Shown: positions 1 through 35,787 of the stretch, in pieces
How the letters are laid out: each line of letters opens with the position of its first letter
Position numbering within the stretch: position 1 is the first letter of the stretch
NCBI GenBank assembly: GCA_016926505.1
Contig: JAFGOM010000087.1
Location: forward strand, 1-35,787
Length of the DNA: 35,787 nucleotides
Direction of reading: 5' to 3'
Origin: Methanospirillaceae archaeon
GTDB taxonomy: Archaea; Halobacteriota; Methanomicrobia; Methanomicrobiales; Methanospirillaceae
Translations under genes and position numbers: made by a program
The notes under the pieces: model-generated
Databases searched by the model: none
The model's input: the letters and a program-made list of their open reading frames with translations, nothing else
What the model was told of the DNA's origin: nothing

Positions 1-51
1 AAAATTAAATTGTAGTAATATTTTTCAATTGAATTTCATGGAGGTTCTTTT

Positions 52-768
52 TTGGCTAATTTAAAAGATCAGGCATTTAAACTATATAAAATCCTACATT
101 ATCTGGATGCGGGTGCTTTTTCGTATTCCCAATCCGGTGAAGACCTTATCATTAGCAGGACAATACATCGGATGGGGATACAACAACCATCCTATATTGA
201 TATTGGAGCAGCTGATCCGAAAGTGCTTAATAATACCTATCTTTTTTATAAAAATGGATGTTCTGGTGTGTTAGCAGAGCCAAATCCGTATTTTATTCAA
301 TTAATTAAGAAACACCGGCCCCGAGATAGGGTTTTCCATGGAGGGATTGGAGCAGAAAATGGAGGAGAAAAAAATTTTTATGTGCTTTCCAATCCATTCC
401 TTAGTACATTCGATAAAGATACCGTAGATTCAATCACTAGTAACTCTGATATCACGGTAATTAGGGAGATAAATGTTCCGATTATCGGGATTAATGAGGT
501 AATATCACGTTTTTGTAACCAGACACCCAACATTTTTTCCCTTGATGTTGAAGGGCAGGATCTAGATATCTTAAAATCCTTCAATTTTGATGCATATGCC
601 CCGGAGATATTCTGTGTTGAGTCAATTTCCCATCCATATATCCAGGATAATACACATAATGTGAATGATATTTTTGATATCATGAATGAGAACGGGTACA
701 TGGTCTTTGCTGATACGTTCATTAATACGATATTTGTTCACAGGGAAAAATGGGAAAACCGAAACTGA
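52..768 (+). CDS. FkbM-family SAM-dependent methyltransferase
   Basis: Predicted to O-methylate a sugar or glycan intermediate in the cytoplasm. The 238-aa protein shows the FkbM-family layout: an N-terminal SQSGED stretch (about residues 26-31), the SAM-binding DIGA at 50-53, LAEPNP near 74-79 (acidic residue expected to hold the SAM ribose) and SLDVEGQD near 163-170. The start is a TTG at 52. It is chosen because GGAGGT lies at 40-45 with good spacing and the ATG at 38 leads quickly to a stop in its own frame. It is the first gene of a long plus-strand glycan cluster and its stop lies within a few bases of the next start. The family is clear; the sugar acceptor cannot be read from sequence. 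Confidence 0.85.
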   Translation: MANLKDQAFKLYKILHYLDAGAFSYSQSGEDLIISRTIHRMGIQQPSYIDIGAADPKVLNNTYLFYKNGCSGVLAEPNPYFIQLIKKHRPRDRVFHGGIGAENGGEKNFYVLSNPFLSTFDKDTVDSITSNSDITVIREINVPIIGINEVISRFCNQTPNIFSLDVEGQDLDILKSFNFDAYAPEIFCVESISHPYIQDNTHNVNDIFDIMNENGYMVFADTFINTIFVHREKWENRN

Positions 769-770
769 AA

Positions 771-1991
771 ATGAAAATTGCCTATATCTTTACCGAGGGA
801 CGGAAATCCCGGCTCCGGGAGATCGAACTTGGCATATCAAAACCCCATGAATTCCTCTTTGGTCTGACAGAACTGCGTGCTAACGGTCATGATGTTGATA
901 TCTATGAATTGAGTGATTTTTCACCTGACATCATCTCGGCACGGGAACGAATCTTACTACACATAAATCAGTTTATATCATACCATACCGGTTTGTCGTC
1001 ATGCAGCCACTTGCTTGCTCCTGAAAAATTACAAATATTGAATAATTACGATGTTCTTATTGCCGGAAACGAATATATCGCTTTTGGGTTACATTATTAC
1101 CGGAAAAGGCAGGTAATTTCAACACCCATGCTTTTTTTTGTTATGGGAATGCTGAGCAGGGTTAAATTACTTAAAGAGGAATGTACCAGATCCATACGTC
1201 TGTTCCTTGCCGGTTACTATGCAAAAAATAGGTATAAAAACCTCCTTGATTCTTCAGTGATGGCCATTTTCCTTGGACAAGGAGAGATTGACATTGCCCG
1301 GAACCTCTATCCTGAATACGAAAACCGATATGCTTATCTCCCCTTTGCCGTAGATACCAGATTCTGGAGACCTTCAGAAACAGGTGATGAACAGAGCGAT
1401 ACAATTCTTTTTTTGGGAAATGACCAACAAAGAAATTATCAGTTATTGGTTGATATCGCCGCATTAACACCGGATATTTCATATCTGTTTCTCACACAGA
1501 GACTAAATCCCTCCCAAGTACCCCAAAACGTTCGGCTTATCAGGTCAGACTGGAAAAAGGAATATCTTTCAGACGAAGCTATCAGGCACTATATCCAGAG
1601 ATCGATCGCATTAATTCTTCCCTTGCATGAAACATATCAGCCATCAGGGCAGAGTGTTTGCCAGCAATCGATGGCCTGTGGTAAATGCGTTCTCATTTCC
1701 CATACCAAGGGATTCTGGTCGCCGGCCCTAATTCACGATAATGAACATGTGTTATTCATGAATAATGCCAATCCTGTTTACTGGGCCTGTAAAATCAATG
1801 AAATAATAAGAGATAAATCACTCAGGGAAAAGATTGGTAAAAATGCCAGGATACTCATGGAAAATCAATTTTCTGTTGAACACCAGGGAATTGAACTGAA
1901 TGGACTGCTTCTAAAATCAATCCCACCTTCAATCTACACAAAAGAGAAAAATAAACGTTATAAAACCAAACATTCCAACCTACCCAAGTAA
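771..1991 (+). CDS. GT4-like glycosyltransferase
   Basis: Probably transfers a sugar from a nucleotide donor to the growing surface glycan. The roughly 406-aa protein has a GT-B-like C-terminal half: a strand reading DTILFLGND followed by an interrogated donor domain, then QPSGQSVCQQSMACGKCVLIS, where the donor-binding acidic residue of classical GT4 enzymes appears replaced by Gln/Ser. It ends with REKIGKNARILMENQFS, typical of GT4 tails. I prefer the ATG at 771 (MKIAYIF, a usual GT opening, 2 nt after the upstream stop). An in-frame ATG at 750 would give a 19-nt overlap. The weak donor motif means a distant GT4 or CgeB-like enzyme is possible. Confidence 0.75.
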   Translation: MKIAYIFTEGRKSRLREIELGISKPHEFLFGLTELRANGHDVDIYELSDFSPDIISARERILLHINQFISYHTGLSSCSHLLAPEKLQILNNYDVLIAGNEYIAFGLHYYRKRQVISTPMLFFVMGMLSRVKLLKEECTRSIRLFLAGYYAKNRYKNLLDSSVMAIFLGQGEIDIARNLYPEYENRYAYLPFAVDTRFWRPSETGDEQSDTILFLGNDQQRNYQLLVDIAALTPDISYLFLTQRLNPSQVPQNVRLIRSDWKKEYLSDEAIRHYIQRSIALILPLHETYQPSGQSVCQQSMACGKCVLISHTKGFWSPALIHDNEHVLFMNNANPVYWACKINEIIRDKSLREKIGKNARILMENQFSVEHQGIELNGLLLKSIPPSIYTKEKNKRYKTKHSNLPK

Positions 1992-2019
1992 TCCTTATCC
2001 AATATTACTCACATTTCCA

Positions 2020-2811
2020 ATGGTGAATATGAATCGAAAAAACCTAAACATGGAAGATATTTTGCGATTAACCAATATCATAAAAGAAGAACTTCAGGAT
2101 GATATTGGAGAATACTACTCTGCCAGGATCACAGGGAGCACATTATCAGGAGAGACCCTCTCCTTTCTCAAACATTTTCTGCAGGATTATCAACCGGAAC
2201 ATATCCTTGAATTTGGTTGTGGATTATCAACAATTCTTATTAGTGACATCATCCATACCAGGGAAAAATGTTCATTTGTATCAGTTGACAATGTCGAGAC
2301 TTTTATTAATATAACAAAAAAGGAATTGAGATATCCTGAAGATGTCAGGTTCGTGTATGCCCCCATCAGGGTATCCTGGGTAGATTATTGCCCTTTTGTC
2401 ACCTACTCTGATCGGTTTCTCGATGCAATACAAGGAGACGGCCCAGTTGATCTCGTTCTCATTGACGGACCTTATGGCAGAATTTTTTCAAGAGATGCTC
2501 CATTATTCCTCATCTCTCACCTCTTACGGGAAAACTCGGCAGTTATGCTCGATGATTCCAACCGCTCGCGTGAACAGGAAGCCTTGGCACTCTGGAAAAA
2601 GCAGTTTGGTGATGCAATTGAAGTACTCGAAATACCCGGGTTCCACAAGGGGCTTGCAATCATACTAATACGGAAATCCCTGCCACCGATATCGTTCAAC
2701 ACTGCCTACCGTTTAAAACGGTTGTATAATGCGTGTTCTTCTCTCCGGAATAACATAACATACACAAAAGCAATAAACGACATGAATGAAAATGAGACTG
2801 ATAATAGATGA
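2020..2811 (+). CDS. Class I SAM-dependent methyltransferase (Methyltransf_24-like)
   Basis: Likely methylates a glycan or its precursor. Motif I is LEFGCGLST (about residues 66-74), followed by an acidic strand end VSVDN and a motif reading VDLVLIDGPYGR. This arrangement resembles the Methyltransf_24 group of small-molecule and sugar methyltransferases. The length, 263 aa, is normal. Its stop overlaps the start of the next glycosyltransferase by four bases (ATGA), suggesting translational coupling. The start is uncertain: in-frame ATGs at 2020, 2029 and 2050 all lack a convincing Shine-Dalgarno site. Substrate unknown. Confidence 0.75.
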   Translation: MVNMNRKNLNMEDILRLTNIIKEELQDDIGEYYSARITGSTLSGETLSFLKHFLQDYQPEHILEFGCGLSTILISDIIHTREKCSFVSVDNVETFINITKKELRYPEDVRFVYAPIRVSWVDYCPFVTYSDRFLDAIQGDGPVDLVLIDGPYGRIFSRDAPLFLISHLLRENSAVMLDDSNRSREQEALALWKKQFGDAIEVLEIPGFHKGLAIILIRKSLPPISFNTAYRLKRLYNACSSLRNNITYTKAINDMNENETDNR

Positions 2812-4025
2812 ATAATCCTTTCAATAACCTGAGAATTTTATTTTTTACCGAAGCACAACAGGATCAGATTAATTTTTATATTGAGATGTTACAGGGCCTT
2901 AATGCGTGTGAAAATGTTCAATTCGAGGTAAACCGGGATGATTTCTGGAGATATGATGTTATCCTGTTGATGTACAGCGACTGTGAAAAATACCTCGAGA
3001 AGATTCGTGAGCAGGCACCACATAGCAAAATCGGAGTAGTAGACCCAAGAAAAGCGGAAGGAGAGATATTAAAGGGAGATTTTGCCGTCGTTCAGGGTCT
3101 TGAAGAAGAAAACTGGTTTTCAGATTACTACTACGATATATTCAGGTACGACTTTCACCCGATAAACCCCTGTACGATAAAACAACACCACGACAAAGAT
3201 GAAATAATTATTGGAACTCATGGAAATAAGATTCACTTGCATACAATGTACCCGTACCTTAGTAATGCCATTGAAGCGCTGGCATTGGACTTTAAAGTAG
3301 AATTCCGGGCATATTATAACATTAAAGAGTTTGGAACTGTTGATATTGAGTTATTCCCTTCAGGAAACGTTGATTTTAAAGAGATTCAATGGTCACGGGA
3401 CATCTTCCGGAAGAGTTTGTCAGAAGTTGATATCGGTGTCGTACCCAACCTTATTCCAATCAGGGACGTGCAAAAAATGAAAAGATCGATTACCAGTTAT
3501 CCAGCCCTTTTCAATGAACATGAAACAGATAATCTTGTCAGATATAAAGGAACAAGTAATATCGGAAGATTATACCCATTCGCTCAACTGGGAATCCCTG
3601 TTGTTGCAGATCTCTACCCCTCTTCCTGTTGTGCCATAGAACCCGGTGTCACCGGTTTTTTCGGCGGAAGTGCGGGTATGTGGTACCGATCCCTCAAAGT
3701 GCTTGCCTCATCCGCAGAATTGCGTCAAAAAATTGGTCAGAATATGCAGAACCAATACCTGAAAACTGCAACGCCTGAAGTATTCAACAGGAAATTTGTT
3801 CCATTTCTCAGGGGACTCTGGCACAATCCACAAATCCCGATACCACAGGGACTGGCACAATCACACGAACAGTTACGTGACAGCACGTTCATTAAGGGGT
3901 ATGTCAAAGTATGTGAAAAAAAAACGACCCTGCACCGGTTATCACGGTTGCCTGATTCCGTTGTCCGTCTCCTCCGGCACCACCGGAAAATTGCTGTTAC
4001 CAATAAAAAAGGAAGGTTCTTGTGA
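2808..4025 (+). CDS. Probable glycosyltransferase (GT-B fold, distant)
   Basis: The 405-aa protein has no strong textbook motif. Its C-terminal third reads like a GT-B donor domain: YKGTSNIGRLYPFAQLGIPVVADLYPSS (a run resembling the 'cluster, then GIPVVA' element), then a helix ending RQKIGQNMQNQYL and a FLRGLW tail. It opens with NLRILFFTEAQQDQINFY, a typical first Rossmann strand. It lies between a methyltransferase and the carbamoyltransferase and overlaps both neighbours by 4 nt, so it belongs to the same transcript. Glycosyltransferase is the best call, but the residues that would define donor or linkage are not visible. Confidence 0.65.
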   Translation: MNNPFNNLRILFFTEAQQDQINFYIEMLQGLNACENVQFEVNRDDFWRYDVILLMYSDCEKYLEKIREQAPHSKIGVVDPRKAEGEILKGDFAVVQGLEEENWFSDYYYDIFRYDFHPINPCTIKQHHDKDEIIIGTHGNKIHLHTMYPYLSNAIEALALDFKVEFRAYYNIKEFGTVDIELFPSGNVDFKEIQWSRDIFRKSLSEVDIGVVPNLIPIRDVQKMKRSITSYPALFNEHETDNLVRYKGTSNIGRLYPFAQLGIPVVADLYPSSCCAIEPGVTGFFGGSAGMWYRSLKVLASSAELRQKIGQNMQNQYLKTATPEVFNRKFVPFLRGLWHNPQIPIPQGLAQSHEQLRDSTFIKGYVKVCEKKTTLHRLSRLPDSVVRLLRHHRKIAVTNKKGRFL

Positions 4026-5740
4026 GAGTAGTTCTAGGAATTCGTCATGGACACGATGCTGCTGCAAGTCTTGTAATAAACGGACAAATTGTTGCTGATG
4101 TTGCCGAGGAAAGGCTGACAAGGAAAAAGAATGACGGCTCATTCCCTGAGAATGCAATACGATACTGCCTTAAATCAGCCGGTATCACATCCCGTGATCT
4201 CGATGCTGTTGTAGTGCCAACCGCATCAATATCTGAGACAGTCAGGACATTTTTTCCTGGAGGCACCATACCTGGTATCGAGAAGAGGGGATTAAAGAGA
4301 CGGCTCCGAAATAGTATCAATTCGTACATCTCAACAATTGAAGAAAAGATCGAACTTCCCGTTTATTACGAGACATTTCCGGTCACGAAGGAATGCAAAT
4401 TAATTCCTGTTCACCATCACCTGGCTCATGCCTCAAGTGCATACTATACATCAGGGCTGTTTAATCAAAAAACACTCGTGGTTGTTATGGATGGTATAGG
4501 TGACGGGTGTTCAACCTCCCTGTGGTGCGGAGAGAGAAACCACCTCACACTGCTCAGTACCCTCGATAGCACATCATCTCTTGCATGGTTTTATGCTGCA
4601 GCTACTGAGGCATTGGGATGGCGACATGGAAGTGACGAATGGAAGACAATGGGGCTTGCACCATATGGTACTCCAAGAGCCGGTGCCCTGCATGGTTATT
4701 ATCCTGAATTTCAGGATGGAAATGTAATGGTCAGGCATAATTTTGGTGAGCCTGGACGTTTTCCCGATCATGGATGCAATCATTATCATCTGACTGATGC
4801 TACACCTTTACAAAAAAAAGTAGAAGAACTGGGTAGGGAACATTTTGCAGCGGAAGTACAGCGGGTAGTCGAAGAACAGGCAGGAAAACTCATTTATCCC
4901 TGGCTGAAGAAGATACAAACGCGGAATCTCTGTTGTGCAGGCGGATTTTTCCTTAATGTAAAATTTAACCAGAAAGTCTGGTATTCAGGTAATGTGGACA
5001 TACACTGGGTTTATCCAAACCCGGGAGATGCAGGTCTTGCTGCTGGTGCTGCCCTGTATGGATATTTCAGTCATAATTCTGAAAAACCATCAGAAAAACT
5101 CACATCCATGTATCTCGGACCCTCGTATGACAATGAGGATATCAGGAGAATTATAGATGAAAGGAAACTGAGATATACTTACCATGAAGACATTACCGAT
5201 ATAACTGCCGGGATGCTTGCTGATAATAAAATCATTGCATGGTTTCAGGGAAGAATGGAATCAGGACCCCGTGCTCTTGGGAACCGCTCAATTCTTATGA
5301 GTCCGCTGAAAGCGGAAAATAAAGACATCATTAATGCCTGTGTTAAGTACCGAGAAGCATTTCGTCCCTTTACACCTTCAATGATCCATGAAGTATCTGA
5401 TACCTATCTGCTTGATGCACGCGAGGAATCGTTCATGGTGACATCATTTACGGTAAAAGAAGGAATAAAAGAACGGATTCCTGCTGTTGTCCATGTCGAC
5501 AATACCGCACGTCCACAAATGGTAAAGCGGGAGTCAAATCCAAAATATTACGATCTCATTAAAAAATTCGGAGATATCACTGGTGAATATGTTCTTCTCA
5601 ATACGTCTTTTAACATTAAAGGCGAACCGATAATCTGTAATCCCCGGGAAGCCATCAGATGTTTCTTTGATACAGGCCTTGATGCCCTGGTACTGGGTGA
5701 TTATCTGCTTACAAAACCGGGGTGCTGCGATGGATCATGA
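4022..5740 (+). CDS. NodU/CmcH-type O-carbamoyltransferase
   Basis: Predicted to transfer a carbamoyl group from carbamoyl phosphate, through a carbamoyl-adenylate, to a sugar hydroxyl. The 572-aa length matches the family. The N-terminal Kae1-like domain opens with GIRHGHDAAASLVINGQ, carries a metal-binding HHHLAHASSAYY near residues 130-140 and a MDGIGDG phosphate loop. The C-terminal YrdC-like part holds GRMESGPRALGNRS near 410-423, the family signature. The start is GTG at 4022, overlapping the upstream stop in GTGA. It implies that the glycan is carbamoylated, as in Nod factors or some antibiotics. The neighbouring toroid-like gene overlaps its 3' end. Confidence 0.93.
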   Translation: MRVVLGIRHGHDAAASLVINGQIVADVAEERLTRKKNDGSFPENAIRYCLKSAGITSRDLDAVVVPTASISETVRTFFPGGTIPGIEKRGLKRRLRNSINSYISTIEEKIELPVYYETFPVTKECKLIPVHHHLAHASSAYYTSGLFNQKTLVVVMDGIGDGCSTSLWCGERNHLTLLSTLDSTSSLAWFYAAATEALGWRHGSDEWKTMGLAPYGTPRAGALHGYYPEFQDGNVMVRHNFGEPGRFPDHGCNHYHLTDATPLQKKVEELGREHFAAEVQRVVEEQAGKLIYPWLKKIQTRNLCCAGGFFLNVKFNQKVWYSGNVDIHWVYPNPGDAGLAAGAALYGYFSHNSEKPSEKLTSMYLGPSYDNEDIRRIIDERKLRYTYHEDITDITAGMLADNKIIAWFQGRMESGPRALGNRSILMSPLKAENKDIINACVKYREAFRPFTPSMIHEVSDTYLLDAREESFMVTSFTVKEGIKERIPAVVHVDNTARPQMVKRESNPKYYDLIKKFGDITGEYVLLNTSFNIKGEPIICNPREAIRCFFDTGLDALVLGDYLLTKPGCCDGS

Positions 5741-6824
5741 TGAAGCGGTCTCATGGATCCGTGAAGTTGTCCAGACCATACCGGTTTTTCTTGAATCAAT
5801 CAGAGGTATGTCTGACAGGGGGTTTTTTCATTACACGCTCACAGGGGATTTTAATAATAAAGAAGACTGGGGCGTATTCAACAGTGTTTGTGCCGCCAGG
5901 ATACTGTACATCCTCAATAGAATATCTGAAGAAGACAAGGGTTTTTTATCAGCACATATCCTTAGGTTTGAACACACCGATGGTTCGATATACGATCAAT
6001 ATCTCATAAACCGGTACCGGATCTTCCAGATACGTTCATTCATAAATCCTTTTTATGCCACTACCCTCCCACGAACTTCCACCATTATCCAGGCAGTAAC
6101 CCGGAGTGCCTATTCTGGGTTACATTGTCTAGGATCTGCTCCAAAAAAGCAGTACCAAAAAATCTCCTCAAATAAGGATGATATTGAGCAATATATCCAT
6201 CAACTAGACTGGACCAGACCCTGGGGGGCTGGAAGCCAGTTTTCAGGGCTGGTACAATTCCTGATTATGAACAAGGAGAGGGTGAGTGGTTGTGACAGGT
6301 CATCTGCAACCGAACTGATAAATCATGCATTTTCCATTGTCAGGAAATATGAAAACAATGATGGATCCTGGGGATATCACCACGAAACAATGCCTGATAC
6401 GCAAAAAATTAATGGATGCATGAAGATGCTTCTCGCTTATCAGTGGGCGGATAGAAAGCCCGAAAATTCCTGTTCACTGATTGATCTCTCTCTCGCATGC
6501 GATCTCGCGGGAGACGGATGTAATAATCTTGATAATATCGTGATCCTGTACGAGTGTTCAAAACATACCGACTACCGGCACGATCATATCGTTTCTTACT
6601 GCCTAGATCGGTTTGACACGTACAAAAAGCACTGGTGGGATACAAAAAGCGGTTTTTCATTTTTCGAGAAGAGATCTATTGATCATCTATACGGGGCCCG
6701 GATTGCGGATGCAAAACCCGAGCCTGACATTCATGGAACCTGGCTCCATTTTTACGGAATTGCTATGATGGTGCAGATGTGTGGAATGAATGAGCAGTTT
6801 AACCTGCAGATACCACTGATTTGA
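5730..6824 (+). CDS. Uncharacterised alpha/alpha-toroid-like protein linked to the carbamoyltransferase
   Basis: I do not recognise a specific family. The 364-aa protein is mostly helical and contains repeated DGS-type turns (DGSIYD at 84-89, DGSWGYH at 211-217) followed by helices rich in Tyr/Trp. This recalls the alpha6-alpha6 toroids of terpene cyclases, prenyltransferases and some glycan-active enzymes. There is no signal peptide or membrane segment. The start at ATG 5730 is chosen over an upstream in-frame ATG at 5667 because it has GGGGTG at 5719-5724 and leaves an 11-nt overlap with the carbamoyltransferase. The tight coupling suggests a partner role in carbamoylation or in handling the same lipid-linked or sugar substrate; that is inference. 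Confidence 0.6.
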   Translation: MDHDEAVSWIREVVQTIPVFLESIRGMSDRGFFHYTLTGDFNNKEDWGVFNSVCAARILYILNRISEEDKGFLSAHILRFEHTDGSIYDQYLINRYRIFQIRSFINPFYATTLPRTSTIIQAVTRSAYSGLHCLGSAPKKQYQKISSNKDDIEQYIHQLDWTRPWGAGSQFSGLVQFLIMNKERVSGCDRSSATELINHAFSIVRKYENNDGSWGYHHETMPDTQKINGCMKMLLAYQWADRKPENSCSLIDLSLACDLAGDGCNNLDNIVILYECSKHTDYRHDHIVSYCLDRFDTYKKHWWDTKSGFSFFEKRSIDHLYGARIADAKPEPDIHGTWLHFYGIAMMVQMCGMNEQFNLQIPLI

Positions 6825-6834
6825 CTAATTAAGC

Positions 6835-8001
6835 ATGAAAAAACAACCAGTTCTTTTTATTCATCACGGGACTATTATTGGAGGTGCCCCGGTCAGTCTC
6901 TCACTGCAGGTTGCAGGGATTGCAAAGAGAGGCGCTCTTCAATGCACAATTGCCTGCAATAGCACAGAGATGCGGAAATTCTTTACAGAGATGGAAATCG
7001 CTACAATCCCCTGGCCATATTCCTGTCCTTACCTGGGTAAAATACTGATTCGGTGGACAAGAACCAACACACTATCCGGATTTTTTTTATTGTGCAAGGA
7101 TTGCCTTCTGCTTCCCTTTAGTATTATTCAACAGATCAATGCATTGCTTAAGTGCAAAGAAAGAGTCATTCATTTAAATTCTGCGGTTCTGATCTCAACG
7201 GCATGTGCAGCAAAGATTACCGGGAAAAAAATTGTGTGGCATATCAGGGAAGCAAGCAACATACCCTGCCTGGTTGCCCTTGCAATGAAAATGATGAGTG
7301 ACAGGATTGTTTGTATCAGTCCGGTCGAAGCTTCACGGTTCCCAAAAGACCAGGAAAAAATCAGGATCGTATATAATCCAGTAGACTTTACCAGATTTAA
7401 CCGGGACCTGTATGACAAATCTAAGATCAGAAGCAGTTTGGGGATTCCGGAAGATGCAAAGGTACTTGTAAGCCTGGGAGGAGTTAATCCAAGGAAAGGT
7501 ACAATTGAGATCATCGAAGCCCTCAAAAAAAGTAAAGAAGATACATACGCCATTATTGTGGGCCCGCCTTTATCTCCTGACAATGGTAACGAGTACCACC
7601 GGCAGATCTCAAATACAGTATCAGAAGAGATACGACAAAAGGTACTATTCACGGGAATCGTAAAGAACCCGGCCCCATTCATTGCTGCATCCGATATTTT
7701 GGTATTTATCGGCAAGACACCTCACTTTCCACGGCCGGTCTACGAAGCGTGGGCAATGAAAAAACCAGTGATTGTAAATGAATTGGAAGGCATCAGTAAC
7801 AATGTCCGCGATGGCATAGATGGCATTATTTCTAAGGAACCAATTGCGTCAACACTGGCCGCACAGATGGATCTCCTGTATAGCAACCCGGATTTGAGTA
7901 CACGGATGGGTTATGAAGGTTACCGGAAAGCACTTTTAAAAACATCCCCAGAAATATCCGCGAAAAAACTGGAGAACATTATCCAGGAACTGGTATCATA
8001 A
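6835..8001 (+). CDS. GT4-family glycosyltransferase
   Basis: A 388-aa GT-B enzyme. The N-terminal half starts QPVLFIHHGTIIGGAPVSL, the usual GT4 opening with the glycine-rich acceptor loop. The C-terminal donor domain has LVSLGGVNPRKGTIEIIEAL, a helix and IVGPPLS, VLFTGIVKNPAPFIAASDILVF, and FPRPVYEAWAMKKPVIVNE. The last contains one of the two Glu positions of the E-x7-E donor motif; the first position is Pro/Arg rather than Glu. It is part of the cotranscribed run, 10 nt after the toroid-like gene. Donor and linkage are unknown. Confidence 0.85.
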   Translation: MKKQPVLFIHHGTIIGGAPVSLSLQVAGIAKRGALQCTIACNSTEMRKFFTEMEIATIPWPYSCPYLGKILIRWTRTNTLSGFFLLCKDCLLLPFSIIQQINALLKCKERVIHLNSAVLISTACAAKITGKKIVWHIREASNIPCLVALAMKMMSDRIVCISPVEASRFPKDQEKIRIVYNPVDFTRFNRDLYDKSKIRSSLGIPEDAKVLVSLGGVNPRKGTIEIIEALKKSKEDTYAIIVGPPLSPDNGNEYHRQISNTVSEEIRQKVLFTGIVKNPAPFIAASDILVFIGKTPHFPRPVYEAWAMKKPVIVNELEGISNNVRDGIDGIISKEPIASTLAAQMDLLYSNPDLSTRMGYEGYRKALLKTSPEISAKKLENIIQELVS

Positions 8002-8012
8002 CTATTCATCAC

Positions 8013-8819
8013 ATGAAATTTTACGATTCCTACCACAAACGCCTTGTTTTCATCAAAAAACAGGCCTCTCCGGAATTCTGGGATGAGCACTGGAACAGGA
8101 ACAAAGTAAGGGAAGATTTCATCTCTGGCGAGAGCGATTACTTTATCACACGCAATACCAAAAAGTTCCTTCCCAGTGGAAAAATCCTGGAAGGAGGGTC
8201 TGGAACCGGTAAAAACGTATTTTCCCTTCAGAAAAACGGTTATGACGCTATTGGCGTGGACTATGCAGAATTAACGGTGAAAAGAGCATACCTTTTTCTC
8301 CCAAATCTCAACATCCTGCCTGCAGATGTCAGGTACCTTCCATTCCATTCCTCCATATTTGATGGGTACTGGTCAATTGGAGTAATTGAACATTTTTTCA
8401 CAGGATACGATGAAATTGCCGATGAGATGAAACGGGTACTAAAACCGGGAGGATATCTCTTTCTCAGTTTTCCCTATATGTCGCCATTGCGGAGAATTAA
8501 AGCAAAGAGTGGATTATATCTTCCATGGGACGAATCACATGGTATAACGATGTTCTACCAGTTCGCACTGAATGCAGAGGAGGTGATCCTTGCATATGAA
8601 AAAAGAGGTTTTAAGGTACTTAAGAAAATACCATATGATGGCATAAAAGGGCTGAAAGATGAAATAAAAGCCTTAAGGCCGTTTCTTCAATATATCTACG
8701 ATTCACCGGGAAATTGCCGCATAATGCAGATGATCCAATATATCCTCAATCTTTTTCTAATACCAATAACAGGTCATATGATGGTACTTATTTTACAAAA
8801 AGAAGATGTCCCTGACTGA
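8013..8819 (+). CDS. Class I SAM-dependent methyltransferase (Methyltransf_11-like)
   Basis: Glycan-cluster methyltransferase of 268 aa. Motif I is ILEGGSGTGKN (second strand ending IGVDYAE), followed by a post-motif ADVRYLPF, a motif with SIGVIEHF and the post-strand helix VLKPGGYLFLSFPY. All are standard for Methyltransf_11/25 enzymes acting on small molecules, lipids or sugars. The ATG at 8013 follows the upstream stop by 11 nt. A C-terminal hydrophobic stretch (about residues 240-262) could be a membrane-contacting helix. Acceptor unknown. Confidence 0.82.
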   Translation: MKFYDSYHKRLVFIKKQASPEFWDEHWNRNKVREDFISGESDYFITRNTKKFLPSGKILEGGSGTGKNVFSLQKNGYDAIGVDYAELTVKRAYLFLPNLNILPADVRYLPFHSSIFDGYWSIGVIEHFFTGYDEIADEMKRVLKPGGYLFLSFPYMSPLRRIKAKSGLYLPWDESHGITMFYQFALNAEEVILAYEKRGFKVLKKIPYDGIKGLKDEIKALRPFLQYIYDSPGNCRIMQMIQYILNLFLIPITGHMMVLILQKEDVPD

Positions 8820-8831
8820 AATGGTGGATTT

Positions 8832-9956
8832 ATGAACGTATATTCAGATATTATGAGCAGAGTTCTGGTCACCACAAAAACAGAATACCTCTCCTGCCTT
8901 CTCCGATACCATAAAGTTGGCTCAAAGTCTGTTCGGTACGAACCCGTGTTGTATTTCGGCAGAGATATTCCGGATTCAGGAGGGCATATATTTGGTGGAG
9001 CTGTCAAACTCCAACGGCTATATGAACATTTTCCTGTATCACAAGAAAAGTGTAACATTCTTTATCTGGTTAGTAGCTCACAACCTCCTTACACAGATAT
9101 TCTGATACAAAAAGCAAAAAAAAGGGGTGTGAAAATAGTCTGGAACCAGAACGGGGTATCATATCCTGCCAGCGAACCACAGAAATGGAATAAAATTAAT
9201 AAAGATTATAAAAAACGAATCCACAAGGCTGATTATGTCATTTACCAGAGCTTGTTCTGCAAAAGCAGTGCAGATGAATTCCTCGGTGTTTTTGAAGGAC
9301 CACAGAGTATCATTTATAATTGTGTTGACACCGGTTTTTTTACTCCAAGCAAAAATCCGGACATTTCACGCCCACTAACACTCCTGCTAGGAGGAAACCA
9401 GTACAGGAAATACCGGCTTGAAACAGCACTTTATACGATTGCAAAGATTAAACAAGAGATTCCTGATGTTAGGCTTATTGTTACCGGAACGGTGGCCTGG
9501 GACGGGAAAAGAAAGGATTCCTGTATGAAGGAAGTCCAACAGGTAATTCAACATCTTGGCATTACAAAAAACGTTGAATTTACGGGTAAATATTCTCAAA
9601 AAGATGCACCGGATCTCTATAGCCGGGCAGATATTCTTCTCCATACGAAATGGAGAGATCCATGCCCGGGTCTTGTCATCGAGGCAATGAGTTGCGGTCT
9701 GCCTATTATATACTCAAAAAGCGGGGGGCTTCCAGAACTTGTAGCAGATGATGCCGGGATTGGCATTCCTGCAAAAGGAGACTGGGATAGTATCGATCCC
9801 CCTGATCCAGAACTTCTCTGCAATGCTGTGCTGCAAGTAGCACAGAAATTGGATTGGTACTCACAAAATGCCCGAAGACTGGCAGTAACAAAATTTGACC
9901 TCAAGGACTTTATTTCATCACATGAGAAGATATTTAAGGAGATACTTGAATTGTGA
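8832..9956 (+). CDS. GT4-family glycosyltransferase
   Basis: A 374-aa GT-B glycosyltransferase. The C-terminal domain is well formed: TLLLGGNQYRKYRLETAL, VRLIVTGT, a VEFTGKYSQKDAPDLYSRADILLHT segment, then PCPGLVIEAMSCGLPIIYSKSGGLPELV, the GT4 donor-binding element. The N-terminal half is shorter than usual and contains GRDIPDSGGHIFGGAVKLQRL, the GG acceptor loop. ATG 8832 has GGTGG at 8823-8827; an alternative ATG lies at 8853. Its stop overlaps the next gene as GTGA, so the two are probably translationally coupled. Confidence 0.88.
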   Translation: MNVYSDIMSRVLVTTKTEYLSCLLRYHKVGSKSVRYEPVLYFGRDIPDSGGHIFGGAVKLQRLYEHFPVSQEKCNILYLVSSSQPPYTDILIQKAKKRGVKIVWNQNGVSYPASEPQKWNKINKDYKKRIHKADYVIYQSLFCKSSADEFLGVFEGPQSIIYNCVDTGFFTPSKNPDISRPLTLLLGGNQYRKYRLETALYTIAKIKQEIPDVRLIVTGTVAWDGKRKDSCMKEVQQVIQHLGITKNVEFTGKYSQKDAPDLYSRADILLHTKWRDPCPGLVIEAMSCGLPIIYSKSGGLPELVADDAGIGIPAKGDWDSIDPPDPELLCNAVLQVAQKLDWYSQNARRLAVTKFDLKDFISSHEKIFKEILEL

Positions 9957-10714
9957 TACACCCAATCATTCAATCATTCTATCGATCGATCTTTTACCTC
10001 GTTCCGGAAAAGATGATTATCTGTGTATTTAGATACTACCTGTCTCACCTTACCCAATTTGGAAATACGCAAAGAGCTATACGGATTATCTGCCAATTGC
10101 AGGACCTGCTCCATACTGCATTAAATACCACGGCTATTAGGAATGAGCCGGGTGGCATTCATCCTAAACACAGAATTATGCAGTACCACTCTTTTTTTAC
10201 AGACAGGATTCATTTGGGTGACAGAGTGCTTGATATCGGGTGTGGCAATGGTGCACTTGCATACTCGGTTGCTCAAAAAGCAGGCGGTATCGTTACCGCA
10301 ATTGATATCTCAAAAACTGCAATTGATACAGCCAATAGAATGCACAAACACGATAATATCAGATATATCTGTGGAGATGCCCTGGATAATATACCAGAAG
10401 GAGAATATGACGTTCTTATCATGTCCAATGTACTTGAACATATACAGAACAGAACCGGTTTTTTGCGCAGCCTGGCTGCTCACTTTCCAAAAGCCCGGTA
10501 TCTCCTGCGGGTGCCACGAAAAGACCGACATTGGAGCGTTTATTATCGGGAGGAACTAGGATTATACACTCTTCTTGACGAAACACATTGTATTGAATAC
10601 ACTCCTGACTTATTTAACAGGGAGCTGGAGACTTCCGGTCTTACTATCGTGTATACTGAATTTGCCTGGGAAGAAATATGGGCTGAAGCCAGGAGACAAG
10701 AACATGCCGGGTAA
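9953..10714 (+). CDS. Class I SAM-dependent methyltransferase
   Basis: A 253-aa enzyme with a roughly 80-residue N-terminal helical extension, then VLDIGCGNGALAYSVAQKAG (motif I), TAIDISKTAI (SAM ribose acid), ICGDALDNIP, and VLIMSNVLEHI, the classical order for Methyltransf_11/23 proteins such as UbiG-like O-methyltransferases. The start is GTG at 9953, overlapping the upstream stop. The gene's own 3' end overlaps the next start by 11 nt. The extension may bind a lipid carrier or partner, but nothing in sequence proves that. Confidence 0.83.
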   Translation: MIHPIIQSFYRSIFYLVPEKMIICVFRYYLSHLTQFGNTQRAIRIICQLQDLLHTALNTTAIRNEPGGIHPKHRIMQYHSFFTDRIHLGDRVLDIGCGNGALAYSVAQKAGGIVTAIDISKTAIDTANRMHKHDNIRYICGDALDNIPEGEYDVLIMSNVLEHIQNRTGFLRSLAAHFPKARYLLRVPRKDRHWSVYYREELGLYTLLDETHCIEYTPDLFNRELETSGLTIVYTEFAWEEIWAEARRQEHAG

Positions 10715-11750
10715 TCCAAAAGTCACGGTATTAATGTCGGTTTATAATGGGGAGCGGTATCTCGATGAAGCCGTCAGAAGCATACTAAACCAGACATTTA
10801 CCGACTTTGAATTTCTTATCATCGATGATGCCTCAACTGACAGGACTTCTGAAATCCTGCACACTTATACCGATCCACGGATGAAAATCGTATTAAATGA
10901 GACCAACATGGGACTGACTCGATCACTTAACAGAGGTCTTGGACTGGCAAAAGGAGAATATATTGCAAGAATGGATGCCGATGACATCAGTCTTCCGGAA
11001 CGGTTACAGGTTCAGGTCTCATTCATGGAAAAAAATTCCCGTGTTTCGGTATGCGGCTGCTGGGTAAAACTTCTCGGGATCCATTGGAATTCAATCCAGA
11101 AATTTCCGATTGGTGATGAAGAGATAAAATGCAATCATTTATTTAATTGCCAAATTGCGCATCCTTCTGCCGTAATCCGAAAGGAGATACTGGATAACGA
11201 ACATCTTTCCTATAATGCAGATTTCAAAAAATCCCAGGATTATGAGTTTTGGGTACGGATCTCTCATAACCACTCTTTTGAAAATATTGGCAGAGTGTTG
11301 GTTCACCGTCGCATCCATCCTGATGCGATCAGTCAGCACTCATTTTCTGACCAGCAATCGTATGCCAATATGGTCCGCAAATGCCAGATAGAAGATATTT
11401 TTAAGATTAATCCGGAAAAATCCGAACTAAAAATCCATTACTCTCTGAGTAACCTTGACTTTTTTCCATCGAAAGAATATCTGCTTGCTGTCAATTCCTG
11501 GCTATTAAAACTTAAATCGACAAATAAAACAAGAAAAGTGTTTGCAGATTCAGTAATGTCAGTAATTGTTAGTGAAAAGTGGTTCCTGGCATGTAAAGGA
11601 ACAACAAAACTTGGATTATGGACATGGAAAAAATTCTGGTCATCGCCGCTATCAGAGGAGGTAAGAATATCAATCCCGATTCAGTGGTATTTCCTTATGC
11701 TTTGTGCACTAAAAATAGATCTCAAATCTCTCAGAAGATTTTATCTCTGA
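10704..11750 (+). CDS. GT2-family glycosyltransferase (GT-A fold)
   Basis: A 348-aa inverting GT-A enzyme. VTVLMSVYNGERYLDEAVRSIL opens the nucleotide-binding half, FEFLIIDDASTDRT carries the first acidic pair, and the metal-binding DXD is in ARMDADDISLPERL. A QIAHPSAVIRK acceptor-side segment and KKSQDYEFWVRIS complete the typical GT2 sequence. The start at ATG 10704 is preferred because it directly precedes the conserved fold and has GGAGA upstream. An in-frame ATG at 10575 would add 43 unrelated residues and overlap the upstream gene far more. Confidence 0.9.
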   Translation: MPGNPKVTVLMSVYNGERYLDEAVRSILNQTFTDFEFLIIDDASTDRTSEILHTYTDPRMKIVLNETNMGLTRSLNRGLGLAKGEYIARMDADDISLPERLQVQVSFMEKNSRVSVCGCWVKLLGIHWNSIQKFPIGDEEIKCNHLFNCQIAHPSAVIRKEILDNEHLSYNADFKKSQDYEFWVRISHNHSFENIGRVLVHRRIHPDAISQHSFSDQQSYANMVRKCQIEDIFKINPEKSELKIHYSLSNLDFFPSKEYLLAVNSWLLKLKSTNKTRKVFADSVMSVIVSEKWFLACKGTTKLGLWTWKKFWSSPLSEEVRISIPIQWYFLMLCALKIDLKSLRRFYL

Positions 11751-11785
11751 ATTTAAATGAAAAGAAAGAACGAATTAAAAATTGA

Positions 11786-12643
11786 ATGAAATCATACAAA
11801 GTTAACAATAATGTGCCACAAATATCCGTAATACTTCCAACATATAACCGCTCATCGATAATAAAAAACGCGATTAACAGTGTCATCACACAATCTTTTA
11901 CTGACTGGGAATTACTCATAATTGATGACTGCTCTCAGGATGATACTGCCTCAATTATCGAACCATATCTACTTTCTTATCCTGCAATATTTTATTATAA
12001 AAATGAAATGAATCTTGGTCTTCCACGAAGCAGAAACAAAGGGATTAAAATCGCTAAAGGTAAGTATGTCTTTTTTATTGAAGATGATCTCGTCCTCGAC
12101 AAAAACTGTTTATCCAACCTGTTTGATGCCGTAACAAATTCATTTGAAAAAGAAAAAATTGGGGGTGTATGTCCCAGACTCATTGAAAAAAATGTCCCGG
12201 TAATCCATCCGAATAAACCGTTTATAACAAATAAGATGACTGGAGAGATAGATCTTAATTATACAATAAAACTTCCTGATGTGGTTAAGATTGAAAGTGC
12301 ACATGCCTGTACATTATACAAACGAAACCTGTTGCTGAAGATCAAAGGATACAGGGAGAACAGGTATAAAGGGAATTATGCCTACGAAGATGTTGATCTA
12401 AATAGAAGAATTCTAAATATGGGTTGCTTGTTACTATTCCAACCAAAAGCGGTTGCGTATCACAATAAAATAGAAACTGGTGGATGCAGGGTCACCTCAA
12501 ATACAAGAGAAAAATATTACTATTACCGGAATTATGTAATATTTATACTATCTAATTATGGATTTTCTGCCCCTTTTATGGTTGCAGGAAAATGCTTCCT
12601 TGATTTAAAAAAATTGGGGGAATATATACTATTTTACAGATAA
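11786..12643 (+). CDS. GT2-family glycosyltransferase (GT-A fold)
   Basis: A 285-aa GT2 enzyme. It starts with ISVILPTYNRSSIIKNAINSV, has LLIIDDCSQDDT for the first acidic site, FFIEDDLVLD in the DXD position and the YAYEDVDLNRRI motif expected to supply the catalytic base (ED). It is the last gene of the plus-strand glycan run; a short A/T-rich stretch of about 60 bp separates it from the convergent glycosyltransferase. Codon use is very A/T-rich compared with the mcr and mtr genes, consistent with a variable, perhaps transferred, surface-glycan locus. Confidence 0.9.
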   Translation: MKSYKVNNNVPQISVILPTYNRSSIIKNAINSVITQSFTDWELLIIDDCSQDDTASIIEPYLLSYPAIFYYKNEMNLGLPRSRNKGIKIAKGKYVFFIEDDLVLDKNCLSNLFDAVTNSFEKEKIGGVCPRLIEKNVPVIHPNKPFITNKMTGEIDLNYTIKLPDVVKIESAHACTLYKRNLLLKIKGYRENRYKGNYAYEDVDLNRRILNMGCLLLFQPKAVAYHNKIETGGCRVTSNTREKYYYYRNYVIFILSNYGFSAPFMVAGKCFLDLKKLGEYILFYR

Positions 12644-12704
12644 TAATAATATCATGACTGGAACCACAAACAAGTGATTTCAATAACATATTAGTTTATA
12701 TATA

Positions 12705-13793
12705 TTAATACATCCTGCCAGCTGCAACTCTCCGATATACATCTTCCATCTGTTCTGCCGCTTTCTCCCAGCTGAATTTTTTACTCTGGACAAACCCTCT
12801 CTGAATCATATCTGTCCGAAATACATCATCAGAGAGAACCCGTTCAATAGCCTGGGCCAGGATATCTATATCTTCGGGTGGAACCATAACTGCTGCATCA
12901 CCGGCTACCTCAGGAATTGATGTGTTTTTTGAGGTAATCACCGGGCATCCACAGGCCATGGCCTCAAGAACAGGTAAACCGAAACCCTCATATGAAGATG
13001 GAAAAACAAAGAGATCCGCAGCATTGTAATAAAGCGGAAGAGAATCTTCAGGTACATACCCCGTAAAAATGACTGATCCTTTAAGATGTAACGTATCAAT
13101 TAACCTACACATCTCCTCGCGACCACCAGCCCATTGGGGATTTCCAACCTTAATCAATGCACAATCAGGCATCCTTTCCCTAACCTTTGAAAAAGCGATA
13201 AGAATGGTATTAACATTTTTTCGTGGTTCTTCTGAACCCACATAGAGAATCACTTTAGTCCGGGAGGAGAGGTTATGACTTTTTAAAATTTCTTTATCAG
13301 GTTTTGGATAATACTGGGAATGATTTACCCCATTATAGACCACAAAAACCTTCTCTTCTGGATATGATAAAAAACGCACAATCTCTGCTTTGGAGAATTG
13401 TGACCCCGTGACAATAAAATCAGCTTTTTTCAGAGACTCCATATTTAGACGTAAGAGGGCTGATTTCTTATTATAATAGAGAGATTCAATGAGATCATGA
13501 CATGAGATGAGTATCGGATCGGAACCACAATATGGCTGAACGAATGCATAATCCTGAAAAGTAATATGCTTTATATTTCCTTTTTTAATCTTTTCCCTTA
13601 CAATCAAAGGATAAAAATACCTTTTTATGGCATATTCAATAATTGTATTTCGTATAGGTACTGGATATTGTATCGTATTAAAAGAAAAATCGCGTATCCG
13701 AGGTGTAATTTCACGGCTGACCTTTAACACTCCGAACACCTGTTGGGTAGCAGGCCCACAAATCAGGTCAATTTCTCTATGTTGCAACATCAT
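12705..13793 (-). CDS. GT4-family glycosyltransferase (mannosyltransferase-like)
   Basis: A 362-aa GT-B enzyme on the minus strand. The C-terminal domain is textbook: ILYVGSEEPRKNVNTILIAF, VIFTGYVPEDSLPLYYNAADLFVFPSSYEGFGLPVLEAMACGCPVITS, with the E-x7-E donor motif complete (EGFGLPVLE). This type is common among mannosyl- and rhamnosyltransferases. The N-terminus is short (MMLQHREIDLICGP) and lacks a first strand with a glycine loop, so a few residues of the acceptor domain may be missing or the start may lie elsewhere. It is downstream of the GDP-fucose-type pathway genes on the same strand, so GDP-sugar use is plausible. Confidence 0.9.
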   Translation of the reverse strand: MMLQHREIDLICGPATQQVFGVLKVSREITPRIRDFSFNTIQYPVPIRNTIIEYAIKRYFYPLIVREKIKKGNIKHITFQDYAFVQPYCGSDPILISCHDLIESLYYNKKSALLRLNMESLKKADFIVTGSQFSKAEIVRFLSYPEEKVFVVYNGVNHSQYYPKPDKEILKSHNLSSRTKVILYVGSEEPRKNVNTILIAFSKVRERMPDCALIKVGNPQWAGGREEMCRLIDTLHLKGSVIFTGYVPEDSLPLYYNAADLFVFPSSYEGFGLPVLEAMACGCPVITSKNTSIPEVAGDAAVMVPPEDIDILAQAIERVLSDDVFRTDMIQRGFVQSKKFSWEKAAEQMEDVYRRVAAGRMY

Positions 13794-13824
13794 TTATACC
13801 TGAAATTGTCACACACTCTTTTCC

Positions 13825-14763
13825 TTACAATACTGTCCCTTCATACCACGCAATCGTCTCCCGCAGCCCCTCCTCAAACGATACCTGCGCCTCAAATGAG
13901 AACCAGTCCCGGGCCCGTGAGACATCGAGATTTCGTCTCGGCTGCCCGTCAGGCTTGCTCGTATCCCAGACAATCTCCCCGGAAAACCCGGTGATATCTG
14001 CAATACAAGTGACAAGGTCACGGATAGAGATCTCCATCCCTGACCCGAGATTGACCGGTTCATCGCCGTCATACCGCTCGCTCGCTAAAACGATTCCCCG
14101 GGCGGCATCATCAACGTACAAAAATTCCCGTGATGCAGACCCGGTCCCCCATACCTCCACAGTGGGAGCATTACTCTCCCGGGCTTCGACGAATTTCCTG
14201 ATTAATGCAGGAATAACATGCGAACTTTCCGGATCAAAATTATCACCCGGCCCGTACAGGTTAACCGGCAGGAGATAGATAGCGTTGAAACAATATTGTC
14301 GCCGGTATGCCTGTGCCTGCACGAGAAGCATCTTCTTTGCAAGGCCGTAGGGAGCATTTGTCTCTTCCGGATATCCATCCCAGAGATCCGCTTCAGAGAA
14401 CGGAACACGGGTAAACTTCGGGTACGCACAGACGGTGCCGACCGCAACGAACTTCTTTACCCCTGCAAGCCGTGCTGCTTCCATGAGTTGTATTCCCATG
14501 ATACAGTTATCGTAGAAGAGCTCTCCCGGATGAGAAAGATTGTACCCGATTCCTCCGACCTTTGCTGCGAGATGAATGACGATATCAACATCTGAAACGA
14601 CCTTCTCACAGTTAGAAAGGAGACGAAGGTCACAGTTATGGCTCCGGGGGATTGTAATATTCTCCTGCAAGGCTCCCCGTGCACGCAGTTCCCGGACGAT
14701 CGATGAACCAAGGAATCCTGCCCCGCCGGTAAGGAGAATATGTTTATCAGTCCAGAAAGACAT
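13825..14763 (-). CDS. fcl: GDP-L-fucose synthase-like NAD(P)-dependent epimerase/reductase
   Basis: Predicted to convert the GDP-4-keto-6-deoxymannose made by the neighbouring dehydratase to GDP-L-fucose or a related 6-deoxyhexose. The 312-aa short-chain dehydrogenase has GGAGFLGS (NAD(P) loop), [12 protein letters not shown] (a GDP-fucose synthase signature), VGTVCAYPK in place of the more usual GSSCIYP, and the catalytic YGLAKK (Y-x3-K). [12 protein letters not shown] and [10 protein letters not shown] also match the family. The ATG at 14763 is preferred to an in-frame ATG at 14790 because it begins right at the Rossmann strand. It lies 35 nt downstream of gmd on the same strand. The Ser-to-Thr change in the catalytic triad position occurs in many homologues. 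Confidence 0.88.
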
Positions 14764-14798
14764 TAAAACCTCGTGACACAAGCCATGCAATCTTCCAT

Positions 14799-16040
14799 CT
14801 ATCTCACCCGGTTTTTGGGATCCAGGTAGTAATTCAGCTGGCTTTTGATGATATCCCTGACCGAATGAGAGACTGAAAACCCGAGACGCTGTATTTTCGA
14901 GGTATCAGAGAAGAGGATCGGAACTTCTGAGGGTCTGAACCGGTCAGGATCAAAGAGAACCGGCACCGTCCCCTTGTCGGTCTTAACCTCTATCCCCTTG
15001 TCATCAAGAGTAAATAAAAGCCCGCGATCAAGCATCGCAGTATCAAGAGCGGTCTTCTCAAAGGCAGTTCCAAAGACAGGAGCAGGATCACTGACAAGGG
15101 GCAGCGAGAATTCCTTCCCGTTTTTCAGGGTAGAGAGAGATTGTATGGTATAGCCTGCTCCCTCGAGAGACAGGAGAATATAACTGATGACCGAGGTCGT
15201 CCGCATCGAGCCCTGGTTATATACATCACCGGCAGCTCCCTCCCTTGCCAGCAGTTCATAGCCCTTCACGATATCCAGGACATGCGACCAGTCACGGAAT
15301 GCGTTCACATTCCCGATAATGATAGCATCGGTCTCATGATGCACCAGTTGTGATACCTGCCGGGTCACGACAGAGGTGACAAACATCCGGCCCCTGCCTG
15401 CTCCCTCGTGATTAAATCCACGGGATACAACCGTGTCAAACCCGTACGTGGAGTGATAGTTACGGCAGAGGTATTCCCCGCAGACCTTGGTCACGGCATA
15501 AGGAGACATCGGCCGTAAGGGATTGGTTTCTTTAATGGGAACTTCAGGAATCTTCTCCGGTTCGGGAAAGATAGTGCCGTATCGTGCCTTTGCCTCTGCA
15601 TACTGCTTTTCCGAACTGATAACAAGTCCATACTCCTCTGATGATCCGGCAAAAACAAGCCGGGTATCAAGATCCTTTATCCTAATCGCTTCAAGAAGGT
15701 TCTGGGTTCCAAGAACATTACTCTGGGTAGTCTCAACCGGGTGCGTAAAGGACCGGGGGACAAATGACTGGGCACCAAGGTGAAAGATGTACTCAGGCTC
15801 TACCTCGTCGATTGCCTGGGCAACCCCGGAAATATCCTCAAAATTGCCTTCCACAAGGTGTAACTCATTCTCAATTGATTTGTTCAGGATGGTCTCCGGG
15901 ATTGAACCATCTGCCCGCCTCCTGATGAGACCATGTACCTCTGCTCCTTTATTGATGAGATCTTTTGCAAGGTACGGACCCACAAACCCGCTGATCCCGG
16001 TTATCAGGATCCGGGTATCCTTCCATGGTGACCCGTTCAT
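14799..16040 (-). CDS. gmd: GDP-mannose 4,6-dehydratase-like protein, long variant
   Basis: First step from GDP-mannose to GDP-6-deoxyhexoses. The SDR core shows [16 protein letters not shown] (NAD(P) loop), [23 protein letters not shown] (Ser/Glu catalytic region), SPYAVTK (Tyr/Lys), [15 protein letters not shown] and [16 protein letters not shown] near the end, the Gmd/Rmd pattern. At 413 aa it is longer than the usual 320-370 aa. There is extra sequence between EEYG and the ETNPLRP loop (about 25 aa) and a large insertion of about 60 aa before the FRPSEVP element. Paired with fcl, the likely product is GDP-L-fucose, but GDP-rhamnose or GDP-talose types cannot be excluded. Confidence 0.87.
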
Positions 16041-16732
16041 ACCTATAGATTGTACCGTGATACTATCTCTTCATTTCCTTAAGGAATACTGGAATGAGAC
16101 CGGAAAGGCATGAGTCAGGGATCCACGGGAACGAAAATCGTGCCCGGAGGAAAGAGAAACCATAAAAAACCACAGATTACCGGGAATATACACGGACAGC
16201 ACCGGATATCTATGAAAAGGAAGAGAGAGAATTCGTTTCCGGAATTATACCGGTAACCGGGAGAAACAAAGCAAAATCAGAGACATGCTGCCTTTATCCG
16301 ATAACAGGGGATCGTGGACAGTCTGTGGACAATGCTTTATATTCAATTTTTGGTTAATTGTATATATCATTAATATTTTTTTTCTCGTTTTTATGCACAA
16401 AGAATAAATTAAAACTGAAATGTCATGCAATTTTTGCTTATTTTGTTATCGTGATGACCGATTATTCATGCAGTATTGATTACCAAATCATAACACTTAA
16501 TTACTAAATGAAAGAAAACAAGGACAATACCTGCACAACAGGAATTGGCAGTGCCTTTCTTCTGCCATACCCGGAGGGCACTATCAACAAGACCTTCTCA
16601 TCGAAAAAATCCCCTGACAGGGAAGCCATGCGCACAAATACCTCATAATGAAACAGATCATTTGTACAATCTCGTAACACGTCTTTTTATGTTTATTCAC
16701 ATCCATATAAGGGTAGCGTATAAGAACTCTTT

Positions 16733-16745
16733 GGATATAAAAACC
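16733..16745 (+). promoter_or_regulatory. Candidate archaeal TATA box for the mcr operon
   Basis: GGATATAAAAACC resembles an archaeal TATA box. Transcription would begin about 25 nt downstream, giving a leader of roughly 145 nt before mcrB. Other A/T-rich motifs nearby, such as the one around 16704-16710, could serve instead, so this is a weak call. Confidence 0.35.
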
Positions 16746-16800
16746 TTCCCACAGAATCAAATAAGAAGCCTTAAATCAATACAGGCCTGATATCTTTTCA

Positions 16801-16815
16801 GTCCCAAAAAGGGAC
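16801..16815 (+). promoter_or_regulatory. Small perfect hairpin in the mcr leader
   Basis: GTCCC-AAAAA-GGGAC forms a 5-bp stem with a 5-nt A loop, about 100 nt upstream of the mcrB start and probably inside the mcr leader. It could be an RNA element or a protein site. A short stem of this size can also arise by chance. Confidence 0.3.
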
Positions 16816-16912
16816 ATGTACAGTGACTACCAGAGACAATCAGTGACCAAAAACAAAACAGTATTCAGAGAAAATAACGTACAGGTTTTAAAAGACTAAA
16901 CAGAGGAACCAT

Positions 16913-18223
16913 ATGGCAAAATATTCCGACACAATCGATCTATACGATGATAAGGGAAAACTGCTCAAGAGCAACGTTACCTTAGAAAAGATCAGCCCCT
17001 GTGTAAACAAGGGTATCTTAAAGACCATCGACATGACCAAGAGGACTGCAGCAGTCAACCTTGGCGGCGTCGAGAAAGGATTAAAAACCGGTGCTATCGG
17101 AAAACACCAGGTCATCAAGGGCCGTGAACTCGACCTTGACATCTCCGGACATGCAGGAGCTATCAAGGAGAAGATCTTTAAGATGCTTCAGGTTCAGGAA
17201 GGCGACGACACCGAGATCAAGTCACTTGCAGGAGGCAAACTGCTTCTCTGTACCGTGCCCTCATCCCGTCTTGCAGCCGCGGCAACCTACGATGCAACCA
17301 CAACAGCCATTGCATCTGCAGCAACCTATGCAATCATCGACGAGTTTGATGTTGACATGTTCAACGGGTCAACCGTCAAGGCAGCAGTCTGGGGCAGCTA
17401 CCCGCAGACCATGGACATGGTCGGCGGAGCGGTCGCAGGTATCATGTCAATCCCCCAGAACAACGAAGGTCTTGGGTACGCACTCCGTAACATCCAGGCA
17501 AACCACGCCGTTATGATCACGAACCGGAACGCCATGCAGGGTGCTGCCCTGTGTTCTATTTATGAACAGGCAGGAGAGTTCGAGATGGGTGCCGCAATCG
17601 GACCGTTCGAGCGTGCCCAGCTGCTCCTGCTCGGTTACCAGGGACTGAATGCAAACAACCTGGTCTACGATCTCGTCTCAAAGAACGGTAAGACCGGAAC
17701 CATCGGTACGGTTGTTCAGAGCCTTGTTGAGCGTGCCATCGAGGACAAGGTCATTGTACCAGGCAAGAAGGGACCAAGCGGATACACTTTCTACGAGACA
17801 AAGGATCCAATGCTCTGGAACGCATACAACGCTGCAGGAACCCTTGCCGCAACCATGGTGAACTGTGGTGCCGGCCGGTTTGCCCAGGCAGTATCTTCAA
17901 CCCTGCTGTACTACAACGACTTAATTGAGCACGAGACCGGCCTGCCGGGTTGTGACTATGGTCGTGTCATGGGTGTAGCAGTCGGATTCTCATTCTTCAG
18001 CCACTCCATCTATGGTGGCGGCGGACCGGGTGTCTTTAACGGAAACCACGTCGTTACCCGTCACGCAGCAGGTGTAGGTATGCCCTGTATCGTTGCAGCC
18101 TGTGCCCTTGATGCCGGTACCCAGATGTTCTCACCGGAAGACACATCCAAGATCTACCAGGACACCTTCGGTCAGTTCGACGAGTTTGCAAAACCAATCC
18201 AGAACGTTGCAGCCGGAGTTTAA
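16913..18223 (+). CDS. mcrB: Methyl-coenzyme M reductase beta subunit
   Basis: Beta subunit of the alpha2-beta2-gamma2 enzyme that reduces methyl-CoM with coenzyme B to methane and the heterodisulfide. The 436-aa length is standard. HSIYGGGGPGVFNGNH places Tyr367 at the position of the active-site tyrosine known in the Methanothermobacter enzyme. AGRFAQAVSSTLLYYND and LDAGTQMFSPE are family hallmarks. The ATG at 16913 has GAGGA at 16903-16907. It is the first gene of a five-gene operon and its codon use is strongly biased, as expected for one of the most abundant proteins of a methanogen. Confidence 0.98.
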   Translation: MAKYSDTIDLYDDKGKLLKSNVTLEKISPCVNKGILKTIDMTKRTAAVNLGGVEKGLKTGAIGKHQVIKGRELDLDISGHAGAIKEKIFKMLQVQEGDDTEIKSLAGGKLLLCTVPSSRLAAAATYDATTTAIASAATYAIIDEFDVDMFNGSTVKAAVWGSYPQTMDMVGGAVAGIMSIPQNNEGLGYALRNIQANHAVMITNRNAMQGAALCSIYEQAGEFEMGAAIGPFERAQLLLLGYQGLNANNLVYDLVSKNGKTGTIGTVVQSLVERAIEDKVIVPGKKGPSGYTFYETKDPMLWNAYNAAGTLAATMVNCGAGRFAQAVSSTLLYYNDLIEHETGLPGCDYGRVMGVAVGFSFFSHSIYGGGGPGVFNGNHVVTRHAAGVGMPCIVAACALDAGTQMFSPEDTSKIYQDTFGQFDEFAKPIQNVAAGV

Positions 18224-18230
18224 CCGCACC

Positions 18231-18716
18231 ATGGTGCAGAACCAGATGACTGATGCATCATATCCCCAAGTCAGGATAGTCTCACACCGTCTCTTAAAAC
18301 CTGATACCGTAGAGAGTCTACTGGTACGACTGGTTGCAATACAGGGAATACGCCGGATCATCATGAATGGCCCGAGTATTCCTGCAACCGTCCCCTACGG
18401 ACCTGCACGCGGTACTGAAAATCCTCATACCGACAGGAGATCCATCACCGTCGGTGATGAGGAGATCGAGTTACGGGTGCAGGTCGGAACTTTTTTACTT
18501 GAGGTAGAAAAGGAAGATATCATCCCGCTTATCGAGCGGGCGTGCGAAGAGGTCTTTGTAAACTTCCCGTACCAGGTGCAGCAGGGCAGGTTCATGCGTT
18601 CAAGTCCCACCCAGGTGGATCACGCAAAATACGGTCCTGGTGCAGACAGCAGGATTTTAGGGATAACCGATCCCAGTGCAAAGACCGGACCAACGATCAT
18701 TCAGGGATATAAATAA
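18231..18716 (+). CDS. mcrD: Methyl-coenzyme M reductase operon protein D
   Basis: A 161-aa accessory protein encoded in mcr operons; not part of the mature enzyme, reported to associate with it and thought to help assembly or cofactor delivery. The sequence shows YPQVRIVSHRLLKPDTVESLLVRL, followed by VGTFLLEVEKED and the C-terminal GRFMRSSPTQVDHAKYG, matching McrD. The ATG at 18231 lies 7 nt after mcrB; an ATG at 18246 is also possible. A longer frame that opens inside mcrB at 18093 is rejected because its first 46 residues are mcrB in another frame. The stop overlaps the mcrC start by one base. Confidence 0.95.
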   Translation: MVQNQMTDASYPQVRIVSHRLLKPDTVESLLVRLVAIQGIRRIIMNGPSIPATVPYGPARGTENPHTDRRSITVGDEEIELRVQVGTFLLEVEKEDIIPLIERACEEVFVNFPYQVQQGRFMRSSPTQVDHAKYGPGADSRILGITDPSAKTGPTIIQGYK

Positions 18717-19339
18717 TGCCGCTTGGACGTGTTACCCAGGTCGTGGACTGCCGCGAAAGTGCCGGAATGGGCAAAGGAGGATCCCTTGCACAGCGGGGGA
18801 CCATCTCTGAATGCAAAAATCCGGATGTCATCATCGTCGGCATGTCCCCGGGCAGGAGACACGTCACAAAGCCGGTCTGTGATATCACCTCGGCTCTTCG
18901 TTCCCAGGGTATCGAGTACAACGTGAGCACGATGGTGCTCAACGCCGGATCGGGCCTGCCGCCCGATGCACCAAAAGCAGCCGGGCATGTACTTGGTGCC
19001 TACTTCGGAATGAACGGGAAGGAGATTGAACAGATAGAAAGGCACCGCCTTGCCGTGCTTCACCATGGTAACGTACGATCCCATGTCGTTGCAAAAGTCC
19101 GCTCTATTTTACGGGATTGTGAGATTCCCGCAATTGTCGTCTGCCAGGTACCGATAGATTACGAAGATTTTGCCCGGGAAGGGGTAAAGACCGCTTTTGT
19201 CATGCCTCCAACCGATAAAATCTATACGAAAGGTACCGTCATGCGGATTATAAGCGGTGTCACCCGAGGGGAGACACCGTCGCGGGAGAAACTAGCAGAA
19301 GTCATTCATGCGGTTATGACCTTTATCAAAACCACTTAA
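18716..19339 (+). CDS. mcrC: Methyl-coenzyme M reductase operon protein C (activation component)
   Basis: McrC is a component of the ATP-dependent complex that reductively activates nickel F430 in the reductase. The 207-aa protein has GRVTQVVDCRESAGMGKGGSLAQRGT at the start, DVIIVGMSPGRRHVTKPVCDIT, and a C-terminal part that includes VCQVPIDYEDFAREGV, all typical of McrC. ATG 18716 overlaps the mcrD stop (TAATG). It is followed by a 16-nt gap containing AGGAG before mcrG. Confidence 0.96.
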   Translation: MPLGRVTQVVDCRESAGMGKGGSLAQRGTISECKNPDVIIVGMSPGRRHVTKPVCDITSALRSQGIEYNVSTMVLNAGSGLPPDAPKAAGHVLGAYFGMNGKEIEQIERHRLAVLHHGNVRSHVVAKVRSILRDCEIPAIVVCQVPIDYEDFAREGVKTAFVMPPTDKIYTKGTVMRIISGVTRGETPSREKLAEVIHAVMTFIKTT

Positions 19340-19355
19340 ATCAGGAGAAAATAAT

Positions 19356-20114
19356 ATGGCATATACGCCACAGTATGGACCAGGTTCATCAGTTGTTGCC
19401 GAGAACCGGCGTAAACAGATGAATCCCAGTATCAGTCTACAGAAAATGCGCGATGTAACCGATGAGGATATCGTTCTCATCCTCGGCCACCGTGCCCCAG
19501 GACAGGCATACCCGACTGCCCACCCGCCACTTGCAGAGCAGGGCGAGCCGGACTGTCCTATCAGGAAAATAGTCACCCCGACCCCGGGAGCCGCAGCCGG
19601 TGACCGTGTCAGGTACATCCAGTTCGCTGACTCGATGTTTAACGCACCCTGTCAGCCATACCAGCGGACCTATACCGAGGCATACCGCTTCCGTGGTATT
19701 GACCCCGGAACGCTCTCAGGACGTCAGATTGTTGAGTGCCGTGAGCGTGACCTTGAAAAATATTCCCAGGAACTTATCAACACGAACCTCTTTGACCCGG
19801 CTCTGACCGGTATCCGTGGTGCAACCGTGCACGGTCACTCACTTCGTCTTGCAGAAGACGGAATGATGTTTGATATGCTGCAGCGGTGCAAGCTCGAGGG
19901 CGGTGTCGTTAATTATGTCAAGAACCAGATCGGTGAACCGCTCGACAAGAAGGTCAACGTCGGTAAGCCACAGGATGCCGCATGGCTCAAGGCAAACACG
20001 ACCATGTTCCACTCACTCGTCGGTACTTCCTACCGCTCTGATGAAGAGTACGTAGAGTATATCAAGCGTATCCACTCACTGAGGACCAAGTACGGCTTCA
20101 TGCCGGTCGAGTAA
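19356..20114 (+). CDS. mcrG: Methyl-coenzyme M reductase gamma subunit
   Basis: Gamma subunit of methyl-coenzyme M reductase, 252 aa as expected. It begins [23 protein letters not shown] and contains [41 protein letters not shown] and a [15 protein letters not shown] tail, all highly conserved in McrG. Together with McrA and McrB it lines the channel leading to F430 and the coenzyme B pocket. AGGAG lies about 8 nt before the ATG. It is 13 nt from mcrA, whose start is preceded by GGAGG. Confidence 0.98.
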
Positions 20115-20127
20115 GGAGGCAGAAAAT

Positions 20128-21831
20128 ATGGCAAAAATCGAGAGAGCACAGAAACTTTTCCTGAAAGCCTTAAAAGAAAAATTCGCCGGTGACGTTTCAG
20201 ACGTTAAGACCGAATTTTACAACTTTAACGACCTGCAGCAGTCACCCCGTAAAAAGGAGTTCATCGAGGCATCCAAGAAGGTCGAGAAAGATCGTGGCAT
20301 GTCCATGTATGACCCGTACCGCTGCCACCTTGGTGGTCTGCCCATGGGTCAGCGCCAGCTGATGACCTACGAAGTCTCAACAACCGGCACGTTTGTTGAG
20401 GGTGACGACCTGCACTTTGTCAACAACCCTGCAATGCAGCAGTTCTGGGATGATATCCGCCGGACGATCATTGTCTCGATGGATCTTGCACACAACACGC
20501 TCCAGAAGCGTCTGGGCAAGGAGATTACCCCTGAGACCATCAACGAGTACTTACACATCCTCAACCACGCCATGCCCGGAGCAGCCGTGGTCCAGGAACA
20601 CATGGTCGAGACCCACCCGAGTGTGGTTGATGACTGTTACGTGAAAGTCTTTACCGGTGACTCTGACCTTGCAGACCAGCTCGAGAAGCAGTTTGTGATT
20701 GACGTCAACAAGCTCTTCCCGGCAAAGCAGGCAGCAGAACTGAATGCCGCAGTAGGCAAGTCACTCTGGCAGGCAATCCACATCCCGACCATCGTCTCCC
20801 GTACCTGTGACGGAGGAACCACCAGCCGCTGGTCTGCCATGCAGATCGGTATGTCATTCATCACCGCATACCGGATGTGTGCCGGAGAAGCAGCAGTCGC
20901 TGACCTCTCGTTTGCAGCAAAGCACGCCGGTGTTATCCAGATGGCAAGCCACCTGCCTGCACGTCGTGCCCGTGGCCCCAACGAGCCCGGTGGTATCCAG
21001 TTCGGACACTTTGCCGATATGATCCAGACCGACAGGACACACCCCAACGATCCTGCAAAGGCATCCCTTGAGGTTGTCGGTGCCGGAACGATGCTCTTTG
21101 ACCAGATCTGGCTCGGATCCTACATGTCTGGTGGTGTCGGGTTTACCCAGTACGCTACCGCAGCCTACACTGACAACATCCTCGATGAGTACACCTACTA
21201 CGGTATGGACTACATCAAGGACAAGTACGGTGTCGACTGGCAGAACCCAAGCCCCAAGGACAAGGTAAAACCAACCCAGGAAGTTGTCAACGACATCGCC
21301 GGAGAGGTCACCTTAAACGCCATGGAGCAGTACGAACAGTTCCCGACACTCATGGAAGACCACTTCGGCGGATCCCAGCGTGCCGGTGTCATTGCCGCAG
21401 CATCAGGTCTCTCAACTGCCATTGCAACCGGAAACTCAAACGCCGGTCTGAACGGATGGTACCTCTCCATGCTCATGCACAAGGAAGGATGGTCACGTCT
21501 CGGGTTCTTCGGGTACGACCTGCAGGACCAGTGTGGTTCAACCAACTCACTCTCTGTCAGGCCTGACGAAGGCTGTATCGGTGAGTTCCGTGGCCCCAAC
21601 TACCCCAACTATGCAATGAACGTGGGACACCAGGGAGAATACGCAGCTATCGTCGGTTCAGCACACTATTCCCGTGGTGACGGCTGTTCCCTCTCCCCGC
21701 TGATCAAGATCACATTCGCAGACCCTGCCCTGCCCTTTGACTTCTCAGAGCCCAGGAGAGAGTTTGCAAAGGGTGCAACCCGTCAGTTCGTCGCCAAGGG
21801 TGAGCGGACACTCCTCATGCCGGCAAAGTAA
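20128..21831 (+). CDS. mcrA: Methyl-coenzyme M reductase alpha subunit
   Basis: Catalytic alpha subunit, 567 aa. By alignment from memory to the Methanothermobacter enzyme the key residues are present. Gln156 corresponds to the Gln147 ligand of F430 nickel. His266, Arg280, Gln417, Gly462 and Cys469 occupy the positions of the methyl-histidine, 5-methyl-arginine, 2-methyl-glutamine, thioglycine and methyl-cysteine. The offset changes from 9 to 17 between Arg280 and Gln417, pointing to an extra segment of about 8 residues near 370-385. A GGAGG site lies upstream. The last 11 codons and the 3' flank have a second, diverged copy at 23023-23085. Confidence 0.98.
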
Positions 21832-21858
21832 GCCGGATCTCACTATCCATCTTTTTTT
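21796..21858 (+). repeat. Direct repeat, copy 1: mcrA 3' end and terminator region
   Basis: These 63 bases cover the last 11 mcrA codons, the stop and 27 bases beyond it, ending in a T-tract. They match 23023-23085 at 54 of 63 positions by hand count. Of the 9 differences, 6 are silent third-position changes, one changes Ala to Val and two lie after the stop. The copies flank the toxin-antitoxin module. Confidence 0.85.
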
Positions 21859-21860
21859 AT
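21851..21860 (+). terminator. T-tract terminator after mcrA
   Basis: A run of seven T residues lies 20 nt after the mcrA stop. Archaeal RNA polymerase terminates at such T-rich tracts without needing a hairpin, so this is the likely end of the mcr transcript. Confidence 0.6.
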
Positions 21861-22162
21861 TCTTTATTCCTGATTTCCAGCCTTAAATTAAATTAATTCA
21901 ACCGGACAGGATGAGAAATAAGGATTCCATCTGTCACTTCTTCTGATGATCTCTCGTAAAAGCAGGTAATCTCTTTTCAACGATTATTAACCAGATCGGC
22001 TGAATATAATCTATTTCTGCATGATGAATGATGGTAGGTTCGGATTCTTTCGTTCCTGACGGGAAGAAATTTCGCGTTTTCATTCTTGTACTTCATTTAA
22101 AAAAAACAGATGAAAAAGAACGATTGAAACAAACCAGATAATGATTGAAAAGAGAGGCCGTT

Positions 22163-22180
22163 GTATAATATGGTATAATA
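22163..22180 (+). promoter_or_regulatory. Candidate promoter with tandem GTATAATA
   Basis: GTATAATA occurs twice in tandem (22163-22170 and 22173-22180), about 50 nt upstream of the antitoxin start. Either could be a TATA box; a start point near 22200 would give a short leader. The duplication might also be an operator, since toxin-antitoxin modules are often self-repressed. Confidence 0.35.
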
Positions 22181-22229
22181 ACCTTGCTTTTGAATACTGT
22201 GTCTACACCATTAAACAGAGAACATTGTT

Positions 22230-22484
22230 ATGGAAACCCACGCATACGCAATCGAACTCACCGGAACTGTGGATGAATCTCATCAGTTAAACCTTGACAG
22301 TCCTCTCCCGATAAAAGGTCCACAGCGGGTACGGGTTATTGTTATGTACTCACCAGAGGATGAACCGGATGAGAATGAATGGATGCATGCTGCCTCGATA
22401 AATCCTGCTTTTTTATGGCTCTCAGAGCCAGAGGAGGATATATATACACTCACTGACGGGAAACCATACCATGACGAAGTATGA
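22230..22484 (+). CDS. Small antitoxin paired with a PemK/MazF-type toxin
   Basis: An 84-aa acidic protein. The N-terminal half reads like a small beta-rich antitoxin domain: ELTGTVDESHQLNLDSPLPIKGPQRVRVIVMY. It is followed by a flexible, acidic linker DEPDENEW, then AASINPAFLWLSEPEEDIYTLTDGKPYHDEV. The last part, with the 'NPAF-L---EEDIYT--DGKPY' pattern, is typical of antitoxins encoded just before MazF-like ribonucleases and should wrap around the toxin. Its 3' end overlaps the toxin start by 14 nt, the normal arrangement. The antitoxin gene is intact while the toxin is frameshifted. Confidence 0.75.
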   Translation: METHAYAIELTGTVDESHQLNLDSPLPIKGPQRVRVIVMYSPEDEPDENEWMHAASINPAFLWLSEPEEDIYTLTDGKPYHDEV

Positions 22485-22811
22485 TGTTGTCCTCGCCCCC
22501 TTCCGTTTGATGACCTTACCAGTACAAAAGTCCGCCCGGCAGTCTGCCTCACGGACTCCATCGGCCCTCACAACCATATAATCTTGGCTTTTATCACCAG
22601 CCGTATTCCCACGAATCCGGATAGGACTGACATCATAATGGAGGCTACTCATTTTGGTTTTGCCGGCACTGGTTTACGGGTTCCTTCCACCCTCCTGCTG
22701 CATCGCATGATGACGGTCACATCATCTGTAATCCAGAGACGATTGGGGCGACTTCCCAGGGATATTGAACTCCAGGTAGAGGATCGGCTCAGGTTGTTAT
22801 TTGACCTATAA
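22471..22811 (+). pseudogene. PemK/MazF-family endoribonuclease toxin, frameshifted
   Basis: MazF-like toxins cut mRNA. Reading from ATG 22471 gives MTKYDVVLAPF, then the frame breaks near 22501-22505. Restoring one base there (a C, giving the expected PFPF) yields continuous sequence: FDDLTSTKVRPAVCL, LAFITSRIP, a middle segment, VPSTLLLHRMMTV, RRLGRLPRDIELQVEDRLRLLFDL. This is a full MazF/PemK fold of about 114 aa. Apart from the missing base there is no other damage, so inactivation is recent or the base is missing through sequencing error. A programmed -1 shift is possible, but no classical slippery heptamer is present. Confidence 0.8.
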
Positions 22812-22959
22812 CGTAAAAAAACCTGTACCCACCAGTCAGCCTTTTTTAAACCTCAAATTTTTGTTTTCACCTTGAAAATAACGAAACCCGATAGTACCGG
22901 AATTTTGCACTTTAAGAGTGAAATCTTCTTATCCCCACCGGATCAGAATAATCATTAAT

Positions 22960-23058
22960 ATGACAGAAGAAGAGAGAAAAACAGTGTTAGACCAGTATTT
23001 AATGGGATTCTCATCTTTTTCAAAAGGAGAGCGTACTCTTCTGATGCCGGTAAAGTAA
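22960..23058 (+). pseudogene. mcrA C-terminal remnant within a 32-codon open frame
   Basis: An open frame from ATG 22960 to TAA 23058 encodes 32 residues. Its first 21 have no McrA resemblance, but the last 11 read [11 protein letters not shown], nearly identical to the McrA C-terminus [11 protein letters not shown]. There is no clear ribosome-binding site. It is best read as a leftover of a second mcrA-like gene or a recombination scar. Whether the fused 32-aa peptide is made is unknown. Confidence 0.6.
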
Positions 23059-23085
23059 GCAGGATCTCACTATCTATCTTTTTTT
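23023..23085 (+). repeat. Direct repeat, copy 2: mcrA-like 3' end and terminator region
   Basis: Second copy of the repeat at 21796-21858. The mainly silent nature of the differences shows that the two copies diverged while both were under protein-level selection, so this is not a simple recent duplication. The bases after the stop (GGATCTCACTATC and the T-tract) are nearly unchanged. Confidence 0.85.
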
Positions 23086-23089
23086 TTTT
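23079..23089 (+). terminator. T-tract after the mcrA remnant
   Basis: A run of about eleven T residues follows the conserved post-stop segment, equivalent to the terminator after mcrA. It could stop transcription coming through the toxin-antitoxin module before mtr. Confidence 0.5.
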
Positions 23090-23552
23090 GATCTCATGGT
23101 ACTCCTTATCCCTGACCGCGCAATATACGGCTTTTTTTCCGGGATGAACCAGAGATCATACATGCGAACCATTCCTTGCAAATGAACCCGGTTTTCTGTT
23201 TAAACCCCCATAATCAGTTAAAAAGTCAGCAGGTTACCCGCAGCATCCATGAACTCAAAAGACAATATTCACCCCTCATTACCGGGCGCGGAACTTATCT
23301 ATGAAAGGAAAAGAGCGCAAAACAATTTTACTTTACCTATTACAATTCGATGTGCACTAAAACACCCCATATCTCGTTTTTTTCCAAAAGAAAAGAGAAT
23401 TTTCCTTATATGCCATCACATTTCGAAACCTTTAATGCTCTCATAACCAACCCTTACAATACCACAAAGGGTTTTTACTACTCATTGTGTGTGGTAACGA
23501 AGAAGAGCACTCTTGTGTCTGATAGTAAAATAAGCGCAGGAGAAAGGTTTAC
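23090..23552 (+). other. Upstream region of the mtr operon
   Basis: About 460 bases without a convincing gene. A frame at 23249-23446 has no family resemblance. A TATA-like CCTTATATGC lies at 23404-23413, which would place transcription start near 23438 and leave a leader of about 115 nt before mtrE. Confidence 0.55.
23404..23413 (+). promoter_or_regulatory. Candidate TATA box for the mtr operon
   Basis: CCTTATATGC is close to the archaeal TATA consensus and is suitably placed upstream of mtrE. A purine-rich BRE-like element just upstream (AAAAGAGAA) supports it. Confidence 0.4.
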
Positions 23553-24452
23553 ATGGAAACAATTGTATTAGGCATTGGAATTACTGCATTGGCAGGAGCT
23601 CTTGCCACCGTTGCTGGTGCTGCCGAGGATACTGAATCTGATATCGGATCACAGGGTGACCCAAACTCTCAGGTTCAGCTCGCCCCTCAGATGGGATACA
23701 TTCATCGTATCTTTAACAAGGCAGTATCAGGTGAGCCACCGGCATATGGTCTGTGGTGTGCCCTTGGGGCTGGAGTTGCCTTCGCTTTTCTGCAGATTCT
23801 ACATAACCCGGCTCTTGCAATCATTCTTGGTTCGATTGTTGCCGTTTTTGTCCAGGGTGTCTACTGTGTCACCGCATACCTGGGACGGACAGCCAGTCTT
23901 GCAAAGTTTGAGCAGCCGGTCTACATTGACGTGGTCAAATCACTGACTCCAGTGACCATGGCACACGCATTTGTAGCTATCTTCTGTACCGTTACGATGT
24001 GTTATCTGATGGCAGAGTTCCTGCATCATCCGTTTGCACTCCCCCTTCTGGGGCTAGTCTGGGGCATCGCCCTGGGAGCAGCCGGATCTGCAACAGGAAA
24101 TCCGTTTTACGGAAAGGAACGCCAGTACCAGAATCAGAACTTCGGTGCCGGAGTTCCCATCTCAGCATCAGGAAACATCGTCAGATATGCTGAAGCCGGA
24201 CAGCGATCCTCATTGGATAACGGCTGGTTTACAACCAAGTTTGCAGGACCTGCATCAGGTATCTGCTTTGGACTGATTGTATTCCTCGAGCTCTGGAGGA
24301 CCGTCCTCTTTGAACACGAACTCGGACAATGGGGAGCCGTAATCATCGGATTCGTTCTTATTGTTATCTTTGCCATCATCGATCTCTGGGTCGAGAAGTG
24401 GTCACGCACCACCTACGGGCCATACGAGAAAGCTGAGGAGGCATCATCATGA
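23553..24452 (+). CDS. mtrE: Tetrahydromethanopterin S-methyltransferase subunit E
   Basis: Integral membrane subunit of the complex that moves the methyl group from H4MPT to coenzyme M and pumps Na+. The 299-aa protein has about six membrane segments and contains GDPNSQVQLAPQMGYIHRIFNKAVSGEPPAYG and GAAGSATGNPFYGKERQYQNQNFGAGVPISASGNIVRYAE-type loops that are characteristic of MtrE. It forms part of the MtrCDE membrane core. ATG 23553 has AGGAGAAAGG just upstream. Its stop overlaps the mtrD start (ATGA). Confidence 0.97.
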   Translation: METIVLGIGITALAGALATVAGAAEDTESDIGSQGDPNSQVQLAPQMGYIHRIFNKAVSGEPPAYGLWCALGAGVAFAFLQILHNPALAIILGSIVAVFVQGVYCVTAYLGRTASLAKFEQPVYIDVVKSLTPVTMAHAFVAIFCTVTMCYLMAEFLHHPFALPLLGLVWGIALGAAGSATGNPFYGKERQYQNQNFGAGVPISASGNIVRYAEAGQRSSLDNGWFTTKFAGPASGICFGLIVFLELWRTVLFEHELGQWGAVIIGFVLIVIFAIIDLWVEKWSRTTYGPYEKAEEASS

Positions 24453-25330
24453 GCGCACTCGGAGGACAGGCACGTGGCGGTGATGGTATCAACTGGAAAG
24501 GAACAGCGGTTGGTATCTTCATCCTGCTCGTTGCCATTCTCATTACCTACGCACTTGAGCAGTCCCTCATCCCCCCCGGTCTCTTTGGCAGTCTGCAGGG
24601 TGTCGCCCTTGTCGTTCCGCTCATCGGAATCATCGTAGGAGGAGCACTCATCGGATTCGGGGTCCATTTCGTCCCGGTCGGTGGAGCTCCTGCGGCCATG
24701 GGCCAGGCTCCCGGTATCGCAACCGGTGTGGCCATGCTCGCAGCAGGTGCCGGTCTTGCCGGTCTCTTTGGCGGTGCATGGGCATGGGAGACCACCCACG
24801 ACTTCTGGATAACGATTATTGGAGGCGGAATCGGTGGCGGTCTCATGATGGCAATCACCTGTCTCATGGTGAACCTGACCTATGTCTTTGCCATGGGAGT
24901 TCCTTCAGCTTCGGGAAAGGTCGCAAAGGATCCAATAACCGGGTTCACATTCCCTGAGTTTAAGTCACAAGGTACCGAGGGTCACGGACTTCCATTCATC
25001 TCGTACTTTGGTGGCGTTGTCGGAGGATTCCTGGCAGCTCTTGGCGGAACACTCGTCTACCTCGAACTGCTGCTGGTATACCAGCCGGGATTAGAGAAAC
25101 TCCTCGGGATCGATGCCGGTTCCGTGGCACCCCTCGCGGTCTCGCTCGCCGGTATCTTTGCCATCGGGTTCTTCCTGGTAAATGCAGTGCTTTCTGCGTA
25201 TAACATCACGGGAACAATCGAAGGACCGCACGATCCAAAATTCAAGCGTGTTCCACGGGCTATCATCGGCTGTGCCGTCGCATCGGCGGTCTGCGGACTC
25301 GTAGCCATACTCACGGTGGTAGCATTATGA
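24449..25330 (+). CDS. mtrD: Tetrahydromethanopterin S-methyltransferase subunit D
   Basis: A 293-aa polytopic membrane protein, part of the MtrCDE Na+-translocating core. It is rich in Gly/Ala membrane helices, and includes GGGLMMAITCLMVNLTYVFAMGVPSASGKVAKDPITG and FNITGTIEGPHDPKFKR-like sequence (here YNITGTIEGPHDPKFKR), a strong MtrD signature. The start is coupled to mtrE. The next gene follows after a GAGGTG site that overlaps its stop region. Confidence 0.97.
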   Translation: MSALGGQARGGDGINWKGTAVGIFILLVAILITYALEQSLIPPGLFGSLQGVALVVPLIGIIVGGALIGFGVHFVPVGGAPAAMGQAPGIATGVAMLAAGAGLAGLFGGAWAWETTHDFWITIIGGGIGGGLMMAITCLMVNLTYVFAMGVPSASGKVAKDPITGFTFPEFKSQGTEGHGLPFISYFGGVVGGFLAALGGTLVYLELLLVYQPGLEKLLGIDAGSVAPLAVSLAGIFAIGFFLVNAVLSAYNITGTIEGPHDPKFKRVPRAIIGCAVASAVCGLVAILTVVAL

Positions 25331-25340
25331 GGTGGATAGC

Positions 25341-26228
25341 ATGACGGTAAAAATGGAAGCTTCAGCAGGTGGAATCCCACACAAAACACTTCTTATCGGT
25401 GGTCTTGTCACCGCGGTCGTGTGTATCTACCTGACATATCTAAACCAGATACTTGGTGTCGGTTATTTCGCATTCTTCGGTGGAATTGCAGCAGTTGCTG
25501 CACTCTGGTGGGGATCTGACACGATCAAGCACCTCTGCAGTTACGGTCTCGGGACAGGAGTTCCGTCTGCCGGTATGATTGCCTTTGGAACGGGAGCAAT
25601 CGCGATGATCGTTGCCACCAAATTTGGTATCGCAACACCGATCGTTGCCGTGATAATCGCTGCAATCATCGGGGCTATCATCGGGTACATTGCAAACGAG
25701 ATCATCAACATGAACATTCCGGTTATGATAATCTCGCTCACCGAACTTGCTATCGTCGGAGCCCTTACCATGCTCGGACTTGCATCGATGGCTTGTGGAT
25801 CATTCCTGTTCGAGAACATGATAACAAACGGAGCAATTGTAACCGCTGTCGGCCTTAGTGGCGCTGAAAACGCAGGTATCCTTGTTGCAAACATCGATGC
25901 TACCGGAACGCTTATCGGAGGCTGCGTCTTTGCAGTCATCTTTATGCTCGGTGCTATTGCCCTGCAACACCCGTTTAACGCGTGTCTCGGACCGAACGAG
26001 AGCCAGGACCGCACACTCATGCTTACCATGGAGTGCGGGTTCCTCTCAATGATTCCAGTTGCGGTCATCTCCTATGCATACCTTGACCTGGTTGCCGCAT
26101 CGGTCTCTCTCGTCGTATCACTCATCGGATTTGTATACACCTTAAGGGAGTACTTCCGGTTATCCCGGCGTGATGCCTATGCATGGCTGGATGCAAAACC
26201 AATCCGTGAAGTCGGAGGTGAACAGTAA
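25341..26228 (+). CDS. mtrC: Tetrahydromethanopterin S-methyltransferase subunit C
   Basis: Third subunit of the membrane core, 295 aa, with around eight hydrophobic segments. The conserved YGLGTGVPSAGMIAFGTG and FNACLGPNESQDRTLMLTMECGFLSMIPV elements are MtrC hallmarks. The start at ATG 25341 is chosen over an in-frame GTG at 25332 because the GAGGTG at 25329-25334 serves it with good spacing. The stop overlaps mtrB by one base. Confidence 0.97.
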   Translation: MTVKMEASAGGIPHKTLLIGGLVTAVVCIYLTYLNQILGVGYFAFFGGIAAVAALWWGSDTIKHLCSYGLGTGVPSAGMIAFGTGAIAMIVATKFGIATPIVAVIIAAIIGAIIGYIANEIINMNIPVMIISLTELAIVGALTMLGLASMACGSFLFENMITNGAIVTAVGLSGAENAGILVANIDATGTLIGGCVFAVIFMLGAIALQHPFNACLGPNESQDRTLMLTMECGFLSMIPVAVISYAYLDLVAASVSLVVSLIGFVYTLREYFRLSRRDAYAWLDAKPIREVGGEQ

Positions 26229-26515
26229 TGAGCTGGATTCCGGTCTTACCAGAATTCGGACTCGGCTGTGACCCCATCTTAGGGTTTGTCACTGCTCAGG
26301 GAGAATCTCTCGGGCCCATTGTCGAACAGGTAGACCTTCTTGAGAAGATCACAGACGATATCGTCGGATCCTTATCAGGTGAGGGATCATTCCTTGCATC
26401 GTTTCCCCACAGGGAGAAATCACTGGTCTATGCCGGTGGGATCACTGCCATATGGTATGGTCTTGCGGTAGGCCTTGCGGTTGCAGGACTGATCATGCTT
26501 GCAATGATGCATTAG
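26228..26515 (+). CDS. mtrB: Tetrahydromethanopterin S-methyltransferase subunit B
   Basis: A small 95-aa subunit with a soluble N-terminal part ([37 protein letters not shown]-like region) and a single C-terminal membrane helix (about residues 75-94). It packs around the MtrCDE core with MtrA, F and G. One-base overlap with mtrC. It is followed by a 13-nt gap containing GAGGTG before mtrA. Confidence 0.95.
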
Positions 26516-26528
26516 AGGTGGAAATACT

Positions 26529-27260
26529 ATGGCAGATAAAAAAGCACCAGCCAGTGGCTGGCCAATTGTCCAGGGTGACTTTCACACCGGTGATGCTAAC
26601 AGCCCTGTTGCCGTTGTAACGATGGGCTCCCACCTTGATGAGGAGGGGATCTGTTCTGCCGGAGCGGCAATCTGTGGTTCCTGCAAAACCGAGAACCTCG
26701 GACTTGAGAAGGTTATCGCAAACGTCATCTCCAACCCGAACATCAGGTTCGTGCTCACGGTCGGTACCGAAGTCAAAGGTCACCTCAGTGGTGAGAGCTT
26801 AATCGCACTCCATGCAAACGGGGTTGACGGAGGACGTATCGTCGGAACCAAAGGTGCCATTCCGTTCATCGAGAACCTTGATGACGCTGCTATCAAACGC
26901 TTCCAGGAACAGGTTGAGATCGTCAACATCATGGAGAGCGAAGATACCGGTGCTATCACGGCCAAGATTGCCGAGCTGAAAGGCCGTGATCCAGGGGCAT
27001 TCGAAGGAGATCCTTTTATCGTTGAGATCAAGGATGAAGGTGCCGGAGCCGCAGAGGCGGGTGGAGAGGTCAGACCGATGTCAGCAGAGGTTGCCCTCAT
27101 CACCGCACGGTTAAAGACCATCCAGATGATGGTGACCGATATCGGGTACCGTGACAAGTTCGCAGCCGGCGTATACGGTGGTAAAGTTGAAGGCCTGATG
27201 ATAGGACTCATGATATCGTTCCTCATCGTCGGATTGCTTCTGATGAAGGTACAGGGGTGA
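26529..27260 (+). CDS. mtrA: Tetrahydromethanopterin S-methyltransferase subunit A (corrinoid protein)
   Basis: MtrA carries the cobamide that accepts the methyl group from methyl-H4MPT and passes it to coenzyme M. The 243-aa protein has the cytoplasmic corrinoid domain (about 1-170), a linker and a C-terminal membrane helix (about 222-240). [10 protein letters not shown] places His85 at the position of the cobalt-binding histidine (His84 in Methanothermobacter). The segment before the helix ([22 protein letters not shown]) is the normal MtrA/MtrF-like tail. A second, nearly identical corrinoid domain is encoded two genes downstream, fused to MtrG. Confidence 0.96.
26787..26830 (+). repeat. 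44-nt identical block shared by both MtrA domains (copy 1)
   Basis: This stretch, coding for [15 protein letters not shown] just after the cobalt-ligand histidine, is identical base for base to 27743-27786, while neighbouring codons differ at third positions. That pattern suggests recent gene conversion between the two domains. Confidence 0.85.
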
Positions 27261-27267
27261 ATAATCA

Positions 27268-27483
27268 ATGGCAGATGATGATACAAATCAGCAGCAGGCC
27301 GGTCCGGTCCGCATGACCGCCATCATGGCTATGATGAATGACATCAGGTTCAAGGCACAGCTTATCGCACGAACAAACAAGCTGGAATCCGGTATCATGG
27401 GTTCAGGACTGATTGGGTTCATCGTGGGTCTGTTATTCTCTCTGATCCTCGTTGTTCCGGTTCTCTTCCTGGGAGGAGCATAA
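27268..27483 (+). CDS. mtrF: Tetrahydromethanopterin S-methyltransferase subunit F
   Basis: A 71-aa single-helix subunit. [30 protein letters not shown] matches MtrF and resembles the C-terminal part of MtrA; the membrane helix covers about residues 47-68. The start is 7 nt after mtrA; the stop is one base before the mtrA-mtrG fusion gene, whose ribosome site (GGGAGGA) lies inside the mtrF 3' end. Confidence 0.93.
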
Positions 27484-27484
27484 A

Positions 27485-28198
27485 ATGGCAGAAAAGAAAG
27501 ATCCGGCATCCGGATGGCCGATTGTCCAGGGTGATTTTCACACCGGAGACCCGAAGAGTTCTGTCGCAGTCGTCACCATGGGATCCCATCTTGATGAAGC
27601 AGGTATCTGTGCAGCAGGGGCTGCAATCTGTGGTTCCTGCAAGACCGAGAACCTTGGACTTGAGAAGGTCATTGCAAATGTTATCTCAAACCCGAACATC
27701 AGGTACGTTCTGACCGTTGGAACCGAGGTTAAGGGTCACTTAAGTGGTGAGAGCTTAATCGCACTCCATGCAAACGGGGTTGACGGCGGTCGTATCGTCG
27801 GGACAAAAGGTGCTATTCCGTTTATCGAGAACCTTTCAGCAGAGAACATCACGCGATTCCAGGATCAGGTTGAGATCGTCAACATCATGGAGAGTGAAGA
27901 TATCAGTGCGATCTCTGCAAAAATTGCTGAACTGAACGGAAAAGATACTGATGCGTTTGCAGAAGGCCCGATGGTTGTCGAGATCAAGGAAGAAGGAGGA
28001 GCAGGAGAAGCTCTTGCAGCAACTGCCAACCCGCAGTTCCTTGAGATTGAGGCTAAGCTGGACGCAATTGAGACAAAACTCGAGTTCGCTGATGCTGAGA
28101 TTGCACAGCGTGTCGGACGTAAAGTCGGACGTGACATCGGTATCCTCTATGGTATTGTTGCAGGTCTGATGGTTTACGTGATCATTACCGCATTATGA
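27485..28198 (+). CDS. mtrA-mtrG: MtrA-MtrG fusion: second corrinoid domain joined to methyltransferase subunit G
   Basis: A 237-aa protein occupying the usual mtrG position. Residues 1-117 match MtrA from 26529 with only about 8 substitutions, and His85 in [10 protein letters not shown] is kept, so cobamide binding is expected. After about residue 170 the sequence leaves MtrA: a Gly/Ala linker (171-182), then [21 protein letters not shown] (coiled-coil), [16 protein letters not shown] and a membrane helix (217-236), which is MtrG. No separate mtrG exists in the operon. The start ATG 27485 begins [18 protein letters not shown], parallel to mtrA; an ATG at 27452 lies inside mtrF and is rejected. 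The fusion is seen directly; methyl transfer by the second domain is inference. Confidence 0.92.
27743..27786 (+). repeat. 44-nt identical block shared by both MtrA domains (copy 2)
   Basis: Partner of 26787-26830. A second identical block of 29 nt is found at 26910-26938 and 27866-27894 (coding for [10 protein letters not shown]). Confidence 0.85.
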
Positions 28199-28258
28199 TG
28201 CCAGTTACCGAAGTTCTACTAAGGAATACATTGGGATTTATAAGCGAGGTGTTATCAG

Positions 28259-29281
28259 ATGTTTAGGTTTGAGAAAGAACAGACCGTTCTTGACTTTAAT
28301 GGCTATAAGATTGGTGGACAGCCGGGAGAGTACCCACGTGCTCTTGGTGCATCAATCTTTTATAACAAGCACGAGACTGTACTGAATGAGCACACAGGCG
28401 AGATTGACAAACCACGTGCAGAAGCACTCTGGAATCGTTGTCTTGAACTGTATGACGAGACAGGGCACTGGTATTTCTGCCAGATAATTGCAGAATACCC
28501 GGAGGCGTTTGAGAACTACTTTAACTGGTTTACCGAGATTGATGACCAGTTCCCATTCTTAATGGACTCATCAGCTCCGGAAACACTTGCCCATGCCTGT
28601 AAATACGTCACTGAGATCGGTATTGCCGATCGTGCTGTGTACAACTCTATCAACGGATCCATCGGACCCGAGAACATGGAAGCGCTCAAAAAGAGTGATG
28701 TCAACTCTGCAATCGTTCTTGCGTTTAACCCGGGTGACCCGAGCGTCCGTGGACGTGAGAAGGTGCTCACCGAGGGAGGCGTTGCAGGACAGGAAAAGTC
28801 CATGATAGGAATTGCAGAGGAATGTGGTATAACAAGACCTATTCTTGATACCGCAGCAACTCCGCTCGGGCTTGGATCCGGCGGTTCGTTCCGTGAGATC
28901 CTTGCCTGTAAGGCAATTCACGGGCTCCCGACCGGTGGTGCCTACCACAACATGACCGTCTCATGGACCTGGCTGAAACGCTGGAGAAAGGGAGGTCTCA
29001 TCGACCGGTACACCGATTCAGGTGTCCTTCTCGAACAGATGGCTCACCACCACTTTGGCGGCCTTGACGGTATCAGGCAGGCTGCATGGTCAGCACCTGA
29101 TGTCGGATGTAACATCATGGCAGCAACGCTTGGAGCTGACCTTATCATGTTTGGTCCTATTGAGAACTGTGAAGCAGCAGCAACCGCGATGGCGTTTACC
29201 GATATTGTCCTTGCCGAGACCTACCGTGAGCTTGGTGGCGACATAGCAATCGAGAAGCACCCGTTAAATCTGCTCTGCTAA
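28259..29281 (+). CDS. mtrH: Tetrahydromethanopterin S-methyltransferase subunit H
   Basis: Soluble subunit that transfers the methyl group from methyl-H4MPT to the Co(I) of MtrA. The 340-aa protein begins FRFEKEQTVLDFNGYKIGGQPGEYP and shows the TIM-barrel order typical of MtrH: FLMDSSAPETLAHAC, YNSINGSIGPEN, AIVLAFNPGDPSVRG, ILDTAATPLGLGSG and MAATLGADLIMFGPIENCE. ATG 28259 has GAGGTG at 28246-28251. It lies 60 nt after the fusion gene, the largest gap within the operon. A T-tract follows the stop. It may interact with both corrinoid domains. Confidence 0.97.
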   Translation: MFRFEKEQTVLDFNGYKIGGQPGEYPRALGASIFYNKHETVLNEHTGEIDKPRAEALWNRCLELYDETGHWYFCQIIAEYPEAFENYFNWFTEIDDQFPFLMDSSAPETLAHACKYVTEIGIADRAVYNSINGSIGPENMEALKKSDVNSAIVLAFNPGDPSVRGREKVLTEGGVAGQEKSMIGIAEECGITRPILDTAATPLGLGSGGSFREILACKAIHGLPTGGAYHNMTVSWTWLKRWRKGGLIDRYTDSGVLLEQMAHHHFGGLDGIRQAAWSAPDVGCNIMAATLGADLIMFGPIENCEAAATAMAFTDIVLAETYRELGGDIAIEKHPLNLLC

Positions 29282-29288
29282 ATTTTCC

Positions 29289-29341
29289 TTTTTTTCGCCT
29301 GATTCAATTGAATCCGGCCGCTGTATCGCCAGCCGGCTTTT
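29289..29341 (+). terminator. Terminator region after mtrH
   Basis: A run of seven T residues at 29289-29295 follows the mtrH stop closely. A second element, an imperfect hairpin at about 29313-29338 followed by TTTT, lies just downstream. Either could end the mtr transcript. Confidence 0.5.
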
Positions 29342-29502
29342 ACACAAAAAACCCGCTGTCTCTTTTCCATCCACCCGGGTTGTATCCGGACAGAACAAAT
29401 CTGCCGGATCGGGTATCATCACATCCCTGCGATCGCCGGGTATCAGTAATAGCAGGTACCGGATAATGACAAGACGAAACGACTATATTTTCCCGATACA
29501 CT

Positions 29503-29514
29503 GTATTATAAAAA
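29503..29514 (+). promoter_or_regulatory. Candidate TATA box for the radical SAM gene
   Basis: TATTATAAAAAC resembles an archaeal TATA box. A start point about 25 nt downstream would lie just before ATG 29553 and supports that start over the in-frame ATG at 29466. Confidence 0.4.
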
Positions 29515-29552
29515 CCGGAATCCATGGGACCGGTTACATTGACGGGATATAC

Positions 29553-30866
29553 ATGAAGGTCACGGTCTGTTCACCAGGTATCTACACCTATGGAGCAATG
29601 CTCATCGGAGGTATCATCAGAGACTTGGGCTATGATGTAACAATAGAGAGAGACCTTCATGCGATTGATGGTGATCTTCTCTTTCTCTCTCTTTACTCAA
29701 CCCAGCATCTGTTAAACCCGCTTATAAAAGAGGCAGTGAGAACCTGTAGGGCGAAGGGAACACGATGCTATATCGGGGGACCGGTCTCGGCATATCCTGA
29801 TATTGTCTTTGGCGAACTCAACCCTGATGCAGTGGTGATCGGTGAAGGAGAGCCGGCAATACCGGTCCTGTTAAAAACTGAAGATCCCTCACAGGCTCCC
29901 AACTGCATGTACCGCTCAGACGGGTCTCTTTTGTCTACAGAACGGGTACGGATGACAGAGATAGAACATCCCGTTCCCCTGATCCCTGATGACATCAGGA
30001 ACCAGAGTATCAGGGGGGCAAATGTCTATATCGAGACTCACCGGGGATGTTTCGGCAGGTGTGGATTCTGCCAGGTGCCCCTCTTTTTTGGCAGAAAGAT
30101 CCGGAGCCGTGATATTGAACCGATCCTGAACGAGGTGCGGGCTTTTAAAGAGAAGGGAGTGGAAAAAGTAGCCATCAGCGGGGGTACCGGATCCTTATAC
30201 AAGTCTCATGACAACACGCTTGATACCGGTGCTTTCCTCGAACTGCTGGAAGGATTATCAGGGATAATGGGCCCGAAAAATGTATCCTGTCCTGATATCA
30301 GGGTAGACTGTATTACTGATGAAGTCCTTGAGGCAATCCGTAACCATACGGTTGGCTGGATCTTTTTCGGGATTGAATCCGGGAGTCAGAAGATGCTTGA
30401 TAGTATCAGGAAAGGGATAATCATCGAGCAGGCAGAAGAAGCAATCGGGAGATGCCGCCAGTCTGGTGTTCATGCTGCCGGCAGCCTGATTTGCGGATAC
30501 CCGGGTGAGACAGAAGAAGACTTTCTCATGACAAAAGACTTTCTTTCGCGAAATGCACTGGAGGATGTCTTTATCAGCATTGCTGAACCAATCCCGCATA
30601 CCCCGCTTGGTACGATGGTTCTTGAGATAAACCGGGATGAGAACCCGGTGTATGCACCCCATAAGGGGGAATATGCATCCCTGCACCTGACAGAAGCAGA
30701 AGCCCGTGCGTTTGATCTCATGCTCCATGCAGACATGAGCAAACCGGTTCTGCGTCTCATAACTGACGATATCTTCTCATCCTATCTCAGTGAGGCAAAA
30801 CAGCAGGGAACTGATATCAGGGCTGCAACCGATCTGCTCTTCCGCTACCACGGGAGAGATGTGTGA
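29553..30866 (+). CDS. mgmA: B12-binding-type radical SAM protein, candidate McrA glutamine C-methyltransferase
   Basis: The 437-aa protein has an N-terminal Rossmann domain of the cobalamin-binding radical SAM type (YTYGAMLIGGIIRDLGYDV, YIGGPVSAYPDIVFGELN, VVIGEGEPAIPVLL), without the DxHxxG motif. The radical SAM core follows with CFGRCGFC (Cys166, Cys170, Cys173) and FFGIESGSQKMLDSIRKG. Enzymes of this type methylate unreactive carbons. MgmA, which methylates the alpha carbon of the active-site glutamine of McrA, is the best candidate because the gene lies next to mcr/mtr and the target Gln417 is present. This identity is inference. It lacks the cysteine-rich opening of Mmp10, the arginine methylase. 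Confidence 0.68.
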   Translation: MKVTVCSPGIYTYGAMLIGGIIRDLGYDVTIERDLHAIDGDLLFLSLYSTQHLLNPLIKEAVRTCRAKGTRCYIGGPVSAYPDIVFGELNPDAVVIGEGEPAIPVLLKTEDPSQAPNCMYRSDGSLLSTERVRMTEIEHPVPLIPDDIRNQSIRGANVYIETHRGCFGRCGFCQVPLFFGRKIRSRDIEPILNEVRAFKEKGVEKVAISGGTGSLYKSHDNTLDTGAFLELLEGLSGIMGPKNVSCPDIRVDCITDEVLEAIRNHTVGWIFFGIESGSQKMLDSIRKGIIIEQAEEAIGRCRQSGVHAAGSLICGYPGETEEDFLMTKDFLSRNALEDVFISIAEPIPHTPLGTMVLEINRDENPVYAPHKGEYASLHLTEAEARAFDLMLHADMSKPVLRLITDDIFSSYLSEAKQQGTDIRAATDLLFRYHGRDV

Positions 30867-30911
30867 GATAAAAAAAGTGAGCCCGAAAAATCAGACCCCA
30901 CCGCGATACCT

Positions 30912-31457
30912 TCATTTTCTGGCCCGGTCCCTTTGCCGAAGTTCTTTGGGAGTACTGTTCCATTCGCCGATATCAAGAAGGTGCTGATTATCAACCCATC
31001 CACTTCTCACTTCCTCGCGATGATCAAACTGCCGTACATACGGTTTGATATCCAGAAGCGGGGTCCCGTCCAGCACATCAACACCTGATACCGTAAGAAT
31101 GGTACCAGAAACCTCCAGCAATTCCATGATAGAAATTCCCATGGCATTCGGCCTGTTGAAATGACGTATGGCAAATATCCCACGCTCTTTTTCTCCGTCA
31201 AGAAAGGGTTTCTGCACCAGGTTTTTCCCGGTTGCATGATGAAAATAATAAATCGCATAGATATGGGAGAACGATTCTATATCGGCAAGTCCGGGTGCAA
31301 ATTCCTCGAACAATTCGATAAATCCTACCGATGGATTAAAAATCCCCTGGATAGGAGTATTTTCGTGTTCTGTATGTTCAGAGTGAATTATCCCGATAGG
31401 ATGAAAGATAATGGGTGCATCTTTCCATTGTTCTCTGTGTTTCCGTGTCAGGTTCAT
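30912..31457 (-). CDS. trmO: tRNA (N6-threonylcarbamoyladenosine-37) N6-methyltransferase
   Basis: TsaA/TrmO-family protein that methylates t6A37 in tRNA using SAM. The 181-aa sequence shows FHPIGIIHSEH near the start, LADIESFSHIYAIYYFHHATG, GIFAIRHFNRPNAMGIS (the RPN-x-GIS signature) and LDGTPLLDIKPYV, all typical of the beta-barrel family. It converges with the radical SAM gene, with only 45 bases between the stops. The ATG at 31457 is the only start consistent with the conserved opening. In archaea the substrate can also be other tRNA nucleotides, so the exact reaction is inferred. Confidence 0.88.
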   Translation of the reverse strand: MNLTRKHREQWKDAPIIFHPIGIIHSEHTEHENTPIQGIFNPSVGFIELFEEFAPGLADIESFSHIYAIYYFHHATGKNLVQKPFLDGEKERGIFAIRHFNRPNAMGISIMELLEVSGTILTVSGVDVLDGTPLLDIKPYVRQFDHREEVRSGWVDNQHLLDIGEWNSTPKELRQRDRARK

Positions 31458-31516
31458 AAAATTACTTCCGTGTTATGATTACTTTCCGTGAGTTTGGAGT
31501 GTATCGTATCTGTGTA

Positions 31517-32638
31517 TCATGCGTTGCCCGGGGCAGGGAGGTATCCATACCAGAATCCCTTACCATGTTCTCCCCCATCTTCTGTCTCCCCTCGTGGGAT
31601 GATATGCACTGCAGATTCCTTAAAGGTAGCATACACCGGGCAACCCGGGTATAATGCCAGTTCTTCACAACTCATCCGGGTAACCATGGCAATCATCCTG
31701 ATACCGGCATCCAGAGTAACCCGTATAAAAGGACCGGCAGATGTCAGGGAAAGAACGGTTCCCGGGAGCGTGTGCCGGGCACTTGAATGAAATGGTTCCT
31801 GTGAGATGATAATATCCTCAGATCGCAGTACGGCAACAACCGGACCGGTATATGGTGCGGTGATTTTAATAGAGAGGCCCCCAAGGTCCAGAACAGACCC
31901 TGAACCCTCCAAAGATGCGTCACCCTTAAAGATATTATCGGTCCCGCATATCTCTGCAACATACGGAGTACAGGGGTGTGCAAAGACATCCTCAGGCGTT
32001 CCTGTCTGAACTATCATACCATCCTGCATGATGGCAACCATATCTGCCAGTGCATAGACATCCTCGAAATGATGGGTAATATGGATAACAGGAATACCCA
32101 GATGCGTATGTATTTTCCGAATCTCCTGTCGTAACCGGTCCCGGGTCATGGAATCAAGAGCAGAGAGGGGTTCATCCAGCAACAGCAGACAGGGCTTCTG
32201 GATCAATGCCCGTGCCAGTGCTACCCGTTGTGCCTCGCCCCCGGAAAGAGTTGCGGGATTCCTGTCCATAAGATGACCGATACCAAGAATGGTTACAAGA
32301 TCATAAACAATTCTCCCGGTATCCCCTTCCATTTTCTTCCTGATCTTAAGACTGAAAAGGATATTCTCTAAAACATTCATATGGGAAAAGAGCATGATAT
32401 CCGGGTACATCATTGCAATGTGCCGATCTTTTGGCGAATCATGAGTAATATCCCTTTTATTCAGGATTATTCTCCCCTGTCTCGGTTCGTAAATACCGGC
32501 TATCATCTCAAGAAGTACGGTCTTTCCTGCCCCTGACGGCCCGATAATAACCCAGTATTCAGGTTTTTTCAGATGAAAGGAGAGAGACCTGATATGAAAA
32601 TCTCCGATCTCCAATGAGACGTTATCAATCAAAAGCAA
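31517..32638 (-). CDS. wtpC: Molybdate/tungstate ABC transporter ATP-binding protein
   Basis: Nucleotide-binding subunit of a WtpABC/ModABC importer, 373 aa. It has Walker A GPSGAGKT (33-40), signature LSGGE (131-135), Walker B LLLLDEP (151-157) and the switch His at 189, followed by a C-terminal TOBE-like regulatory part. The start is a TTG at 32638 supported by TGAGGTG at 32644-32650. Odd: the conserved Q-loop Gln is replaced by Pro79 (codon CCG at 32402-32404, one base from CAG). Given the broken partner genes upstream on the same strand, it may no longer be functional. Confidence 0.85.
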   Translation of the reverse strand: MLLIDNVSLEIGDFHIRSLSFHLKKPEYWVIIGPSGAGKTVLLEMIAGIYEPRQGRIILNKRDITHDSPKDRHIAMMYPDIMLFSHMNVLENILFSLKIRKKMEGDTGRIVYDLVTILGIGHLMDRNPATLSGGEAQRVALARALIQKPCLLLLDEPLSALDSMTRDRLRQEIRKIHTHLGIPVIHITHHFEDVYALADMVAIMQDGMIVQTGTPEDVFAHPCTPYVAEICGTDNIFKGDASLEGSGSVLDLGGLSIKITAPYTGPVVAVLRSEDIIISQEPFHSSARHTLPGTVLSLTSAGPFIRVTLDAGIRMIAMVTRMSCEELALYPGCPVYATFKESAVHIIPRGETEDGGEHGKGFWYGYLPAPGNA

Positions 32639-32883
32639 GGATTCACCTCACTTCCGGGAGAGAGACGTTCAAAGATACCGATCGTCACTGCAGAGATTCC
32701 GAGAAGAATACAGGATGCCGTTATCGCGTTATCGAGATCACCGGTTGCCATATTCAGGTAGAGGGCTATCGGCAGCGTCCCGGTATGCATCCGGGTTGCA
32801 CCGGCAAGCATGAGGACGGCACCGAATTCACCCATCGCCTTTGACCAGGTTATCACCATACCTGATATCAGACCAGGCCGGGA
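32629..32883 (-). pseudogene. wtpB: Molybdate/tungstate permease, C-terminal remnant
   Basis: Only the last 84 or so codons of the membrane permease remain. They read SRPGLISGMVITWSKAMGEFG, then the EAA-loop-like LAGATRMHTGTLPIALYLN and a final membrane helix (ASCILLGISAVTIGIF). Full permeases have about 240-270 aa with five or six helices, so the N-terminal two thirds is gone. It begins at the deletion junction inside the binding-protein gene, in another frame. The stop overlaps the wtpC start by 10 nt. Confidence 0.85.
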
Positions 32884-33326
32884 CGTATGAAATCCTTAAT
32901 ATCTGTGAGAGATAACGGATTTCCCTTCACAACAGCAACCATGGGAACATGGTATGCCAGATATTCCGGATCTCCCACGAGATCTTTTTCCTGTGCCTTC
33001 TTATAATCAGGAGTTCCTCCGGGAACAAAGATGTCTCCCTTGTGCGTGATCTCCATCTGGGTCAGAAGTGCTCCGGATCCCTGGAAATTGAATACGACGG
33101 GAATACCGGTAATATTGGTAAATGTATCGCCGATATCCTGCATGGGTTTCTTAAGACCCGCACCGCAATATATCATCAGAGCATCCTGATTTTCCGGTAA
33201 CGGATCCTCTATACCATCCATTACAGTTGCATCGATAGCAAGTGTTCCGGGTATGAAAAATAGTATGATACTACTACACACCAGGAACAGGAAACTCCAC
33301 CTTCTTCCCTTGTCAGGTCTTTTCAT
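32868..33326 (-). pseudogene. wtpA: Molybdate/tungstate-binding protein, truncated
   Basis: The N-terminal half of a periplasmic-type substrate-binding protein. It has a signal peptide (hydrophobic segment about 12-30 ending GTLAIDA), then MIYCGAGLKKPMQDIGDTF, IPVVFNFQGSGALLTQMEITHKGDIFVPGG and the start of the second lobe (HVPMVAVVKGNPLSLTDIKDFIRPGL). The protein stops after about 152 aa instead of about 250-350. The last residues come from permease sequence read out of frame. ATG 33326 is preferred to the adjacent GTG at 33329. With half of the binding cleft missing it should not bind oxyanion. Confidence 0.85.
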
Positions 33327-33695
33327 CACGATAAATTAAGATTAAATAGTAAATAAACTGGTATAAATAAATTATATTCATTAAATTATTATATAATATC
33401 GTAATTCTATCTCCTGTACCTTGTCAAAGGATAGTACCGTACAGACCTATGACAAAAGGAGAGAGGATGGAGCCTGAAACAGGATAACAGGAACCTGATG
33501 TTTGCTTTTGGGATTTTTTAAACCGGGCATTTTCAGATAAACGATTCATCTCACCGGATTCATGGATCCCCTGCATCCGTATATCCGGGTCATGTCACAT
33601 TTATGGATGCATCAGATTCTCATTATTTCTTCTGTTGTTTATTCCGGATATCCGTAATATTTATTACATTACGGATATCCTTAACTTAGAGGTAC
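33327..33695 (+). other. Divergent intergenic region between wtpA and the MarR-methyltransferase gene
   Basis: About 370 bases. The left part (33330-33410) is very A/T-rich and should contain the wtpA promoter. The right end holds the 13-bp inverted repeat just before the MarR-type gene. No gene was recognised in between. Confidence 0.6.
33646..33680 (+). promoter_or_regulatory. Perfect 13-bp inverted repeat, likely operator of the MarR-type gene
   Basis: GGATATCCGTAAT at 33646-33658 and its exact reverse complement ATTACGGATATCC at 33668-33680 are separated by 9 bases. The second arm ends 15 nt before the start codon at 33696. Each arm contains the palindrome GGATATCC. The position over the probable transcription start and the wHTH protein encoded next door suggest an autoregulatory operator. 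Confidence 0.7.
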
Positions 33696-34934
33696 ATGGA
33701 TCCAACCACCAGACTCAGGTTATCACTGGGATTTGTCTCAACTGCGATAAGTATGCTCTTTGGAACAGACCGGGGCAGAAAGTCACTGTTACGCCCGGGC
33801 GCCATTGAGATCCTGTATACCTCATATTTTTCCCGGATCTGCATGAGCGATATTGCAGGAATGCTTGAGATTACACCCAGTTCTGCTACTGACCTCGTCA
33901 ATTACCTGGAGCGGGAGGGATATGTGTACCGGAAACAGGATCCGAAAAACCGGAGAAAGATACAGGTCATTCCTTCAGAGAAAGGAGAACTCTGGATCTT
34001 ACAGACTGAAGAGAAGATGTACGGGTTTCTACAATCCCGTCTGTCAAACCTCTCAACAGAGGAGCAGGATCTCTTTGCCAATCTCTGTGCCCGGTTCTCG
34101 GGTGTGCATGATGGTATCTCTTTTATCACGTCAATCGCTGCATTCAGAAAAGAGAGAGATACCATCAGTGTCCCTCTTATCAGATGGAGAGACGGACACC
34201 TGTTGCGGCTTGAAGAAGCGGTTGACAGCCGTTGGAAAACCGTTTGTGACGTAAAAGACCAGAAAATGGAGTTAGAAATGATTAGTGACAGAATTCCCGA
34301 AACAACAGAAGGAATCCAGGATGAGATAACCGTACAGGAGTATGATCTGATGCAACGCGGTCTTTTGGACCATGGTCACCTTCCTGTCGATGATCTTGTA
34401 GAGATGACAAAGGCAGAAGGAAAAGCCCTTGAGATCGGCTCAGGTCCCGGGTATTACGGACTGGAATGGCTGAAAAAAACAGATGGAACCCATCTTACCT
34501 GCCTTGAGATCAGCCCTGCCATGATCAGGCTTGGCAAAAAGAATGCGAGCGATTACGGGCTTTCCGGAAGAGTATTACACAGGGAAGGAAATGCACTTCT
34601 GATGCCGTTTCCTGACGAATCCTTTGATCTGGTATTCTCAAACGGATCCCTTCACGAATGGGAAGATGCGCAGATGGTATTCTCCGGGATACACCGGGTT
34701 TTAAAACCAGGGGGAACGGCACTGGTAACCGACCTCAGGCGCGACATTTCAGAGGAGATACAGAACTTTATGAAGAAATCCTGCCCGTCTCCCGGGATAA
34801 AAGCGGGATTTGAGACCTCGATCCGGGCTGCCTACACACAAAAAGAACTGGAAGAGATCCTGGCACCGGTTCCCTTTGGGAAAAAGCAGATTATCATCCA
34901 CCCCTATGGTCTCGTGGTCATCGCAGAAAAATAA
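33696..34934 (+). CDS. MarR-family regulator fused to a SAM-dependent methyltransferase
   Basis: A 412-aa two-domain protein. Residues 1-150 form a MarR-type winged helix: the recognition region CMSDIAGMLEITPSSATDLVNYLEREGYVYRKQDPKNRRKIQVIPSEKG includes the typical wing with D-x-R-R. After a linker (about 150-235) comes a class I methyltransferase: ALEIGSGPGYYG (244-255), LEISPAMIRLG, EGNALLMPFPDESFDLVFSNGSLHEW and VLKPGGTALVTDLRRD. GAGGT lies just before ATG 33696, and a perfect inverted repeat precedes it. A regulator whose DNA binding responds to SAM or to a methyl-acceptor ligand is a reasonable guess, but no ligand can be named. Confidence 0.85.
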   Translation: MDPTTRLRLSLGFVSTAISMLFGTDRGRKSLLRPGAIEILYTSYFSRICMSDIAGMLEITPSSATDLVNYLEREGYVYRKQDPKNRRKIQVIPSEKGELWILQTEEKMYGFLQSRLSNLSTEEQDLFANLCARFSGVHDGISFITSIAAFRKERDTISVPLIRWRDGHLLRLEEAVDSRWKTVCDVKDQKMELEMISDRIPETTEGIQDEITVQEYDLMQRGLLDHGHLPVDDLVEMTKAEGKALEIGSGPGYYGLEWLKKTDGTHLTCLEISPAMIRLGKKNASDYGLSGRVLHREGNALLMPFPDESFDLVFSNGSLHEWEDAQMVFSGIHRVLKPGGTALVTDLRRDISEEIQNFMKKSCPSPGIKAGFETSIRAAYTQKELEEILAPVPFGKKQIIIHPYGLVVIAEK

Positions 34935-35145
34935 GAAGAAGCTGGAAGAACGGAAACAATCAGACGGCATTACGTGAACCGGAACCGGTACTCACCGTTA
35001 TAGGGGTATCGTCACCCGGTATCCGGGCAGACAGGTATCTTACCATTCCGCCTTTTTCTGATTCCCATTACCACAGATCAGGCAGAAGAAATGCTACACA
35101 CAGAGTCCGGGTTATCGACACGATAAAACGAAACCATCAGACGTT

Positions 35146-35718
35146 TCATCTTTTCTCTGCCCGGATTATGCATATCTCATCACGGGAGTCGGTCTCTTTG
35201 AGATGAAATCCACTGCTTTCCAGAAGCATTGCCACTTCCTGACACGTATAAAACCTGGCGTGTGCGAGAAATTTCCCTTTTTTCCTGTTGTTGTTCTCTT
35301 TTATTCCACTCTTCTCATCCCGTCTGATAAAGCCGATGACCAGAAACCCCCCGGGGACAAGAATCCGATGAATTTCCTGCAATGCCACCATGGGATCAGC
35401 CAGAAAACAGATAACAAACATCAGAAGGACAGCCTGACATGAACTCTGCCTGACAGGGAGAAATTCCACCCGTCCCCGGACGATGGCAATCCCGCGTTTA
35501 TATGCCATCCGGCCCAGGGCAATCGATGGTTCCATACCTGACGGTATCGCAAGAGGAACGGCGAATCTCCCGGATCCAACCCCTAACTCAATAATCCGGG
35601 ATGTATCAGAAGGAAGGAATCTTTTCACCCGATCCAGTTCGCTCTGGTATAAAAAACGGTGTTCCTCGTACCAGACATCATATTCCTCTGCATACTGCTC
35701 AAAAATATTCTCTTTCAT
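35146..35718 (-). CDS. Class I SAM-dependent methyltransferase
   Basis: A 190-aa Methyltransf_11-type protein. The opening FEQYAEEYDVWYEEHRFLYQSEL is typical of small methyltransferases acting on small molecules. Motif I is IIELGVGSGRFAVPL, followed by VEFLPVRQSSCQAVLLMFVICFL and HRILVPGGFLVIGFI. The ATG at 35718 is chosen; a TTG at 35742 would add eight residues. The gene converges with the MarR-methyltransferase gene across about 210 unremarkable bases. A TATA-like stretch lies at the edge of the window (about 35775-35787). Substrate unknown. Confidence 0.8.
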   Translation of the reverse strand: MKENIFEQYAEEYDVWYEEHRFLYQSELDRVKRFLPSDTSRIIELGVGSGRFAVPLAIPSGMEPSIALGRMAYKRGIAIVRGRVEFLPVRQSSCQAVLLMFVICFLADPMVALQEIHRILVPGGFLVIGFIRRDEKSGIKENNNRKKGKFLAHARFYTCQEVAMLLESSGFHLKETDSRDEICIIRAEKR

Positions 35719-35787
35719 CCCACTCTTCTGCAATATACACAAAGAACCAATTCCCCTTTAATGAAATAATCTTTTTCCTTATAAAAA

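Follow-up and report, generated by a model that had tools for sequence, protein, structure and literature searches.

The gene mtrA-2b, in the 35,787 nucleotides of Methanospirillaceae archaeon DNA analysed here (the whole stretch is called the window below), encodes an MtrA corrinoid-binding domain and MtrG as one protein. We judge it likely (a rough probability of 0.65) that this protein stands in for MtrG while bearing a second, catalytically competent corrinoid shuttle, which would bring the load of Mtr to two cobamides per protomer. The original prediction, made from the sequence alone, was unsure whether such a fusion had been recorded in relatives. It had: Wang et al. described it in 2015 as mtrA-2b (PMC4632066), Methanomicrobiales carrying mtrA-1 together with an MtrA-MtrG fusion between mtrF and mtrH, and the case was found again in a survey of 2018 (PMC6053082). 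As the architecture was described in 2015 and is standard in the whole order, it is neither rare nor unrecorded, and the present genome is one further example of it. The features concerned are as follows.

23553..24452, plus strand: mtrE (NCBIfam TIGR01113)
24449..25330, plus strand: mtrD (NCBIfam TIGR01112)
25332..26228, plus strand: mtrC (NCBIfam TIGR01148)
26228..26515, plus strand: mtrB (NCBIfam TIGR04166)
26529..27260, plus strand: mtrA-1, the normal MtrA gene, whose product has a C-terminal membrane helix of its own (PF04208; TIGR01111 over the full model)
27268..27483, plus strand: mtrF, a separate gene (Pfam PF09472)
27485..28198, plus strand: mtrA-2b, the MtrA-MtrG fusion gene, 237 amino acids, stop codon TGA (open frame; Pfam PF04208 and PF04210; NCBIfam mtrA and mtrG)
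27494..28000, plus strand: corrinoid-binding MtrA domain, fusion residues 4-172, including the cobalt ligand His85 (PF04208; His85 and Glu55; predicted fold similar to 5l8x, 5laa and 9qtr)
27944..27955, plus strand: degenerate connectase-type site of the fusion, residues 154-157, D-T-D-A for D-P-G-A (DPG comparison of 50 mtrA-1 and 50 mtrA-2)
28028..28192, plus strand: MtrG part of the fusion, residues 182-236, predicted stalk helix and membrane helix (PF04210; model helices 183-198 and 204-236)
28259..29281, plus strand: mtrH (NCBIfam TIGR01114)

That an MtrA-like domain and MtrG are joined in one gene was borne out by an uninterrupted frame with zero internal stops, in which PF04208 matched residues 4-172 (E=3.9e-80) and PF04210 residues 182-236 (E=4.2e-22, profile positions 9-63 of 64), while the mtrA and mtrG NCBIfam models each exceeded their cut-offs on the same open reading frame. 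A possible stop between the corrinoid and MtrG parts was checked for, and the frame is open from end to end. The identity to MtrA counted by hand as about 93% over the first 117 residues was computed as 93.2% against the mtrA-1 of the window (86.0% over residues 4-160), His85 was present in the alignment as predicted, and the normal mtrA said to accompany the fusion lies upstream of it, ahead of mtrF. The MtrG part had been called complete; it does have its helix and membrane helix, but it is better described as nearly complete, its tail being 3-11 residues short of those of 49 other fusions.

The operon is complete, in the order mtrE-D-C-B-A-F-(A-G)-H, with the fusion between mtrF and mtrH and mtrA-1 upstream. 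The source genome (2.94 Mb in 121 contigs, 99.97% complete) has two MtrA-like places in all, and a PF04210 search across it gave one match, the fused copy, so that the predicted absence of a free mtrG holds genome-wide. The gene immediately 3' of mtrH, at 29466-30866 on the plus strand, matched TIGR04014, methyl-coenzyme M reductase glutamine C-methyltransferase (a B12-binding radical SAM protein), and a TrmO (TsaA) family tRNA methyltransferase (TIGR00104) was found at 30912-31457 on the minus strand.

Conservation of residues was followed in 50 genomes with both MtrA copies intact. His85 and Glu55 were present in 50/50 second copies, and that of the window retains in addition the GAIPFIEN segment; the roles of the cobalt-ligand histidine, its glutamate partner and the GAIPF segment are taken from earlier work (PMC4915002). 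Positions at the MtrH and MtrCDE interfaces, taken from the M. marburgensis work with residue numbers moved by one, as judged by eye on the alignment, are identical between the two MtrA copies of the window. The other 49 mtrA-1 sequences have 74 invariant columns in common, and the window mtrA-2 departed from these at 3, one of them N-terminal and two in the connectase site. In the predicted structure, residues 1-160 of the fusion adopted the MtrA fold (TM-score by target of 0.90-0.93 against 5l8x, 5laa and 9qtr), followed by a low-confidence, probably disordered linker at 170-183 and the two MtrG helices. In the complex solved for M. marburgensis, each of the four stalk subunits, MtrG included, has its N-terminus at the cytoplasmic end, and the domain of MtrA itself hangs on a disordered linker (PMC10998594). 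With the N-terminus of MtrG at the cytoplasmic tip of the stalk in solved complexes, the geometry would allow an MtrA domain to be tethered there.

Gene content thus gives two corrinoid domains per protomer, and the conservation of residues and interfaces, purifying selection, the predicted fold and the geometry of the tether together lead us to infer that the second is a working shuttle. The MtrG helix of the fusion would do the ordinary job of MtrG in the three-fold stalk of Mtr, with the MtrA domain hanging by its flexible linker at the cytoplasmic end, from where it could, alongside MtrA-1, take up methyl groups at MtrH and deliver them to CoM at MtrCDE. Loading of this domain with cobamide, its part in turnover and a stoichiometry of two cobamides per protomer in the assembled complex are what we would expect on these grounds. 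Our search of the literature found no biochemical or structural record of a two-MtrA Mtr, nor a cobamide count for one, and no usable proteomic or structural record of MtrA-2b in Methanomicrobiales. A point against a working shuttle is that a single MtrA per protomer is enough in the complexes solved. The same point, that complexes with a single MtrA suffice in other orders, would suit a second domain that carries no methyl group and is a structural or regulatory copy, stabilising the tip of the stalk or competing for docking, and such a role would also agree with the faster evolution of mtrA-2 in the window lineage (branch length 0.22 compared to 0.064 for mtrA-1). However, a copy of this kind would not need the cobalt ligand, its hydrogen-bond partner Glu55, GAIPFIEN or the interface positions, all of which are kept; in most genomes, moreover, the domains are homogenised with the working copy. 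We consider such a role unlikely.

This homogenisation has been attributed to long-lasting gene conversion between the MtrA domains, reported for all species pairs tested (PMC4632066), and was re-derived here. Across the 50 genomes, the mean DNA identity of the MtrA-1 and MtrA-2 domains was 93.3%, compared to 75.2% among mtrA-1 orthologs, and in 38/50 the paralog was closer than any ortholog of either copy. The two MtrA domains of the window were sisters in the tree (support 100/99) even though they form the most divergent pair of the 50 (79.8% DNA identity), and they share an identical run of 44 bases, a length that was rare among shuffled codon columns (p=0.0024). The 12/50 exceptions were ten loci belonging to genus code g12 or to records with Methanospirillum in the title (L004-L011, L034 and L041; g12 is equated with Methanospirillum from matching loci) and two of Methanomicrobium (L059 and L062). 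In each of these genera the mtrA-1 domains group apart from the mtrA-2 domains, so that homogenisation has lapsed there, a small refinement of the 2015 report of conversion. Wang et al. offered the argument that conversion purges mutations (PMC4632066), and the fusion could be mainly a device of gene dosage or evolution, with mtrA-2 serving as a template from which mutations in mtrA-1 are corrected and with little mechanistic effect. The long-lasting conversion, reported also in the 2018 survey (PMC6053082), speaks for this, but in Methanospirillum and Methanomicrobium the fusion persists under purifying selection despite the lapse of homogenisation, and as a principal explanation it seems to us quite improbable. 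Between the two copies in the window dN/dS is about 0.08 (0.09/1.13), indicating purifying selection here too.

A search for the MtrA-MtrG architecture across Methanomicrobiales, which the original prediction had proposed, found it order-wide. The fusion query matched 173/199 sampled genomes; MtrG was present in 163/199, with one copy per genome among those listed, and the MtrG search of the 199 brought to light no free mtrG. Loci of Methanospirillum, Methanocalculus, Methanogenium, Methanoregula, Methanocorpusculum, Methanomicrobium and Methanofollis are among the named fusion loci, and complete loci that were read out had the order mtrA-1, mtrF, mtrA-mtrG, mtrH. That the fusion is an assembly artefact, two near-repeats wrongly joined, is refuted by this distribution, as the same fusion stands at the same operon position in dozens of genomes, single-contig ones among them, and the two copies in the window are about 20% different in DNA. 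Because mtrA-2 nearly repeats mtrA-1, draft assemblies often break inside mtrA-2, and the truncated MtrG frames that result could pass for free mtrG. Twenty short-frame MtrG matches were inspected as candidates for a free gene: 18/20 run into a contig edge, and in the other 2/20 (G023 and G184, which seem to be loci L102 and L088) apparent frameshifts break the MtrA frame, a part of which is still attached to MtrG. Both the broken MtrA frames and the contig-edge matches are consistent with assembly failure in the near-repeat. Outside the order, MtrG was free in the Archaeoglobales loci and also in a Methanocella locus (L097), which has the MtrA-MtrF version of the fusion.

The window copy has two peculiarities, both of which rest on one assembly, the sole genome of its genus in the collection. 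The target of connectase in MtrA is a KDPGA-type sequence (PMC11961121), and the DPG motif is kept in 50/50 mtrA-1 and 49/50 mtrA-2 sequences, the second copy in the window, which reads KDTDA, being the sole exception; the MtrA-1 of the window keeps RDPGA. The connectase family PF09894 gave no match in the source genome, with positive results for the M. jannaschii and M. acetivorans controls, and its occurrence in the order is patchy (33/80 sampled genomes), even though the recognition site is retained by nearly all the MtrA copies compared. Loss of the site tracking loss of connectase is thus unsupported as a rule, since many genomes of the order are connectase-less, yet all other second copies compared keep DPG. 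Secondly, the 237 residues of the fusion compare to 240-248 in the 49 others, MtrG stopping right after its membrane helix. In the region 28196-28258, which begins with the TGA, an in-frame CQLPKFY lies 3' of the stop and is similar to the LPKL tail found in relatives, where the spacing to mtrH is shorter than the 60 bases seen here; it looks like the tail has been lost. The lost DPG and the shorter MtrG tail are, with the lapsed homogenisation in Methanospirillum and Methanomicrobium, the small new details of this study. The faster evolution of the window mtrA-2, taken with its lost connectase site, could mean that this particular copy is drifting to a lesser role.

If both domains do work as shuttles, models of Mtr that assume a single carrier for each protomer would fail to describe these methanogens. 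In M. mazei there is an MtrH dimer per protomer, and MtrA is thought to be served by its membrane-proximal barrel alone (PMC12774963); it might be speculated that the second MtrA domain serves the other barrel. A wider proposal, that Mtr throughout the order has six working shuttles in each complex, two on every protomer, the MtrG-borne one using an MtrH site that a single MtrA reaches poorly and so altering the kinetics of Na+ pumping, is offered tentatively and seems to us doubtful.

Compared to mtrA-2b as published (PMC4632066), the fusion in the window shares the order of domains and the place in the operon, after mtrF and before mtrH; here too mtrA-1 is retained, a free mtrG is absent and the paralogous MtrA domains are more alike than orthologs. 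It differs in being without the connectase-site DPG, in ending at the membrane helix and in having the least alike of the 50 pairs of MtrA domains. The mtrA-2a of Methanococcales and Methanocella arvoryzae, of independent origin, also places a second MtrA domain on a small stalk subunit within the mtr operon, but its partner there is MtrF and here MtrG (PMC4632066). All eight functions of the canonical Mtr of Methanothermobacter marburgensis (8q3v, PMC10998594) and Methanosarcina mazei (9qtq, PMC12774963) are present in the window, in the operon order E-D-C-B-A-F-G-H, and alignment to the solved chains was obtained for both its MtrG and its MtrA part. The original prediction held that in known Mtr complexes there is a single corrinoid subunit and MtrG is separate; this is right for the complexes solved so far, which have one of each per protomer, but the fusion has been known since 2015.
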